NCBI GenBank assembly: GCA_000824785.1
Contig: CCNB01000012.1
Location: forward strand, 612,206 to 676,205
Length of the DNA stretch: 64,000 nt
Source: Mesorhizobium plurifarium
GTDB taxonomy: Bacteria > Pseudomonadota > Alphaproteobacteria > Rhizobiales > Rhizobiaceae
Direction of reading: 5' to 3'
Below are positions 1 through 64,000 of the stretch, in pieces. Within the stretch, counting starts at the first letter, position 1. The number at the start of each line of letters is the position of its first letter. The notes under the pieces are model-generated. The model did no database searches. It was not told the DNA's origin and saw only the letters and a program-made list of their open reading frames with translations. Made by a program: the position numbers and the translations under genes.

Positions 1-958
1 CGGGAAATTCGTCCGCGACCCCGGCCAGCCCCTGTTTCAGAAGCAGCGCCTTGCGCTGCACGTCCTCGAGGAAACCGTCGGCCAGCACCACGTCGAGCAC
101 GGCGTTGCCGACCGCCATCGCCAGCGGATTGCCGCCGAAGGTGGTGCCGTGCACGCCGGCGGTCATGCCGGTCGCCGCCTCGTCCGTGGCGAGGCAGGCG
201 CCCATCGGGAAGCCGCCGCCGATGCCCTTGGCGATCGCCATCAGGTCGGGCGTGACGCCGGCCCACTCATGCGCGAACAATTTTCCGGTGCGGCCGATGC
301 CGCACTGGACCTCGTCGAAGATCAAAAGCAGGCCGTGCTGGTCGCACAGCTGGCGCAGCCGCTTCAAGGACTGCGTCGGCACCGGGCGGATGCCGCCCTC
401 GCCCTGCACCGGCTCGATCAGGATTGCCGCGGTCTCCGGCGTGATCGCCTTTTCGGCCGCGTCGATGTCGTCGAATGCGACCTGGTCGAAGCCCTCGACC
501 TTCGGGCCGAAGCCTTCCAGATATTTGTACTGGCCGCCGGCGGCGATCGTCGCCAGCGTGCGGCCGTGGAAGGCGCCCTCGAAAGTGATGATGCGGAAAC
601 GCTCCGGGTGACCCTTGACGAACTGGTAGCGCCGCGCCGTCTTGATGGCGCATTCCAGCGCCTCGGCGCCCGAATTGGTGAAGAACACCTTGTCGGCGAA
701 AGTCGCCTCGACCAGCCGCTCGCCCAGCCGGCGCTGTTCCGGGATTTCGTAGAGATTGGAGACGTGCCAGAGCTTGGCGGCCTGTTCGGTGAGCGCCGCG
801 ACCAGATGCGGATGGCTGTGGCCGAGCGAATTCACCGCGATGCCGCCCGCGAAGTCGAGATATCGCTCGCCCTTGTCGGTGACCAGCCAAGTCCCTTCCC
901 CACGCTCAAAAGCCAGGGGTGCGCGAGCAAAGGTCTCGTAAAGCGCCGAACCGCTCAT
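1..958 (-). CDS. argD: Acetylornithine aminotransferase, 3' part beyond window edge
   Basis: This PLP-dependent class III aminotransferase makes N-acetylornithine from N-acetylglutamate semialdehyde in cytoplasmic arginine synthesis. About 319 N-terminal residues are present and the C-terminus lies beyond base 1. The order of family blocks is intact: [13 protein letters not shown] near residue 38, [18 protein letters not shown] near 93, [16 protein letters not shown], the cofactor-aspartate block [13 protein letters not shown], and the lysine-containing AKGIGGGFP. The ATG at 958 is preceded by GGAG and overlaps by one base the stop of a small upstream reading frame. A terminator-like hairpin sits in the leader. 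The neighbour gcrA is divergent. In these bacteria argF usually follows argD, but that would lie outside the window. Confidence 0.93.
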
Positions 959-1023
959 TATATGCGTCTCCGGAACCGGAAATCAAAAAAGCCGCCAATG
1001 CGGCGGCCTTTGCGGCTTATCAT
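958..1023 (-). CDS. Possible arginine-rich leader peptide of argD
   Basis: A 21-codon frame starts with ATG at 1023 and ends in a TAA that shares its last base with the argD ATG. Seven of the 21 residues are arginine (for example RKGRR near the start and RFRRR at the end). The frame runs through the terminator-like hairpin at 985-1011. This could be a translated leader that couples or senses arginine. High GC favours arginine codons by chance, so I treat it as a candidate only. Confidence 0.35.
985..1011 (-). terminator. Intrinsic-terminator-like hairpin in the argD leader
   Basis: Read on the minus strand, GCCGCC (1007-1002) pairs with GGCGGC (996-991) across a five-base loop, extended by a G-U and A-U pairs, and is followed by six T (990-985). 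It lies 27 bases before the argD start. No gene on this strand lies upstream within the divergent interval, so it most likely acts on argD mRNA itself, as an attenuator. Confidence 0.6.
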
Positions 1024-1315
1024 GTTTTTCGGCCATGAAGTCAACGAAAACGTCACGCAGAAGCGCGTGGCAAGCCCCGACGTCACGCCGGCTCATCAGT
1101 AGTCAGGCAAGTTGGGGAAAACCGTAAAAACCGAATCGGTGTTGCCTTTGGGACTCTTGTCACCGAGTCAGCGCATAAGGTAATTGTAGTCGAGAAATAA
1201 CTATATTTCGTGCGGCGGATCTAAATCACCCGGTACATGTGGTGTCGTTTGCCCGGCGAGAGCCGGCTCGGGAAGGGATTCTGGCTGCCGCACGCCTCAG
1301 CAGGAGCGCGGCCCC
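1024..1315. promoter_or_regulatory. Divergent argD/gcrA promoter region with GANTC cluster
   Basis: Together with the argD leader this makes a 357-base stretch without an established gene. Three GANTC sites, the CcrM methyltransferase target in alphaproteobacteria, fall within 37 bases: GAATC at 1133, GACTC at 1152 and GAGTC at 1165. They lie about 150-180 bases before gcrA, the gene for a regulator that acts at methylated GANTC promoters. No clear -10/-35 pair was assigned. Confidence 0.5.
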
Positions 1316-1834
1316 ATGAATTGGACTGACGAGCGGGTAGAACTTCTCAGGAAATTGTGGTCGGAGGGCCTGAGCGCCAGCCAGATTGCCGCACAGCTTG
1401 GCGGAGTGAGCCGCAATGCCGTCATCGGCAAGGTGCATCGCCTGAAGCTGTCGGGCCGCGGCCGCGCGACCGCCGCCCCGGCGCGCCAGAAGAAGGCGAC
1501 GCAAGGCGCCTCGATGCAGAAATCGGTGACGCGCGCCGCAAGCGCCACGCGCCATGTGACGGCGACCATCGGCGCCACGGCGCTGCAGGTGCAGTTCGAC
1601 GCCGAGCCGGTCGCGCGCCACTATATCCGTCCGGTTGAGAACGTGGTCGTTCCGATCTCGCGCAACCTGCAGCTTGTCGAACTGACCGAACGCACCTGCA
1701 AATGGCCGAACGGCGACCCGCTCTCGGAAGACTTCAGCTTTTGCGGCAACGACGCCGCCGAGACCGGACCGTACTGCAAGTATCATTCCCGGGTTGCGTT
1801 CCAGCCGGCGGCGGAGCGGCGCAGGGCGAGGTAG
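1316..1834 (+). CDS. gcrA: GcrA cell cycle regulator
   Basis: GcrA is an alphaproteobacterial transcription cofactor that binds sigma-70 RNA polymerase and promotes transcription at promoters carrying CcrM-methylated GANTC. The 172-residue length matches the family (about 173 in Caulobacter). The N-terminus MNWTDERVELLRKLWSEG followed by SASQIAAQLGG and SRNAVIGKVHRLKLSGRG is the diagnostic helix-turn-helix. A basic, alanine-rich linker follows, and then a conserved C-terminal block with TCKWPNGDP and FCGN...YCKYH. The start is preceded by AGGAG. It is monocistronic, divergent from argD and convergent with corA. Confidence 0.96.
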   Translation: MNWTDERVELLRKLWSEGLSASQIAAQLGGVSRNAVIGKVHRLKLSGRGRATAAPARQKKATQGASMQKSVTRAASATRHVTATIGATALQVQFDAEPVARHYIRPVENVVVPISRNLQLVELTERTCKWPNGDPLSEDFSFCGNDAAETGPYCKYHSRVAFQPAAERRRAR

Positions 1835-1843
1835 GGACTAGGG

Positions 1844-1917
<74 letters not shown>

Positions 1918-1918
1918 T

Positions 1919-2926
1919 TCACAGCCACCCATTCTTCTTGAACCGCCAGTACAAGAACGCACAGATCAGCGCGATGGCCGCGAGCACGGTCGGATAGCCA
2001 TATTCCATCTTCAGCTCCGGCATGTCGGAGAAGTTCATGCCATAGATGCCGGCGAAAGCCGTCGGCACCGCCAGGATGGCGGCCCATGAGGCGAGCTTCT
2101 TGGAGATAGCGGTTTCCTGACTCTGTCCGACGAGAAGGCTGGCTTCGAAAGCGAAGGCCAGGACCTCGCGCAGGCTGTCGATCTTTTCCTGCACGGTGCG
2201 GATGTGGTCGGTCACGTCGCGAAACAGCGGATGCATGGCGGCATGGATCTGCGGCAGATCGGCGCTGGTCAGCCTACGGCAGACCTCGACCAGCGGCAGG
2301 GCCGCATTGCGCAGCCGCAAGAGATCGCGGCGCAGCATGTATAGACGCTCGATATCGGCGCCGGTCATCGGCTTCAAAAGCACCTTGTCCTCGATCGCCT
2401 CGACCTCGTCCTCGATCTGCTCCAGCACCGGCATGTAATTGTCGACGATGAAATCGAGTATGGCGTAGAGGACGAAATCCTCGCCCTTGGCCAGCGAATG
2501 CGGACAGCTTTCCCAATGCTGGCGGACGGCGGCGTATGAGGTCGAGGGGCCATGCCGGACGCTGACGATGTAGCCGGTGCCGACGAACAGATGCGTCTCG
2601 CCGAAGGTGACGCGGCCGTCGATTAATTGCGCGGTGCGGGCGACGATGAACAGGGCGTCGCCATATTGCTCGATCTTCGGGCGCTGATGCGGATGCTCGG
2701 CATCTTCGATCGCCAGATCATGCAGGTGGAATTGCGCCTGCACCCTGAGCAGAAGGTTGCGATCGGGCTCGAGCAGCCCGATCCAGACGACATGGCCGGG
2801 TTTTGCCGCCCATTCGCCGGCCTGTTCGATGGCGATGTCGGCAACCCGCTTGCCCCCCAGATAGACGCTGGATGCAATGATGCCTGATGTCGGCGAGGCC
2901 GGAGTCAGGTTCCGAACTTGTTCCAT
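1919..2926 (-). CDS. corA: CorA-family magnesium/cobalt transporter
   Basis: This is an inner-membrane pentameric divalent-cation channel for Mg2+ (also Co2+ and Ni2+). The protein has 335 residues. A large cytoplasmic N-terminal domain has long helices (for example the VLEQIEDEVEAIED region). Two C-terminal transmembrane segments carry the signature YGMNF near residues 295-299 between them, and there is a basic end, RFKKNGWL. I chose the ATG at 2926 because GGGAGG lies just upstream; an in-frame ATG at 2974 would run into a dispersed repeat. The gene is convergent with gcrA. PhoU lies upstream on the same strand, but a 187-base gap with a repeat suggests separate transcription. Confidence 0.93.
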   Translation of the reverse strand: MEQVRNLTPASPTSGIIASSVYLGGKRVADIAIEQAGEWAAKPGHVVWIGLLEPDRNLLLRVQAQFHLHDLAIEDAEHPHQRPKIEQYGDALFIVARTAQLIDGRVTFGETHLFVGTGYIVSVRHGPSTSYAAVRQHWESCPHSLAKGEDFVLYAILDFIVDNYMPVLEQIEDEVEAIEDKVLLKPMTGADIERLYMLRRDLLRLRNAALPLVEVCRRLTSADLPQIHAAMHPLFRDVTDHIRTVQEKIDSLREVLAFAFEASLLVGQSQETAISKKLASWAAILAVPTAFAGIYGMNFSDMPELKMEYGYPTVLAAIALICAFLYWRFKKNGWL

Positions 2927-2970
2927 CGCAAACCTCCCGAGACTGCGACTGACAAATTGCTGCGCCTGGA

Positions 2971-3068
2971 GCAATTCCAGGAAAAGTGTGAGCGGTTTTC
3001 CGCCCGGAATTGCGTAAAAACAAATAGTTAGGGCGTTTCGCCGTTTCCATGAAGCGGTGAGACGCTCC
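2971..3068. repeat. Dispersed palindromic intergenic repeat, copy 1
   Basis: GCAATTCC (2971-2978) and GGAATTGC (3006-3013) form the arms of a hairpin, followed by TAAAAACAAA and a second part resembling CGTTTCGCCGTTTCC. The first part is almost identical to the reverse complement of 45620-45683, and the tail resembles the element at 6315-6370. It lies between phoU and corA. Confidence 0.75.
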
Positions 3069-3113
3069 AGAGGAGCTTAGCCTAAATTAGGAAACCGTTC
3101 GAGAGGCGCCCGT

Positions 3114-3836
3114 TCACTTGGCCGATACCGTGCCCGGAAGCACCACCTTGTCGGTCTTGTCGCCCTTCGGCCGGTCGGCGGGCATCTGGTCGCCGGTGAC
3201 GATGTAATAGATGGTCTCGGCGATGTTGGTGGCATGGTCGCCGATGCGCTCGATATTCTTGGCGCAGAACAGAAGATGCGTGCAGGGCGTGATGTTGCGC
3301 GGATCCTCCATCATGTAGGTCAAAAGCTCGCGAAACAGCGAGGTGTACATGGCGTCGATCTGGTCGTCCCGGTCGCGCACGAAGCCGATCCTCTCGACCG
3401 AACGCGAGGCATAGACGTCGAGCACTTCCTTGAGCTGCGTCAGCGCGAGGTCGGCAAGGGCCTCCAGACCGCGGAAAAGACTGTTCGGCTGGCGGCCGTC
3501 GACCGCGGCAACGCGCTTGGCGACGTTCTTGCCCAAGTCGCCGACACGCTCGATATCGGCCGAGATGCGGATGGCGCCGACGATCTCGCGAAGGTCCGTC
3601 GCCATCGGCTGGCGCCTGGCGATGATGATGATGGCCTTGTCGTCGATCTCGCGCTGTCCCTCGTCGAGGACGAGATCGTCCTGGATGACCTTCTGGGCGA
3701 GGCCGTGATCGACGTTCACCAGGGCCGCCACCGCCTGCTCGACCATGCGCTCGGCATGCCCGCCCATCGCGGCGATGCGCTTCGACAGATACTTCAGTTC
3801 TTCGTCATAGGCGCTGACGATATGGACGGACTGCAT
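3114..3836 (-). CDS. phoU: Phosphate signalling complex protein PhoU
   Basis: PhoU is a cytoplasmic metal-binding helical protein that links the Pst phosphate transporter to the PhoR kinase and keeps the Pho regulon off when phosphate is plentiful. At 240 residues it has the normal length. Two PhoU three-helix repeats are visible: one starts at the AYDEELKYLSKRIAAMGGHAE region with the metal-motif block LVLDEGQREIDDKA, and the second has the EDPRNITPCTHLLFCAKNIERIGDHATNIAE block. It lies 108 bases downstream of phoR on the same strand. The usual pst genes and phoB are not beside it. Confidence 0.95.
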   Translation of the reverse strand: MQSVHIVSAYDEELKYLSKRIAAMGGHAERMVEQAVAALVNVDHGLAQKVIQDDLVLDEGQREIDDKAIIIIARRQPMATDLREIVGAIRISADIERVGDLGKNVAKRVAAVDGRQPNSLFRGLEALADLALTQLKEVLDVYASRSVERIGFVRDRDDQIDAMYTSLFRELLTYMMEDPRNITPCTHLLFCAKNIERIGDHATNIAETIYYIVTGDQMPADRPKGDKTDKVVLPGTVSAK

Positions 3837-3944
3837 GGATATGCCTTCCCGGTTTATGCCGGCTGGTGCGTTCCCTCATTCCGTCGCTGATACGTGAACC
3901 GCATGACAGAATGAAGAAAATCCCGGTTAGCAACCAATATACGA

Positions 3945-5210
3945 TCAGCGAGCCGGCAAATGAACCGTGAACGCCGCGCCCTTGCCGACCTCCGACTTGA
4001 TGGACAGTCTTGCGTTATGACGGGTCAATATATGCTTGACGATCGAAAGGCCAAGCCCGGTGCCTTTCTGGGTGCGGCTGCTTTCGACATCGACGCGGTA
4101 GAAGCGCTCGGTGATGCGCGGGATGTGTTCTTCGGCGATGCCCGGACCATAATCCCTGATCGTGACGTCGAAGCCCGGCTGTTGGCCATCCTCGCTGCCG
4201 GCAATCGATACGGTGACGCGCCCGCCCGACTGGCCGTATTTGCAGGCGTTCTCGAGGAGATTCTCGAAAACCTGGAACAGTTCGTCGCGATCGCCGGGAA
4301 CGACGAGCGGCCCACTTGCGAACTCCCGCTCGATGACGACGCCGTTCTCGCTGGCCAGCGGCCCGAGCGAATCGATGACGCTGTCGATCGTCTGGCGAAG
4401 ATCGACCTCCGTGCCCGGCCTCAGATAGGGCTTCATCTCCAACCGCGACAGGGAGAGCAGATCGTCGATCAGGCGGGCCATGCGGCCGGTCTGGTTCTGC
4501 ATGATCTGCAGGAACTGGTCGCGCGCCGCCGGATCGTTGCGGGCCGGCCCGCGCAGCGTCTCGATGAAGCCGGCGATCGAGGCGAGCGGCGTGCGCAGCT
4601 CGTGGCTGGCATTGGCGATGAAATCGGCCCGCATGCGATCGATGCGGCGCGTCTCGCTCTGGTCCTTGAAGACCAGCACATACAGGCCGGTGGCATGACC
4701 GACTGTGGACGCGCTGACACGGTATGTCCGCTCCACCGGCAGCTTTTCGGTGTAGTCGACCGCGTCGGCGGCGACCTGCCCTGACAGGATGCCGTCGAGC
4801 AGCGCCTGCATTTCCGGCGCGCGGAACTTCAATGACAGCGACATGCCCGGCGCCAGCCCGCCGAAGGCGGCGAAGGCGGCAGCGTTGGCATGAACGATGG
4901 CGGCGGAATGGTCGAAGATGATCAGCGGATCGGCGACCGCGGCCGCCAGATACTCGCCGGAGAGCCTTTGCAGCCCGCTTGCCTCGATCGCCGCTCCTGA
5001 ATCGGCTGGCTGGCGTCCGGCATCCTTGGACAACATCGCCGCGGCCGCCAGCGCGACCAGGGCCAGCACCAGCACATAAAAGGAGACGCCGGCAAAAAAA
5101 TAGACGGCAAGGACCGCGAGAACACCCGCGCCAAGCAGCCAACGGTTGCGCGACAGCCGCGCCACCAGGGCCTGTCTCTTGCCGTCCTGCTCAGCGCCCG
5201 TCTCTGCCAT
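3945..5210 (-). CDS. phoR: Phosphate regulon sensor histidine kinase PhoR
   Basis: PhoR is a membrane-anchored histidine kinase that phosphorylates PhoB when phosphate is short. The 421 residues hold two hydrophobic segments near 26-60, a PAS domain near 85-185 (DPLIIFDHSAAIVHANAAA), the phosphoacceptor H-box ANASHELRTPLASIAGF with His at 203, the N-box ENLLENACKYG, and the G-boxes DYGPGIA and GTGLGLSIVKHI. It heads a minus-strand unit with phoU. The call rests on PAS architecture and linkage to phoU; without phoB nearby another PAS kinase is possible but less likely. Confidence 0.9.
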   Translation of the reverse strand: MAETGAEQDGKRQALVARLSRNRWLLGAGVLAVLAVYFFAGVSFYVLVLALVALAAAAMLSKDAGRQPADSGAAIEASGLQRLSGEYLAAAVADPLIIFDHSAAIVHANAAAFAAFGGLAPGMSLSLKFRAPEMQALLDGILSGQVAADAVDYTEKLPVERTYRVSASTVGHATGLYVLVFKDQSETRRIDRMRADFIANASHELRTPLASIAGFIETLRGPARNDPAARDQFLQIMQNQTGRMARLIDDLLSLSRLEMKPYLRPGTEVDLRQTIDSVIDSLGPLASENGVVIEREFASGPLVVPGDRDELFQVFENLLENACKYGQSGGRVTVSIAGSEDGQQPGFDVTIRDYGPGIAEEHIPRITERFYRVDVESSRTQKGTGLGLSIVKHILTRHNARLSIKSEVGKGAAFTVHLPAR

Positions 5211-5408
5211 AGGCCCGCGCCACCCCGCATGCCGTCGACCGGACAGCAGTTCGCTGGACCGGCCTGGCGCATGGCCCTGAAAATCAGGATCGATTTTCGC
5301 GAAGGTTCATGCGCAAAATCAAAATGCTACAGCGTCTTTGCGCCCGAATGCGCGCTACGCTGCACAGGCTCCATAGCATGAGTCCGCAAACTGGAAAGGT
5401 TCGTCTGG

Positions 5409-6314
5409 ATGAAAAAGGCCAAGGAAACGGCTGAAGCGGTGCCAGCCACGGCACCGATCAAGATCAAGATCGGCGGCAAGGAGCGCGAGTTCGACATCGA
5501 CAATCCGGTGCTGCCTGACTGGATCGAGGACAACAAGCTAACCGCCGGCGGCTATCCTTATGACAAGAAGATGAAGAGCGAGGACTACGAAAAGGAGCTC
5601 GAAGGGCTGCAGATCGAGCTGGTCAAGGCGCAAGCCTGGCTGCAGACGACCGGCAAGCGGGTGATGGCGCTGTTCGAGGGCAGAGACGCGGCCGGCAAGG
5701 GCGGTACGATCTTCGTGCTGCGGCAATATATGAACCCGCGCACGGCACGCAACGTCGCGCTGCCCAAACCGACGCCGACCGAGGCCGGGCAATGGTATTA
5801 CCAGCGCTATGTGGACCATTTCCCGACTTCGGGCGAGTTCGTCACCTTCGATCGCTCCTGGTACAATCGCGCCGGCGTCGAGCCGGTCATGGGGTTCTGC
5901 ACGCCGGAGCAGCACGAGAAATTCCTCGATGAGACACCGCATTTCGAGCGGATGATCTGCAACGAAGGCATCCATTTCTTCAAATTCTGGCTGAATATCG
6001 GCCGCGAAACGCAACTCGAACGGTTCCATGACCGCCGTTGGTCGCCGCTGAAGAACTGGAAGTTCTCGCCGATCGACATCGCCGGCGTAAGCAAATGGGA
6101 CGACTACACCAAGGCGCGCGACCAGATGGTCGAGCGCACGCATAAGGAGTTCTCTCCATGGATCGTCGTGCGGGCCAACGACAAGCGCCGCGCCCGGCTC
6201 GCGGTGATCCAGCGCATCCTGCTTTCCCTGCCCTATGACGGAAGAGACCTCGACGCCGTCGGCAAGCCCGACAAGAAGATCATCGGCGAGGGGCCGGAGT
6301 TTCTGAAAGACTAG
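5409..6314 (+). CDS. ppk2: Polyphosphate kinase 2 (PPK2 family)
   Basis: PPK2 enzymes transfer phosphate between polyphosphate and nucleoside diphosphates or monophosphates in the cytoplasm. The 301-residue protein has the P-loop [12 protein letters not shown] near residues 89-100, the Walker B region [12 protein letters not shown] near 153-164, and the lid and late-helix block [21 protein letters not shown] leader of about 40 residues precedes the kinase domain. The single-domain length suggests class I, which mostly makes NTP from NDP, but class is not certain from sequence alone. The gene is divergent from phoR, so phosphate storage and phosphate sensing genes are neighbours. Confidence 0.92.
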
Positions 6315-6370
6315 AGTGCTTCACCGTTTCACGGAAACGGCGAACCGCTCGCAATTCCGGACGGATTACA
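6315..6370. repeat. Dispersed palindromic intergenic repeat, partial copy
   Basis: The segment just after the ppk2 stop contains CACCGTTTCACGGAAACGG and then GCAATTCCGGACGGA. In reverse complement this matches parts of the elements at 2971-3068 and 45620-45683, with the central portion rearranged or missing. Confidence 0.55.
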
Positions 6371-6401
6371 GCGCCGCGCGCCTTTCAGCCGCGCGGCGCT
6401 G
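6371..6401. terminator. Strong hairpin between convergent ppk2 and crotonase genes
   Basis: AGCGCCGCGCG (6371-6381) is perfectly complementary to CGCGCGGCGCT (6391-6401) across a nine-base loop. There is no T-run on either side, so it may be a Rho-assisted or bidirectional stop rather than a classic intrinsic terminator. Confidence 0.5.
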
Positions 6402-6418
6402 ATGTTCATGCCGGCCGC

Positions 6419-7168
6419 TCAGGCGGCCAGGCGAGCGATCCGCTGCAGCCGCTTCAGCGTGGTGTCATCCTGAAGCGCCTGCTGGAACAGCGTGATCTCG
6501 TGGTCGATGCGGTCGCACAACACGTCCGTGTCGCCCTTGAGCAGGCTGCGCGTCTGCAGCAATGCCGTCACGGGTTTCTTGGCCAGCTGTTTCGCCCTCG
6601 CCAGCGTTGCTTCCTCGGCGCTGCCTTGCGTCACGATCTCGCCGACCAGGCCGAGCGCCTTGGCGTCCTCGGCGCCCAGCGTGTCGCCCAGGCAGAAGAA
6701 GCGGAAGGCGCCGGCATAGCCGAGCTTCTGGGGCGCCAGAATGCTGGTCGCCGCGTCCGGCACCAGGCCGAAATCGACGAACGGCACCCTGAAGGTGCTG
6801 CCCCTGGAGGCGATCACCATGTCGCAATGGAACAGGATGGTGCAGCCGACGCCGACAGCGTCGCCGTCGACACAGGCAAGGACCGGCTTGGGGAAGGTCG
6901 CCAACATGCGGAACATGTCGGTGACGGCGGCGATCAGCTCTCGGTGCTTGGTGGCGTCGAGGAACTCCGAGAAGTCGCCGCCAAGGCAGAAGCATCCGGC
7001 AAGGCCGCGCAGCATGACGACGCGGACCTCGTCATTGACCGCCGCCTCGTGGAAGGTCCTGGCAAGGCTCGCATAGGCATGCCTGTCGAGCACCGGCCTT
7101 CCGTCATGCGAGGACACCGTGACGACCAGCGTGTGGCCACGCAGTTCCGGTTCGGGATGGAAACTCAT
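6419..7168 (-). CDS. Crotonase-family enzyme linked to AHL synthase, probable enoyl-CoA isomerase type
   Basis: This 249-residue protein has the crotonase fold and would act on acyl-CoA in the cytoplasm. The oxyanion-hole parts are present (CFCLGGDF near residues 59-66 and DAVGVGC near 103-109). The two glutamates of hydratases are absent: Thr110 replaces the Glu of the usual GGGCE, and Phe130 replaces the Glu of the usual QPE. Asp138 in GLVPDAA sits where enoyl-CoA isomerases carry their acidic catalyst. The ATG at 7168 has GGAGGT just before it and lies 11 bases after the luxI stop, so both genes share a transcript. In Mesorhizobium a gene linked to a LuxI-type synthase is known to be needed for an unsaturated AHL signal; this gene fits that role. 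The exact reaction is inferred. Confidence 0.85.
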   Translation of the reverse strand: MSFHPEPELRGHTLVVTVSSHDGRPVLDRHAYASLARTFHEAAVNDEVRVVMLRGLAGCFCLGGDFSEFLDATKHRELIAAVTDMFRMLATFPKPVLACVDGDAVGVGCTILFHCDMVIASRGSTFRVPFVDFGLVPDAATSILAPQKLGYAGAFRFFCLGDTLGAEDAKALGLVGEIVTQGSAEEATLARAKQLAKKPVTALLQTRSLLKGDTDVLCDRIDHEITLFQQALQDDTTLKRLQRIARLAA

Positions 7169-7179
7169 GACCACCTCCA

Positions 7180-7818
7180 TCACGACGCCTGCTTCAGGCC
7201 GAGCTGACCGGGATAGCCCCGGTTCAGCACCGGCAGGAAGTGATTGCGGCGGGCTCGCACGACCTCGAGCGTATGCTCGGTGAAGGTGAGCAGCGTCGCC
7301 ACGACCTGCTGGTTGCCATAGGTGCGCTGGTAGCCGAGCGGCGTTGCCAGGAAATGCAGTTGCAGGGCTCTCAGCACCCACATCGGCTCGAACTCGATAA
7401 TGACCTGGTTGACGTTGCGCTTCAGGCCCCATTCGACGAAGCCGGCGATCAGCTCGGTGCCGACCGTCGAGACGCCGCGTTTGCCGTCGCGAAAACCCGG
7501 AGCCACAGCGTAGCGGGTGAGTTCCCAGACATTCGGCCCCGAGGGGGACGGACCCTCGCAGAGATCCGACAGCACGTCGGTCAGAAGATGCGGCCGTGTG
7601 GTCGGCAGCATGCGTTGGTAACCTGCCAGTTCGCCGTTGCGGATGACGAGGTGATGCTCGGCCTCGTCATGATCGAACTGATCGATCTCGAGCTGGTCCG
7701 GACGATCGAGATCGGTCCATCCCATCTCCTCGACGAAGATCTTGTAGCGCAGGCGATGAACCGCCTCCCAAAGGTCGGGACGTTCCATCAATTCCTGAGT
7801 GGTAAGGGCGAAAAGCAT
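7180..7818 (-). CDS. Acyl-homoserine-lactone synthase, LuxI family
   Basis: The enzyme makes an N-acyl-homoserine lactone from S-adenosylmethionine and an acyl donor. The 212 residues carry the family landmarks: Arg24, Phe28 and Trp34 in LRYKIFVEEMGW, acidic residues at 46 and 50 in DQFDHDEAEHH, Arg69 in GYQRMLPTTRPHLL, and WELTRYAVAPGFR. The AGGAG upstream supports the ATG at 7818. Gene order luxR-luxI-crotonase matches the three-component circuit described in Mesorhizobium, whose synthase clusters with acyl-CoA-dependent LuxI proteins; CoA use is therefore likely but not visible directly. A palindrome 80-102 bases upstream is a likely LuxR-type operator. Confidence 0.94.
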   Translation of the reverse strand: MLFALTTQELMERPDLWEAVHRLRYKIFVEEMGWTDLDRPDQLEIDQFDHDEAEHHLVIRNGELAGYQRMLPTTRPHLLTDVLSDLCEGPSPSGPNVWELTRYAVAPGFRDGKRGVSTVGTELIAGFVEWGLKRNVNQVIIEFEPMWVLRALQLHFLATPLGYQRTYGNQQVVATLLTFTEHTLEVVRARRNHFLPVLNRGYPGQLGLKQAS

Positions 7819-7897
7819 TAGCCGTCTCCTAGGCTTAAGAGGAAGATACGGCCGTGATGTCCCTTAAAATATTGCGCGACTGCGCAGGCAAGAATTT

Positions 7898-7920
7898 CTA
7901 GGTCGGCACGGCCGACCTAG
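7898..7920. promoter_or_regulatory. Perfect palindrome upstream of luxI, candidate lux-box
   Basis: CTAGGTCGGC (7898-7907), three bases, then GCCGACCTAG (7911-7920) form a perfect inverted repeat. Its centre is 91 bases before the luxI start and it contains the stop codon of luxR. Position and size fit an operator for the LuxR-type protein. There is no T-run after it on the minus strand, which argues against a luxR terminator. Confidence 0.6.
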
Positions 7921-8648
7921 CTAATATAGCCACGCCTAATCGCCTCCGCGACTGCCTGCACGCGGTTGGCCGCGCCCAGTTTGCTCTTGGCGTTAAGAAG
8001 ATGTTTCTCGGAAGTGTGTTCCGAGATGCCTAAAATTTGAGATATCTCCCATTCGGACTTGCCGACGGCTGCCCATTGCAGGCATTCCCGCTCGCGCGCC
8101 GTCAATTCTATGTGATCGATGACGCCGTCGGCCTTGGTGTGCAACTGCATCGCGCGACCGATCGCGTAGGTCGATGCCAGCGAGACCATCCCAAATTCCT
8201 GATCCGACAGCTCGACGGATTCGCCGCCCAGCGAGACCATGACGATCTGGCCGTCGAGCGTGACCAGCGGAAGCGCCAGGCCGTCGCGCAACTTGAACTC
8301 GCGAGCGTCGCCCATGACTTCGTCGCTGCTTTTGTCGATCACGCTGCTTTTGGAAGCATCCCGCCATTGGAACGGCGCCTGAAGCTGCTTCATATGGCTG
8401 ACCACCGGATCGTGGTCGACATAGTTGCGCGCCACATAGCGCTCCAGCCAATTGCCTGGCCAATCGCAAAGCAACACGTGTTGTTTCTGCTGGCCACGCG
8501 GCGTGCCCGGCTGCGGCACCGTTCCCGCCATCAGCGCGGTCAGGCCGAAATTCGAGGTGACGCCGAGCAGCCTCTCGCAAACCGCGGCCGCGGTGCCGGC
8601 ATGCTGCAACTGGTCTATGTATTCCAGAGTTCTGTCGAACAGGCCCAT
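7917..8648 (-). CDS. LuxR-family AHL-responsive transcription regulator
   Basis: This 243-residue regulator has an N-terminal autoinducer-binding domain (about residues 20-160, with the conserved DWPGNWLERYVARNYVDHDPV block whose Trp, Tyr and Asp residues line the ligand pocket in the family) and a C-terminal GerE-type helix-turn-helix (LTARERECLQWAAVGKSEWEI, then ISEHTSEKHLLNAKSKL). It is transcribed with luxI in the same direction. It would bind the local AHL and switch on luxI and the crotonase. The stop codon lies inside the candidate operator, so coding and control sequence overlap. Confidence 0.94.
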   Translation of the reverse strand: MGLFDRTLEYIDQLQHAGTAAAVCERLLGVTSNFGLTALMAGTVPQPGTPRGQQKQHVLLCDWPGNWLERYVARNYVDHDPVVSHMKQLQAPFQWRDASKSSVIDKSSDEVMGDAREFKLRDGLALPLVTLDGQIVMVSLGGESVELSDQEFGMVSLASTYAIGRAMQLHTKADGVIDHIELTARERECLQWAAVGKSEWEISQILGISEHTSEKHLLNAKSKLGAANRVQAVAEAIRRGYIS

Positions 8649-8883
8649 CGCAACATCTACCCCATGTTGCTTCTGCTTTTCTCGTTACCGACGATAGATG
8701 GACGAACACCCCGTCGCCATCAACCCCCACTTTGCAATCTCCTCAGCTATGCCGGCAGCTTCCCCCTTCCGGCACGCAGGTCATTTGCAAACGCGCTAAA
8801 CCATACGCCTAATTTGACCGCTTGAAATCAAAAACCGTTGTGCCTGCCCCGTTTTCATACGAAAAGCCAAGGAACGGGGACAG

Positions 8884-9750
8884 GTGCGGAGCCAAATCGT
8901 GATCTTGCGGTGGATATTTCCGGCCCTGATGTTGCTCCTGACCGGCGCGGCGGCCTTTGCCGGCGCGACTCAAGGCGCGGAGCCGCAGGTGCCGGTATTG
9001 TGGGACGCGAAGGAGCGGCTGCCGAAGCCCGACCTCGCCGCGCTGCCGCGGCTTAGATTCCTCACCACCACCGATTTTCCGCCCTTCAACTTCCTCGATG
9101 GGTCGGGCCGGCTGTCGGGATTCCACATCGATCTGGCGCGGGCGATTTGCGCGGAGCTGGGCATCGTCGAGAAATGCCAGGTCCAGGCGTTGCCGTGGAG
9201 CGAGCTGGAGGATGCCCTTCAGAAAGGCGAAGGCGAGGCGATCATCGCCGGCATCGCCGCGACGCCGGAAAGCCGCGAGAAATACGCCTTCTCGCGCTCC
9301 TACATGCAATTCCCCGCGCGCTTCATCATGCCGAAGGCGAAGGCCTTCGCCGAGCCGATCCTCGACAAGTTGCGCAGCAAGCGGGTCGGCGTCATCGGCG
9401 GCTCGGCGCATGAGAAAATGCTGCGCGACTACTTCAACACCGTGCAGGTGGTGACCTTCGACACACCGGAAGAGCTCTATGCCGATCTCAAGGCCGGCAA
9501 GATCGACGCCGCCTTCGGCGACGGCATGCGCTTCGCTTTCTGGCTGGGCGGCTCGGATGCCGGCGGCTGCTGCCGCTTCGCCGGCGGTCCGTATCTGGCG
9601 CCGGAATATCTGGGCTCGGGCATGGCGATCGCCACCCGCAAGAGCGACACCGCGCTTGCCGCCGCCTTCGACTACGCGCTGCAGGAAATCTCGATCAAGG
9701 GCACCTTCGCCGAGTTTTACCTGCGCTATTTCCCGGTCAGCTTCTTCTGA
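8884..9750 (+). CDS. Extracellular solute-binding protein, family 3
   Basis: This is a periplasmic amino-acid-type ABC-transporter binding protein. The signal peptide is visible (LRWIFPALMLLLTGAAAFAGA), followed by the family 3 start LRFLTTTDFPPFNFLDGSGRLSGFHIDLARAIC near residues 57-90 and the second-lobe blocks KRVGVIGGSAHEKMLRDY and AGKIDAAFGD. The 288-residue length is typical. The start is the GTG at 8884, with AAGGAACGGGG upstream. No permease or ATPase gene is adjacent, so it is an orphan component or a sensor-type binding protein. It diverges from luxR. The CGCCRFAGG cysteine pair near residue 235 is a small oddity. Confidence 0.87.
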   Translation: MRSQIVILRWIFPALMLLLTGAAAFAGATQGAEPQVPVLWDAKERLPKPDLAALPRLRFLTTTDFPPFNFLDGSGRLSGFHIDLARAICAELGIVEKCQVQALPWSELEDALQKGEGEAIIAGIAATPESREKYAFSRSYMQFPARFIMPKAKAFAEPILDKLRSKRVGVIGGSAHEKMLRDYFNTVQVVTFDTPEELYADLKAGKIDAAFGDGMRFAFWLGGSDAGGCCRFAGGPYLAPEYLGSGMAIATRKSDTALAAAFDYALQEISIKGTFAEFYLRYFPVSFF

Positions 9751-9769
9751 ACACGAAAGTGACACGCTG

Positions 9770-9913
9770 AGGCTTTGTCGAGATTCAGGTCAGGCCGAGT
9801 CGAAAATGGTGGGTTCCGAGAACCGGAGCGGAGCGTACTTTTCGTACGTGAGCACCGGAAGCGCAGGAACCCGCCATTTGCAGGCCGGCATCACCTGAAT
9901 ATCGACAAAGCCT
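9770..9913. repeat. Long palindromic MITE-like intergenic element
   Basis: AGGCTTTGTCGAGATTCAGG (from 9770) is mirrored by CCTGAATATCGACAAAGCCT (to 9913) with one mismatch. Inside it AAATGGTGGGTTCC (9804-9817) mirrors GGAACCCGCCATTT (9866-9879) with one mismatch, and CGTAC/GTACG (9834-9838, 9844-9848) closes the apex. The whole 144 bases could fold into one cruciform. It has no coding capacity. Its right end overlaps the stop codon of the next gene. Confidence 0.8.
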
Positions 9914-10325
9914 AGGTCAGCGTGCGCAGGCGCGCTTTCGCAGCACGCGCGATCGCGGCGACGGTCAGCGTGTCGAGATCGAGCTTGAGGCGGATGAGCT
10001 GCAGCACCCTGACCTCTTCCATGCGCATCTCGAGATCGATTGCGGCGACCTCGAAAGCGGCGGCATAAGCTGTGTCGCGCAGCCGCTCGGGCAGCGCTTC
10101 GGCGACGCGCGCCAGCACACCTTCCAGCCCGTCCTTCTCATGCAACGCCTTCTGGCAGGCCTGCGCCACCTGAACCAGCCTGTCTTGGTTGAAATCGACG
10201 AATACCGGCCAGGAGCGGACGACGTCACCGATCCGCGCCAACTCGACATCGGTCATGTCGCGATCTGAAGCCGATGTGATGACCATCAGGTGGATCAGTG
10301 CTTCGTGCGGCGTCAATGAAGGCAT
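9912..10325 (-). CDS. TerB-like (tellurite resistance TerB family) protein
   Basis: The 137-residue acidic helical protein resembles the TerB fold: an N-terminal EALIHLMVITSASDRDMTDVELARIGDVV block and a C-terminal AAFEVAAIDLEMRMEEVRVLQLIRLKLDLD block, each with acidic residues that can bind metal in the family. It has no signal peptide and should be cytoplasmic. GGAGT precedes the ATG. It stands alone, without other ter genes, so a role in tellurite resistance is not supported; the function is unknown. It diverges from lysS, and its stop codon is formed by the end of the palindromic element. Confidence 0.75.
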   Translation of the reverse strand: MPSLTPHEALIHLMVITSASDRDMTDVELARIGDVVRSWPVFVDFNQDRLVQVAQACQKALHEKDGLEGVLARVAEALPERLRDTAYAAAFEVAAIDLEMRMEEVRVLQLIRLKLDLDTLTVAAIARAAKARLRTLT

Positions 10326-10508
10326 TCAAAACTCCTGGAAGCGTTCATGTCTTTCCCCCAAACGGGATAATAGCGCTCCAACGTAGGAGCGCCATTATGG
10401 CGCCGCAAGGAAAACCACCGCAAATCGTTGACGCTCCGGCCTCGCGCGCCTAGAGACCGGTCGACAGATTTTATCCGCCGCGCAGACGGCCATGACTGGA
10501 ACTTCGAC

Positions 10509-12158
10509 ATGACGGGATCAAACATCATCGATCTCAATCCCGAGATGCTTGCCGCGGCGGCCGAGAGCAAGGCCTGGCCGTTCGAGGAAGCCAAGAAGAT
10601 CATCGCCCGCTACAAGGGCAAGGACTTTCCCGAAACCGTGCTGTTCGAGACCGGCTACGGCCCGTCCGGCCTGCCGCATATCGGCACCTTCGGCGAAGTG
10701 GCGCGCACGACCATGGTGCGGCATGCCTTCCGGGTGCTGACGCAAGACAAGGTCAAGACCAAGCTTCTGTGCTTCTCCGACGACATGGACGGCATGCGCA
10801 AGATACCGGACAACGTGCCGGACCGCGCCGCGCTCGAGCCCTATTTGCATATGCCGCTGACGGCGGTGCCCAACCCGTTCGGCGGCGACTATGCGAGCTT
10901 CGCCGACCACAACAACGCGATGCTGTGCCGCTTCCTCGACACGTTCGGCTTCGACTACGAGTTCGCAAGCGCGACGCAGTACTACAAGGCCGGCCGTTTC
11001 GACGAGGTGCTGCTGCGCGCCGCCGAACGCTATGACGAGATCATGGGCGTGATGCTGCCGACGCTCGGGCCGGAGCGCCAGGCGACCTACAGCCCGTTCC
11101 TGCCGATCTCGCCCCGGACCGGCCGCGTGCTCTACGTGCCGATGATAAATGTCGACGCCAAGGCCGGCACCATCACCTTCGACGACGAAGGCACCGAGAC
11201 GACGCTGCCGGTCACCGGCGGCCATGTGAAGCTGCAGTGGAAGCCGGATTTCGGCATGCGCTGGGCGGCGCTCGGCGTCGATTTCGAGATGTTCGGCAAG
11301 GACCACCAGACCAACGCGGCGATCTACGACCGTATCTGCAACATCCTCGGCGGACGCGCGCCGGAGCATTTCGTCTACGAGCTGTTCCTCGACGAGGAAG
11401 GCCAGAAGATCTCGAAGTCGAAGGGCAATGGGCTCACCATCGACGAATGGCTGACCTACGCGCCGACCGAGAGCCTCGGCCTCTATATGTATCAGCGGCC
11501 GCGGCAGGCGAAGAAGCTCTATTTCGACGTCATTCCGAAGGCGGTGGACGAGTATTACGCTTTCCTCGGCGCCTATCCGCGCCAGGACTGGAAGGAGCGC
11601 CTCGGCAATCCGGTCTGGCACATGCATGACGGCAACCCGCCGGCGATCGACCTGCCGGTGCCGTTCGCGCTGTTGCTCAACCTGGTCAGCGCGTCCAACG
11701 CGCATGACAAGTCGGTGCTGTGGGGCTTCATCTCGCGGCATGCGCCGGGCGTGACGCCGAAGACGCATCCGGAACTCGATCGGCTGACCGGCTATGCGAT
11801 CCGTTATTTCGACGACTTCGTGAAGCCGACCAAGGTTTTTCGCGCCGCCGACGATGTGGAGCGCGAGGCGCTGGGGAAGCTTTCCGAGGCGCTGGGCGCT
11901 CTGCCGCAAGGCGCCGACGGCGAGGCGATCCAGAACGCCGCGCTCAACGTGGCGCGCAAGATCGAGCGCTACCAGGACCATTCCAAGCAGAGCCCCGAAG
12001 GCGGGCCCGGCGTGTCGGTCGCCTTCTTCCAGATGATCTACCAGGTGCTGATCGGCCAGGAGCGCGGACCGCGCTTCGGCTCCTTCGCGGCGCTCTACGG
12101 CATCGCCGAGACGCGCGCGCTCATTGAGCGGGCTCTGGCTGGTCAGTTGGCGGCGTAA
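10509..12158 (+). CDS. lysS: Lysyl-tRNA synthetase, class I
   Basis: This enzyme charges tRNA-Lys in the cytoplasm. It is the archaeal-type class I form that most alphaproteobacteria use in place of the class II enzyme. The 549 residues contain the class I signatures: [13 protein letters not shown] with HIG at 57-59, and [10 protein letters not shown] near residues 300-309 in place of KMSKS. The C-terminal helical anticodon-binding part follows. I chose the ATG at 10509, as [12 protein letters not shown] is the family-like start; a longer frame from 10428 has no family support. The last 38 bases overlap the convergent nuclease-like gene. Confidence 0.94.
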
Positions 12159-13011
12159 CGGCGCCGCCATCGGCCGGCAGGATCGAATCCGGCGCCACCG
12201 GCGCCGTCCCTGACGCCGCCGGCAGCGCAGGCAAGCCGTCAAGCTTCGGCGCCGGGCCGAAAATGCCCTTCCTGGCGGTGCGGGCCTTGTTCTCGGCCTC
12301 GACATAGGGACCACCCTGCGCGGCGCGCGCCCAGCCGTTCTCGACCAGCCACTGGCCGATGTCCTGATTGCCGATATGGCATTCGGCGGAAATGGTGTCG
12401 CGACCGCCCTCGGGCGGCACGGTGCAGGCGACCGCCCGGCCACGCAGGAAGGCGCGGAAGGCTGTCCTGGCGCGCGCCCCGCAGGCCCAGCTCTTACCCG
12501 CGTCGCTGCAGGTTTCGTCGGCCTTGACGACATCCACGCCGGACACCGCGACCGCATAGCCCTTCGCCTCGATCAGCCCGGCGGCGGCGGCGACCGGCTG
12601 GAACAGCTTAGTGCCGTTCCAGTCGTCCGGCATTTTCAACTTGGGCGGCTTGGGCGGCCCGGCCAGCGCCAGATCGCTGAGCGGCGCGCGCGGCTCCACC
12701 CGTTCGAGTTCCTGGTCCGACGGCTCCGGCGGCGCCACGACGTCGGGATCGATGGCTCTCGAATGAACGGCGGGCTTCGGCGGCGGCGGAGCGTCGGGCG
12801 CGGGAATAGCCGAGGTCGCCGGCTCTTGCGCTGCATCGGAATCGGAAGCGGAAAGGGTATCGTTGCCTGTGGGAAGCGCATCGGCGATGGGATCGATCTG
12901 ATCGACCGTGACGACGCTTTCGTGGCCCTTGACCGTGTGTCCGCCGGCAACGACAAGCGCCGCCATGACCGGAACCGCCAGGACTGCCAGAACTGTTTGA
13001 AGAAGCCGCAC
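12121..13011 (-). CDS. Thermonuclease (SNase-like) family exported protein
   Basis: The protein starts with a hydrophobic signal or anchor ([22 protein letters not shown]), then a proline-rich linker of about 130 residues, then an SNase-like OB-fold domain: [42 protein letters not shown], and the terminal [14 protein letters not shown]. The classical catalytic residues of staphylococcal nuclease are only partly recognisable, so nuclease activity is uncertain. The GTG at 13011, ten bases after the stop of the S24 regulator gene, gives 296 residues and places both in one operon. The 3' end overlaps lysS on the other strand by 38 bases. Confidence 0.78.
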
Positions 13012-13021
13012 CGGTCCCGGC

Positions 13022-13663
13022 CTACTGGCTTGCCCAGACGATGCGCGCCATCCATTCGATATCGCGCGTCGGGATGTCACGGTCCGGGTGGGCGGGGTTG
13101 AGCGAGACCAGCACGATCGATTTCACCGTTTGCCGGTCGAGCACCTTGGCCATCACCTCGCCGGCGGTCGTTTTGACGACAACACGGTCGCCCTTGCGCG
13201 TCGGCGCGCCCGGTTCGACGATCAGCACGTCGCCATTGCGGTAGAGCGGCAACATGGAATCGCCCTGCACCTGCAGCGCGTAGGACGTCTCGGTCGCCCG
13301 TGCCGGAAGCTCGACCAGATCCCAGCCCTGCCCCGCCGGATAGCCGGCATCGTCGAAGAACCCCCCCGCGCCTGCCTGGGCGAAGCCAAGCAACGGTACG
13401 GCGCGACGCTGGTGGGCGGCGGAGACGCCGCCGCGTCCTTCGACCAGTCCTGTGAATTCCTCCAGCGAAGCGCCGGTGGCCTCGATGATCTTGGCCAGCG
13501 ATTCCGTCGAGGGCCAGCGCGGCCGGCCGTCGGACGACAGCCGCTTCGACTTGTTGAAGGCTGTCGAATCAAGGCCCGCGCGCCGGGCAAGTCCGGAAGC
13601 CGATAGCGAATAGCGCTCAGCGAGAGCATCGATTGCGGCCCATACGCGGTCGTGTGAGAGCAC
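13022..13663 (-). CDS. S24-family (LexA-like) repressor with helix-turn-helix
   Basis: The 213-residue regulator has an N-terminal helix-turn-helix of the XRE type (LSASGLARRAGLDSTAFNKSKR near residues 19-41) and a C-terminal peptidase S24 domain. The catalytic pair of the family is visible: Ser136 in GDSMLP and Lys173 in GEVMAKVL. An AGAG stretch near residue 97-100 could be a cleavage site but I cannot confirm self-cleavage. The GTG start at 13663 follows AAGGAG at a good distance. It is not LexA itself, which has a winged helix of different sequence. It is upstream of, and co-transcribed with, the SNase-like gene. Confidence 0.86.
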   Translation of the reverse strand: MLSHDRVWAAIDALAERYSLSASGLARRAGLDSTAFNKSKRLSSDGRPRWPSTESLAKIIEATGASLEEFTGLVEGRGGVSAAHQRRAVPLLGFAQAGAGGFFDDAGYPAGQGWDLVELPARATETSYALQVQGDSMLPLYRNGDVLIVEPGAPTRKGDRVVVKTTAGEVMAKVLDRQTVKSIVLVSLNPAHPDRDIPTRDIEWMARIVWASQ

Positions 13664-13932
13664 GCGCGCACTCCTTCAAACAGGAAAAAATGCCTCAAGC
13701 CTGTCTAGCGCGCAGTCACGTCCTTGTCCACCGGCGCTGCCGGCGGATCGTTAAGAATGCTCCACGAGCCTCGTTTGGACGCGCCCCTATCCGATCCCGG
13801 CCAAGGCCTTCGGCAGGCTCTTCCTGGGTTCCTCAGCATCCCAGGCGGGAGGCCGTCGCCTTCGACGATGAATGATGATCTTTTCGGATAAAGTGGCCGA
13901 TTTCCGGCAAGTCGGTCTGAGCCGAGGCGCGA

Positions 13933-14475
13933 TCAGGCCGCTTTGGCCTGTTCGCGCAAATTCCGGTGCGACACCATGAAGGCCCGCTCGGCTTCGGTCG
14001 GCGGGCGTGGACTGGTGGCATGGCCGAGCGCCGAGACGACCTCGTCGATGTGGAGGAAGCGGCGGCCCCTGCGGTCATAGACGCCGCCCGTGGTCAGGAT
14101 CAGCGCCGCCGTCTCGCCATTGTCGAGGACAAAGCGGTGCCTGCCGATGACGGACGTGCCATCCCAGGTCTCGATCGACGACACGACCTCGAAGCGGCGC
14201 CACAGCCTGATCTCACGCACATAGGCGACCTGCAGCCCGCCGATCATCGGCGCCCAGCCGTTCTTGCGTGCCAGCGCGATCAACCCGATACGCAGGAAGA
14301 TGTCGATGCGGCCAAGGTCGGCCAGCATCATGTAGCGCGCATTGTTGAGATGCAGGTTGAAATCGATGTCGATCGGCAGGCAGCGAAAAGCGAGCCGGCT
14401 TTCCTCGCCGACCCGATAAGGGCCACGGCTCGACGCCGTGGCCATGGTGCGGGCCATTCGCCCCCAGACATACAT
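13933..14475 (-). CDS. Acyl-CoA thioesterase-like protein (hot-dog fold)
   Basis: The 180-residue protein resembles hot-dog fold thioesterases of the 4-hydroxybenzoyl-CoA thioesterase/THEM6 type, with the conserved IDIDFNLHLNNARYMMLADLGRID block near residues 36-59; in this family an aspartate or asparagine in the DxNxHxNN region serves catalysis. Such enzymes release free acid and CoA. It is the last gene of the fad unit, nine bases after the FadB-type gene, so it would act on acyl-CoA in the same pathway. Downstream, 13664-13932 holds no recognisable gene or motif. Confidence 0.83.
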   Translation of the reverse strand: MYVWGRMARTMATASSRGPYRVGEESRLAFRCLPIDIDFNLHLNNARYMMLADLGRIDIFLRIGLIALARKNGWAPMIGGLQVAYVREIRLWRRFEVVSSIETWDGTSVIGRHRFVLDNGETAALILTTGGVYDRRGRRFLHIDEVVSALGHATSPRPPTEAERAFMVSHRNLREQAKAA

Positions 14476-14484
14476 GCTGGTTCG

Positions 14485-16704
14485 TCAGGCCGCCTCTCTT
14501 ACCTCGCCCTTCTGGTAAGGATCGAAGCGCTGGTAGAAGGTCTCGCCCTTCTCGGCCATATCGAGCAGAAGCTTCGGCGCCTTGAATTCGGCGCCATATT
14601 TCTTCTGCAGGCCCTTGGCGATCTTAACGAAGCGCTTGGCGCCGATGCCGTCGATGTAGGACAGGGCGCCGCCGGTGAAGGGCGCGAAGCCAAAGGCGAG
14701 GATCGAGCCGACATCGGCCTCGCGCGGATCGGTGACGATGCCTTCTTCCATCACGCGCGCCGCTTCCAGCGCGATGGTGACCAGCAGGCGCTGCTTCAGT
14801 TCCTCATAGTCGACCTTTTCGGGCCTCAACTGCGGGTAGAGATCTTTCAGGCCCGGCCACAGCTTCTTCTTCGCGGGCTTGGCCGGATAGTCGTAGAAAC
14901 CCTTGCCGTTCTTGCGGCCGAAGCGGCCATGCGTGTCGACCATGGTGTTGATCAGCGCCATCTGCTTCGGATCGACCGCCTTGTCGCCAAGATCCCTGAT
15001 GGTCTGCTTCATGATCTTCTGGGCAAGGTCGACGGCCGTCTCGTCGGTCAGCGCGAGCGGACCGACCGGCATGCCGGCGGCCTTGGCGGCGTTCTCGATC
15101 ATCGGCGCCGGAACGCCCTCGATCAGCATCTTGTAGGCTTCCGACATGTAGCGCAGCACGCAGCGGTTGACGTAGAAGCCGCGCGTGTCGTTGACGACGA
15201 TCGGCGTCTTCTTGATGGCGCGCACGAAGTCGAACGCGACGGCCAAGGCCTTGTCGCCGGTCTTCTTGCCGAGGATGATCTCGACCAGCATCATCTTGTC
15301 GACCGGTGAGAAGAAGTGGATGCCGATGAAGTTCCTCGGCCGCGCCGAATTCTTCGCCAGCGCCGTGATGGGAATCGTCGAGGTGTTGGAAGCGAAGATC
15401 GCCGACGACTTCAGCACCGCTTCTGACTTCTCGGTGGCGTCCTTCTTCACGCCCGAATCCTCGAAGACCGCCTCGACGACGAGGTCGCAGCCGGCAAGGT
15501 CGGCATAGTCCGCCGTCGGGGTGATCAGCGACAGGAGCTTGTCCTTGTCTTCCGGCTTGGCGCGGCCCTTCTTGACCTGATCGGCCATCAGGCTGTCGGA
15601 ATGCGCCTTGCCCTTCTCGGCCGATGGCAGGTCGCGGTCGAGCAGCACCACCGGAATGCCGGCTTTTGCCGTGACATAGGCGATGCCGGCGCCCATGAAG
15701 CCGGCGCCGAGAATGCCGATCTTCTTGAACTTGGTCTCCGGCACGTCGGCCGGGCGGCGCGCGCCCTTGTTCAGCTCCTGCAGTGACAGAAACAGCGAGC
15801 GGATCATCGCCGCCGCTTCCTTCGATTGCATGATCTCGGTGAAATAGCGCTGCTCGATCCGGAGCGCGGTATCGAACGGCACCAGCAGGCCTTCATAGAC
15901 GCACTTCAGGATCGCGGCGGCGGCTGGGTAATTGCCGTAGGTTTCGCGGCGCAGGATGGCGATGGCCGGTGGCCAGAGATTGGCGCCGGCGGCCGAATAG
16001 ATCGGGCCGCCCGGCAGCTTGAAGCCCTTCTCGTCCCAAGGCGCCACCGGCTTCAGGCCGTTTTTGATCATCGCCTTGGCGGTCTCGACAAGCTTTTTCG
16101 GCTCCGCGATCTCATGGATCAGGCCCATCGCCTTCGCCTTTTGCGGCGTCAGGTTCTGGCCGGAGGTCAGCATCTGCAGCGCCTGCTGCTGATCGGTCAG
16201 CCGCGGCACGCGCTGGGTGCCGCCGGCGCCGGGGAAGATGCCGATCTTCACCTCGGGCAGCGCCATCTTCACCTTGTCGCTGTCGGCGGCGACACGGCCA
16301 TGGCAGGCGAGCGACATCTCGAAGGCGCCGCCCATGCAGGTGCCGTTGATCGCCGACACCCAAGGCTTGCCGGAAGTTTCGATCTTGCGGAACAGGCCGG
16401 TCATGTAACCGGCATTCTCGAACAACGCCCTGGTCGCCTTGTCGAGGTCCTTCTCCTTGTCGGCGGCGAAGGTCGCCAGCATCTTCTGCAGCATGGTGAT
16501 GTCGGCGCCGCCGGAGAAGGAGTCCTTGCCGGAGGTAATGACCACACCCTTGATGGCGGCATCGGCGATCACCTTCTCGACGATGGCGTTCAACTCGCGC
16601 ATCACCTCCTCGGTGAAGACATTCATCGAGCGGTCCGGCATGTTCCAGGTGACCAGAGCAATGCCGTCGGCGTCCACGTCGAGGGTGAAATTGGTGTAGC
16701 TCAT
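14485..16704 (-). CDS. fadB: Multifunctional fatty-acid oxidation enzyme (enoyl-CoA hydratase / 3-hydroxyacyl-CoA dehydrogenase)
   Basis: The enzyme hydrates trans-2-enoyl-CoA and oxidises the 3-hydroxyacyl-CoA product with NAD. The 739 residues hold an N-terminal crotonase domain with [22 protein letters not shown] and a canonical [17 protein letters not shown], then a Rossmann domain from the dinucleotide motif [10 protein letters not shown] near residue 331, and C-terminal dehydrogenase domains with [14 protein letters not shown] and [12 protein letters not shown]. It could equally be called fadJ. GGGAGAG precedes the ATG. Thirteen bases separate it from the thiolase gene upstream, so the pair resembles the FadAB complex. 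Confidence 0.95.
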
Positions 16705-16717
16705 CTTCTTCTCTCCC

Positions 16718-17926
16718 TCAGACGCGTTCGATGATGGTGGCGGTGCCCATGCCGGCGCCGATGCAGAGCGTGACCAGCGCGGTGTTCAAGTCGCGGCGCT
16801 CCAGCTCGTCCAGCACCGTGCCCAGGATCATCGCGCCGGTGGCGCCCAGCGGATGGCCCATGGCGATGGCGCCGCCATTGACGTTGATCCTGTCATGCGG
16901 GATGTCGAAGGCCTGCATGTAGCGCAGCACGACGGAGGCGAAGGCCTCGTTGAGCTCGAACAGGTCGATGTCCGACAGCTTCATCTTGGCGCGCTTCAGA
17001 AGCTTCTCGGTGACGTCGACCGGGCCGGTCAGCATCAGCACCGGTTCGGAACCGATATTGGCAAAGGCGCGGATGCGCGCGCGGGGCCTCAGCCCCATCG
17101 CCTTGCCGGCCTTCTTGGAGCCCAGCAGCACGGCGGCGGCGCCATCGACGATGCCCGACGAATTGCCGGCGTGATGGACGTGGTTGACCTCCTCGACCTC
17201 CGGATGCTTCTGCACGGCGACCGCGTCGAAGCCGCCCATCTCGCCTGGCATGACGAAGGATGGATTGAGCGAGGCGAGCGACTGCATGTCAGTCGAAGGC
17301 CGCATGTGCTCGTCATGGTCGAGAATGGTGAGACCGTTCTGGTCCTTGATCGGGATCACCGACTTCTTGAATCGCCCCTCATCCCAAGCCTTGGCGGCGC
17401 GCTTCTGGCTCTCGACGGCATAGGCGTCGACGTCGTCACGGGAAAACCCGTATTTGGTGGCGATCAGGTCGGCCGAGATGCCCTGCGGCACGAACCAGCC
17501 GGGCAGGCCGACCGAGGGATCCATGAACCAGGCGCCGCCGGACATGCCCATGCCGACGCGCGACATCGATTCGACGCCGCCGGCGATGACGATCTCATCC
17601 GCGCCTTGCGCGATCTTGGCGGCGCCGAAATTGATGGCGTCGAGACCCGAGGCGCAGAAGCGCGAGATCTGCATGCCGGGCGCTTTGGTGTCGTAGCCGG
17701 CCTCGAAGGCGGCGGCGCGCGGAATGACCGCGCCCGCCTCGCCGACGGGATCGACGCAACCGAAGATGATGTCGTCGACAGTGCCGGTGTCGAGCCCGTT
17801 GCGGTCGCGCAGCGCCTCGAGCGTCTTCGCGGCGAGCCGCACCGCCGGCACCTCATGCAGCGCGCCATCCTTCTTGCCCCTGCCGCGCGGCGTGCGCACG
17901 GTGTCGTAGACGTAAGCCTCAGTCAT
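16718..17926 (-). CDS. fadA: Acetyl-CoA C-acyltransferase (thiolase)
   Basis: This thiolase cleaves 3-ketoacyl-CoA with CoA in the last beta-oxidation step. The 402 residues carry the acyl-accepting Cys91 in [13 protein letters not shown], the block [18 protein letters not shown] with its catalytic His, and the C-terminal [13 protein letters not shown] with the second catalytic Cys. It lies between the acyl-CoA dehydrogenase and fadB-type genes on the same strand, which favours a degradative rather than a biosynthetic thiolase. Confidence 0.94.
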
Positions 17927-17959
17927 TTTCGTGCTCCTTGGCTTTGCCGGCCGCGGCGC

Positions 17960-19129
17960 TCAGAGAGAGCGCCCGATCAGCAATTTCATGATCTCGTTGG
18001 TGCCGCCGTAGATGCGCTGGACGCGGGCGTCGCGGTACATGCGGGCGATCGGATATTCATTCATGTAGCCATAGCCGCCATGCAGTTGAAGGCATTCGTC
18101 GACGACTTTGCCCTGCAGGTCGCTGAGCCAGTATTTGGCCATCGAGGCGGTCACCGGATCGAGGCCGCCATCGATGTGGCGGGCGACGCAATCATTGTAG
18201 AAGACGCGGCCGATGGTGGCCTCGGTCTTCAGCTCGGCCAGCTTGAACTGGGTGTTCTGGAAATCGATGACCGCCTTGCCGAAGGCCTTGCGTTCCTTGA
18301 CGTAGTCGACGGTGAGCGCCAGCGCCCGCTCGATCATGGCGATCGCCCCGGTGCCGATCTGCAGGCGCTCCTGCGGCAGTTGCTGCATCAGCTGGACGAA
18401 GCCCTTGCCCTCCTCGTGACCGAGCAGGTTGGAGGTCGGCACGCGCACGTCGTTGAAGAACAGCTCGGAGGTGTCGTTCGACTTCAGCCCTATCTTGTCG
18501 AGGTTGCGGCCGCGCTGAAAACCTTCGACCTCGTCGGTCTCGACGACGATCAGCGAGGTGCCCTTGGCGCCCTTGTCCGGATCGGTCTTGGTGACGACGA
18601 TGATCAGGTTGGCGAGCTGGCCGTTGGTGATGAAAGTCTTCGAGCCGCTGATCTTATAGTGGTTGCCATCCTTCTCGGCGCGGGTCTTCACGCCCTGCAG
18701 GTCGGAGCCGGCGCCGGGCTCCGTCATGGCGATGGCGCCGATCAGCTCACCGGTCGCGAGCTTGGGCAGCCATTTCTGCTTCTGCTCCTCGGAGCCGTAG
18801 TGGAGGATGTAAGGTGCTACGATCGAATTGTGCAGGCCGATGCCGAAACCGTCGACGCCGACATGGCCGATCGCCTCGATGATGGCGCTCTCATGCGCGA
18901 AGGTGCCGCCTGAGCCGCCATATTCCTCCGGCATCGAAGCGCAGAGCAGGCCCGCCGCTCCGGCCTTCAGCCAGCTCTCGCGGTCGAAGATCTCGTTCTT
19001 CTCGAACTCGTCGTAACGCGGCGCGATCTCTTCCGCCATGAAGCGGGATGCCATGTCGTAGAGCATGCCAACCTCGTCCGCCGCCCATGCGGGCTTCGGC
19101 AGGCCAAGAATTTCGGCTGGATTTGTCAT
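17960..19129 (-). CDS. Acyl-CoA dehydrogenase
   Basis: This FAD enzyme introduces the trans-2 double bond into acyl-CoA and passes electrons to ETF. The 389-residue protein has the family signatures AMTEPGAGSDLQGVKTRAEKDG, the FITNGQLANLIIVVTKT flavin region, and the C-terminal RIYGGTNEIMKLLIGRSL. The start ATG overlaps the stop of the DUF559 gene in the form ATGA, and GGAGGAA is its ribosome site. It is part of the fad unit. Confidence 0.94.
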   Translation of the reverse strand: MTNPAEILGLPKPAWAADEVGMLYDMASRFMAEEIAPRYDEFEKNEIFDRESWLKAGAAGLLCASMPEEYGGSGGTFAHESAIIEAIGHVGVDGFGIGLHNSIVAPYILHYGSEEQKQKWLPKLATGELIGAIAMTEPGAGSDLQGVKTRAEKDGNHYKISGSKTFITNGQLANLIIVVTKTDPDKGAKGTSLIVVETDEVEGFQRGRNLDKIGLKSNDTSELFFNDVRVPTSNLLGHEEGKGFVQLMQQLPQERLQIGTGAIAMIERALALTVDYVKERKAFGKAVIDFQNTQFKLAELKTEATIGRVFYNDCVARHIDGGLDPVTASMAKYWLSDLQGKVVDECLQLHGGYGYMNEYPIARMYRDARVQRIYGGTNEIMKLLIGRSL

Positions 19130-19569
19130 GCTATTTCCTCCGTGGCGCCGGCGTCCCCCTCCCCCTTGAGGGGAGGGTGGCCGCGAAGCGGTCGGGAGGG
19201 GTCGCCCGCGACGCGCTCGGCCTCACCTTTGACAAACTGTGCAACGTGCCAGGCGCTATTGATAACATCCGGCTCGTCGATCCTGAGCACGACGTAGCCA
19301 AGCGACTGCAAATAAGAGTCGCGATTCAAATCATGACGCTTGCCAGCCTCGGTTTCGTGCAGGTCGCCGTCGACCTCCACAATGAGTTTGACCGACGGAC
19401 AAACGAAATCGACAACGTACGGCCCGATCGGCGACTGCCGCCTGAATTTCAGGCCATCCGCCTTCAGTTCCCGCAATTCGTACCACAGCAAGGACTCCGC
19501 CTTCGTCGCATGGAGACGAAGCGAGCGAGCCTTCTGCCGCATCTCGAAACTGACTCGCGTGCGGGGCAT
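19126..19569 (-). CDS. DUF559 endonuclease-like protein between inverted repeats
   Basis: The 147-residue protein belongs to the DUF559 family, whose fold is like very-short-patch repair and restriction endonucleases. The core is visible: VVDFVCPSVKLIVEVDGDLHE, with Asp54, Glu65, Asp67 and His71 as candidate metal-site residues, and a terminal LGYVVLRIDEPDVINSAWHVAQFV. No function has been proved that I know of. I chose the ATG at 19569 because AGGAGGAGG precedes it. The last 20 or so residues (HPPLKGEGDAG region) are read from the flanking repeat, and the stop overlaps the next gene as ATGA. Copies of this gene type inside metabolic operons suggest insertion. Confidence 0.85.
   Translation of the reverse strand: MPRTRVSFEMRQKARSLRLHATKAESLLWYELRELKADGLKFRRQSPIGPYVVDFVCPSVKLIVEVDGDLHETEAGKRHDLNRDSYLQSLGYVVLRIDEPDVINSAWHVAQFVKGEAERVAGDPSRPLRGHPPLKGEGDAGATEEIA
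19151..19212. repeat. Inverted repeat flanking the DUF559 gene, 3' side copy
   Basis: This 62-base element begins GCGTCCCCCTCCCCCTTGAG and ends GGGGTCGCCCGCGAC. Its reverse complement matches 19620-19685 almost throughout. An internal hairpin CCGC-GAA-GCGG replaces the longer CCAGAC-GAA-GTCTGG hairpin of the other copy (both read on this strand), so pairing is kept although the sequence differs. It encodes the C-terminal tail of the DUF559 protein. Confidence 0.85.
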
Positions 19570-19619
19570 TGCGGTGGTCCTCCTCCTAGCGCACATCCGT
19601 CAAAATTGGTGTCGAGATC

Positions 19620-19685
19620 GTCGCGGGCGACCCCACCCGACCAGACTTCGTCTGGCCACCCTCCCCTCAAGGGGGAGGGGGACGC
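19620..19685. repeat. Inverted repeat flanking the DUF559 gene, 5' side copy
   Basis: This 66-base element is the inverted partner of 19151-19212. It begins GTCGCGGGCGACCCCACCCG, carries the hairpin CCAGAC-TTC-GTCTGG, and ends CAAGGGGGAGGGGGACGC. It starts about 50 bases before the DUF559 start codon and lies nine bases past the fadE stop. Confidence 0.85.
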
Positions 19686-19694
19686 CGAGCATTT

Positions 19695-21491
19695 CTAGAA
19701 CGCTTCCGCCGGCAGCGCCATTAGCGTGTCCGCGCCACTGGAAATGCGGGCAAGCCGCGTCGCCGTTTCGGGCATGATGCGCTCCATGAAGAAACGCGCC
19801 GTCACCAGCTTGGTGTCGTAGAACGACGCCGAACCATTGGCGCCTTCCGCGAGCTTCGCCTGGGCGGATTTCGCCATCTGCGCCCACATATAGCCCAGCG
19901 CCACAAGACCGAAGAGATGCATATAGTCGGTCGAGGCGGCCCCGGCGTTGTCGGGCTTGGCCATGGCGTTCTGCACCAGCCACATGGTGGCCGCCTGCAG
20001 GTCGTTGAGGCCCTTCTTCAGCGCCTTGGTGAAGGTCGCCATCTTCTCGTCGGCGCGGTTTTCCTCGCAGAACTCGCCGACCTCCTTGAAGAAGGCCTGC
20101 ACGGCGCGGCCGCCATTCTGCGCCAGCTTGCGGCCGACGAGGTCCAGCGCCTGGATGCCGTTGGCGCCTTCATAGATCATGGCGATGCGGGCATCGCGCA
20201 CGAACTGGCTCATGCCGTGCTCTTCGATATAGCCGTGGCCGCCGAACACCTGCTGGGCCATCACCGCGTGGTCGAAGCCCTTGTCGGTGAGCACGCCCTT
20301 GACCACCGGCGTCATAAGGCCGGTGTAGTCGTCGGCCGCCTGGCGGTCCTTGTCGTCACCGGAGCGATGCGCGACATCGGACTTGATCGCCGTCCACAGC
20401 GCCAGCGCCCGCCCGCCCTCGTTGAACGCCTTCATAGTCATCAGCGAGCGGCGGATGTCGGGATGGACGATGATCGGGTCGGCCTTCTTGTCCGGCGCCT
20501 TGGCGCCCGACAGCGAACGGCCCTGCAGCCGGTCCTTGGCGTAGGAAACCGCGTTCTGATAGGCGATCTCGGAGACCGAAAGCCCCTGCAGGCCGACGCC
20601 GAGGCGGGCCTCGTTCATCATTGTGAACATGGCCTTCAGGCCGCCGTTCAATTCGCCGAGCAACGTGCCCTCGGCCTCGTCATAGTTCATGACGCAGGTC
20701 GAGTTGCCGTGGATGCCCATCTTCTCCTCGATCGAGCCGCAGGAGAGCGTGTTGCGCTCACCGGGATTGCCCGAGGCGTCGAGCTTGAACTTCGGCACGA
20801 TGAACAGCGAGATGCCCTTCACGCCTTCCGGCGCGCCCTCGGCGCGGGCAAGCACCAGGTGGACGATGTTGTCCGACATGTCGTGCTCGCCGGCGGAGAT
20901 GAATATCTTCTGGCCGGAAATCCTGTAGGTGCCGTCGCCGTTGGGAACGGCCTTGGTGCGCAGCAGGCCGAGATCGGTGCCGCAGTGCGGCTCGGTGAGG
21001 TTCATGGTGCCGGTCCAGGCGCCCTCGATCAGCTTTGGCAGCCAGGTCGCCTTCTGCTCGTCCGTGCCGTGGGTGACGATCGCCGCGATCGCGCCTTGCG
21101 TCAGGCCCGGATACATCATCAGCGCCATGTTGGCGGAGACCATATATTCGGAGACCGCGGTGTGGACCGTGTAAGGCAGACCCTGGCCGCCGAACTCGGC
21201 GGGTGCCGCCAACCCCATCCAGCCGCCCTCGCGGTACTGGTCGAAGGCGTCCTTGAAGCCCTTGGGCGTGGTCACCGAGCCGTCGTCATGGCGCACGCAG
21301 CCTTCCATGTCGCCGATGCGGTTCAACGGATGCATGACGTTCTCGGCAAGCTTCGCGCCTTCGGCGAGGATCGCCTCGACCACATCGGGCGTGGCGTCCG
21401 AGAAGCCTGGAAGATTGGAATAGCGCTGATAACCCAGCACATCGTTGAGCACGAACAGCGTGTCCTGGATCGGCGCCCTGTAGATCGTCAT
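19695..21491 (-). CDS. fadE: Long acyl-CoA dehydrogenase (FadE-like)
   Basis: The 598-residue enzyme oxidises acyl-CoA to enoyl-CoA with FAD. Signatures include [19 protein letters not shown], the [12 protein letters not shown] flavin block, and [33 protein letters not shown], whose late glutamate is typical for the catalytic base region. The extra C-terminal domain is common in this long subfamily from Proteobacteria. The ATG at 21491 has GGAGGAAGG upstream; the frame extends to 21626 but without family support. It is the first gene of the fad unit and has an operator-like palindrome about 100 bases ahead of it. Confidence 0.93.
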
Positions 21492-21589
21492 GCCTTCCTC
21501 CGCCCTTACGGTCCCGGCCCGACCAGCAAGTCGCCTGTCCACGTCCTGGACAGGAGGCCGGGCCAACGTCGATGCTGCGATAGCAAATA

Positions 21590-21611
21590 TTGACGTTTGC
21601 GTAAACGTCAA
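21590..21611. promoter_or_regulatory. Perfect palindromic operator upstream of fadE
   Basis: TTGACGTTT (21590-21598), GCGT, then AAACGTCAA (21603-21611) make a perfect inverted repeat, 99-120 bases before the fadE start. A related sequence lies in front of the neighbouring merR gene. It resembles sites used by MerR-family lipid or branched-chain amino-acid catabolism regulators (LiuR type), so the merR product is the likely binder. Confidence 0.65.
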
Positions 21612-21656
21612 CTTCGTCGCAGCCAAAAATTTTTGTGAGCGTCAGGCATTGTGGCG

Positions 21657-21691
21657 ACAAAAAAGCCGCGCGGCTATAGCCACGCGGCTTT
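21657..21691 (-). terminator. Intrinsic terminator of the merR gene
   Basis: On the minus strand AAAGCCGCG (21691-21683) pairs with CGCGGCTTT (21670-21662), with a further self-complementary GGCTATAGCC in the loop, followed by T residues through 21657. It separates the merR transcript from the fadE promoter. Confidence 0.85.
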
Positions 21692-21718
21692 CTGCGTCCG
21701 GGGTATGAGTGCGGGCAA

Positions 21719-22183
21719 TCAGCCGGCGGCGCTTGCCTGCGGCGCCGCGGTGCGCTCGACGAGCATCTTGCGCACGATGGACATCGAATTGCTCAATTCA
21801 CCGATGGCGTCGTCGATCAGCGCGCGCTGCTTCTGCAGGCGGGCGAGCTGCTTCTCGGACTTGTCGAGCGCCAGACGCAACTGCTTGGTGTTGGTTCCGG
21901 TCGGATCGTAGAGATCCATCATCTGCTTGACGTCGCGCAGCGAGAACCCGACCTTGCGACCGAGCAGGATCAGCTTCAGCCGGGCCTTGTCGCGGCGCGT
22001 GTAGAGCCGGGTCGAGCCGTCGCGATGCGGATTGAGAAGGCCCTTGTCTTCGTAGAAACGCAGCGTGCGCAGCGTCACGCCGTATTTCTTGGCCATCTCG
22101 CCGATGCGGACGAATTCCTCACCGGCCTCGGCCGGAATGTCATTGGTATTGGCCGCGGCTTCGCCGGGCGAAACAAGTTTCAT
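21719..22183 (-). CDS. MerR-family transcription regulator
   Basis: The 154-residue regulator has an N-terminal MerR winged helix (VRIGEMAKKYGVTLRTLRFYEDKGLLNP, then DGSTRLYTRRDKARLKLILLGRKVGFSL) and a C-terminal coiled coil (KSEKQLARLQKQRALIDDAIGEL). The ATG at 22183 has GGGGGAAA upstream. It precedes the fad genes on the same strand, and matching ACGTTT-containing sites lie before both it and fadE, which suggests that it controls itself and the beta-oxidation genes. There are no cysteines for metal sensing, so an acyl-CoA or similar ligand is more likely. Confidence 0.9.
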   Translation of the reverse strand: MKLVSPGEAAANTNDIPAEAGEEFVRIGEMAKKYGVTLRTLRFYEDKGLLNPHRDGSTRLYTRRDKARLKLILLGRKVGFSLRDVKQMMDLYDPTGTNTKQLRLALDKSEKQLARLQKQRALIDDAIGELSNSMSIVRKMLVERTAAPQASAAG

Positions 22184-22304
22184 GGTCACTGGCTTTCCCC
22201 TGATGGCGTCGCGGTCACGGACCAAGCGTCGCCGGAATGGAAGCGGGGGCGTGCTTCCAATCGTGGTTGCAACAAATCAATCGCAAGAGGCACGGCTTCG
22301 CACC

Positions 22305-22321
22305 TTTTACGTTTACGTCAA
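22305..22321. promoter_or_regulatory. Operator-like site upstream of the merR gene
   Basis: TTTTACGTTTACGTCAA (22305-22321) shares the ACGTTT and ACGTCAA parts of the fadE palindrome. It lies 122 bases before the merR start and could serve autoregulation. Confidence 0.5.
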
Positions 22322-22416
22322 TTCTATATCGACAGCCGCGAGGTGACGCAAGGGCGTTGTCGAACCGGAACTTTATGCCGCACCCGGATGTCTGGCGTCG
22401 AAGCAGTGCGTGTTGC

Positions 22417-23571
22417 CTACCGAGCACCGCCTTGTGCGACAGCAATATTGGGCTCGGCGGTATGGCCGTCTTTGCTAGCGAGCCAATCCTTCCATCGCAG
22501 GAACGGCTTCTCGATTGCCAGATGAAGCACACCGGCAGCAACGAGACTCGCGGAGAAGTAGGCCATCCAGAAGATCAACGTTCCATGCGGAAGAGCGACG
22601 GCCTGCAGCAGGGGGATCAATGGGTAATGGATCAGATAGAGGCTGTAGCTGAGCCGGGATAAAAGCTGGAAAAATGGCGTGAACGGCAGCGGCGTGCCGA
22701 TGAGTTGCACCGCGCCTGCCGTCACGATGCCGGCAAGACCCGCAATCAGCGCAGGCTGGAGGGTAGCATCGAAAATACCTATCGATGACATGAAATCCTG
22801 GCTTGCGAGCCAGACGCAAAACACGAAAGCGCCGACGGCCAACACGCAAATCCCGCTCCGGCGCGACGGAACGACGAGACCGCGTTGCTGCGCCAGCGCG
22901 ATACCGACCCCGATCACGAGCCCCTCCAGGGTCATGTGAAACGGACTTCGGAAGAGCGACCAGAACCGGGGATAGTCCAAGGTCTCGTGGAGACCGAAAT
23001 AGGTGATTGTTCGGAACGCGACGGGAAATGCAAAACAAGACAGCAGCAGAAGCGCCTGAAGCGAGCCTGCCCTGCAGCGCAGCAGGAGAAAAATCAGCCA
23101 CGGAGCCAGGAGATAGAATTTTTCTTCGACGCCCAACGACCAGAAGACGACATTGATATCGGACGGCAGATAGTCCTGCAGGAATACCAAATGGTAGGCA
23201 ACACGAAAGACCAGGCGCTCAGGCGCCACGCCAAAGAGCGGAAAGGCTCCGGCCACGACGAGCGCGAGCACGGCAAGATACGCGGGCACGATACGCAGAG
23301 CGCGCATTGCCAGGTACCGTCCAATCCGGAAATTAGAGGATCCCACCCCAGTGCGCAGCAAATGGCGAGCGATCAAATAACCCGAAAGCACAAAGAACAG
23401 GTCGACACCGACCCAGCCATTCATGAATACGGTCTGCAGTGCGCCAAGATTGGCCTCGCCGGAGCCGGGATGGAGCGCCCGCTCGCCATGGCGCAGCAGG
23501 ACCAGCAAAATCGCGGCGGATCGAACTAGGTCAAGCCACGGATTGTTTCTGCCGGAGGCGACATCCGCCAT
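22417..23571 (-). CDS. Acyltransferase-3 family membrane protein
   Basis: The 384-residue polytopic inner-membrane protein belongs to the acyltransferase-3 (OafA/NodX) family, which O-acylates surface sugars or other extracytoplasmic acceptors. The family start is clear: WLDLVRSAAILLVLLRHGER with the conserved Arg and His near residues 17 and 28, then VGVDLFFVLSGYLI. FWSLGVEEKFYLLAPWL carries the conserved Glu pair, and about ten hydrophobic segments follow. The substrate is unknown. It starts five bases after the stop of the histidine-rich membrane protein gene, so they form one operon. Confidence 0.9.
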   Translation of the reverse strand: MADVASGRNNPWLDLVRSAAILLVLLRHGERALHPGSGEANLGALQTVFMNGWVGVDLFFVLSGYLIARHLLRTGVGSSNFRIGRYLAMRALRIVPAYLAVLALVVAGAFPLFGVAPERLVFRVAYHLVFLQDYLPSDINVVFWSLGVEEKFYLLAPWLIFLLLRCRAGSLQALLLLSCFAFPVAFRTITYFGLHETLDYPRFWSLFRSPFHMTLEGLVIGVGIALAQQRGLVVPSRRSGICVLAVGAFVFCVWLASQDFMSSIGIFDATLQPALIAGLAGIVTAGAVQLIGTPLPFTPFFQLLSRLSYSLYLIHYPLIPLLQAVALPHGTLIFWMAYFSASLVAAGVLHLAIEKPFLRWKDWLASKDGHTAEPNIAVAQGGAR

Positions 23572-23576
23572 AGGTG

Positions 23577-24626
23577 CTAGGCCTGCAGTCCAAGCGTCTT
23601 GCGGATCGGCTCCTTGCGCACCTTCCAGATTCGAGAATCGACGAGGTAGTGGTGGAAGTTGACGATCTGGTAGAGCACGATCGTCGTGGACAGCCCGGCG
23701 AAGAAGAACGCCTCAAGCATTCCAAGAATTGCCCAGTATATAACGCCCGTAATCAGGATGCATGTCACCAAATAGAGCCAAAGGCGCTGCGGTTGGCTGA
23801 TATAGGAGAGGAAGCGAGCGTCGGGATCGATGCCATCCTTGAATCGTCGCGAATTGAACATCCAGACGAAGAGCACGTACTGCGCATTGTGCCACATGTT
23901 GATCACCAACCAGCCGATCGTGATGTCCCGAATGGCCAGATAAGCCACGGCAAAGATCAAAAAGTGGCTGAGCATGTACATCGTATGGACAAGCGCCAAT
24001 CGATCTTGACGCGCAGCCTGGTAGCGACGCCAAACCCAGATCGCCAGCAATATCCCGGTTGCCACGGCGGCCACACCAAGCACGGCCACCGACACAGGCA
24101 CGACACGCAGCTCCATTCCGATAAACCGCCCCGGGTCCTGATAGGACCTGAACAGGATTCCGAGGACCGGCAGGGCATAGAAGATCGCCTGGTCAAGCCA
24201 GCCGTCTTCGTAGAGAGCGCTTCTTTCCTTACCGCGATAGGCCCGTGATATTCCCCAGCTCTGCCGGGTGTAGTGAAACCACTGCCAGTAGAAGTAGACG
24301 GATACGACAGTCCAAAGACCCACGAAGTAAACAATCGCCAAGGTGCCTGCAGCGACCGCCGGGAGCAGCAGGACAAGGAGTGGCCAGTATTCCGCGAAGC
24401 TCTTTCGGTCGAAGCACAGGCGCGTGTAGGTCGCGATGACGTGGTGGTAGCCCAGGAACCACAGATCGAAAATCAGGATCGGCGTGAAGAGTTGCGGCTG
24501 CCAAAGAATAACGGCGCCTGTCACGAGAGCGACGGCGGGTATGCCCAGGATAAACGAAAGGTCGAACCGGGCTCCGCGAAGCCAAGCCCAGTTGGACTGC
24601 CTCAAAGGCATGGCAATGTCGGACAT
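23577..24626 (-). CDS. Polytopic membrane protein with histidine motifs, function unknown
   Basis: I do not recognise a named family. The 349 residues form about eight to nine hydrophobic segments. Histidines sit at or near segment ends in short motifs: GYHHVIATYTR near residue 69, WQWFHYTRQSW near 124, NMWHNAQYV near 254, and NFHHYLVDSRIWK near the C-terminus. This arrangement recalls membrane di-iron enzymes (desaturase or hydroxylase type, or Brp/Blh-like proteins) but the spacing is not the classic one. The neighbour is an acyltransferase, so a role in modifying a lipid or surface glycan is possible. This is inference only. Confidence 0.8.
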   Translation of the reverse strand: MSDIAMPLRQSNWAWLRGARFDLSFILGIPAVALVTGAVILWQPQLFTPILIFDLWFLGYHHVIATYTRLCFDRKSFAEYWPLLVLLLPAVAAGTLAIVYFVGLWTVVSVYFYWQWFHYTRQSWGISRAYRGKERSALYEDGWLDQAIFYALPVLGILFRSYQDPGRFIGMELRVVPVSVAVLGVAAVATGILLAIWVWRRYQAARQDRLALVHTMYMLSHFLIFAVAYLAIRDITIGWLVINMWHNAQYVLFVWMFNSRRFKDGIDPDARFLSYISQPQRLWLYLVTCILITGVIYWAILGMLEAFFFAGLSTTIVLYQIVNFHHYLVDSRIWKVRKEPIRKTLGLQA

Positions 24627-25052
24627 TTGCCTGTTCCCCAGCCGATAGAATCACCCCAGTTGAAGTTACGGCACGGTGGCGGGATTCGTCCACACCGACA
24701 TGAAATGACCCTTAAGCTGCTCTAAACAATTGGTCCGCGACGCGGGGCTTGGCGGCAAGCGGGTTAGGCATTGCCGATTTCTCCGCCGGTTGACCTTGCG
24801 GCGCCCGCCCGTCCATCGTCAAAGTTCCAGCTTCTTAAGCTTGGTTAACGCCTTGTTTACCACGTTGGGCGAAATGTGCGCATGTCGGTCATCCGTGTTT
24901 ATCCTGTAGCGAATTTTTCACGGTTTTCGAAGCGCGGGTGAAAACCCGGGAAGGTTTGTCTTCCTCCGCGGCAAAACCGCTCGGCTCGCTTCGTTCCCGG
25001 CTGGCTACTGGAAACCGGCCCCTGGCCGGCCATTCTGAACACGGGCGCATCG
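24627..25052. promoter_or_regulatory. Divergent upstream region of podJ
   Basis: This 426-base stretch has no plausible gene. TTAA (24845-24848), seven bases, then TTTAC (24856-24860) resembles the CtrA consensus TTAA-N7-TTAA with one mismatch, about 200 bases before podJ. GAATC (24648) and GATTC (24683) lie near the divergent gene. Nothing else stands out. Confidence 0.35.
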
Positions 25053-28000
25053 ATGAACAGCAAGCGGTCCTATCTCGATACACTCAATGCCGGCAGGCAG
25101 CGCCGGCCGCACGCATCGCTCGAGGAACTGAACCGCTCGCTCGAAACGCTGGAGCAGCGGCTGGACCGGACGCGCGCCGACATGCCCGATCGCCCCGACC
25201 TGCGGCGGCCGCCCGCCGAGCCGCGTTATCCAAGCACGCAGCCTTACGGCCAGCCGCGCTGGTACGAAGATCCCTATTCCGCGCAAAGACCTCTGGACCG
25301 GCCGCCGCAAAACCCGGCAGCGCAGTATCCCGGCGCGCAGAACCAGCGGCCGCAAACGCGCGCGCCTCAGAATCCGACGCCTGCCGCCGCGCCCGCCTTC
25401 GGGCAGACCTATCAGGCGATCGCGCGTGACATCGACCGGGTGCGTGGTCAGGAAGACAGCGTCGCCATGGTCGGCAAGATCGCCGTCGAGCTGCGCGGGC
25501 TGCGCGAGGAACTGCGCCATCAGATGACCGCCGGCCTGCAGCGCGAATTCGAGGCGTTCCGCCAGGACATCGACCGCGCCATGCAGGCCAACAGCCAGCG
25601 CGGCGCGAACGGCACGCTCGACAAGAGCAGCGCCGAGCTCGGCCTCGAATTCGAGCGGCTCTCGGGAGCTATCCAGTCGCTTGCCGAAAAGAGCGACGAC
25701 CGCAGCGTCAACCTGCTGCGCCTGGAGCTGGAACAGGTGAAGGGCGCGCTGGACACGCTGGCGCGCGAGGAAAGCGTGCAGAAGGTCGACCGCCGCTGGG
25801 ACGATTTCGACCGCCGCTGGAGCGCTTTCGAGGACCGCGTCGACGCCGACCAACGCAAGCGCGCGGAAGGTCCCAGTCTTTCGGTGCTGACCGACCGGCT
25901 CGAACAGATCAGCAACGCCGTCAACAACCTGCCGGAATCGCTTTCGCTGCGTTCGCTGGAGGAAAAGGTGCGCACGCTTGCCGGCGCGGTCGACCGTTTC
26001 GCCGGCCAGCAGACCGCGCGCGGCGGCGAAACGCTCGCCATGATCGACGAGCGGCTGGACGAGATTTCCCGCGCCATCGTCGCCTCGACGGTCGCCGCGC
26101 AGGCCAATGCGTTCGATCCCGAAACCTTCGGCAGGATCGAGAAGCGCATGGCCTCGCTGGCGGTGCAGATCGAAGAGGTCGCGCAGTCGCGGCCGGGAGC
26201 GGAAGTCCTCGACCACCTCAACCTTCTCACCAGCCGGGTGGACCAGCTGGCCGGCCGTGCCGATCTGCCCGAACAGGCCATGGAGCGGCTGGGCAAGCAG
26301 ATCGCTTCCATCACGGAGAAGATGGACCGCGCGCCGGCGATGCCCGACGCCGACCAGATCTTCCAGGGCCTGGAGCAGCGCTTCGACGCGCTGTCGATGC
26401 TGCTCGAGCGCCGCCAGGGCGATGCGATCGAACAGGGCAATATGCTGTTTCGCGATCTCGAGCGGCGGCTGGACGAAGTCGCGGATCGGCTCGACCAGCG
26501 CATGCGCCAGGACGAGAGCGCCGGCATCATGGAAGCGATCGACGCCCGCTTCACCGCTTTGGCCAAGCGCATCGAGACGCGCACGCCCGATCCCGCCAAC
26601 GAGATGGCGATCCGTGGGCTGGAAAGCCGGCTCGAGGACATTTCCAGCCGGCTGGAATCGTCCGCGCAGCAGGTCGCGGGCATCGATCCGGCGCTGATCC
26701 GGAGCCTCGAAGCGCAGGTCGCCGGCCTGTCGGCGCATCTTTCCAGGCCCGGCACGCCGCTGCCCGAATTCGAAGACATCAGCCCGCGCCTCAGCGAGAT
26801 CGAGAGGTCACTGGCCGGTACGCGCGATTCCATACTGAGCGTGGCGCGCGAGGCTGCCGAGAGCGCCGTCAGATCGCTTGCCGAGTCGACGTCCAGCACG
26901 GCGCAGACCAATGCGACGGCGGTGGCCGGCCTCGCCCAGGACCTGAAGACGCTGGAAGCGCTCACCCGTCGCTCCGACGAGCGCAATTCGCGGACATTCG
27001 AGGCGATCCACGACACGCTGCTCAAGATCGTCGACCGGCTCGGCTCGCTGGAATCGGGCGAGACCAGCGAAGCGATGAGCGAGCTGGTCGATCCGCAACC
27101 GACCAGCAAGCGCGGCCGCGGCGGCAAGATCGCGGTGCAGGACGCGCCCTCGATGGATATCGACCAGCCGCAGCCGCTCACGGGAGACATGGCCAGCCTT
27201 GAAGGCCGCGCCGCGGCCATTATGCGCGACGAACCAAGCGCGCCACGCACGCCGGCCGAGGCCGCCGCAGCGGCGGCCATGGCGGCGCTCGGACCGGATG
27301 CGATCGGCGACAAGAGCGAGGCGGCCGGCCGCAGGAAATCCATGTTCAGCGGCCTGGCGCGCGCCTTCAAGGGCAAGAAGGAGGCGGACACGCAGCCGCT
27401 TGCCGGCTCTGCGCCGGTCGCCGACGTGCCGAGCGTCGACATAGACGAACCGCTCGACCCCAGGGCCGCCAACCGGCCCTTGGAACCCGGTTCCGGCGCG
27501 CCGGACCTCAACGCCATCATGAAGCGCGTGCGCGACGAGCGCGGCGGCCAGCCTGCCCGGCGCACCGAGAGCGATGCCGCCAAGTCCGATTTCATCGCCG
27601 CGGCCCGCCGCGCGGCCCAGGCCGCCGCCGCGGAAGCCGACACGCTGAAGCGGCAATCGACCATGACCGGCCCGGTCAAGGCGCTGAGGATCGGCGACCT
27701 GCTCAAGGCGCGACGCAAGCCGATCCTCATGGCGGCCGCCGCGATCATGATGGCGCTGGCCGGCCTGCAGCTGGGCAAGGCCTTCCTGGCCGATCCCGTC
27801 GAAACGGCCAACAACCAGCCCGCGCCGGTCGTCTCCACGCAGGCGATCGATACGGCTTCGCTCAACGCCTCGGCCGCGCCGCAAGCCGACACGCAGAAAG
27901 CCGATACGGACACCGCGCAGGCCGAAAACGCCCCGGCCCGACCCGTCAGGCAGGCCGAGCCCGTCAAGGACGCTGCCCCGGCCGCCTCTATCACTGCAAG

Positions 28001-29132
28001 TCCCGAAGCCGCCGCCATGCCCGCCGAACCGACACCCGCGCCGGTGGCGCTTGCGGCGCCTGCCATGCCGGCGCCAACGCCGATGGCTTCCGCGACGCCA
28101 TCCGAACCTGCCGCGGCAGCCTCCACAGCAACCGATACGGATGGCGATACGCAGCCGGTGGCCAAGGAGGCGGCCAGTCCGGCAGCCGAGGGCGCCGCGG
28201 TCAGCGCGCCGGCCGCCACCTCCGCCGACACGACAGGCGCCGTGCCGCCCGCGGCAAGCCAGACGGCGGCGGCCAAATTCGACATTCCGTCCGAGATCGG
28301 TCCGGTGGCGCTGCGCGACGCGGCCGCCGGCGGCGACGCCAAGGCGCTGTTCGAGATCGGCTCGCGCTACGCCGAATCGCGCGGCGTCAAGGAAGACATG
28401 AAGGCGGCCGCGAAATGGTACGAGCAGTCGGCCGAGCTGGGCTTCGCGCCGGCGGAGTACCGCATCGGCAATTTCTACGAAAAGGGCATCGGCGTCGCGC
28501 GCGACATCAAGAAGGCCAAGACCTACTACCAGCTCGCCGCCGAGCAGGGAAACGCCAGCGCCATGCACAATCTGGCGGTGCTGTTCGCCATGGCGGCGGA
28601 CGGCGTGACCGACAATGAATCGGCCACGCACTGGTTCCAGGAGGCCGCCGACCTCGGTGTCAAGGACAGCCAGTTCAACCTCGGCATCCTGGCCGCCAAG
28701 GGCGTCGGCATGAAGCAGAACCTGGAGGAATCCTACAAGTGGTTCGCGCTCGTCGCCAAGACCGGCGACAAGGACGCCGCCGCCAAGCGCGACGAGATCG
28801 CCAACGCATTGCGCCCCGAGCAGCTCGAGCGGGCGCGCGCCGCCACGGAATTGTGGAAGGCCAAGCCGCTCAACGCGGCCGCCAACTCGGCCGACGTTCC
28901 GGAATCCTGGCAGGACAGCGCACCGCAGACCACCGCCGGTATCGACATGAAGAAGGCGGTGAAGAACATCCAGCTGATCCTCAACAAGAACGGCTATGAC
29001 GCCGGCGGCGCCGACGGCGTGATGGGCGGCAAGACCAAGAACGCCATCATGGCCTTCCAGACTGACAACAAGATGAAGCCGACCGGCGAGGTCGACGCAC
29101 CGCTCGTCAAGGCGCTGCTGGCGAAGAAATAA
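25053..29132 (+). CDS. podJ: PodJ-like polarity/localisation factor with Sel1 repeats and peptidoglycan-binding domain
   Basis: The 1359-residue protein has the PodJ layout. A cytoplasmic part rich in heptad-like coiled coil spans about residues 90-690 (many LEERL/LDEIS-type segments). A low-complexity stretch follows, with one transmembrane segment near 887-912 (PILMAAAAIMMALAGLQLG). A proline/alanine-rich periplasmic linker leads to three or four Sel1 repeats from about 1085 (AKALFEIGSRYAESRGVKEDM and similar). The C-terminal peptidoglycan-binding domain begins near 1298 (IQLILNKNGYDAGGADGVMGGKTKNAI). PodJ recruits polar proteins in Caulobacter and growth-pole factors in Agrobacterium. The gene stands alone. 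The assignment rests on architecture. Confidence 0.86.
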   Translation: MNSKRSYLDTLNAGRQRRPHASLEELNRSLETLEQRLDRTRADMPDRPDLRRPPAEPRYPSTQPYGQPRWYEDPYSAQRPLDRPPQNPAAQYPGAQNQRPQTRAPQNPTPAAAPAFGQTYQAIARDIDRVRGQEDSVAMVGKIAVELRGLREELRHQMTAGLQREFEAFRQDIDRAMQANSQRGANGTLDKSSAELGLEFERLSGAIQSLAEKSDDRSVNLLRLELEQVKGALDTLAREESVQKVDRRWDDFDRRWSAFEDRVDADQRKRAEGPSLSVLTDRLEQISNAVNNLPESLSLRSLEEKVRTLAGAVDRFAGQQTARGGETLAMIDERLDEISRAIVASTVAAQANAFDPETFGRIEKRMASLAVQIEEVAQSRPGAEVLDHLNLLTSRVDQLAGRADLPEQAMERLGKQIASITEKMDRAPAMPDADQIFQGLEQRFDALSMLLERRQGDAIEQGNMLFRDLERRLDEVADRLDQRMRQDESAGIMEAIDARFTALAKRIETRTPDPANEMAIRGLESRLEDISSRLESSAQQVAGIDPALIRSLEAQVAGLSAHLSRPGTPLPEFEDISPRLSEIERSLAGTRDSILSVAREAAESAVRSLAESTSSTAQTNATAVAGLAQDLKTLEALTRRSDERNSRTFEAIHDTLLKIVDRLGSLESGETSEAMSELVDPQPTSKRGRGGKIAVQDAPSMDIDQPQPLTGDMASLEGRAAAIMRDEPSAPRTPAEAAAAAAMAALGPDAIGDKSEAAGRRKSMFSGLARAFKGKKEADTQPLAGSAPVADVPSVDIDEPLDPRAANRPLEPGSGAPDLNAIMKRVRDERGGQPARRTESDAAKSDFIAAARRAAQAAAAEADTLKRQSTMTGPVKALRIGDLLKARRKPILMAAAAIMMALAGLQLGKAFLADPVETANNQPAPVVSTQAIDTASLNASAAPQADTQKADTDTAQAENAPARPVRQAEPVKDAAPAASITASPEAAAMPAEPTPAPVALAAPAMPAPTPMASATPSEPAAAASTATDTDGDTQPVAKEAASPAAEGAAVSAPAATSADTTGAVPPAASQTAAAKFDIPSEIGPVALRDAAAGGDAKALFEIGSRYAESRGVKEDMKAAAKWYEQSAELGFAPAEYRIGNFYEKGIGVARDIKKAKTYYQLAAEQGNASAMHNLAVLFAMAADGVTDNESATHWFQEAADLGVKDSQFNLGILAAKGVGMKQNLEESYKWFALVAKTGDKDAAAKRDEIANALRPEQLERARAATELWKAKPLNAAANSADVPESWQDSAPQTTAGIDMKKAVKNIQLILNKNGYDAGGADGVMGGKTKNAIMAFQTDNKMKPTGEVDAPLVKALLAKK

Positions 29133-29203
29133 CGGCGGGCGCGTCGCATACGCGACGCCCTGCCACACATTTGCCTGTTAACTGATTGAGATGGTTTTTG
29201 TTT

Positions 29204-29240
29204 CGGCGCGGCGGCGGGGTTTTGACCCGCCGCCGCGCCG
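29204..29240. repeat. Very stable 15-bp hairpin between podJ and the TauE-type gene
   Basis: CGGCGCGGCGGCGGG (29204-29218) is perfectly complementary to CCCGCCGCCGCGCCG (29226-29240) across a seven-base loop. A T-rich stretch lies before it and an A-rich stretch after it, the reverse of an intrinsic terminator on the plus strand, so the flanks can extend the stem. It probably ends podJ transcription in a Rho-assisted way or protects RNA ends. Confidence 0.7.
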
Positions 29241-29324
29241 GCGCAAGAAAAAATTGGCTTTTCGGTGCTTTAGTGTCCGGGGACGGCACTATGCGCCGAC
29301 AGACAAACTGATCGAGACAGACGG

Positions 29325-30248
29325 GTGGGCATCTATCTCCCGATCGCGGAAATTTCCGTCAACGTCTTCGTGCTGCTGGCGATGGGCGCGGCGGTGGGCT
29401 TCCTGTCGGGCATGTTCGGGGTCGGCGGCGGCTTCCTGATCACGCCGCTCCTGATCTTCTACAACATCCCGCCGGCGATCGCGGTGGCCACCGGCGCCAA
29501 CCAGGTCATCGCTTCCTCCTTCTCCGGCGCGCTGTCGCACTTCAAGCGCGGCACGCTCGACTTCAAGCTGGGTGGGGTGCTGCTTGCCGGCGGCATCGTC
29601 GGCTCGACGGCCGGCATCTACGTCTTCGCGCTGTTGCGCCGGCTCGGCCAGCTCGATCTCTTCATCTCGCTGCTCTATGTCGCTCTGCTTGGCACCGTCG
29701 GCGGGCTGATGCTGGTGGAAAGCGTCAACGCGCTGCGCGCCAGCCGCAGCGGCGCAGCGCCCGTACTCAAGAAATCCGGACAGCACAACTGGATCCACCG
29801 GCTGCCGTTCAAGATGCGCTTCCGCGCCTCGAAACTGTTCGTCAGCGTCATCCCGGTGCTCGGGCTGGGTGCGGCGATCGGCTTCCTGTCATCGATCATG
29901 GGCGTCGGCGGCGGCTTCATCATGGTGCCGGCGCTGATCTATCTGCTCAAGGTGCCGACCAATGTCGTTATCGGCACCTCGCTGTTCCAGATCATCTTCA
30001 CCTCGGCCTACACCACGCTGGTGCATGCCACGACCAACCAGACGGTCGACGTGATCCTGGCCTTCCTGCTGATGGCGGGCGGCGTCGCCGGCGCGCAGTA
30101 TGGCGCCAAGGCCGGCCAGCGGCTGCGCGGCGAGCAATTGCGCGCGCTCCTGGCGATGCTGGTGCTGGCCGTCGCCATCCGCCTCGCCGTCGATCTTTTC
30201 GTGACGCCGCCCAATCTCTATTCGCTGTCCGCCGCGGGCCTCAACTGA
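29325..30248 (+). CDS. TSUP-family (TauE/SafE) transporter, probable sulfite exporter
   Basis: The 307-residue inner-membrane protein belongs to the TauE/SafE family of sulfite/sulfonate exporters. Two internal repeats each carry the glycine motif FGVGGGFLITPLL (near residue 36) and MGVGGGFIMVPALI (near 192), typical of the family. The start is a GTG at 29325. Its stop overlaps the start of the TIGR02186 gene in the form TGATG, so the two are translationally coupled. With a sulfite-oxidising-type enzyme 3.5 kb away, a sulfur oxyanion is the likely substrate. Confidence 0.9.
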   Translation: MGIYLPIAEISVNVFVLLAMGAAVGFLSGMFGVGGGFLITPLLIFYNIPPAIAVATGANQVIASSFSGALSHFKRGTLDFKLGGVLLAGGIVGSTAGIYVFALLRRLGQLDLFISLLYVALLGTVGGLMLVESVNALRASRSGAAPVLKKSGQHNWIHRLPFKMRFRASKLFVSVIPVLGLGAAIGFLSSIMGVGGGFIMVPALIYLLKVPTNVVIGTSLFQIIFTSAYTTLVHATTNQTVDVILAFLLMAGGVAGAQYGAKAGQRLRGEQLRALLAMLVLAVAIRLAVDLFVTPPNLYSLSAAGLN

Positions 30249-31039
30249 TGGCGGGACCCAGAGCATTTGCAGCCGCCATCCCGTTGTCGATGCTCCTTGC
30301 CCTTTCCCCGGCAACTGCGCAGACGCCGCCCGTCGAAAGCATCCAGATCGGACTGTCGACCGACGCCATTTCCATCACGGCGGGCTTCTCCGGCGCCGAT
30401 CTCACCATTTTCGGATCGCTGGAAAATCCCGATCCGCTGATCGCGCGCCAGGGGCGCTACGACGTCGTCGTCGTGCTCGAAGGGCCGCCAAGGCCGGTCG
30501 TGGTCCGGCGCAAGGACCGCGTGCTCGGCGTCTGGGTCAACCTGGACTCGGAGACGTTCGAGAACGTGCCGGTCTCCTATTCCGTCGCGACGACGCGGCC
30601 GCTGCAGGACATCGCCGAGCCCGCCAAATACAAGCAGCTCTCGCTCGGCGCGCAGAACCTCTACATGAAGCCCGCCGACGAGACCGACAGCCCGGCAACC
30701 ATCGAGGAATTCACCGCGGCGCTGCGCGACCGCAAGGCGGCGACGGGCCTCTACAGCGAGAATGTCGGCGGCGTGCAATTCCTGTCGCAGAACCTGTTTC
30801 GCGCCACCGTGCGGCTCGCGCCCAACGTGCCGGTCGGCACCCATAAGGCGCGCGCGTTCCTGTTCAAGAGCGGCATGTTCGTCAAGGAAAGCTCGGCGCA
30901 GCTCGAAATCCGCAAGTCCGGCTTCGAGCAGTCGGTCTTCCGCGTCGCGCATGACTATTCCTTCCTCTACGGCGTGTTCGCCATATCGCTCGCCATGCTG
31001 ACCGGCTGGCTGGGACGGCTCATCTTCCGCAAGGATTGA
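30248..31039 (+). CDS. TIGR02186-family membrane-anchored protein
   Basis: The 263-residue protein has a signal peptide (IPLSMLLALSPATAQ), a beta-rich periplasmic body beginning ESIQIGLSTDAISITAGFSGADLTIFG, and a C-terminal membrane segment (FLYGVFAISLAMLTGWLGRLIF). It matches the alphaproteobacterial family TIGR02186, which has no proven function but commonly sits beside TauE-type exporters. The four-base overlap with the exporter gene suggests a partner or accessory subunit facing the periplasm. Confidence 0.88.
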   Translation: MAGPRAFAAAIPLSMLLALSPATAQTPPVESIQIGLSTDAISITAGFSGADLTIFGSLENPDPLIARQGRYDVVVVLEGPPRPVVVRRKDRVLGVWVNLDSETFENVPVSYSVATTRPLQDIAEPAKYKQLSLGAQNLYMKPADETDSPATIEEFTAALRDRKAATGLYSENVGGVQFLSQNLFRATVRLAPNVPVGTHKARAFLFKSGMFVKESSAQLEIRKSGFEQSVFRVAHDYSFLYGVFAISLAMLTGWLGRLIFRKD

Positions 31040-31045
31040 TGTTTC

Positions 31046-31086
31046 GGGGAAGAACCCATTTCCCGTGAAAAGAGGGTTTCCCTTTT
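31046..31086 (+). terminator. Probable intrinsic terminator after the TIGR02186 gene
   Basis: GGGAAGAACCC (31047-31057) pairs with GGGTTTCCC (31074-31082) with one bulged base, and is followed by TTTT. It lies just after the stop codon at 31039. Confidence 0.5.
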
Positions 31087-31224
31087 CCCGGTTTTGCGAT
31101 ACATCGCCGCCTCCCAGCCCTAGGGATAAGCAACACATTCAATTTCGATAGAGCGGCCCGGCCTTCCGGTTGACGGCGCGCGATGCGTCGGCTTGCCGCT
31201 ATGAAACAACGACAGGAGGCTGCG

Positions 31225-32481
31225 ATGCGATCGGCATTCGGCGGCATCGATTTCGGCACGTCCAATTCCACCGTGGGCGTGATCCGCGACGGACGGGCGC
31301 GGCTGGTGGCGCTCGAAGGCGAGCAACCCACCCTGCCGAGCGCCGTGTTCTTCAATTTCGAGGACGGCTACACCTATTTCGGCCGTCGCGCGATCAGCGA
31401 CTATACAGACAGTATCGAAGGGCGGCTGATGCGCTCCCTGAAGAGCGTGCTCGGCAGCACGCTCGCCAACGAAAAGACCCGCATCAAGGCGCGCCAGATC
31501 GGCTTCATCGACATCGTCGGCATGTTCGTCGGCCATTTGAAGAAGCGGCTCGAGGAAGACACCGGCGGTCCGGTCGAGAACGTGGTGCTCGGCCGGCCCG
31601 TGCAGTTCGTCGACGACGATGCGGCCGCCGATGCGAAGGCGCAGGGCGAATTGGAAAAGGCCGCCCGCGCGCAAGGCTTCAAGCACATCGCCTTCCAGTT
31701 CGAGCCGATCGCTGCGGCGCTCGATTACGAGCAGAAGGTCACCCGCGAGGAGCTGGCGCTGATCATAGACATGGGCGGCGGCACATCCGACTTCTCGATC
31801 GTGCGGGTCTCGCCTGAGCGCGCGCGCTTAAGCGACCGCAAGGCCGACATCCTCGCCAATCGCGGCGTCCATATCGGCGGCACCGATTTCGACCGGCTGC
31901 TCAGCATCGCCCATGTCATGCCCGAGCTCGGCTATCTGACACGGACCAAGGACCACAAACGCAACCTGCCCGCGGCCTATTTCATCGACTTGGCGACCTG
32001 GCAGCGCATCAACCTGGTCTACACCGCCAAGGCGATGAACGACCTGCGGCAGATCCGCTACGAGGCGGAGCGGGCCGATCTCGTCGACCGTTTCATCCAT
32101 GTCGTCGAGCATCGCTACGGCCACGCGATGGCGGGCCTGGTCGAGAGAGCCAAGATCGCGCTGACAGACCAGTCCTCGGCCGAGGTGAAGGTATCGCTGC
32201 CCGGCGCGCGCTTCGCGGCCGAGATCACGCGCGCGGGCCTCGAGGAAACCATTGCGAGCGACATCGAACGCGTGGCTGCGACGGTCAAGCAGACCATCGC
32301 CGACGCCGGCGTCGATGCCTCCGCCATCACTGCCGTGTTCCTTACCGGCGGCTCGACCGCGATCCCGCTGGCGAAGCGGGAAATCCTGTCGCTGGTGCCG
32401 CAGGCCGCTGTCATCGAAGGCGACATGTTCGGCTCGGTCGGGCTCGGCCTCGCGCTCGACGCGCAGCGCAAATACGCCTGA
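31225..32481 (+). CDS. Hsp70-family (YegD-like) protein with ATPase domain only
   Basis: The 418-residue protein holds the actin/Hsp70 nucleotide-binding fold: phosphate loop 1 GGIDFGTSNSTVGV at the N-terminus, LIIDMGGGTSDFSIV near residue 177, and the adenosine loop VFLTGGSTAIP near 373. The length ends at the ATPase domain, so the peptide-binding beta-sandwich and lid of DnaK are missing, as in E. coli YegD. The ATG at 31225 follows GGAGG. No co-chaperone gene is nearby. The role is unknown. Confidence 0.88.
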   Translation: MRSAFGGIDFGTSNSTVGVIRDGRARLVALEGEQPTLPSAVFFNFEDGYTYFGRRAISDYTDSIEGRLMRSLKSVLGSTLANEKTRIKARQIGFIDIVGMFVGHLKKRLEEDTGGPVENVVLGRPVQFVDDDAAADAKAQGELEKAARAQGFKHIAFQFEPIAAALDYEQKVTREELALIIDMGGGTSDFSIVRVSPERARLSDRKADILANRGVHIGGTDFDRLLSIAHVMPELGYLTRTKDHKRNLPAAYFIDLATWQRINLVYTAKAMNDLRQIRYEAERADLVDRFIHVVEHRYGHAMAGLVERAKIALTDQSSAEVKVSLPGARFAAEITRAGLEETIASDIERVAATVKQTIADAGVDASAITAVFLTGGSTAIPLAKREILSLVPQAAVIEGDMFGSVGLGLALDAQRKYA

Positions 32482-32646
32482 CAGACGGAGATTGGCGAAG
32501 ACGCCCGTCTCTTCGTCACCCACGGGCGGAGCAAGGAGCGAAGCGACGCGCGCAGACCCTAGAATGACGAAGTTCGGAGGCCTCGGCCAATCGCGAGCGT
32601 TTGCGACGATCCTCATTCTGAGACGCGGACCAGATGTCGCCTGAGG
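32482..32646. repeat. Possible dispersed intergenic sequence between convergent genes
   Basis: CTTCGTCA (near 32510) is mirrored by TGACGAAG (near 32566) around a segment with GGAGCAAGGAGCGAAGCGAC. The structure fits a stem-loop between two convergent genes and may belong to a repeated family, but no second copy occurs in this window. Confidence 0.35.
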
Positions 32647-33534
32647 TTAGCTGACCTTTCCACCGAGATGTGCCTTCAGCGCCATCTGGGCGAGGCTCGC
32701 CTGGCGGTCGCGATGCGTGATCATGGCGAAGTCGCGTTTCGGCAAGTCGACCGGCACGGCCCTGAGGCTGCCCTCCGCCAGGGAGCGGGCAACGACGAGT
32801 TCCGAGATGATCGTCGCTCCAGCTCCAGCCTCGACCGCCTGGCGCACGGCCTCGTTGCTGGGCAGGACGAGGAAGATCTGCAGCTCCACCGGCGGCACCC
32901 CTTGGCTGAGCGCGAAATCCTCCAGCGCCTCGCGCGTGCCCGACCCGCCTTCCCTGATGATCCAGCGCAAGGCCCTGATGTCGAGATTGCCCGCCCGCGT
33001 CATTGGAATTTCGGGATGCGCGCGCGCCACCACCATCATCGGGCGATCCTCGTCGACCGTGGCGCGGCGCAGGATGTCGGACTCGGTGCGGCCCTCGACC
33101 AGTCCGAAATCGGCGCGGCCGTCGAGCACATTGGTCTCCACCTGCCTGGTGTTGCCGATCGTCACGCTCAGCTTCACGGCGGGATAGGCTTCGTGGAAGG
33201 CGGCCAGGCGACGCGGCAGCCAGTAGCTGGCGATGGTCTGGCTGGCCGCGATCGACAGGCTACCGGCGACGGTCTGCGAGACATCCTCCAGCACACCGCG
33301 GGCAGCAGCGGCGCGGTCCAGGACCGCCTTCGCCTCAGGCAGGAAGCGGTGACCGGTCTGGGCCAGTTCGATGTTGCGGCCGACCCGGTTGAACAGGCGC
33401 ACGCCGTGCTGGCTTTCGAGCGCGCGGATCGCGGCCGACGCCGCCGACTGCGAGATGCCGAGCCGCTCGGCGGCCTTGGTCATATGGCCGTGCTCGGCGA
33501 CGGCGACGAAGATGCGCAACTGATCGAGAGTCAT
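32647..33534 (-). CDS. LysR-family transcription regulator
   Basis: The 295-residue regulator has the LysR winged helix at the N-terminus (TLDQLRIFVAVAEHGHMTKAAERLGISQSAASAAIRALE) and a two-lobe ligand domain starting near GSLSIAASQTIASYWLPRRLAAF. I took the ATG at 33534; a TTG six bases upstream is possible. It is divergent from the SoeABC-type operon, the usual arrangement for a LysR regulator and its target. Its effector would then be a sulfur compound such as sulfite, which is inference. Confidence 0.92.
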   Translation of the reverse strand: MTLDQLRIFVAVAEHGHMTKAAERLGISQSAASAAIRALESQHGVRLFNRVGRNIELAQTGHRFLPEAKAVLDRAAAARGVLEDVSQTVAGSLSIAASQTIASYWLPRRLAAFHEAYPAVKLSVTIGNTRQVETNVLDGRADFGLVEGRTESDILRRATVDEDRPMMVVARAHPEIPMTRAGNLDIRALRWIIREGGSGTREALEDFALSQGVPPVELQIFLVLPSNEAVRQAVEAGAGATIISELVVARSLAEGSLRAVPVDLPKRDFAMITHRDRQASLAQMALKAHLGGKVS

Positions 33535-33657
33535 GGCCAACTAAGAAGCAGAATCGATCGGAATTACAAGAGCTGCTTGTTAGACGCATCAATTGCTTTG
33601 TTCTAAGTTTTCACCTGAAGTTGGAAAAAATTGGTCGTCAGAGGCCAAGAGTGGGAA

Positions 33658-33816
33658 ATGACAGGGCGCTTCAAATCCCTATTCGCGCATTGGAGCCGTC
33701 GGCTGAAGCGGCAGCTTGCCGGTGAGCGCTATCATCCCGAGCTCCACTATATGCGCGGCCCGGGGCCGAAGACCAAAGCCAAGCTGGCGAGCGGCAAGAG
33801 CGGCCGCGGATCATGA
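33658..33816 (+). CDS. Small basic protein coupled to soeA
   Basis: The 52-residue frame (starts MTGRFKSLFAHWSRRLKRQL) is strongly basic, has no signal peptide and no cysteine, and ends in a TGA that overlaps the ATG of the next gene as ATGA. I do not recognise a family. Position and overlap suggest it is translated and either couples translation of the large subunit or acts as a small accessory factor. Its own ribosome site is weak (GAGG is 13 bases upstream). Confidence 0.6.
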   Translation: MTGRFKSLFAHWSRRLKRQLAGERYHPELHYMRGPGPKTKAKLASGKSGRGS

Positions 33817-36743
33817 GCAAAGCCGCGCCGCGCGGCGCCAACTCCGCACCTTCGCAGCGGCCGCTGGCCGACAGCCGGGCGCCGGACGAAGGCGACGGGG
33901 TCGAGACCTCGCCAAGCGTCTCCGACCGCACCGCCAAGACCACCTGCTACATGTGCGCCTGCCGCTGCGGCATCGACGTCCATATCAAGGACGGCAAGGT
34001 CCGCTACATCAACGGCAACAAGGACCATCCGGTGAACCGCGGCGTGATCTGCGGCAAGGGCAGCGCCGGCATCATGCAGCATTACAGCCCGGCGCGGCTG
34101 AAGAAGCCGCTGCTGAGGACAGGGCCGCGCGGCTCGGGCGAATTCCGCGAGATCGAGTGGGAAGAAGCGCTGACCATCGCCACCGAGCGGCTGTCGGCGA
34201 TCCGCCGCGCCGATCCGAAAAAGCTCGCCTTCTTCACCGGACGCGACCAGTCGCAATCGCTGACCGGCTGGTGGGCGTCGAAATTCGGCACGCCCAATTT
34301 CGCCGCGCATGGTGGCTTCTGCTCCGTCAACATGGCGGCCGGCGGGCTCTACACGATCGGCGGCTCGTTCTGGGAGTTCGGCGAGCCCGACTGGGACAAC
34401 ACCCGATATTTCATGCTGTTCGGCGTCGCCGAGGACCACGATTCCAACCCTATCAAGATCGGCCTCGGCAAGCTCAAGGCGCGCGGCGCCAAGGTGGTTT
34501 CGATCAACCCCTGCCGCACGGGCTACAATGCCATCGCCGACGACTGGATCGGCATCAGGCCCGGCACCGACGGACTGTTTGTGCTGGCGCTGGTCCATGA
34601 ATTGCTCAAGGCCGGTCGTGTCGATCTGGATTACCTGCTGCGCTACACCAATGCGCCGGTGCTGGTCGTGCAAGAGCACGGGGCCGCCGATGACGGACTG
34701 TTCGTGCGCGATAGCGACGGCAATCCGCTTGCCTGGGACAGGGTGGCGAAGCAGCCGGTCAACGCAGCCGACCCGGAAGCAAAGCCGGCGCCGACCGGCA
34801 GCTACGAGGTCGCCGGGCGGCGCTGCGTGCCTGTCTTCCAGCTCATCGCCGAGCGCTATCTCGACAAGACGTACTCGCCGGACGCCGTGGCGGAGCGCTG
34901 CGGCGTCAGCGCCGACACGATCCGGCGGATCGCGGCGGAACTGGCGCATGTCGCCTTCGAACAGACGATCGAGCTGCCGGTCGCCTGGACCGACTGGGCC
35001 GGCCGGCGACACGAGACGATCAAGGGCCGGCCTGTCTCGATGCACGCCATGCGCGGCATCTCGGCCCATTCCAACGGTTTCCACACCTGCCGCGCCATCC
35101 ATTTGCTGCAGGTGCTGCTCGGCACGGTGGACGTTCCGGGCGGCTTCCGCTTCAAGCCCCCCTACCCGCGTTGCGCGCCGCCGGGGCCGAAGCCATGCGG
35201 AAAAAAAGTCCGGCCGATGACGCCGCTGGACGGCATGCCGCTCGGCTTCGTCTGCGGACCGGATGACCTTCTCGTCGACGAGGCCGGCCGGCCCACCCGC
35301 ATCGACAAGGCCTATTCCTGGGAAGCGCCTTTGGCCGCGCATGGGCTGATGCACACGGTGATCCGCAACGCCTGGGCCGGCGATCCTTATCCGATCGACA
35401 CGCTGATGATGTATATGTCGAACATGGCGTGGAACTCGTCGATGAACACGGTCGAGACGATTGCCATGCTGACCGACAAGGACGAGGCCGGCGCCTACAG
35501 GATCCCCTTCATCATCTATTCCGACGCCTATTATTCCGAGACCGTGCCGTTCGCCGATCTGGTGCTGCCCGACACCACCTATCTCGAACGGCACGACTGC
35601 ATCAGCCTGCTCGACCGGCCAATCAGCCACGCCGACGGGGCCGCGGACGCCATCCGCCATCCGGTGGTGCAGCCGGACCGCGACGTGCGTCCGTTCCAGT
35701 CGGTGCTGATCGAGCTCGGCGCGCGGCTCGGCCTGCCCGGCTTCATCGACGAGGACGGCTCGGCGAAATACCGCGACTATGCCGACTATATCGTCAATCA
35801 CGAGCGCACGCCCGGCATCGGCCCTTTAGCCGGCTGGCGCGGCAAGGATGGCGCATCGATCGGCAAGGGCGACGCCAATCCGGATCAGTTGCAGCGCTAC
35901 ATCGACAATGGCGGCTTCTGGCATCACGATTTTTCCGACGACCAGCGCTATTACAAGATGGGCAACCGCGCCTATCTCGACTTCGCGGCCGAGATGGGTT
36001 TCATCGCCAACGCCGAGCCGATCGTCTTCCAGCTCTATTCGGAGCCGATCCAACGTTTTAGATTGGCCGCGCGCGGCCATGGAAAAGTGCAGCCGCCGGA
36101 TGCCGAGCGCGGCCGTATCGAAGCCTATATGGACCCGCTGCCGTTCTGGTATGCGCCCTTCGAGGACGACGCCGTCGACCTCGAAAAGTATCCGTTGCAT
36201 GCGCTGACGCAGCGGCCGATGCACATGTACCATTCCTGGGGATCGCAGAATGCCTGGCTGCGGCAGATCACCAGCCAGAACCGGCTGTTCGTGCATCGCC
36301 AGACGGCCGCCAGGCTCGGCCTTGCCGACGACGACTGGGTGTGGATCGAAAGCGTCAACGGAAGGGTGAAGGGTCAGATCAAGCTGATCGACGGCGTGAA
36401 CTCGGACACGGTGTGGACCTGGAACGCGATCGGCAAGCGGCGCGGCAGTTGGGGCCTGAAGGACGATGCGGCGGAGAGCAATCGCGGCTTCCTGCTCAAC
36501 CACATCATCGGCGACCAGACTGCAGCCGACGCCAGCGGCAAGCGCTATTCGAATTCGGACCCGGTCACAGGACAGGCGGCATGGTTCGACGTGCGCGTGC
36601 GCCTCGCAAAGTGCGCGCCGGAAGAAGCCGGCTTCACCGAGCCGCAATTCGAGCGTTTCCGCCAGCCGCCACATTTCGAACCTGCGCCAGACGTGCTTCG
36701 CTTCGGCGCCGCGTTCCGCATGAAGAGGGAAGCCGCCGAATGA
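33813..36743 (+). CDS. soeA: Molybdopterin oxidoreductase, probable sulfite dehydrogenase SoeA
   Basis: The 976-residue catalytic subunit of the DMSO-reductase superfamily carries a 4Fe-4S site (Cys45, Cys48, Cys52 and Cys80 in TTCYMCACRCG and RGVICGKGSAG) and bis-MGD domains (for example FFTGRDQSQSLTGWW and HAMRGISAHSNGFHTCRA). It has no twin-arginine signal, which fits SoeA, the cytoplasmic sulfite-oxidising enzyme of the SoeABC type known from Allochromatium. Subunit sizes of the three genes also fit. Thiosulfate, tetrathionate or polysulfide reductase subunits are alternatives, but those usually have Tat signals. Sulfite exporter and LysR genes nearby support sulfite. Confidence 0.85.
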   Translation: MSKAAPRGANSAPSQRPLADSRAPDEGDGVETSPSVSDRTAKTTCYMCACRCGIDVHIKDGKVRYINGNKDHPVNRGVICGKGSAGIMQHYSPARLKKPLLRTGPRGSGEFREIEWEEALTIATERLSAIRRADPKKLAFFTGRDQSQSLTGWWASKFGTPNFAAHGGFCSVNMAAGGLYTIGGSFWEFGEPDWDNTRYFMLFGVAEDHDSNPIKIGLGKLKARGAKVVSINPCRTGYNAIADDWIGIRPGTDGLFVLALVHELLKAGRVDLDYLLRYTNAPVLVVQEHGAADDGLFVRDSDGNPLAWDRVAKQPVNAADPEAKPAPTGSYEVAGRRCVPVFQLIAERYLDKTYSPDAVAERCGVSADTIRRIAAELAHVAFEQTIELPVAWTDWAGRRHETIKGRPVSMHAMRGISAHSNGFHTCRAIHLLQVLLGTVDVPGGFRFKPPYPRCAPPGPKPCGKKVRPMTPLDGMPLGFVCGPDDLLVDEAGRPTRIDKAYSWEAPLAAHGLMHTVIRNAWAGDPYPIDTLMMYMSNMAWNSSMNTVETIAMLTDKDEAGAYRIPFIIYSDAYYSETVPFADLVLPDTTYLERHDCISLLDRPISHADGAADAIRHPVVQPDRDVRPFQSVLIELGARLGLPGFIDEDGSAKYRDYADYIVNHERTPGIGPLAGWRGKDGASIGKGDANPDQLQRYIDNGGFWHHDFSDDQRYYKMGNRAYLDFAAEMGFIANAEPIVFQLYSEPIQRFRLAARGHGKVQPPDAERGRIEAYMDPLPFWYAPFEDDAVDLEKYPLHALTQRPMHMYHSWGSQNAWLRQITSQNRLFVHRQTAARLGLADDDWVWIESVNGRVKGQIKLIDGVNSDTVWTWNAIGKRRGSWGLKDDAAESNRGFLLNHIIGDQTAADASGKRYSNSDPVTGQAAWFDVRVRLAKCAPEEAGFTEPQFERFRQPPHFEPAPDVLRFGAAFRMKREAAE

Positions 36744-37474
36744 CCTGCCTTCCCGCCCGGACCGAGAAGAAGCTCGGCCTCGTCATCGACCTCGATACCT
36801 GCGTCGGCTGCCAGGCCTGCGTCACGGCCTGCAAGGAGTGGAACACCGGCGGCCATATGGCGCCGCTGACCGACATCGATCCCTATGGCGGGCATGTCGA
36901 CGGCGTCTGGTTCAACCGGGTGCACAGCTACGAGCACACGACGGAATTGGGCGGCCGCACGGTGAACTTCCCGCGCTCCTGCCTGCATTGCGAGCAGCCG
37001 GCCTGCGTCACTGTCTGCCCGACCGGCGCCTCCTACAAGCGCGCCTCGGACGGCATCGTGCTGGTCGACGAGGATAAATGCATCGGCTGCAAGCTGTGCA
37101 GCTGGGCCTGTCCCTATGGCGCCCGCGAGTTCGACACGGAAGTCGGCGTGATGAAGAAATGCACGCTCTGCGTCGACCGCATCTATAACGACAATCTGGC
37201 CGAGGAAGACCGCGTGCCTGCCTGCGTCGCCGCCTGCCCGACCAGCGCCCGGCATTTCGGCGATCTCGGCGATCCGGCCTCGGCGATTTCGCAGCTTGTC
37301 GAGGAGCGTAGCGGCGTCGCGCTGATGCCGGAGCTTGGCTACAAGCCGACCAACCGGTACCTGCCGCCACGCGCCCGCAGCCAACGCACGGCGAAGGTCG
37401 ACGCGCCGGCGCTGGAGCCGATCAAGGCCGAGGGCGGCTTCCTCGGCTGGATCGACCGCATGCTTTCGAATTAG
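36740..37474 (+). CDS. soeB: 4Fe-4S ferredoxin subunit of the molybdoenzyme, probable SoeB
   Basis: The 244-residue electron-transfer subunit has four cysteine clusters for four iron-sulfur centres: CVGCQACVTAC, CLHCEQPACVTVC, CIGCKLCSWACPYG, and CTLC with CVAACPTSA. It passes electrons from the catalytic subunit to the membrane anchor. The start ATG overlaps the soeA stop (ATGA). It lacks a signal peptide, in keeping with a cytoplasm-facing complex. Confidence 0.88.
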   Translation: MTCLPARTEKKLGLVIDLDTCVGCQACVTACKEWNTGGHMAPLTDIDPYGGHVDGVWFNRVHSYEHTTELGGRTVNFPRSCLHCEQPACVTVCPTGASYKRASDGIVLVDEDKCIGCKLCSWACPYGAREFDTEVGVMKKCTLCVDRIYNDNLAEEDRVPACVAACPTSARHFGDLGDPASAISQLVEERSGVALMPELGYKPTNRYLPPRARSQRTAKVDAPALEPIKAEGGFLGWIDRMLSN

Positions 37475-37480
37475 CCGATC

Positions 37481-38416
37481 ATGCATCCCGCTTTCTCGGT
37501 CGTCTTCTTCACCACCGCCACGGGCGCCGGCTACGGCCTGCTGGCGCTGCTCGGCCTGCTTGGCGGGTTCGGCGTGATCCCGGCCGATTTCTGGCTTGGC
37601 CTTGTCGGCATGGCGCTGGCGTTCGGCCTGATCGTCGCTGGCCTGTTGTCCTCCACGGGCCATCTGGGCCGGCCCGAGCGCGCATGGCGCGCCTTCTCGC
37701 AATGGCGCAGCTCCTGGCTGTCGCGCGAAGGCGCGGTGTCGGTCGCGACCTTCATCCCGGCTTGCATGTTCGGCTTCGGCTGGGTGTTTCTCGGCGAGAG
37801 CGGCGGCTGGGTGGCGGCCGCGGGCCTGCTGGCGGCGGCAGGCGCGGTGACGACCGTCTGCACGACAGGCATGATCTACGCTTCGCTAAAGCCGATCGCC
37901 CAATGGCACAGCCGCTACACTTTGCCGGCTTATCTCATTTTTGCGACGATGACCGGAGGCGTTCTCGCCAACGCTCTGCTCCAGCTGTTCAAGCTCGGTT
38001 CAACGGCGATGCTGGCCTGGGCTCTGCTTGCCACGCTCGCCGGCTGGGCCTGGAAGCTGGCGACATGGCGCCACAACGACCGGCTGGAGATTCCGACAAC
38101 CGCCAACACGGCGACGGGCCTTGCCGGCGGCACGGTGCGGTCGATCGAATGGCCGCACACGGAAGAAAACTATCTGCTGAAGGAAATGGGCTTCCGCATC
38201 GCGCGCAAGCACAGCGCGAAGCTGCGGCGGATCACGCAGGCGCTGGCTTTCGCCGCGCCAGCCATCCTGCTGGCGACCGTGTACTTCCTGCCATGGCCGA
38301 TAGGCGCAATCGCATCGGTGCTTGCAGCGATCGCGCAACTCGCCGGCATGCTGGTCGAGCGCTGGCTTTTCTTCGCCGAGGCGAAGCATACGGTCACGCT
38401 CTACTATGGACGATAA
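37481..38416 (+). CDS. soeC: DmsC-type membrane anchor subunit, probable SoeC
   Basis: The 311-residue polytopic protein has about eight hydrophobic segments and resembles the DmsC/NrfD-like anchors that hold molybdoenzymes on the inner membrane and exchange electrons with quinone. The N-terminus HPAFSVVFFTTATGAGYGLLAL and the STGHLGRPERAWRAFSQWRSSWLSRE block are typical. It starts six bases after soeB. In this complex it would deliver sulfite electrons to ubiquinone. It ends six bases before the convergent pdeM gene. Confidence 0.87.
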   Translation: MHPAFSVVFFTTATGAGYGLLALLGLLGGFGVIPADFWLGLVGMALAFGLIVAGLLSSTGHLGRPERAWRAFSQWRSSWLSREGAVSVATFIPACMFGFGWVFLGESGGWVAAAGLLAAAGAVTTVCTTGMIYASLKPIAQWHSRYTLPAYLIFATMTGGVLANALLQLFKLGSTAMLAWALLATLAGWAWKLATWRHNDRLEIPTTANTATGLAGGTVRSIEWPHTEENYLLKEMGFRIARKHSAKLRRITQALAFAAPAILLATVYFLPWPIGAIASVLAAIAQLAGMLVERWLFFAEAKHTVTLYYGR

Positions 38417-38422
38417 AGGACC

Positions 38423-39139
38423 TCAGCCCGGCCGCAGCATCGAGCCGGAGATCGCAAAAATGCGTTCGGCGCCGAGCATATAGGCAACCAGTGTTTCCAG
38501 CTGGAACAGGCCGGCATAGGCGCGGTCGAGCACGTTGAGCGAACCGGTATAAGCGCCGAACGCCGGCATGATCATGCGGCCGCCATCGCCGGCGAAGCAA
38601 CGGCGCCTGACCGAGCGGCCGCGCTGGACAATGCGGGCACAAGGATGGAGATGGCCTGATATCTCGCCTTCGACCCGCTGCTTCGACGGCTCGTGGCGGA
38701 AGAGCAGCGAGCCGATAGCGAGTTCCCGTACCGTCTCGCCGGGCAGATCGGCGGGCGCCTCGGGGTCGTGGTTGCCGGCGACCCAGAACCAGTCGCGGCC
38801 GGCCATCATCGCTTCAAGCTGTTCGCGGAAACTCTGATGCATGCGTTCGGCACCGCCACCGTCATGGAAAGAATCGCCCAGGCTAACGACGATACGCGGC
38901 TGATAGTCGGCAATGACCGCCTGAAGCCGCAGCAAGGTTGCCCCCGTGTCATAGGGTGGGATCAGCGCGCCGCGCCGGGCGAAGGACGAGCCTTTTTCGA
39001 GATGCAGGTCGGAGACCGCGAGCAGCCGCAGATCGGGGAAATAGAGGACGCCACGCCGGTCGCAGACGGCTCGCTCGCCGGCGATGCCGACAAGGTCGGC
39101 CTCGGCGATCAGCGTTGCGCGCGGCAGCGAAAAATTCAT
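38423..39139 (-). CDS. pdeM: Ligase-associated DNA damage response phosphoesterase PdeM
   Basis: The 238-residue calcineurin-like metallophosphoesterase has the family metal motifs: SDLHLEKGSSFARRG near residue 43, SLGDSFHDGG near 86, VAGNHDPEAP near 120, and GHLHPCARI near 162. PdeM is one of four proteins often encoded with an ATP-dependent DNA ligase in bacteria. It is 19 bases downstream of the DEXH helicase gene and on the same strand, so they form an operon. The ligase and exonuclease members are not in this window. Confidence 0.92.
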   Translation of the reverse strand: MNFSLPRATLIAEADLVGIAGERAVCDRRGVLYFPDLRLLAVSDLHLEKGSSFARRGALIPPYDTGATLLRLQAVIADYQPRIVVSLGDSFHDGGGAERMHQSFREQLEAMMAGRDWFWVAGNHDPEAPADLPGETVRELAIGSLLFRHEPSKQRVEGEISGHLHPCARIVQRGRSVRRRCFAGDGGRMIMPAFGAYTGSLNVLDRAYAGLFQLETLVAYMLGAERIFAISGSMLRPG

Positions 39140-39158
39140 CCCCTCTCGGCTCTCTCTT

Positions 39159-41696
39159 TCAGTCCGTCATCTCGGGCCCCATGGCCTCCTCGACGAGGGT
39201 GGCGGCATCCATCAGCAGCGTCTCGTCCGCCTCGCCATTGACCGGCATCTTGCCGATTTCGAGCATGATCGGCACGGCCAGCGGCGAAATCTGTTCGAGA
39301 TTCTTATGCATGATTCGGCCGCGGATGCGCGAGAGCATCTCGGCAAGTCTGCCGACATCGAGCAACCCGGTCGCGGCATCCGTGCGGGTGGCCTGCAGCA
39401 GAATATGGTCCGGTTCATGGCTGCGCAGCACGTCATAGATCAGGTCCGTCGAAACGGTCACCTGGCGGCCGCTTTTCTCCTTGCCGGGGTGGCGCTTTTC
39501 GATCAGTCCGGAAATGAGCGCGCAGTTGCGGAAGGTGCGCTTCAAGAGCCAGCTGTCGGCGAACCACGCTTCGAGATCGTCGCCCAGCATGTCTTGATCG
39601 AACAGTGTGGCCAGCGACGGTTTCCTGTTCTTGAACATCCAGCCCATGTCTGCCAGCGACCAGATGGCCAGCGCATAGTCTGTGGCCACGAATCCGACCG
39701 GCTTGGCTCCCGCCCGATCCAGCCGCCGGGTAAGCAGCATGCCGAGCGTCTGATGCGCAAGCCTGCCCTCGAACGGATATGCCACCATGTAATACCGGTT
39801 GCCGCGCGGAAAGGTTTCGATCAACAGGTCGTCGCGTTTCGGCAGGATCGACTTGTCCGCCTGAAATCTCAACCAGTCAGCGACTTGCTCGGGCAGTTTC
39901 TTCCAGCGTCGCGGATCGTCGAGCATGGCCCGAACCTGCTCGGCGAGATAAGTGGAAAGCGGGAATTTGCCGCCGCCATAATAGGGCACCTTCGCATCGC
40001 TGCCGGGCGCGTTCGAGACAAAGCACTCATTCTCGCGGATGCCTTCGAAGCGCAGGATCTTGCCGGCGAACATGAAAGTGTCGCCATGGGTCAAAGTCTC
40101 CAGGAATGCTTCCTCGATCTTCCCCAGCACCCTGCCGCCGCGCGAGGCTGCCCCCCTGCTGCCCGCCTGGACGTAACGCACATTGAGCGCCGGCACCTCG
40201 ATGATGGTGCCGACATTGAGCCTGTATTGCTGGGCGACGGCTGGATTTGAAATCCGCCACAAGCCTTCCTTGGTCTGCCGGATGCGGGCGTAGCGTTCGT
40301 AATTTCTCAGCGCGTAACCGCCGGTGGCGACGAAGTCGATGACCCGGTCGAATGTCGGCCTGTCCAGGCTGGCGTAGGGGGCGGCCGTTCTTACTTCATC
40401 GAACAACGCATCGGGATGGAACGGCGCCCCACAGGCGCAACCCAGCACGTGCTGGGCCAAGACGTCCAGACCGCCGTTGACCAATGGCGGCGTATCCTGC
40501 GCGCCGAGATAGTTGGCGTCGAGCGCGGCGCGGCATTCCAACACCTCGAAGCGGTTGGCCGGGATCAGGATCGCCTTGGACGGCTCGTCCATGCGATGGT
40601 TGGCGCGGCCGATGCGCTGCGCCAGCCGGCTGGCGCCTTTCGGCGCGCCGACATGCACCACAAGGTCGACATCGCCCCAGTCGATGCCGAGATCGAGGGT
40701 GGAGGTGGCGACGATGGCCCGCAGCGCGTTTTCGCCCATCGCCTTCTCGACGCGGCGGCGCTGGGCGACGTCCAGCGATCCGTGATGAAGCGCGATCGGC
40801 AGCGTGTCTTCATTGACTCGCCATAGTTCCTGGAACAGCAGCTCGGCCTGGCTGCGCGTGTTGACGAAGAGCAGCGTGGTCTTGTGCCGCTTGATCTCGC
40901 GATAGATTTCAGGCGTGGCGTAGCGGGCGGAGTGACCGGCCCAGGGCACCCGCTCTTCCGAGTCGAGGATCGATATCTCGGGCTTCGCGCCGCCCGTGAC
41001 GACGATGAGCTCGGACATGTCGCCCGGAGAAGCCTGACTGACCAGCCAGCGCCGCAATTCGTCGGGCTCGGCCACGGTGGCCGACAAGCCTATAGTCTGC
41101 AGGTCCGGAACGAAGGCGCGCAGTCGCGCGAGCCCAAGCGCCAGGAGATGCCCGCGCTTGGAGGTGACCAGCGAATGCAGCTCATCGAGCACGACGTAGC
41201 GCAGATCCTCGAAAAAGCGTCTGGCGTCGTTCGAGGCGATCAGCAGCGCGAGCTGCTCTGGCGTGGTGAGCAGGATGTCGGGTGGCGCCAGTTTCTGCCG
41301 CTGGCGCTTGTGCGAAGGCGTGTCGCCGGTGCGGGTCTCGATGGTGACGGGCAGGCCGATCTCCTCGACCGGCTTGCCGAGATTGCGTTCGATGTCGACG
41401 GCCAGCGCTTTCAGCGGCGAGATGTAGAGCGTGTGGATGCCGCGACGCGCCTGGCCCGGCTTTCGCCTGGGACGGTTGGCAAGCTCGGTCAGCGACGGCA
41501 GGAAGCCGGCCAGCGTCTTACCGGCGCCGGTCGGCGCGATCAGCAGCACCGATTGGCCGCTTTGAGCCTTCGCCAGCAGCTCGAGCTGATGGGCGCGCGG
41601 CGCCCAGCCCTTTTCGCCGAACCATTTGACGAATGGTTCGGGCAACAGGACGGCGGCGTTCTGTTCGGCAAGGCGCGGCTGCTCGGTCACGCGCAA
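39159..41696 (-). CDS. Ligase-associated DNA damage response DEXH-box helicase (Lhr family)
   Basis: The 845-residue superfamily 2 helicase is of the Lhr core type. Motif I is APTGAGKT at 54-61, motif II is the DELH in VVLDELHSLVTSKRG, and motif III is LSATVAEPDEL; motifs V and VI are STLDLGIDWGDVD and QRIGRANHR. The C-terminal Lhr-type region (winged helix and beta domain, with GRVLGKIEEAFLETLTHGDTFMFAGK) is present. The start appears to be a TTG at 41696; a GTG six bases later is possible. It unwinds nucleic acid, presumably in repair, with PdeM. Confidence 0.92.
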   Translation of the reverse strand: MRVTEQPRLAEQNAAVLLPEPFVKWFGEKGWAPRAHQLELLAKAQSGQSVLLIAPTGAGKTLAGFLPSLTELANRPRRKPGQARRGIHTLYISPLKALAVDIERNLGKPVEEIGLPVTIETRTGDTPSHKRQRQKLAPPDILLTTPEQLALLIASNDARRFFEDLRYVVLDELHSLVTSKRGHLLALGLARLRAFVPDLQTIGLSATVAEPDELRRWLVSQASPGDMSELIVVTGGAKPEISILDSEERVPWAGHSARYATPEIYREIKRHKTTLLFVNTRSQAELLFQELWRVNEDTLPIALHHGSLDVAQRRRVEKAMGENALRAIVATSTLDLGIDWGDVDLVVHVGAPKGASRLAQRIGRANHRMDEPSKAILIPANRFEVLECRAALDANYLGAQDTPPLVNGGLDVLAQHVLGCACGAPFHPDALFDEVRTAAPYASLDRPTFDRVIDFVATGGYALRNYERYARIRQTKEGLWRISNPAVAQQYRLNVGTIIEVPALNVRYVQAGSRGAASRGGRVLGKIEEAFLETLTHGDTFMFAGKILRFEGIRENECFVSNAPGSDAKVPYYGGGKFPLSTYLAEQVRAMLDDPRRWKKLPEQVADWLRFQADKSILPKRDDLLIETFPRGNRYYMVAYPFEGRLAHQTLGMLLTRRLDRAGAKPVGFVATDYALAIWSLADMGWMFKNRKPSLATLFDQDMLGDDLEAWFADSWLLKRTFRNCALISGLIEKRHPGKEKSGRQVTVSTDLIYDVLRSHEPDHILLQATRTDAATGLLDVGRLAEMLSRIRGRIMHKNLEQISPLAVPIMLEIGKMPVNGEADETLLMDAATLVEEAMGPEMTD

Positions 41697-41757
41697 CAGG
41701 TAGCGCGGCGGCGCGAAATCGCCAAGGAAAATCGGAACAAAAGGGGATCGAAGAGAG

Positions 41758-41914
41758 CGCCCCTCTCCCCGTCACTAAACGGGGAGAGGATGCCGGCAGG
41801 CAGATGAGGGGCAGCGCCAGCGGTCGAAGGTTGGCTATTGGCGCGAACAATCGGAGGTTCGCGCCGCCCCTCATCCGCCCTTCGGGCACCTTCTCCCCGT
41901 GAAACGGGGAGAAG
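41758..41914. repeat. Pair of inverted REP-like elements
   Basis: Two units face each other. The first has the hairpin CCTCTCCCCGT/ACGGGGAGAGG (41762-41789) followed by ATGAGGGGC (41804-41812). The second is its mirror, GCCCCTCAT (41866-41874), GCCC-TTC-GGGC (41877-41887), then CTTCTCCCCGT/ACGGGGAGAAG (41890-41914). The spacer can pair as well (GCGCGAAC with GTTCGCGC, 41841-41864). It fills the gap between the nlpC-type and helicase genes. Confidence 0.8.
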
Positions 41915-41920
41915 AAAAGA

Positions 41921-42847
41921 TCACGGCCTCCGAAAACCCGTCGGGCCGCCATAAAGATAGCCGATGCGCTCGACCGCTTCCTTCAGCCCTTCGCGCGATA
42001 CCAGCATGGTGTGGCCGTTGGCGTGGATCATGTCCCTTTCATTGGTCATGATCGCCACGTGGCCTTTCCAGAAGACGAGGTCGCCGCGCCGGAGACCTGA
42101 ATAGTCCGGGCCCGGCTCGAACGGCATGCCGATCGACGCTGCCTGCATATCGGAGTCGCGCAGCACATCCTTGCCGGTCATGCGCATTGCCAGTTGCACG
42201 AGGCCGGAGCAATCGATCCCGAAGCCGGAGACGCCGCCCCACAGATACGGCGTGCCGAGGAAGCTCTCCGCCACCGTGACATAGTCGTCGGCCAATTCGG
42301 CGGTCGGCCGCAAATGGCGGGCAATGATCGCCTGGCCGGAGGGCAGCAGCGCGTAGTGCGTGCCGCGCGTTTCGGCGGAACCCGTCACCGTGACCGTCGA
42401 GCCCATCGACAGCTGTCCGCTGATCGGGAAGCGCAGATCGGGGCCCGGATAGAGGAAGGTGCGCGGCACCGAAACGATATGCGTGGGCGCATGGTCGCGC
42501 TGGCCAAGAAGATAGTCCGCCACATAGCCGACATAGCCGTCGCGCTCGGCCTGCACCCAGGCCCAGCCTTCGGCATCCTCGAAGACGAGCACGTCGTCGC
42601 CGAACAGCGCCTGCGTGTTGACGCCCGCATCGGGGCGCGGCGCCTTGCGCAGATCGGCGACCGGCGCCGTGATGCGGGCCGGCCGGCCGGTGACGAAGCG
42701 GTCGGCGGCGACCTCGCCCTTCAGCCTCGCATCGGCAAGGTCGGAGCGGAAGGCATGAAGGCGGGCATCCCTGGCTGTCAAATCGATAATCCAGTCGTCA
42801 GCAATGAGGTCAGATGGGCAGCTCGTGCGCCCTGGCGACGATACCAT
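41921..42847 (-). CDS. NlpC/P60-family cell-wall hydrolase with SH3-like domains
   Basis: The protein (308 residues from the ATG at 42847) carries bacterial SH3-like regions in its middle and a C-terminal NlpC/P60 cysteine peptidase domain. The catalytic Cys is in FGIDCSGLVQLAM, the His in GDLVFWKGHVAIMT, and the polar third residue in DMIHANGHTM. Such enzymes cleave gamma-D-glutamyl-diamino-acid bonds of peptidoglycan peptides. There is no obvious signal peptide, so it may act on recycled cytoplasmic peptides. The start overlaps the MarR-type gene by 38 bases; the exact start is uncertain, as no good ATG lies after that gene's stop. Confidence 0.88.
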   Translation of the reverse strand: MVSSPGRTSCPSDLIADDWIIDLTARDARLHAFRSDLADARLKGEVAADRFVTGRPARITAPVADLRKAPRPDAGVNTQALFGDDVLVFEDAEGWAWVQAERDGYVGYVADYLLGQRDHAPTHIVSVPRTFLYPGPDLRFPISGQLSMGSTVTVTGSAETRGTHYALLPSGQAIIARHLRPTAELADDYVTVAESFLGTPYLWGGVSGFGIDCSGLVQLAMRMTGKDVLRDSDMQAASIGMPFEPGPDYSGLRRGDLVFWKGHVAIMTNERDMIHANGHTMLVSREGLKEAVERIGYLYGGPTGFRRP

Positions 42848-43160
42848 CGCCGAAGCGCTCGACAAAGAGCGCGCCTTCCACCGTGCGCCGGATCAGCACG
42901 TTGCGCTTGTCGAGCTCGTCGCGATGGCGCGAGACCAGCTTCAGCGCGCCCATCGTGTCCAGCGCCCGGGTGATGACCGGCTTGGTGACGTTGAGCTTGG
43001 CGGCCAGCCCGCGCACCGTGTGCGGCGGCGGGTCAAGATAGATGGTGAACAGGATCGCCGTCTGGCGCATCGTGAGATCGGGCTCGCCGTCGCGCACCTG
43101 GGCGAGCATCACCTGCTGCCACAGTCGCAAGGCCTGGCTCGGGCGCATCGAGATCGACAT
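42810..43160 (-). CDS. MarR-family winged-helix regulator
   Basis: The 116-residue protein has the MarR-type winged helix (LTMRQTAILFTIYLDPPPHTVRGLAAKLNVTKPVITRALDTM, then DKRNVLIRRTVEGALFVERF). It is shorter than typical MarR proteins (about 140-150), lacking part of the N-terminal dimerisation helix. It overlaps the NlpC/P60 gene downstream, so it may control it. The ligand is unknown. Confidence 0.86.
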   Translation of the reverse strand: MSISMRPSQALRLWQQVMLAQVRDGEPDLTMRQTAILFTIYLDPPPHTVRGLAAKLNVTKPVITRALDTMGALKLVSRHRDELDKRNVLIRRTVEGALFVERFGDGIVARAHELPI

Positions 43161-43216
43161 GCGCGAAGCATGCCGGCAAATTGTTTCGGTTCCGTTTCAG
43201 TGGCGGCGTTTCGCCG

Positions 43217-44584
43217 CTACGCTTCAAAACGCCCGGCGATGACTTGCTCCAGCGCGCGAATGCCTTGCGCCTCGCCGCCGGTCAGGCCGTAGGGGCGGTC
43301 GGCCGGGTTCCAGGCGAAGATGTCGAAATGCGCCCAGCTGTGGGTCTTCTCGACGAAGCGCTTGAGGAAAAGCGCCGCGGTGATCGATCCGGCAAAGCCG
43401 TCCGCGGTCACATTGTTGATGTCGGCGATCTTCGAGGAAAGCTTTGCATCATAGGGACGCCACAGCGGCATGCGCCAGAGCGGATCCTCGACCGAAACGG
43501 ATGCCGCGGCAAGATCGGCGGCAAGCGTCTCGTCGGCGGTGTAGAAAGGCGGCAGATCCGGCCCCAATGCGACGCGCGCGGCGCCGGTCAGCGTCGCCAT
43601 GTCGACCAGCAAGGCCGGCTGCTCCTCATCGGCCAGCGCCAGCGCGTCGGCGAGAACCAGCCGCCCTTCCGCATCCGTGTTGCCGATCTCGACCGTGATG
43701 CCCTTGCGGCTCCTCAGCACATCGCCCGGCCGGAAGGCATTGCCGGCGATCGAATTCTCGACGGCGGGGATCAGCACGCGCAGCCGGACATTCAATTTGG
43801 CCGCCATGATCATGGAGGCGAGACCCAGCACGTTGGCGGCGCCTCCCATATCCTTCTTCATCAAAAGCATGCCCGACGACGGCTTGATGTCGAGGCCGCC
43901 GGTGTCGAAGCAGACGCCCTTGCCGACCAGCGTCACCTTCGGCGCATCGCCCGGTCCCCAGGTCATGTCGATCAGTCGCGGCGCGCCGGTCGAGGCCCGG
44001 CCGACCGCGTGGATCATCGGGAAATTCCGCGCCAGGAGATCGTCGCCATGGATCACGGAGATATCGGCGCCATGGGCGGCCGCGAGGTTCCGGACGGCTT
44101 CTTCCAGTTCGAGCGGCCCCAGGTCGCTGGTCGGCGTGTTGACGAGGTCGCGTGTCAGGAACACGCTGTCGGCGACGCGGCGAACATGCGTGGCGTCTGC
44201 GCCTTCCGGAAGCGCAAAGCGCAAGGCCTTGCCCGGCTTCTTGCCGTAGCGTGTGAAGACATAGCCCCCGAGGACCAGCGCGAGCGCGGCGAGATCGGGC
44301 TGCGCGGGGGCCGACGCGAAATGCCAGTCGCCCTCCGGCAACGCCCTTGCGAGCGCGCCTAGGGCAAGCGTGCTTTCGCCGTCGCCTATGCCGAACAGCG
44401 CGCCGGCAAGGCTGCCGCCCTCGCCCGGCAGGACCAGCACGCGCCCCGCATCGCCGGAAAAACCATTGGCCCTTGCCCAGGCGGTGGCGGGCGGCGGCAG
44501 CGCCGCGGCATCAAGGGCATCCCTTGCCACCAGATAGACAGGCAAGGCGGTTTCCGGCTTCTGCTCGACGAGTTCGACAGGCAT
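43217..44584 (-). CDS. Leucyl aminopeptidase family protein (M17)
   Basis: The 455-residue di-zinc aminopeptidase of family M17 has the signature NTDAEGRLVLADAL near residue 295 and the metal-binding GKGVCFDTGGLDIKPSSGMLLMKKDMGGAA block near residue 227. It cleaves N-terminal residues from peptides in the cytoplasm. The N-terminal domain is divergent, as in the PepB-like branch. It lies 56 bases upstream of the marR-type gene on the same strand. Confidence 0.92.
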   Translation of the reverse strand: MPVELVEQKPETALPVYLVARDALDAAALPPPATAWARANGFSGDAGRVLVLPGEGGSLAGALFGIGDGESTLALGALARALPEGDWHFASAPAQPDLAALALVLGGYVFTRYGKKPGKALRFALPEGADATHVRRVADSVFLTRDLVNTPTSDLGPLELEEAVRNLAAAHGADISVIHGDDLLARNFPMIHAVGRASTGAPRLIDMTWGPGDAPKVTLVGKGVCFDTGGLDIKPSSGMLLMKKDMGGAANVLGLASMIMAAKLNVRLRVLIPAVENSIAGNAFRPGDVLRSRKGITVEIGNTDAEGRLVLADALALADEEQPALLVDMATLTGAARVALGPDLPPFYTADETLAADLAAASVSVEDPLWRMPLWRPYDAKLSSKIADINNVTADGFAGSITAALFLKRFVEKTHSWAHFDIFAWNPADRPYGLTGGEAQGIRALEQVIAGRFEA

Positions 44585-44709
44585 GTGATGATCTCCGGCC
44601 GAACAGCTTGAGTCGGCGCTTCTTAACGGTCCGTTAGGGTTAACAGAATATTTCTGCGGGAGGGAAGACGGCCAACCAATGGCCGCACAGGAATGGAGAC
44701 CGGGCGCCG

Positions 44710-45537
44710 ATGCCGACCGAAGCGTTGAACCGCACAGCCAAGCGTCTGATCACCACGGTCTTCATGGCGGCGCTGGCGGCCAGCGTGGCCGGTTGCGGCA
44801 GCACCAGCAAGTTCACCACCGGCTCCATCTCCCGTTCCGACAGCAAGCCGCTGGAAACGATGTCGGCTGACGACTTGCATACCGCAACGTCCCGGCTCGG
44901 CCAATCCTATGCGCGCAATCCGAACGACAAGCGCCTGGCGATAAATTTCGCGGCGGCGCTGCAGATGGACGGCGACGCCGACCAGTCGCTGGCGGTGATG
45001 CGCAAGCTGGCGATCGCCTATCCCAAGGATCGCGACGTGCTTGCCGCCTATGGCAAGGCGCTTGCCGCCAACGGCCAGTTCGAGCCGGCGCTCGACGCCG
45101 TGCGCCGCGCGCAAACGCCCGAATATCCGGACTGGAGGCTGGTGTCGGCGGAAGCCGCCATTCTCGACCAGATGGGGCAGAAGGACGAAGCACGGCAGAA
45201 CTATCGCAAAGCGCTGGAACTGAAGCCGAACGAGCCTTCGGTGCTCTCCAATCTCGGCATGTCCTATGTGCTCGAAGGCGACCTGCGCACGGCGGAAACC
45301 TATATGCGCTCGGCCGCGCAGCAGCCCGGCGCCGACAGCAGGGTGCGGCAGAACCTCGCGCTGGTCGTCGGGTTGCAGGGCCGCTTCGACGAGGCCGAGA
45401 AGATCGCCTCCCAGGAACTGTCGCCCGAGCAGGCGCAGGCCAACATCGCCTATCTGCGGCAAATGCTTGCCCAGCAGAACGCCTGGAGCCAGTTGAAGGA
45501 TCAGGACAAGGACAAGGCGAAAGTCGCCACGAACTGA
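44710..45537 (+). CDS. tadD: Tad pilus assembly lipoprotein with TPR repeats, TadD-like
   Basis: The 275-residue protein has a lipoprotein signal with lipobox VAGC (Cys29), so it is anchored to a membrane from the periplasmic side. Tetratricopeptide repeats follow from about residue 60 to 235 (for example ARQNYRKALELKPNEPSVLSNLGMSYVLEGD). TadD is thought to help assemble the Tad secretin and pilus machine. The gene is convergent with the long tad operon and belongs to the same locus. Confidence 0.9.
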   Translation: MPTEALNRTAKRLITTVFMAALAASVAGCGSTSKFTTGSISRSDSKPLETMSADDLHTATSRLGQSYARNPNDKRLAINFAAALQMDGDADQSLAVMRKLAIAYPKDRDVLAAYGKALAANGQFEPALDAVRRAQTPEYPDWRLVSAEAAILDQMGQKDEARQNYRKALELKPNEPSVLSNLGMSYVLEGDLRTAETYMRSAAQQPGADSRVRQNLALVVGLQGRFDEAEKIASQELSPEQAQANIAYLRQMLAQQNAWSQLKDQDKDKAKVATN

Positions 45538-45576
45538 CCGCGGGCGGGCGCTGCCAAGCATCGACCACCGCTGAAA

Positions 45577-45611
45577 TCAAAAAGCCGCGCGGACCCAGCG
45601 CGGCTTCTTGC
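45577..45611. terminator. Bidirectional terminator between tadD and tadC
   Basis: AAGCCGCGC (45582-45590) pairs with GCGCGGCTT (45598-45606) across seven bases. The plus side continues CTTGCTT; the minus side has a run of five T. It serves the two convergent genes. Confidence 0.8.
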
Positions 45612-45619
45612 TTGATGTG

Positions 45620-45683
45620 AAACGGTCACTTTGTTTTTACGCAATTCCGGACGGAAAGCCGCTCATACTTTTCCTGGAATTGC
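45620..45683. repeat. Dispersed palindromic intergenic repeat, copy 2
   Basis: GCAATTCC (45641-45648) and GGAATTGC (45676-45683) form the arms of a hairpin, with TTTGTTTTTAC before it. In reverse complement about 50 bases match the element at 2971-3068 with only a few changes. Its end overlaps the first base of the tadC stop codon on the minus strand. Confidence 0.75.
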
Positions 45684-46699
45684 TACTGGCTCGAGGAGCT
45701 GTGCTGGTCGCCGAAGATGCCGCGCTGGCTGACCTGGATGCCGGCCGGACCCAGAATGATGGCGAACAGAACCGGCAGGAAGAACAGGATCATGGGCACG
45801 GTGAGCTTCGGCGGAAGCGCCGCGGCCTTCTTTTCGGCAGCGTTCATGCGCATGTCGCGGCTTTCGGAGGCGAGCACGCGCAGCGCGTGCGCCACCGGCG
45901 TGCCGTAGCGTTCGGCCTGGACCAGGGCCTGCGACACCGACTTGACCGATTCCAGGCCGGTACGGCTTGCCAGGTTTTCATAGGCGATCTTGCGATCCTG
46001 CAGATAGGACAGCTCGGCATTGGTGAGCACGAATTCCTCGGCAAGCGCCACCGACTGCGCGCCGACTTCATCGGCAACCCTGCGCAAGGCCGCTTCCACC
46101 GACATGCCGGATTCCACGCAGATCAGCATCAGGTCGAGCGCATCCGGCCATGCCAACTGGATCGACTGCTTACGCTTGGTCGCGCGGTTGTTGACGTAGA
46201 GGATCGGCGCGTAGAAGCCGCCATAGGCGACAACGACACAGACGAACAGCTTGATGGAGGCCGGCTGCTGCGGCAGGCCGCCGAGCACGAACAGATAGAC
46301 GGCCGCCAAGGCAAAGCCGACGAATGGCAGGACGAGGCGGAAGAACAGGAAGCGCGTCAGCGGGTTCTGGCCGCGAAAGCCGGCGACCTTGAGCTTCTGG
46401 ACGGTGTTTTCGTCGGCAAGGGCGCGCCTGAGATCCAGGCGGTCGACGATGTTGCGCATGCCTATGGACTGCTCCTCGCGCAGCCCCTTGCGACGGCGGT
46501 CGGCCTCATTGGCCAGCCGCGCACGCTGTTCGGCGCGCAATTTGTCGCGCTCGATCGCCACGGTCTTCATGCGCGACTTGAGCGACGTGCCGCCGAACGC
46601 CGGCATGAGCGTGAAGACGGTCGCAAAAACGGCAATGCCGACCAGCATCGCGATCAGGAAAGAAGGGTCGGTGAGTGTTTTTACGACCTGCTCTGTCAC
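45683..46699 (-). CDS. tadC: Tad pilus inner-membrane protein TadC (type II secretion F family)
   Basis: The 338-residue platform protein has hydrophobic segments near residues 13-33, 120-160 and 295-325, and a T2SSF domain with the DALDLMLICVESGMSVEAALRRVADE block. With TadB it forms the inner-membrane platform on which the ATPase acts. It is the last gene of the tad operon, 13 bases after tadB, and its stop lies in a dispersed repeat. Confidence 0.93.
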   Translation of the reverse strand: MTEQVVKTLTDPSFLIAMLVGIAVFATVFTLMPAFGGTSLKSRMKTVAIERDKLRAEQRARLANEADRRRKGLREEQSIGMRNIVDRLDLRRALADENTVQKLKVAGFRGQNPLTRFLFFRLVLPFVGFALAAVYLFVLGGLPQQPASIKLFVCVVVAYGGFYAPILYVNNRATKRKQSIQLAWPDALDLMLICVESGMSVEAALRRVADEVGAQSVALAEEFVLTNAELSYLQDRKIAYENLASRTGLESVKSVSQALVQAERYGTPVAHALRVLASESRDMRMNAAEKKAAALPPKLTVPMILFFLPVLFAIILGPAGIQVSQRGIFGDQHSSSSQ

Positions 46700-46712
46700 G
46701 GGATCCGTGCCC

Positions 46713-47726
46713 CTACACTTCGAAGTTCATCATCTTGCGCATCACCAGGATGCCGATCGACATCCACACACCCGAGCAGCCGAGGATCAGGTTGCCGACA
46801 TTGGTGGTGAACAGCGGCATGATGTAGTTCGGGCTCGACAGATAGACGAGGAAGGCAACGACGAAGGGCAAGGCGCCGATGATGACGGCGGATGCCTTGG
46901 CTTCCATCGAAAGCGCCTGGACCTTGGCTTTCATCTTCTTGCGGTCGCGCAGGACGCGCGAAAGGTTACCCAGCGCCTCGGACAGGTTGCCGCCGGCCTG
47001 CGACTGGATCTGGATGACGATGCCGAAGAAGCCGGCCTCGCTGCATGGCATGGTCTCGGACATGCGCATGGCGGCGTCGGGCACCGACATGCCCATCTGC
47101 TGGGAATCGACGATGCGGCGGAACTCGGACCGGACCGGTTCGGGCGATTCGTTGGCGATCAGGCGGATCGCATCGTTGAGCGGCAGGCCGGACTTGACCG
47201 CGCGCACGATGATGTCGAGCGCGTTCGGGAACTCTTCCAGGAAGGCCTTGACGCGGCGTGTACGGCGAAAGGAGACAAACCAGCGCGGCAGGCCGAGGCC
47301 GCCCGCCAGCAGCGCGCCGGGCAGAGCCCACAAAGGCGCGCCGGCGAAAAAGAGAAAGCCTGTCAGCACGATGCCGCAGACGGCCGAATACATGTAGAAG
47401 CGCTCGATCGGAACCTGCATGCCGGCTTGACGAATCTGAACCTTCAGCGGCGGCTTCCTGACGTTTTGGTCGTTGGTCTTCTGCTTCTCGTCGAGCTGCC
47501 TGAGGGAGTCCTGGAGGTTTTTGCGCCGCTTGACCGCTTCCGCGGCGCGGTCGCGCGTGGCTTTCACCACAGACCGGTCGGTTTCGGCCGTCTTGATGGT
47601 CTGAAGCCGCTTGCCAGCCTGCTTCTCGTTATCGATGCGCGTGAACAGGAAAGCGTAGGCCACCGCGCCGGCGCTGAAGCCGGCGAGCACGATGAAAGCC
47701 AGTACGGTGGTGTCAATTCCAAACAT
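46713..47726 (-). CDS. tadB: Tad pilus inner-membrane protein TadB (type II secretion F family)
   Basis: The 337-residue platform protein starts with a membrane segment (TTVLAFIVLAGFSAGAVAYAFLF), then a basic stretch, further membrane segments near 110-150 and 280-320, and a T2SSF domain with FPNALDIIVRAVKSGLPLNDAIRLIA. It pairs with TadC. The gap of 131 bases to cpaF contains no recognised feature. Confidence 0.93.
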   Translation of the reverse strand: MFGIDTTVLAFIVLAGFSAGAVAYAFLFTRIDNEKQAGKRLQTIKTAETDRSVVKATRDRAAEAVKRRKNLQDSLRQLDEKQKTNDQNVRKPPLKVQIRQAGMQVPIERFYMYSAVCGIVLTGFLFFAGAPLWALPGALLAGGLGLPRWFVSFRRTRRVKAFLEEFPNALDIIVRAVKSGLPLNDAIRLIANESPEPVRSEFRRIVDSQQMGMSVPDAAMRMSETMPCSEAGFFGIVIQIQSQAGGNLSEALGNLSRVLRDRKKMKAKVQALSMEAKASAVIIGALPFVVAFLVYLSSPNYIMPLFTTNVGNLILGCSGVWMSIGILVMRKMMNFEV

Positions 47727-47857
47727 CGACCGGGGCCCCTACACCTCCAGATGCGGCAGAGCGGGATGCGCTGAAGAGATGTCGGCACCCCGCGCTATCT
47801 GTTTGTTTTAGCCGCATTTCTGCGACGCCAATTGGTTCCACTTGGCTGCAAAATGCT

Positions 47858-49351
47858 CTAGTCAGCGCGTTTCTCCATCGCCTCGAGCGCGGTGGCGAGG
47901 CGCTGCTCCTCGCCATAATAGCGGGCGCGGTCCCAGAAATGCGGGCGGCCGATGCCCGTCGACACATGTTCGCCGATCAGCCGGCCGCTCGAGTCCTCGC
48001 CCTTGATGTTGTAGAGGACAAGATCCTGGGTGATGATGACGTCGCCTTCCATGCCGACCACTTCGGTGATGTGGGTGATGCGGCGTGAGCCGTCGCGCAG
48101 GCGGGCCGCCTGGATGATCACGTCGATCGAGCCGACGACGATCTCGCGCACCGTGCGCTGCGGCAGCGAGTAGCCACCCATGGCGATCATCGATTCGATG
48201 CGGTTGAGGCATTCGCGCGGGCTGTTCGAGTGGATCGTCCCCATCGAGCCGTCGTGACCGGTGTTCATCGCCTGCAAAAGGTCGAATACTTCCGGTCCGC
48301 GCACTTCGCCGACGATGATCCGCTCCGGCCGCATGCGCAGGCAGTTCTTGACCAGGTCGCGCATGGTCACCTCGCCCTCACCCTCCAGATTGGGTGGCCG
48401 GGTTTCGAGACGGACCACATGCGGCTGCTGCAGCTGCAGTTCCGCCGAATCCTCGCAGGTGATGACGCGCTCCTCGCGGTCGATATAGTTGGTCAGGCAG
48501 TTCAGCAGCGTCGTCTTGCCGGAGCCCGTGCCGCCCGAGATCACGACGTTGCAGCGGACGCGGCCTATGATCTTGAGGATTTCCGCGCCTTGCGGCGAGA
48601 TGGCGCCGAACTTGACCAGCTGGTCCAGTGTCAGCTTGTCCTTCTTGAATTTGCGGATGGTGAGCGCGGTGCCGTCGATCGACAGCGGCGGCGCAATGAC
48701 GTTGACGCGCGAGCCGTCGGGCAGGCGCGCGTCGCAGATCGGGCTCGATTCGTCGACGCGGCGGCCGACCTGGCTGACGATGCGCTGGCAGATGTTGAGC
48801 AGCTGCTGGTTGTCGCGAAAACGGATGCCGGTCTGTTCGACCCTGCCATTGACTTCGATGTAGACGTTCTTGGAGCCGTTGACCATGATGTCGGCGATGT
48901 CGTCGCGGGCAAGCAACGGCTCCAGCGGCCCATAACCCAGAACGTCGTTGCAGATGTCCTCGAGCAGCTCTTCCTGCTCGGAGATCGACATCGCGAAGTT
49001 CTTGATCGCGATGATGTCGTTGACGATGTCGCGGATTTCCTCGCGCGCGCTCTCGGGATCGAGCTTGGCCAGCTGCGACAGATCGATCGTATCGATCAGC
49101 GCGGAGAAAACCTGGCTCTTGGTGTCGTAGTAGGTCTCCGAGCGCTCGCGCTGAACCCTTCTTGGCGGCTCCGGCGCCATGGGCGGCGCTTCGACGGGGC
49201 GGCGCGCAGGCGGCGCGGCCGGAGCGCTGGACGGCGGCGCGACTGGTCGTTCGGCCGTCATCGTTCCCGTTGGAGCGGCGGGAGCGGATGCCGGCGGACG
49301 GAATTCAGGCGTTGCCCGCTTGCCGTCGTCTGTGCCTCTTTTACCAAACAT
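47858..49351 (-). CDS. cpaF: Tad pilus assembly ATPase CpaF/TadA
   Basis: The 497-residue secretion ATPase powers pilus assembly, and in some Tad systems retraction, from the cytoplasmic face. The proline-rich N-terminal 60 residues are followed by a helical domain and the ATPase core: Walker [12 protein letters not shown] near residue 273, Asp box/Walker B region [36 protein letters not shown], with the histidine box. The gene follows cpaE by 30 bases. Confidence 0.96.
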
Positions 49352-49381
49352 GATCGACTACCCGATGCCGCTCAATCAGCG

Positions 49382-50671
49382 TCACTTCTTGTTGCGCGAG
49401 AGCTTGCCGAGGATCGAGCCCAGGCCTGCCTTTTTCCTTGTCTTGATTTCGCTGCGTCCGGTCAGCACATGCGCTATCTCATTGATGGTCGCGACGACGG
49501 GGCTCTTGGCGTCCATCTCGGAGAGCATGCGGCCATTGTTGGCGGCATTGCCGAACAGCAGCGGTTCGAAGTTGATCACCGCCATCGGCGTGATGCCGAG
49601 CGGTTCGGCGAAATCGGAAGCCGCGATCTCGGGCCGCTTCGGAACGCCCGTCTGGTTGATGATCAGCTTCGGCGAGGGATCGTTCGGACGCAGCCGCTTC
49701 AGCATATCCACCATGTTCTTGGTGTTGCGAAGGTTCGCGAGCTCGGGCGTGGCCGTGATGACGATCTCATCCGCCTTGATCAGCGTGCTCTTCGTCCACC
49801 CGCTCCAGATGTGAGGGACATCGAGGACCAGCAAAGGCGCGCTACGCTGGGCGGTCTCGATGACCTGCGCGAAGGCCTCAGGGTCGAAATCATAGACGCG
49901 CTCGAGCGTGGAAGGAGCCGCGAGCAGCGACAGATGCTCGGCGCATTGCGCGAGCAGACGGTCGAGATAGACCTCGTCGACCCGCTCGGGCGAAAACACC
50001 GCCTCGGCGATGCCTTGAGCCGGATCCTGATCGAAATTGATATTGGCGGTACCGAAGGCGAGATCGAGATCGGCGATGACGACTTCGGACTTGAACAGGG
50101 AAGACATCGCCCAGGCGACATTGTGAGCGATGGTCGAGGAGCCGACGCCGCCCTTGGCGCCGATGAAGGCGATCGAACGGCCGATCGGCTCCGCTTCCGG
50201 ATCGACGAAGATCGACGACACGACGCTGACGATGTCGGTCATCGAGACCGGCGCGATGACATATTCGGAAATGCCGGAGCGGATGAGCTCGCGGTAAAGC
50301 CCGACATCATTGTAGTGGCCGATGACCACGACCTTGGAGGACGGATCGCAATATTCCGCGAGTTGGCCGAGTTGTTCGAGCAACTGCTGCGGTTCGCTGC
50401 GCGATTCCAGCAGGATCAGGTTCGGTGTCGGCGCTGACTGGTAGAACTCGATCGCGGTCGGAATACCGCCCATATGGACCTTGAGATGGGCCTTGGCCAT
50501 GCGGCGATCCTCACCGGCGCGTTCGACGGGGTTGGCGACGCCTTCGGTCTCGCAAAAGGCCTGGATCGAAATGCGCGGCACCGGGCGCAACGCCTGCATG
50601 GCGGCGATGTCCTGCTGCGAAAGGTCGCCGGTCTCCGCGGGCGTGTCGTAGGCAAGATTGCTCATCGTCAT
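49382..50671 (-). CDS. cpaE: Tad pilus localisation protein CpaE/TadZ
   Basis: The 429-residue protein has an N-terminal atypical receiver-like domain (KVVVIGHYNDVGLYRELIRSGISEYVIAPV) and a C-terminal ParA/MinD-like ATPase with the deviant P-loop FIGAKGGVGSSTIAHNVA near residue 172. CpaE/TadZ places the pilus machine at the pole. The first ATG at 50671 is used here; one two codons later is equally good. It is 24 bases after cpaD. Confidence 0.94.
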   Translation of the reverse strand: MTMSNLAYDTPAETGDLSQQDIAAMQALRPVPRISIQAFCETEGVANPVERAGEDRRMAKAHLKVHMGGIPTAIEFYQSAPTPNLILLESRSEPQQLLEQLGQLAEYCDPSSKVVVIGHYNDVGLYRELIRSGISEYVIAPVSMTDIVSVVSSIFVDPEAEPIGRSIAFIGAKGGVGSSTIAHNVAWAMSSLFKSEVVIADLDLAFGTANINFDQDPAQGIAEAVFSPERVDEVYLDRLLAQCAEHLSLLAAPSTLERVYDFDPEAFAQVIETAQRSAPLLVLDVPHIWSGWTKSTLIKADEIVITATPELANLRNTKNMVDMLKRLRPNDPSPKLIINQTGVPKRPEIAASDFAEPLGITPMAVINFEPLLFGNAANNGRMLSEMDAKSPVVATINEIAHVLTGRSEIKTRKKAGLGSILGKLSRNKK

Positions 50672-50695
50672 GCTCTTTCCGTCGTCTGGCGCGGA

Positions 50696-51445
50696 TCAGT
50701 ACGTCACTTCAGAATTGCTGAGGAATTCGTCGGAGATGCCCCTCGCGCGATACGTGTCGATCACCGCGCCGCGATTTTCCGCGTCGATGTCGGACTGCTT
50801 ACGCGGTCCGATCAGATCGTTGGGATTGGCCACCTGGGCCGCGAGATTATTCTGATAGGAGCAGCCGAAGTCGGCATAATGCTTGTTCTCCGACGTCTCC
50901 GTCAGGTCATCTGGCCAACGGCCGCATTTGTCGGTCTGTGCCCGCACCGCGACAAAGGCGACGCGCACCGGCGCGGACGCTTCCGGCACCGCCGACTGAT
51001 AGGACGTCATGACGATGCGGTTGCGCTTGACGCCCGCCGCCATGGCGAGCCGGGCAAAATCGCGGCCTGCCGAGCGGGCGGCAACTTCGTTGGCGGAGCC
51101 GGCGGGCATCGCGATCGTCAGGGTCGGCGCGGCGCTCTTGTCGTAACCGTCGAGAAAACCGAGCAGCGTGTCACGTTGTGCGCCCGTCATGCCACGATCG
51201 CCGGCGCCGACCGGCAGATCGATCTTCTGGTTCTTCTCGGCGATGACGATCGGATGGGTCGTGCGGTAATCGTCCGGAACCGATCCGACCGTGATGCTGT
51301 CGCGATTGGCGCATCCGGCGAGCGACGCCGCAAGGGCGATCGCCAGCGCCGGAACCACCTGCCGGCGGATCCTTGCGATGCCGGATGCTGTCCGGACCGT
51401 CACGACCTTCGATGCTGACTTGGACATATCCGCATTCCCACTCAT
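50696..51445 (-). CDS. cpaD: Tad pilus assembly lipoprotein CpaD
   Basis: The 249-residue protein has a lipoprotein signal with lipobox LAGC (Cys45) and a body typical of CpaD, with PHIG-like beta-rich sequence and a C-terminal CSYQNNLAAQVANPNDLIGPR block that is diagnostic. It probably helps the CpaC secretin in the outer membrane. Its start overlaps the cpaC stop (ATGA). Two cysteines later in the chain (CGRWP and GCSYQ) may form a disulfide. Confidence 0.93.
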   Translation of the reverse strand: MSGNADMSKSASKVVTVRTASGIARIRRQVVPALAIALAASLAGCANRDSITVGSVPDDYRTTHPIVIAEKNQKIDLPVGAGDRGMTGAQRDTLLGFLDGYDKSAAPTLTIAMPAGSANEVAARSAGRDFARLAMAAGVKRNRIVMTSYQSAVPEASAPVRVAFVAVRAQTDKCGRWPDDLTETSENKHYADFGCSYQNNLAAQVANPNDLIGPRKQSDIDAENRGAVIDTYRARGISDEFLSNSEVTY

Positions 51446-52968
51446 TTGTAGATGAAGCCGACGACGCCGTGATAGCGGCCCGACGGCCTGTCGGTCTGCA
51501 TGGTGCCGTAGACGCGGTTGACACGGCCGAGGAACATGCCGGCGCCGTCGCTCGGCGGATTGAAGTTGTCGTCCGGCTTGGCCAGGTCGTTGCGTGCCAC
51601 CGGCCGCGTCAGATAAGGCGTGATGATGATGACGAGCTCGCTTTCGTTGCGCACGAAATCGCGGCTGCGGAACAGCGTGCCGAGGACGGGGATCTTTGTC
51701 AGTCCGGGCAAGCCGTTGACGGCCTGCCGGACATCGTCGCGGACGAGACCGGCAATCATCATGGAGCCGCCGGAGGGCAATTCGACCGTAGTATCCGCAA
51801 GACGCTTGCGCAACGACAGGATATTGGTGCCGGGGCTCGTCACGCCGGAGGAAAGCGCCACGGATCCTTCGGTGGTCGGCTCGGAGACGGCTGTCCTGAC
51901 TTTCAGGCTGATGCGACCCGGCGATAGAACCACCGGCTGGAACTCCAAACCGATACCGTACTCGATCTTTTCCGTCGTATAGTTCTTTAGGCCGGTCTGG
52001 TTGTCGGTGGACACATTGGCCGTGACACCGGTCACCATATTGTATTCGCCGCCTACCTTAAATGTGGCCTTCTCGCCTGAGACGGCGGTCAGGGTCGGTT
52101 CGGCCAATGTCTTCATGACACCCGACTGCTCCATGGCATTGATGTAGGCCATCAGTGACGAGTTGCCGATGCTTAAGCCCGAGTTCGATAGCTGCTTACC
52201 CAAGCCCGTGAAATTGTCGCTGACCGCGCTATAGCTGATGCCGTTGCTGCCGCCATTGCCAACCATGTTGACCCCAAGCTGCTTCATCACGGACCGGCTC
52301 ACTTCGGCGACGGTCACCTTCAGCGTCACCTGATCGTCGCCGATGATCTGCAAGAGGTTGACGATCTTGGAGGTCCGGCGCTCCTGGTCGGGGTTGTTGA
52401 TGTCGACGCCGCCATTGACCGAGCCGCCGGCGGCGGTCTGCGAATATTGACCCGTCGTCGCTTCACCGCCGGAGACGAAGATGGTTGCCAGGTCGACGGC
52501 GCGCTTGGCATCGAGCGGCGTGTCGACCATGCCGGTCAGGACCACGTTGTCGTTGAGAAGCTCGACCTTGATCTGCGAGGACGGGATGAAGCGCTTCAGA
52601 TAATCCTCCAGCCCGGCGACGTCGCGCTCGACGGCCAGATCCAAGCTGACGATCTGCTCGCCATTGGGGCCGAAGACAAAGATGTTGGTTTCGCCGACCG
52701 CCTTGCCGAACAGGTAGATGCGCCGCGCCGTGCGGGTCACGGCATCGGCGACCGCCGGATTGGCGACCAGGATGTCGTAGGCGTCGCTCGGCAGGTCGAT
52801 GACCACGGACTTGTTGAGGCCGAGCTTGACGCGCTGCGTGGCGACGGAAGCCGACACGCCGGCGCTCGCGGCCTTGGCTTCGACCAGTCCCGGGGCGCTG
52901 GTGCCTACCAGGAAGGAACCGATCGCCACGGCGGCCAGGACAGGCAGCAGTCTACCGTTGAGCCTCAT
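51442..52968 (-). CDS. cpaC: Tad pilus secretin CpaC/RcpA
   Basis: The 508-residue outer-membrane secretin forms the pore for the pilus. A signal peptide (LPVLAAVAIGSFLVGTSAPGLVEAKA) leads into the pilus-type N-terminal domain (QRVKLGLNKSVVIDLPSDAYDILVANPAVADAV), a BON-like domain near residue 110-140, and the secretin core with MIAGLVRDDVRQAVNGLPGLTKIPVLGTLFRSRDF near the C-terminus. Start and stop overlap both neighbours by four bases. Confidence 0.96.
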   Translation of the reverse strand: MRLNGRLLPVLAAVAIGSFLVGTSAPGLVEAKAASAGVSASVATQRVKLGLNKSVVIDLPSDAYDILVANPAVADAVTRTARRIYLFGKAVGETNIFVFGPNGEQIVSLDLAVERDVAGLEDYLKRFIPSSQIKVELLNDNVVLTGMVDTPLDAKRAVDLATIFVSGGEATTGQYSQTAAGGSVNGGVDINNPDQERRTSKIVNLLQIIGDDQVTLKVTVAEVSRSVMKQLGVNMVGNGGSNGISYSAVSDNFTGLGKQLSNSGLSIGNSSLMAYINAMEQSGVMKTLAEPTLTAVSGEKATFKVGGEYNMVTGVTANVSTDNQTGLKNYTTEKIEYGIGLEFQPVVLSPGRISLKVRTAVSEPTTEGSVALSSGVTSPGTNILSLRKRLADTTVELPSGGSMMIAGLVRDDVRQAVNGLPGLTKIPVLGTLFRSRDFVRNESELVIIITPYLTRPVARNDLAKPDDNFNPPSDGAGMFLGRVNRVYGTMQTDRPSGRYHGVVGFIYK

Positions 52969-53777
52969 TTCCTTGCTCCCACCTCGGAAACTTCGCCCGA
53001 CTTGATCAGCCGCACCGTTCCGCGCCGGCCATTGCCGTTGACCAGATAGTCGGCCTCGTCGGTACTCTTTTCGTGGATGTCGGTGATCGGCCGCAGCGCG
53101 AGCGTCAGGCGGTCTGCCATCTGCTGCGCCACCGTGATGATCTCCGCCTGCTGCGGCGTCAGCTCCAGCGTCGCGGTCTGGCCGACCCTGGTCTTCTTGC
53201 CCTCTTCGTCTTCCTGGATGGTCTGGTCGATGGCCAGCACGCGGATGTTCTTGAGGATCGTCTCGGTGTTGAAGCCGCTGCCGCCATTGCCGGTGTCGGC
53301 GCGGCGGGTCATGATGACGTCGACGAAGTCGTTGGGCAGGATGAAGCCGCCGGCGGACGTGTCGGCCGATATAGCGGTCGCGACGGCGCGCATGCCGGAA
53401 GGCAGGATCGACGACATGAAGCTCTGCCCTTCGCCGACCAGCTTGGAGCGCCGCAAAGGTTCGCCGGTATACATGGCGACGCGGGCGACCGAGCCCTTGA
53501 GCTTTTCGACCGCGTCAGGCTCGGCGGCGCGGGTGATGAAATTGGCGTTGACGCCATCGGCCGGCCATTCTTCCCAGCTGATGTTGTTGGCAAGCTGGCT
53601 GCCCATCGGCACGTCGCCTGAAAGCACCAGCACATCCTGCAATGCGATCGCCGGCTGCTTGGGCGCATCGACGACGACCTGAGGCGGCGGCGCCACGACC
53701 ATGTTCTTCGCCACATAGCCCGCGCCACCCGCCGCGACCGCAGCCACGCCCAGAATAATCAATCGGGATGCTGGCAT
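52965..53777 (-). CDS. cpaB: Tad pilus assembly protein CpaB/RcpC
   Basis: The 270-residue protein has an N-terminal membrane segment (LIILGVAAVAAGGAGYVAKNMV) and an SAF domain (VLVLSGDVPMGSQLANNISWEEWP), followed by the RcpC-type region with GFILPNDFVDVIMTRR. It is a periplasmic accessory of the secretin. The ATG at 53777 gives the usual CpaB start; the frame is open further upstream but without similarity. It is the first gene of the operon. Confidence 0.93.
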   Translation of the reverse strand: MPASRLIILGVAAVAAGGAGYVAKNMVVAPPPQVVVDAPKQPAIALQDVLVLSGDVPMGSQLANNISWEEWPADGVNANFITRAAEPDAVEKLKGSVARVAMYTGEPLRRSKLVGEGQSFMSSILPSGMRAVATAISADTSAGGFILPNDFVDVIMTRRADTGNGGSGFNTETILKNIRVLAIDQTIQEDEEGKKTRVGQTATLELTPQQAEIITVAQQMADRLTLALRPITDIHEKSTDEADYLVNGNGRRGTVRLIKSGEVSEVGARK

Positions 53778-53854
53778 TCGTCCGAAACCCCTTCGCCTAG
53801 TGGGCAAACCACCTCGCCAGGCCGGACTTTGCAGCTGCAATCGTCAAAACAAGG

Positions 53855-53894
53855 TTAATGCAATGCTTACGATCGTGATTAATTTAAGGTTTAC
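53855..53894. promoter_or_regulatory. Two CtrA-like sites before the cpaB operon
   Basis: TTAA-N7-CTTAC (53855-53870) and TTAA-N7-TTTAC (53879-53894) each resemble the CtrA consensus TTAA-N7-TTAA with one mismatch. They lie 78-117 bases before the cpaB start. Pilus genes are CtrA targets in Caulobacter. The local AT-rich stretch makes chance matches more likely. Confidence 0.4.
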
Positions 53895-53975
53895 TCAAAT
53901 TGGATGGAACGGCCCGCCGTTAACAAAAAAGGCGGCCTGGCCGCCTGGTGACCGCCGACATCAATGTCGCCATGC

Positions 53976-54494
53976 CTATGTCGTGAGCCTCCCCAGCGCC
54001 CAGACCATCAGCGGCGAATCCGGGAAAGTGATCAGTCCACCCGCGCCCAGCGCAATGCCATATGGGACGCCGACGCTCTCGTTCGCGAAATGGCGCAGAA
54101 ATCGGTTGTGGCCGGTGTACATGGGGAGCGGCGATTTCCGGTAAGCGAGGATTGCGACGGTCAGCAGGCCTCCGATGAAAGCCGACGTCACCAGATAGCC
54201 GATCAGGTTGATGTTGAGGCCCATCCAGACCGCCGTCGCGGCCAGAAGCTTGGCGTCGCCGCCACCCATCCCGCCGAGCGCAAAAAGACCGAATGTCACT
54301 GCCAGCACCAGGGCGCCTGCCGCGAAGTGCCAGCCATAGGTCGCCCAATCCATGCCGGTGAGCGGAGCGATCAGCGCAAAGGTCGCCACCAAAAGCACGG
54401 GCACGCGATTGGCGATCGTCATCGACAGCGTGTCCGAGATCGCCGCAAAGAGCATGCAGAAGGGGAAGACGACGAAGATTACAGCTTCGATCAT
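53976..54494 (-). CDS. cpaA: Tad prepilin peptidase CpaA/TadV
   Basis: The 172-residue integral membrane aspartyl peptidase of family A24 cleaves the leader of the Flp pilin and pseudopilins. The two catalytic aspartates are visible: one in FAAISDTLSMTIANR near residue 21 and one in GGMGGGDAKLLAA near residue 80. About five membrane segments are present. It lacks the methylase domain, as usual in TadV. It is in the same direction as the pilin gene upstream and the cpaB operon downstream. Confidence 0.94.
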   Translation of the reverse strand: MIEAVIFVVFPFCMLFAAISDTLSMTIANRVPVLLVATFALIAPLTGMDWATYGWHFAAGALVLAVTFGLFALGGMGGGDAKLLAATAVWMGLNINLIGYLVTSAFIGGLLTVAILAYRKSPLPMYTGHNRFLRHFANESVGVPYGIALGAGGLITFPDSPLMVWALGRLTT

Positions 54495-54600
54495 GACGCG
54501 ACGCCTGCGATGAACTCTGCGTCAGCCTAGGCATATTGGATTAACGATTGATGAGGGCCGCCGTTCGAATCGCATGTCCGCATGAGAGCTAATCCAACGA

Positions 54601-54628
54601 TGAAGGGCCGCCCTGGGGCGGCCCTTCA
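54601..54628. terminator. Perfect hairpin downstream of the pilin gene
   Basis: TGAAGGGCCGCC (54601-54612) is complementary to GGCGGCCCTTCA (54617-54628) across four bases. It lies 29 bases past the flp stop on the minus strand. It has no clear T-run, so it may partially stop transcription or stabilise the abundant pilin mRNA. Confidence 0.65.
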
Positions 54629-54656
54629 TTTGCCGAAGAGGCGCTATCCGCGGCTG

Positions 54657-54857
54657 TTACGGGGCCGCCGGGGCCGCAGCGGTGCCGGCGACGCCATTAA
54701 GAGTGTTGGCGATGCCGGAGAACTTGGCATTCAGCGCGCCGCCGAGCTGGGAAGCGCCCATCATGATGGCGAGCGCGATGAGGGCCGCGATCAGACCATA
54801 TTCGATGGCGGTCGCGCCGGATTCGTCCTTCACGAAGCGTGCAATGAGATTAGACAT
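54657..54857 (-). CDS. Flp-family type IVb pilin
   Basis: The 66-residue pilin has the Flp form: a short leader ending in the basic and Gly-containing KDESGATAIEYGLIAALIALAIM, where the peptidase cleaves after Gly and the new N-terminus carries the Glu-Tyr pair EY. A hydrophobic helix and an alanine-rich tail (AGTAAAPAAP) follow. It is the major subunit of the Tad pilus. The ATG at 54857 has GGAG upstream. Confidence 0.96.
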   Translation of the reverse strand: MSNLIARFVKDESGATAIEYGLIAALIALAIMMGASQLGGALNAKFSGIANTLNGVAGTAAAPAAP

Positions 54858-55204
54858 TCGAGAGCTCCTACTCCACGTGTTACAGCACTTCCGTCAACTT
54901 CTCTTTGCGGTTGATCGGATGCTGCAAATCTAGGGAGAAGCCGTTTCAATCGGCTTAATAAACAGCCTTACCGATTCCTTTCCGGTGGCGAACGCGCTGC
55001 GTGGTTAACCGTGACCTAAACATCGCCAGGGAGCTCGGGCTCCCGGAAAACCGGCGCTTGTGCAATATTCCTAAAACAGCAACCGCCATCGACGCATGAC
55101 CCACCATGCAAGCCGATCCTTAATCATGCAGTGGCCAGCTTAACCGTTGCTTCACCAATCTCGTTCATGTTCCGTTGAAGAATCTGCCCGCCGGGAGCGC
55201 TTCA
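54858..55204. promoter_or_regulatory. Divergent pilin / accessory gene promoter region
   Basis: This 347-base stretch has no gene. TTAA (55005-55008), seven bases, then CTAAAC is a CtrA-like site with one mismatch. AT-rich patches near 54940-54970 probably include the pilin promoter. No long inverted repeats were found. Confidence 0.35.
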
Positions 55205-55627
55205 ATGACGTTGTCGAGATCGCTGTTTCCAGTCGCCGCGCTGCTGGCAACTGCCGCCTTGGTCATGCCGGCCTGGGCCGGCGCCGGCATAGAAGTCACC
55301 ATGAACCAGGCAAAGATCGTCAAATTGTCACGCGCGGCCGACACGGTCGTCATCGGCAATCCGGCGATCGCCGACGCCTCCGTGCAGGACGCCTCGACCA
55401 TCGTTCTCACCGGCAAGGGCTTCGGCGTCACCAATATGGTCGTGCTCGATTCGGACGGCAGTCCGATCATCGATGAACAGGTGACCGTCGTGCGACAGGC
55501 CGCGTCCTCGGTGCGCATCTACAGACGCGCCGAAGTCCAGACCATGTCGTGCACGCCCTATTGCGAGAGCGCATTCAAGAGCGAGGCCGAGAAGGCTTCC
55601 GAAGCCGAAATGAGCGCCGGACACTGA
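55205..55627 (+). CDS. Stand-alone pilus-assembly N-terminal domain protein
   Basis: The 140-residue protein has a signal peptide (LFPVAALLATAALVMPAWA) and then a domain similar to the N-terminal domain of the CpaC secretin (compare AADTVVIGNPAIADASV with the CpaC block SDAYDILVANPAVADAV). No secretin core follows. The C-terminus has CTPYC, which could form a disulfide, and a charged tail. I chose the ATG at 55205, with GGGAG upstream; a TTG at 55175 is possible. It would be a periplasmic accessory of the pilus machine. Confidence 0.85.
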   Translation: MTLSRSLFPVAALLATAALVMPAWAGAGIEVTMNQAKIVKLSRAADTVVIGNPAIADASVQDASTIVLTGKGFGVTNMVVLDSDGSPIIDEQVTVVRQAASSVRIYRRAEVQTMSCTPYCESAFKSEAEKASEAEMSAGH

Positions 55628-55767
55628 GCCCTGCGAGGGGCGAACCCACCGGCATTAAAGACAGCTTAAAGCTCGCCCAGCGAATTTAACGATCATCCAA
55701 ACCGGACCTCAATGGGTTTTCGCTAACCTTGCCGGCGGTACCGCAAAGGGATCGGCAGGAACGCGAT

Positions 55768-56361
55768 ATGAGCAAGGATGCCACATCCGGCAACGGCATG
55801 GACAGCAAGGCGCACGCCCGATCGCGCCCAGGCTTCTTCAGCGACAGGCGCGGCAGCACAGCGATGGAATTCGCGCTGCTGGCCATCCCGTTCGCGCTTC
55901 TCGTCTTCGCCATCCTCGAGAGCTGCATTTCGTTCGCCGGCCAGGAGGTGATGGCCAATGTCACCGATGACGTGGCCCGTCAGTTGCGCACCGGACAGTT
56001 GCAGAAGACGAATGTCACCGCAGCCTCGATCAAGCAGCTGATCTGCGGCAGGCTTGAAATCATTGTGGCCCAGGACTGCCCGGGATTGTTCGTTGATCTG
56101 CGCGAATATTCGAGCTTCGCGGACGCCGCAACGGCGGGCTTCAGAATAGACGGCAACAACATCGTGCTGACGCAAGGCGGAGGTGACAAGACCTTCACAG
56201 TTTCGCCAGGGCTGGCCGAATCGATCAACATGCTACGGGTGTTCTACAAATGGCCGGTGATGACGGATCTGCTGGCCAAACAGATGCAGAATTTCACTGA
56301 CGGCACCACGCTGCATTTCGCGTCCGTGACCTGGCAAAACGAACCATTCGACGACAACTGA
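55768..56361 (+). CDS. tadE: TadE-family pseudopilin-like protein
   Basis: The 197-residue protein has a short basic N-terminus and the TadE-type start RRGSTAMEFALLAIPFALLVFAILESCISF, which is cleaved like pilins in this family. A periplasmic domain with a cysteine pair (LICGRLE and QDCPGLF) follows. TadE proteins are minor pseudopilins required for Tad pilus assembly. AGGA precedes the ATG at 55768. It is 41 bases upstream of a second such gene. Confidence 0.9.
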   Translation: MSKDATSGNGMDSKAHARSRPGFFSDRRGSTAMEFALLAIPFALLVFAILESCISFAGQEVMANVTDDVARQLRTGQLQKTNVTAASIKQLICGRLEIIVAQDCPGLFVDLREYSSFADAATAGFRIDGNNIVLTQGGGDKTFTVSPGLAESINMLRVFYKWPVMTDLLAKQMQNFTDGTTLHFASVTWQNEPFDDN

Positions 56362-56402
56362 GGCCGGTGGACGACTGAGACTGCGTCGGCTTGGAGGACA
56401 GG

Positions 56403-57029
56403 ATGTACCGTGCGGGGGCACATTGGGGGATTTCGGCCATCGTGGCGCGAGCAAGGCGGTTTGGCCGCGATCGGCGCGGGGTCGCGGCGATCGAGTTTGC
56501 TTTTATCGTGCCCGTGCTGCTCATCATGTATTTCATCACGATGGAAGCCTCACAGGCCATCGAGACCAGCAAGAAGGTCAGCCGCATCGGCAGCATGGTG
56601 GCCGATCTCGTAACTCAACAGCAGGCGGTCGTGAAGGCCAACCTCGACGCTATAATGAAGATCGGCGGCACGACGCTTCTGCCCTATAACCGCTCGGCTC
56701 CCTCGATCATCATCACCGCGATACAGATGTCGGACGAGGCGTCGCCTAGAGCGACGGTGGCGTGGTCGCGCAAGCTGGTGGGCGCGACATACAGCGCCGG
56801 CGCCAAAAAGGGCGATCCCGTTACCGTTCCGGCAACGCTTAATATCCGCAACACTTTCCTGATCCGGGTGGAAAGCGACCTTCGTTATACGCCCGTCATC
56901 ATGTGGGACAAGGACAACAAGGATCAGAAGGCGCTTGGATTGTTGTCCACCTTCAGCGACATCAACATGAGCGAGACTTACTATCTGAGGCCTCGCCGGA
57001 GCCCGACGATTCCTTGCAGCGACTGCTGA
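56403..57029 (+). CDS. TadE/TadG-like pilus assembly protein
   Basis: The 208-residue protein carries the motif RRGVAAIEFAFIVPVLLIMYFITMEASQAIE at residues 24-54, as in TadE/TadF pseudopilins. The periplasmic part lacks a von Willebrand domain, so it is not a full-length TadG. GGAGG lies just before the ATG at 56403. It ends four bases before the convergent phnD-like gene. Confidence 0.87.
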   Translation: MYRAGAHWGISAIVARARRFGRDRRGVAAIEFAFIVPVLLIMYFITMEASQAIETSKKVSRIGSMVADLVTQQQAVVKANLDAIMKIGGTTLLPYNRSAPSIIITAIQMSDEASPRATVAWSRKLVGATYSAGAKKGDPVTVPATLNIRNTFLIRVESDLRYTPVIMWDKDNKDQKALGLLSTFSDINMSETYYLRPRRSPTIPCSDC

Positions 57030-57033
57030 CGCG

Positions 57034-57969
57034 CTATTCCTTGCCGCCTGTCAGTCGCACGATGGCCAGAGCCATCGCGTAGTCCTTCGGCAGGGCGGGC
57101 GTAAAACCGCCGGAATGCGCCCGCTCCAGCAGGTCGTACACATCGGGCGTCTGTGACTTGAGATTGGACAGGAAGACCGTCAGCCGGCGTTTCGCCTCGG
57201 GATCGAGATCGCTGCGGACGGCGTGCGGCCCGTAGCGCAAGAGGCCCGAGGTCCACAACACCCGAAGCGACGCCTCGGCGATGCCAGCCGCCTCCAGCCG
57301 CGCGACCGTGCCGTCGGAATGGCTGGGTTGGCCGTCCGCAGCGGCCGGCTCCCAGCCGAACAGGGCGTCCGCCTCGCCGCCAGCCAGCATCGTCTCGGCC
57401 GCGGTGGCTGAAGCAGCGCGCGCCAGGAAGGGCGAATCCCGCCCGATCCTGACGCCTTCGGCCGACAGTGCCGCCAGCGGCAGCAGCGCGCCGCCGACGT
57501 TGTCGGCCGGCGCGATCGCGATGCGGTGCGAAGCCATGGCGGCAAGATCCGGAAGCCTGCCGTCGCGCGTCACCAGGACGGAACGGATGCCGACGGCGCC
57601 GTCGGCATCGACCGGCGCCACCAGAGGTTCGACGCAGCCGCAGCGCTCCGAAGCCGTGGCGTAGGCGAGAGCCGAATAGACCGCGTATTGCACGCGCCCG
57701 CCCGCCTGTGCCTCGATCAGCGCCGCATAGTCGCGCGCAACGACAAACTCGACCTTCATGCCGAGCGCATTGGCATAGGCGTCGGTGAGGCGCGCGAGCC
57801 CCGGAATGGTGTTGCCGCCACCCGGTTCAGCGACGATGCCGATGCGGAACGTACCGATGTCGTCACGCCAGTCGGCGCGTGCCGGCCATGCGGCGGCGCC
57901 GAACGCCGCGAGTGCGGCCGCGCACATTTTCACGGCCTGCCGTGCCGCGGTTCTGCCGCGCCTTGCCAT
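57034..57969 (-). CDS. Phosphate/phosphonate-type ABC binding protein (PhnD-like)
   Basis: The 311-residue periplasmic protein has a signal peptide with the probable cut after PARA (near residue 32), then FRIGIVAEPGGGNTIPGLARLTDAYANALGMKVEFVVARDYAALIEAQAGGRVQYAVYSALAY, the PhnD/TroA-like first lobe, and a second lobe around HRIAIAPADNVGGALLPLAAL. No permease or ATPase is linked, so the ligand is uncertain; many such orphan proteins bind phosphonates or other anions. The ATG at 57969 follows AGCAGGT. The frame stays open far upstream but that region is antisense to deoB and mutM. Confidence 0.82.
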   Translation of the reverse strand: MARRGRTAARQAVKMCAAALAAFGAAAWPARADWRDDIGTFRIGIVAEPGGGNTIPGLARLTDAYANALGMKVEFVVARDYAALIEAQAGGRVQYAVYSALAYATASERCGCVEPLVAPVDADGAVGIRSVLVTRDGRLPDLAAMASHRIAIAPADNVGGALLPLAALSAEGVRIGRDSPFLARAASATAAETMLAGGEADALFGWEPAAADGQPSHSDGTVARLEAAGIAEASLRVLWTSGLLRYGPHAVRSDLDPEAKRRLTVFLSNLKSQTPDVYDLLERAHSGGFTPALPKDYAMALAIVRLTGGKE

Positions 57970-58101
57970 ACCTGCTTCGCTCCCGCCGCATCCGCGTCTC
58001 GCCGCAACTATGGCGCCAAGCCGTTGCGGTTCGGTTTCCGATTTGCCAACACCGCCGGGGAACCTTATGTCTGGCAGTGAGCACTGACAACAAAGATACC
58101 C

Positions 58102-59340
58102 ATGGCGCGCGCGTTCCTGTTCGTTCTCGATTCTTTCGGCATCGGTGGCGCGGCCGACGCCGAGCGCTATGGCGATGCCGGCGCCGACACGTTCGGACAT
58201 ATATTCAAGGCCTGCGCCGACGGTCGCGCCGACCGGGACGGTCTGCGCAACGGGCCGCTCGCGGTGCCCAACATGATGTCGCTCGGGCTTGGCCGGGCAG
58301 CGCAAACCGCGACGGGATCGAGAACCGCCATCGACGCGCCGCCGATCGCCTCGGCCTTTCACGGCGCCGCCCAGGAAGTGTCGAGCGGCAAGGATACGCC
58401 TTCCGGCCACTGGGAGATCGCCGGCCTGCCGGTGCGTTTCGACTGGGGCTATTTCCCCGACACGGTGCCGGCCTTTCCGGCCGGACTGACCGAAGCGATC
58501 ATCCGCGAGGGCAAGCTGCCGGGCATCCTGGGCAACTGCCATGCGCCCGGGACCGAGATCATCGAGCGTTTCGGCGAGGAGCATATCCGTACCGGCAAGC
58601 CGATCTGTTACACCTCGGTGGACTCCGTATTGCAGATCGCTGCGCATGAAACGCATTTCGGCCTGGAGCGGCTTTATGAGCTTTGCCTCACGGTGCGCCG
58701 GCTGGTCGACCCCTTGAAGATCGGGCGCGTGATCGCGCGGCCATTCGTGGGCGAGACGCCCGCTACGTTCCAGCGTACCCACAATCGCCGCGACTACGCG
58801 GTGCCGCCGCCGGAGCCGACCCTGCTCGACCGGCTGACCGGGCGCGGCAGCAAGGTCATCGCCGTCGGCAAGATCGGCGACATCTTCGCTCATCGCGGCA
58901 TTTCGGAAGTGCGCAAGGCCGGCGGCAACATGGCGATGTTCGACAAGGCCCTCGGCGCCATGGACGACGCCCACGATGGCGATCTGGTCTTTGCCAATTT
59001 CGTCGATTTCGATACCGAGTTCGGCCACCGGCGCGATGTCGCCGGCTATGCCGCGGCGCTCGAGGCCTTCGACCGCCGGCTGCCGGAGGCATTTTCGCGC
59101 ATCAGGCCGGGCGACCTTCTCATCCTTACCGCCGACCATGGCAACGATCCGACCTGGCGCGGCACCGACCATACGCGCGAACGCGTTCCGGTGATCGGCA
59201 TCGGGCCGGGGCTGAAGGGTGGCGACATCGGACTGAGGCCGACCTTCGCCGACATCGGCGAAACCGTTGCGGATCATCTCGGCCTGGCAACCGGCCGCCA
59301 TGGAACATCCTTCCTCGCGACGATAGGCGGCCATGCCTGA
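58102..59340 (+). CDS. deoB: Phosphopentomutase
   Basis: The 412-residue enzyme of the alkaline phosphatase superfamily interconverts (deoxy)ribose-1-phosphate and -5-phosphate in nucleoside salvage. The N-terminal [16 protein letters not shown] metal-site block, [15 protein letters not shown] with the phospho-Thr/Ser position, and the C-terminal [24 protein letters not shown] with its metal-binding Asp and His residues are all present. The last eight bases overlap mutM. Other deo genes are not adjacent. Confidence 0.96.
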
Positions 59341-60223
59341 GCTGCCTGAAGTCGAGACGGTTCGGCGCGGACTGCAGCCGGTCCTGGAAGGGGCGCGGCT
59401 CGTCAACGTCGAGGCACGCAGGCCCGATCTTCGCTTTCCTTTTCCCGAACGCTTTTCGGAGCGGCTTGCCGGCAAGACCGTGACGGCGCTTGGCCGGCGC
59501 GCCAAATACCTGACGATGCATATCGAGGACGGCCTGGTGCTCATCTGTCATCTCGGCATGTCGGGATCGTTCCGGGTCGAAGCTGCCGGAAGCAGCGACA
59601 TCCCTGGCACCTTTCACCAGGAGCGCTCGAAAAGCGCAGCGCACGACCATGTCGTGTTCGACGTGGCCTCGACAACGGGCGAGCGATCGCGCGTCATCTT
59701 CAACGACCCGCGCCGCTTCGGCTTCATGCTGTTTACCGAAGGGCCGCCGGACACGCATCCGATGCTGGCGGGGCTTGGCATCGAGCCAACCGGCAATGCG
59801 CTCGATGGCCCCCTGCTCGCTTCGCTGCTGAAGGATCGCAGATCGCCGCTCAAGGCGGCGTTGCTCGACCAGCGGCTGATCGCCGGGCTCGGCAATATAT
59901 ATGTCTCGGAAGCCTTGTGGCGCGCCGGGCTCTCGCCGCTGCGCGAAGCCGGCACCATCGCCGGGTCGGCCAAGAAGGCGAAGGAACAAAGCGAGCGCCT
60001 CGCCGAGGCGATCCGCTCGGTCATCGCCGATGCGATCGCCGCCGGCGGCTCCTCGCTGCGCGACTATGTCCAGGCCGACGGATCGCTCGGCTATTTCCAG
60101 CATTCCTTCGCGGTCTACGATCGCGAGGGGGAGCCGTGCCAGAAGCCGGGCTGCCGCGGCCACATCGAGCGCATCGTGCAGAGCGGCCGCTCGACCTTCT
60201 ATTGCCGGACCTGTCAGCGGTAA
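59333..60223 (+). CDS. mutM: Formamidopyrimidine-DNA glycosylase
   Basis: The 296-residue glycosylase/AP lyase removes 8-oxoguanine. Pro2-Glu3 ([14 protein letters not shown]) supplies the catalytic N-terminus; Lys60 region GRRAKYL, the helix-two-turn-helix [18 protein letters not shown], and the C-terminal zinc finger CQKPGC...YCRTCQ are complete. It repairs oxidised DNA and is followed by the enoyl-CoA hydratase gene, an arrangement common in this order of bacteria. Confidence 0.97.
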
Positions 60224-60276
60224 GCTAGGAACAGTATCGATCATCGATCATCCCACTGCCGCGGAAGGAGCGAAGC

Positions 60277-61050
60277 ATGACCTATGAAACCATCCTCGTG
60301 GAAACACGCGGCAAGGTCGGGCTGATCACGCTGAACCGGCCCAAGGCGCTCAATGCGCTGAATTCGCAAGTGCTCGCGGAGGTCGTGGCGGCGGCGAGCG
60401 CGTTCAACGCCGATCCCGCCATCGGCGCGATGGTGCTTACGGGCTCGGAAAAGGCGTTTGCCGCCGGCGCCGACATCAAGGAGATGCAGGCGCTGTCCTT
60501 CGCCGACGCCTACAGCCAGGACTTCTTCGTCGGCTGGGAGGAACTCACGCGGACGCGCAAGCCCATCATCGCGGCGGTCGCGGGCTATGCGCTCGGCGGC
60601 GGCTGCGAGCTGGCCATGATGTGCGACTTCATCATCGCCGGCGACAATGCCAAGTTCGGCCAGCCCGAAATCACGCTCGGCGTCATGCCGGGCATGGGCG
60701 GGTCGCAGCGGCTGACCCGCTTCGTCGGCAAGTCGAAGGCGATGGACATGTGCCTGACCGGGCGGATGATGGACGCGGCCGAAGCCGAGCGGAGCGGACT
60801 GGTATCGCGGGTGGTTCCGGTCGCCGAGCTCACCGAGGAGGCGCTGAAGGCGGCGGCGAAGATCGCCGAATTCTCGCTGCCGTCGGTGATGATGACCAAG
60901 GAGGCCGTCAACCGCGCTTACGAGACGACGCTCGCCGAGGGACTGCGTTTCGAACGCCGCCTTTTCCATTCGCTGTTTGCGCTCGACGACCAGAAAGAAG
61001 GCATGGCCGCCTTCGTCGAGAAGCGGAAGCCGAATTTCACCAACCGCTAG
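60277..61050 (+). CDS. Enoyl-CoA hydratase
   Basis: The 257-residue crotonase hydrates trans-2-enoyl-CoA. Both catalytic glutamates are present, in [13 protein letters not shown] and [19 protein letters not shown], in contrast to the LuxI-linked crotonase at 6419-7168. The oxyanion block [11 protein letters not shown] is normal. AAGGAG precedes the ATG. It lies 53 bases downstream of mutM and upstream of rpsT. Confidence 0.95.
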
Positions 61051-61259
61051 GCCATGCCGCCCGATGATTGAAGCGGATTACGACGCGCCGCGCTTCAGTC
61101 TGCCAAAAAGACCGCCCAAAAAGACTGCCCAGTGGCGTTGACGCGTCGGAAAAGCTGAACTATAAGCCGCACCAACCGAGGCGGCCCTGTGGCTGCCCGT
61201 TTGTTTTTTTGCGCCCTGCGGCACCCCGCTGGCGCCCACCAGATCAGAAGAGAGGCATC

Positions 61260-61526
61260 ATGGCCAACACGTCTTCGGCCAAAAAGGCAACGCGCAAGAT
61301 CGCCCGCCGCGCAGCGGTCAACAAGAACCGCCGCTCGCGCGTCCGCACCTATGTCCGCAAGGTCGAAGAGGCGCTGGCCGCCGGCGACAAGGCCGCGGCG
61401 GTGGAAGCCTTCAAGGCGGCGGAGCCGGAATTGATGCGCGCCGCCACCAAGGGCGTCGTCCACAAGAACACGGCTTCGCGCAAGGTCTCGCGGCTGGCCC
61501 AGCGGGTCAAGACGCTGTCGGCCTGA
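61260..61526 (+). CDS. rpsT: 30S ribosomal protein S20
   Basis: The 88-residue basic protein starts [18 protein letters not shown] and continues with [19 protein letters not shown] and [20 protein letters not shown], a full-length S20. It binds 16S rRNA early in 30S assembly. AGAGG precedes the ATG. The gene is followed by a strong terminator, and dnaA lies next, as in many related chromosomes. Confidence 0.98.
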
Positions 61527-61557
61527 CCGACTCCTCTTTCACTCCGTCGATACTGAA

Positions 61558-61583
61558 CCCGGCCGTACAGGCCGGGTTTTTTC
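61558..61583 (+). terminator. Intrinsic terminator of rpsT
   Basis: CCCGGCC (61558-61564) pairs with GGCCGGG (61570-61576) across five bases and is followed by six or more T residues. Confidence 0.92.
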
Positions 61584-62366
61584 GTTTGCCGGCAAGTACT
61601 TAAAAAGTTTGCTCGTGAGCTGCACTTGTGAGGCGATTCCAATGCCGGTAATGTTTTGCCGGCATATACAGCGTCGCTTATATCTGCGCGCCTTCGCCGC
61701 AGCGGCCGCCCAAATTCCCCTGTCAGAAAATCCACTTTGTTTTCAGCGACTTACAAGCGGTCATCCACAGCTTGTTCAACGCACAGTCGAGCAGCAGGGC
61801 AGAAGTAGCTGTCAAGAGAATTATTTCAGAATATTTCGTTTCAGGCGGCCTTTTTCATATTCGCCGGAAAAGGGTTTGAATCACAATGGCTTTGTCAAAA
61901 CGGGCCGTCCCGATAGCCGATTTCAAGCCCCTTTCGGTAACCAGATTCGTTAAAAAACCGTTAGATGTGGCCTTGCCCTATCCACAGCGATTTCGGTAAT
62001 GTCCATCCATCGAAGGGACGGGCTCTAGCCCCCTGACCCAGCCTGAATCGGCCAGCAAAAAATGGCGGAATTCATGACGTGGAGCAATTCCGCGTGCGGC
62101 TTGGTTTGTCTCTTCGGTGCGGGTAGGGGACTGGCGTAATTGTACATGGCAGTCGATGTCTCACCGGCGTTTTCGCCGGAGGGCGATGCATTGCCTTGTC
62201 TTTGTCGGAAGCCGGCGTGCGGAGCCGGCAGCTGGTCCCTTGCGCGAGTTGCGACGACGTTGCCGGCGGCGGCAATGAATCGCGGCTGAATGAGGTCGCC
62301 GGATCAAGGATGCAGGAGGCGCATCCCCGGTGGAAAAAGGGTACGATAAGACAAGGGACTTTGATC
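61584..62366. promoter_or_regulatory. Long dnaA upstream region with DnaA-box-like and GANTC sites
   Basis: No convincing gene lies in this stretch, which forms most of the 840-base rpsT-dnaA interval. DnaA-box-like sequences are TCATCCACA (61762-61770) and CTATCCACA (61978-61986), each one base from TTATCCACA. GANTC sites occur at 61635, 61878, 61944, 62045 and 62277. A small stem, GCGGAATT/AATTCCGC (62065-62093), recalls the dispersed palindromic repeat arms. The region probably controls dnaA; an origin role is not supported by only two imperfect boxes. Confidence 0.55.
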
Positions 62367-63914
62367 ATGCAAAGCGGCATCGAGAGGGAGATAGCGGGCG
62401 AGCTCCCATTTCCGGCAACTTTTGTCAAAGGGGGCGACGTGGCGGTGTCCAACGACGCGGAACAGAAGTTCGAACGCGTTAAGGCTCAGCTGAAGGCGCG
62501 TCTTGGAGCCGAGGTCTATTCGAGCTGGTTCGGTCGCATGAAGGTCGCCGAGGCCTCCCGCGGCATTGTGCGCATCTCCGTGCCTACGGCCTTCCTGCGG
62601 TCCTGGATCAACGGCCATTACCTCGAGCTCATCGCGGAGCTGTGGCGGCATGAGGATCCGGACGTCCTCAAGATCGAGATCGTCGTGCGCACCGCCACGC
62701 GCCAGGGGCGCAACCCTGTCGAGCCGGAGGTGGCGCCAGCGCGCAAGATGACCAAGCAGACGCATACCGCGCTCGCCAACGGCACCGCGAGCGCCGGGCG
62801 CGCGGAACAACGGGCGCCGGCGCCGCGCCCGGGCGCGTCCGCGGAACCGGAGTTTCGCCACAATGTGCTGGGGTCGCCTCTCGACCCGCGCTACACTTTC
62901 GCCTCCTTCATCGAAGGACCGTCGAACAGGGTTGCCTTCGCCGCGGCCAGGGCGGTGGCGGAATCTCAGTCGAGCGCGGTGCGTTTCAACCCGCTTTTCC
63001 TGCATGCGACCGTCGGGCTCGGCAAGACGCACCTGCTGCAGGCGATCGCGGCGGAATCGCTACGGCACAACCCGAAGTCGCGCGTCGTCTACCTGACCGC
63101 GGAATATTTCATGTGGCGCTTCGCCACCGCGATCCGCGACAACAATGCGCTGACGCTGAAAGAGCAGCTGCGCGACATCGATCTCCTGATCATCGACGAC
63201 ATGCAGTTCCTGCAGGGCAAGTCGATCCAGCACGAATTCTGCCACCTCATCAACATGCTGCTCGACAGCGCCAAACAGGTCGTGGTCGCGGCCGACCGGC
63301 CGCCGTCGGAACTGGAATCGCTGGAGCCGCGCGTGCGTTCGCGACTGAATGGAGGCGTGGCGCTGGAAATGTCGGCGCCTGATTTCGCCATGCGGCTCGG
63401 CATGCTGAAGCTGCGCCGCGCCACCGCCAAGACCGATGACACCTCGCTCGACATCTCCGACGAAATCCTGGAGCACGTCGCGCGCACGGTGACCGGCAGC
63501 GGGCGTGAGCTCGAAGGCGCCTTCAACCAGCTTCTGTTCCGCCAGTCGTTCGAGCCGCAGATCTCCATCGACCGTATCGACGAGATCCTCGGTCACATCT
63601 ACCGCTCCGGCGAGCCGAAGCGGGTGCGCATCGAGGACATCCAGCGCATCGTGGCGCGTCACTACAACGTGTCGAAGACGGAGCTTCTGTCCAACCGGCG
63701 CACGCGCACGATCGTCAAGCCGCGGCAGGTGGCGATGTATCTGTCGAAGGTGATGACGCCGCGCTCATTGCCGGAGATCGGACGGCGCTTCGGCGGCCGC
63801 GATCACACGACGGTGCTCCATGCCGTGCGTAAGATCGAGGACCTTTCGGGCGCGGACAACACGCTGGCGCAGGAACTCGAACTGCTCAGAAGGCTGATCA
63901 ACGACCAGGCCTGA
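62367..63914 (+). CDS. dnaA: Chromosomal replication initiator protein DnaA
   Basis: The 515-residue initiator has the N-terminal DnaB/DiaA-binding domain ([26 protein letters not shown]), a variable linker, the AAA+ core with Walker [17 protein letters not shown] and Walker [14 protein letters not shown], the arginine-finger region, and the C-terminal DNA-binding domain with the signature [19 protein letters not shown]. Walker A has VGLGKTH, the variant common in this group. I chose the ATG at 62367, with AAGGGA upstream, although the frame is open from 62196. Confidence 0.97.
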
Positions 63915-63928
63915 GGGGGCGCAGAAAT

Positions 63929-63956
63929 AGCCGGCGGCGCGCTTCGCCGGCTTTAT
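63929..63956 (+). terminator. Probable terminator of dnaA
   Basis: AGCCGGCG (63929-63936) pairs with CGCCGGCT (63945-63952) across eight bases, followed by TTAT. A second stem, AGCCCGCG with CGCGGGCT (63965-63972 and 63993-64000), reaches the window end and may serve a gene beyond it. Confidence 0.65.
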
Positions 63957-64000
63957 CCCCAGAAAGCCCGCGCTGCCGGCCGTAACCGGTGCCGCGGGCT

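Follow-up and report, generated by a model that had tools for sequence, protein, structure and literature searches.

How does a crotonase encoded beside an AHL synthase contribute to the signal that the synthase makes? In M. japonicum, the R1-I1-mlr5639 circuit produces 2E,4E-C12:2-HSL, and the roles of R1 and I1, as well as the requirement for the crotonase gene, have been demonstrated: deletion of mlr5639 leaves little AHL, and complementation restores it (Suo et al. 2023, PMC10470506). That study raises the question of what the linked crotonase does for signal production and leaves its action open. The window, the 64,000-nucleotide stretch of root-nodule bacterium DNA analyzed here, contains a trio of luxR, luxI and a crotonase gene that raises the same question.

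All three genes lie on the minus strand. luxR (7917..8648) encodes a 243-aa AHL-responsive regulator of the R1 type (Pfam Autoind_bind, 7.7e-25; GerE, 1.7e-16), luxI (7180..7818) encodes a 212-aa AHL synthase of the I1 type (Autoind_synth, 4.4e-16) that probably uses acyl-CoA, and the third gene (6419..7168) encodes a 249-aa crotonase (ECH_1, 2.2e-34), predicted to be a one-acid double-bond isomerase. All of these Pfam matches exceed the cut-off. The luxI stop and the crotonase start are separated by 11 nt (7169–7179), and an earlier, sequence-only reading, which had placed the three genes on one strand with the last pair 11 bases apart, was exact in coordinates, strand and gap. In a mechanical ORF list the crotonase frame opens earlier, at 7432 within luxI, to give 337 aa; we set the start at the ATG at 7168 on the basis of the ribosome-binding site that precedes it, GGAGGTGG, and of the homologues. 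Comparison of the locus with a defence library gave no match. Among solved structures, those ranking top against the window LuxI are 6wn0 (a 4-coumaroyl-HSL synthase, 3.4e-24) and 5w8a (7.8e-24), which we take to be BjaI, followed by 6wns (5e-23), 3p2f (3.6e-19), LasI 1ro5 (9.1e-16), and EsaI 1k4j (0.017). The synthases of R. palustris and B. japonicum belong to the acyl-CoA-using substrate class (PMC10470506), and the similarity to solved structures leans toward the window LuxI being closest to the acyl-CoA users.

The M. japonicum R1-I1-mlr5639 circuit (genes mlr5637-mlr5639) contains the same three families in the same order and direction, with a luxI-crotonase gap of 8 bp compared with 11 in the window. 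The published Mesorhizobium orthologue has an inverted repeat centered 61.5 nt upstream of luxI (PMC10470506), and the window has a possible counterpart. We saw no difference of kind between the two circuits. The sequence-only reading had cited the Mesorhizobium circuit as a parallel; the match stands, but it is more than a resemblance, as by gene families and layout the window carries the R1-I1-crotonase quorum-sensing circuit itself, which is already published. In the window, the repeat is TGCGC-N4-GCGCA (7873..7886, minus strand), centered 61 nt upstream of the luxI start, and is a weak candidate for a LuxR-binding site, its 5-bp arms being short enough for chance occurrence in a single sequence. 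Across the relatives, a repeat with its center within −66..−56 and at least six of nine positions paired is found in 72 of 93 distinct upstream regions, whereas a single control position gave 25 of 93. A perfect 10-bp hairpin with a 3-nt loop (7898..7920, minus strand) lies over the luxR stop codon and may be a luxR terminator; among 129 upstream regions (duplicates counted), 56 have a hairpin centered −87.5 to −90.5 as their top inverted repeat.

The active site of the crotonase indicates which class of enzyme it may be. By alignment, Thr110 (codon 6839..6841) and Phe130 (6779..6781) occupy the places of the first and second hydratase glutamates, while Asp138 (6755..6757; all three codons on the minus strand), aligned to the Asp of E. 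coli PaaG, is the predicted catalytic base/acid. The three residues align on Glu/Glu/Gly in E. coli PaaF, E. coli FadB, and the window's own FadJ-like protein, and on Thr/Phe/Asp in E. coli PaaG, whose Asp aligns with residue 136 of Thermus PaaG (3hrx). These alignments bear out the two earlier assignments, namely that Thr110 and Phe130 stand where hydratases have their two glutamates and that Asp138 is placed like the isomerase acid of PaaG. In Thermus PaaG, Asp136 is catalytic, carrying a proton back and forth from C2 to C4 (PMC7497051). The spacing of the three positions (20, then 8 residues) is the same as that of D177/E197/D205 in human ECH1 and E126/E146/C154 in DspI. The presence of both glutamates marks an enzyme as a hydratase or as bifunctional, as opposed to a monofunctional isomerase (PMC5834635); two such residues, 20 apart, are absent from the window crotonase, which, like ECI and PaaG, has a single acid at the third position and none at the hydratase positions. 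The assignment of a one-acid, isomerase-type active site holds on this alignment. The hydratase reading was rejected at both glutamate positions. An AlphaFold model of the crotonase has a mean pLDDT of 72.8 and falls under 50 at residues 62–64 and 130–151; with such values at the active-site loop, the model was not used for active-site geometry.

The Thr/Phe/Asp site is common to the window crotonase and E. coli PaaG, a 1,2-epoxyphenylacetyl-CoA isomerase with delta3,delta2-enoyl-CoA isomerase activity. Membership in the PaaG family was nevertheless rejected, given a TIGR02280 score of 100.3 against a cut-off of 345.15 and trees that put PaaG outside the group. The nearest kin of the window crotonase are the Thr/Phe/Glu crotonases of the PRK06023-like group (tree support 100/99). 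PRK06023 (NF004681) is its top NCBIfam match, below the curated cut-off (188.6 bits versus 282); the same genome's own PRK06023 member, which is Thr/Phe/Glu, scores 430.2 bits and is encoded directly behind an acyl-CoA dehydrogenase gene. Compared with PRK06023, the window crotonase and its orthologues have Asp for Glu at 138 and Gly or Ala for Asn64. The LuxI-linked crotonases that we found, which occur in five families of the order, form one clade (100/100) within the Thr/Phe/Glu group, and most simply Asp138 would be a derived state that arose in parallel with PaaG. The trees were built on thinned rows (60 and 51 crotonases, 64 LuxIs); the second crotonase tree was built without nine of the trio rows and seven of the own-genome crotonase rows present in the first, and the LuxI tree omitted rows shorter than 130 aa or with stops (e.g., L065, cut by a contig end) together with most same-genus rows.

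In 80 loci, representing 80 of the 117 confirmed relatives and among which we saw no record of the published M. japonicum strain, LuxI adjoins the crotonase in every case and LuxR is also present in 78, the remaining two being interrupted by contig ends; the adjacency is thus not due to chance. Two query sequences were used to look for crotonases next to LuxI (E 1e-8), so that unrelated neighbors would escape the search, and a query of the class with the L053 crotonase at E 1e-40 returned no matches and was uninformative. When identical crotonase sequences are counted once (128 reduced to 101), Thr110, Phe130, and Asp138 are invariant in 101/101 distinct orthologues. As 87 of the 249 columns in the same alignment are equally invariant, invariance alone is weak evidence. 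In LuxI-linked crotonases from other lineages, residue 138 is Glu in nine of nine. All 110 distinct sequences linked to LuxI have Thr and Phe at 110 and 130 and an acid at 138, which is Asp in 101 and Glu in 9.

These patterns weigh on two other views of the enzyme. The crotonase might be a hydratase/dehydratase that removes water from a hydroxy-enoyl-CoA to give the 2,4-diene, much as dehydration by the crotonase DspI has been proposed as the source of another signal, cis-2-decenoic acid (PMC5834635), and the five nearest solved Thr/Phe/Glu relatives used here are indeed hydratases or hydratase/isomerases by name. However, DspI requires both Glu126 and Glu146 (PMC5834635), and the Thr and Phe found in their places throughout the orthologues make dehydration improbable. 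Alternatively, the crotonase might act indirectly, as a thioesterase, a channel partner of LuxI, or a sink for competing acyl-CoAs, a view to which the slow growth of cells bearing the complementation plasmid lends some weight (PMC10470506). Since a mere scaffold would not require the acid that is kept at the catalytic place across the LuxI-linked set, we regard an indirect role as very unlikely.

We instead favor, at a probability of somewhat under 60%, a model in which the crotonase shifts the distal double bond via Asp138 to provide 2E,4E-C12:2-CoA for LuxI, and we infer its activity, substrate, and route as follows. β-Oxidation of 18:1 n-7, the chief fatty acid of the membrane (or, equivalently, of 16:1 n-7), would yield 5Z-dodecenoyl-CoA, which an acyl-CoA dehydrogenase would convert to 2E,5Z-dodecadienoyl-CoA. 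Using the single carboxylate of Asp138 and the crotonase oxyanion hole, the crotonase would then shift the distal double bond to form the conjugated 2E,4E-dodecadienoyl-CoA, either directly or via the 3,5-diene. LuxI would couple this product to S-adenosylmethionine, giving 2E,4E-C12:2-HSL, and signal-bound LuxR would activate luxI-crotonase.

The positions of the double bonds are consistent with this route. In three Mesorhizobium strains, 18:1 n-7/n-6 makes up 49–69% of the fatty acids (PMC11473501), and n-7 acids reach the delta-5 stage at C12, oleate at C14. Two papers give bond positions for eight other unsaturated AHLs of Alphaproteobacteria, and in all eight the distal bond is at n-7 (PMC10470506, PMC10790750). 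In 2E,4E-C12:2-HSL this bond is at n-8, where a shift of 2E,5Z-C12:2-CoA to 2E,4E would put it. Not every AHL follows the n-7 rule: a Nitrobacter AHL reported to have a bond at 7,8 and acyl groups of 7–11 carbons (PMC4786786) does not fit it. This AHL and two other crotonases of the window's genome, L087 and L098, reduced our confidence in the overall model.

The conversion of 2,5-dienoyl-CoA to the 3,5- and then the 2,4-diene is established chemistry (PMC2697383). By reasoning, a plain C2-to-C4 isomerase cannot make a 2,4-diene from a 3-enoyl-CoA; formation of the 2,4-diene needs 3,5→2,4 or 2,5→2,4 chemistry in which a proton is put on C6. The product kind needed here, 2,4-dienoyl-CoA, is that of delta3,5-delta2,4-dienoyl-CoA isomerase (ECH1/DCI), for which the catalytic residues I118, D177, E197, and D205 are listed in the human enzyme (PMC10709515). 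Mapped by spacing with these residues, ECH1 Asp205 corresponds to Asp138, whereas the other two positions, Asp and Glu in ECH1, are Thr and Phe in the window crotonase. The proposed reaction would need a C6 proton, and the two further ECH1 catalytic acids are absent, which counts against the favored model. PaaG, the characterized one-acid enzyme used for comparison, moves protons from C2 to C4, which also counts against it. The sequence-only reading had the crotonase making a 2,4-dienoyl-CoA: the one-acid site, the probably acyl-CoA-using LuxI, and the need seen in the mutant all agree with this, but the nearest kin proved to be the Thr/Phe/Glu group and a plain C2–C4 shift would be insufficient.

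The same chemistry allows that the crotonase does only the ordinary half-step, from 2E,5Z- to 3,5-dodecadienoyl-CoA, and that another enzyme makes the 2,4-diene. In one-acid enzymes of the PaaG type, the protons move from C2 to C4 or back (PMC7497051), and ECI is named for the 2,5→3,5 step (PMC2697383). For the second enzyme, two crotonases of the genome come near the Asp/Glu/Asp pattern, L087 (Glu/Glu/Asp) and L098 (Gly/Glu/Asp), and with Glu and Asp at the places of 130 and 138 either could in principle be a helper. However, the 14 other PF00378 proteins encoded in the genome all lack the full Asp/Glu/Asp pattern, and L087 was rejected as a dienoyl-CoA isomerase, its best model being crotonobetainyl-CoA hydratase, below cut-off. 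Moreover, E. coli, in which dienoyl-CoA isomerase is absent, already converts ~10% of oleate to the 3,5-diene (PMC9329746), so that the half-step should need no dedicated gene; we consider this division of labor unlikely, though the likeliest of the alternatives. As a possible sign of a 2,4-dienoyl-CoA reductase, E. coli FadH has seven matches in the window's own genome (29–36% identity), none spanning the whole of FadH. A FadJ-like gene lies 6.7–8.8 kb away in 10 of 10 same-genus genomes of 1–3 contigs, a linkage to the fad cluster that we did not use as evidence because it may reflect shared chromosome order only.

What is new here is the single-clade pattern of the LuxI-linked crotonases, together with the n-7/n-8 argument. 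A tentative extension of the favored model, which we consider less likely than not, is that these crotonases form a single ancient lineage of isomerases in the order, dedicated to tailoring signals. In its Mesorhizobium-type subclade, a Glu-to-Asp change would have re-aimed the acid to move a proton from C4 to C6 and thus to take 2E,5Z-C12:2-CoA to 2E,4E-C12:2-CoA in one step without the extra acids of the known dienoyl-CoA isomerase. The Glu-type circuits of other families would make different unsaturated AHLs.

The active-site class suggests how the unusual signal of this circuit could be made and, combined with the single-clade pattern and the bond-position argument, reduces the question posed in 2023 to a few tests on defined substrates and a single residue. 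If the model is correct, a dedicated isomerase that captures a β-oxidation intermediate of the cell's main fatty acid would give the signal its specificity, and the presence or absence of the crotonase, along with its Asp or Glu type, might help to predict AHL structure from genomes.

The three genes lie on the minus strand as the sequence-only reading had placed them, luxR at 7917–8648, luxI at 7180–7818 and the crotonase gene at 6419–7168, with 11 nt separating the last two; each product gives a Pfam match over the cut-off, and the crotonase ATG is preceded by a good ribosome-binding site. The trio is the published Mesorhizobium R1-I1-crotonase circuit and is itself known. In Mesorhizobium japonicum, the R1-I1-mlr5639 circuit yields 2E,4E-C12:2-HSL, and an mlr5639 mutant makes little signal, which a plasmid copy restores (Suo et al. 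2023, PMC10470506). According to the same paper, R1-I1 homologues occur in ~90% of Mesorhizobium genomes (nearly 500), and Nitratireductor and Methylopila carry the trio too; it describes R. palustris and B. japonicum LuxI-type enzymes as acyl-CoA users and leaves the crotonase's action open. No later paper on the crotonase mechanism was found among the matches listed, in a search whose reach mostly excluded subscription papers and preprints. Among 37 genomes of the window's genus, the window counted, 32 carry a crotonase orthologue of at least 83% identity, and at this threshold none was found in G005, G006, G008, G013 or G024. Among solved structures, the window LuxI is most similar to 6wn0 (a 4-coumaroyl-HSL synthase) and to 5w8a, which we take to be BjaI. 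Two extra LuxI-type genes lie on one contig of the window's genome (G000:C2:27202–27723 and 62171–62560).

A short inverted repeat is centered at −61, upstream of luxI. A perfect 10-bp hairpin at 7898–7920 (minus strand) overlaps the luxR stop codon. In 56 of 129 upstream regions, the best inverted repeat is likewise a hairpin centered near this place (−87.5 to −90.5), which makes conservation of a luxR terminator possible. A β-oxidation cluster at 14485–21626 (minus strand), ~7 kb from the trio, encodes a FadJ-like protein, a thiolase and two acyl-CoA dehydrogenase-like proteins. The FadJ-like gene lies 6.7–8.8 kb from the trio, on the same strand, in all 10 same-genus genomes checked, a proximity that may reflect nothing more than shared chromosome order.

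A joint alignment places Thr110, Phe130 and Asp138 (T/F/D) of the trio crotonase opposite Glu, Glu and Gly in E. coli PaaF, in E. coli FadB and in the window's FadJ-like protein; E. coli PaaG has the same Thr/Phe/Asp. Both hydratase glutamates are thus replaced and Asp138 falls on the PaaG aspartate, as had been predicted. According to the DspI paper, these two glutamates divide hydratases and bifunctional enzymes from monofunctional isomerases (PMC5834635). Counted by eye, the E. coli PaaG aspartate lines up with position 136 of Thermus PaaG (3hrx, named as PaaG in PMC4498308); this is the catalytic aspartate, which carries a proton back and forth from C2 to C4 (PMC7497051). By arithmetic on published positions, the spacing of the three residues (20, 8) equals that of D177/E197/D205 in human ECH1 (PMC10709515) and E126/E146/C154 in DspI (PMC5834635); human ECH1, however, has two further acids that the trio crotonase lacks, and only the D205 place is matched. 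The active-site class supports a one-acid, isomerase-type enzyme, and the isomerase claim stands to that extent; the exact reaction is one we infer. The structure model cannot be relied on at the active-site loop, and the five solved relatives used that have Glu at the third place (T/F/E) bear the names hydratase or hydratase/isomerase.

Conservation was assessed in 80 of 117 confirmed relatives. LuxI adjoins the crotonase in 80/80 loci, at an estimated gap of −4 to 70 nt, and LuxR is present in 78, the other two being cut by contig ends. With 47 further loci and the window, 128 crotonase sequences were obtained, 101 of them distinct. T/F/D occurs in 101/101; since 87 of 249 columns are invariant in this set, that invariance is itself weak evidence, and the search patterns for relatives took in residue 130, not 110 or 138.

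In three Mesorhizobium strains, 18:1 n-7/n-6 makes up 49–69% of fatty acids (PMC11473501). Arithmetically, a C12 chain with a Δ5 bond arises from 18:1 n-7 after three β-oxidation rounds or from 16:1 n-7 after two; oleate reaches Δ5 at C14. Among nine unsaturated AHLs with bond positions given in PMC10470506 and PMC10790750, the distal bond is n-7 in eight, and in the ninth, 2E,4E-C12:2, it is at n-8, shifted by one carbon. The double bond of a Nitrobacter AHL lies at 7,8 (PMC4786786), a position that is not n-7 and counts against a general n-7 rule. Our favored, testable reading is that the crotonase would convert 2E,5Z-C12:2-CoA, or a 3,5-diene derived from that substrate, to 2E,4E-C12:2-CoA for LuxI. 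Deprotonation of a 2,5-diene at C4 gives a trienolate able to take a proton at C6, a route for which a single acid could be enough; the reach of Asp138 to C6 would be the weak point. Isomerization of 2,5-dienoyl-CoA to 3,5 and then 2,4 is established chemistry (PMC2697383), and the crotonase might perform only the 2,5 to 3,5 half-step, another enzyme making the 2,4-diene, which we consider unlikely. E. coli converts ~10% of oleate to a 3,5-diene and has no dienoyl-CoA isomerase (PMC9329746). The window's genome has 14 further PF00378 proteins, and none shows Asp/Glu/Asp, the divergent rows being less surely aligned; the near-misses L087 (Glu/Glu/Asp) and L098 (Gly/Glu/Asp) were weighed toward the half-step, and L087 is closest to crotonobetainyl-CoA hydratase (311.3 bits vs. 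a cut-off of 500). Because of these two proteins and the Nitrobacter AHL, our probability for formation of the 2,4-diene by the crotonase was lowered from 0.60 to about 0.57, and that of the half-step was raised marginally.

Trees were midpoint-rooted for drawing only. Mesorhizobium-type crotonases form one group (100/99) within a larger T/F/E group (100/99), apart from PaaG and the hydratases. The closest other crotonase in the window's genome (36% identity, T/F/E) clears the cut-off of PRK06023 (crotonase group NF004681), and its gene immediately follows one for an acyl-CoA dehydrogenase. The trio crotonase itself scores below that cut-off.

In a family-level search of 297 genomes, a crotonase adjoins LuxIs at least 72% identical to the window's in 23/23 genomes, 18 outside its genus; among uncut LuxIs at 43–51% identity, one of ten is crotonase-linked (G219), an eleventh (G328), cut by a contig end, standing outside the count. 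The G219 locus (L053/L183, G219:C8) joins a divergent LuxI (48%) to a T/F/E crotonase (36%); no LuxR was found by similarity within the stretch fetched there, and transposase-like ORFs were seen by eye among the neighbors. L182, initially recovered as a crotonase relative, is a luxR-luxI-crotonase trio of another family. Of 347 genomes of the order queried with its LuxI, 26 gave matches, at 29 places in all, and the 20 fetched include 8 with a linked crotonase and 12 with none. The nine LuxI-linked crotonases that fall outside the Mesorhizobium-type group are T/F/E without exception. The first in-frame start lies 7–13 nt past the luxI stop in seven of these nine pairs; the luxI-crotonase gap is 159 nt in L182 and 189 nt in L053/L183.

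In a second tree, all 25 LuxI-linked crotonases fall into a single group (100/100) that contains the T/F/D type as a subgroup (100/100). The LuxI tree is consistent with this: all 32 of its crotonase-linked LuxIs lie in one group (100/98), together with three unlinked ones (L187, L189, L196). Given the single crotonase group and the agreeing LuxI tree, the pairing would most simply have arisen once, within the range searched, and Asp138 is, by parsimony, the derived state. The pairing was found in five families of the order (f1, f15, f22, f200, f207) and is missing in a few lines. Aquibium is among the named genera with the trio, besides Mesorhizobium and Nitratireductor, and some wider-family trios may be those already reported from Methylopila. 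G739 has LuxI in two nearly identical copies, each on its own contig (L189, L190), with a crotonase behind one and not the other. No similar crotonase was found in the stretches fetched around L187 and L196; the AHL products of these strains would tell if the crotonase is dispensable there. Beyond the known circuit, the analysis adds the residue evidence, a single group of LuxI-linked crotonases comprising an Asp type and a Glu type, and the n-7/n-8 substrate argument.
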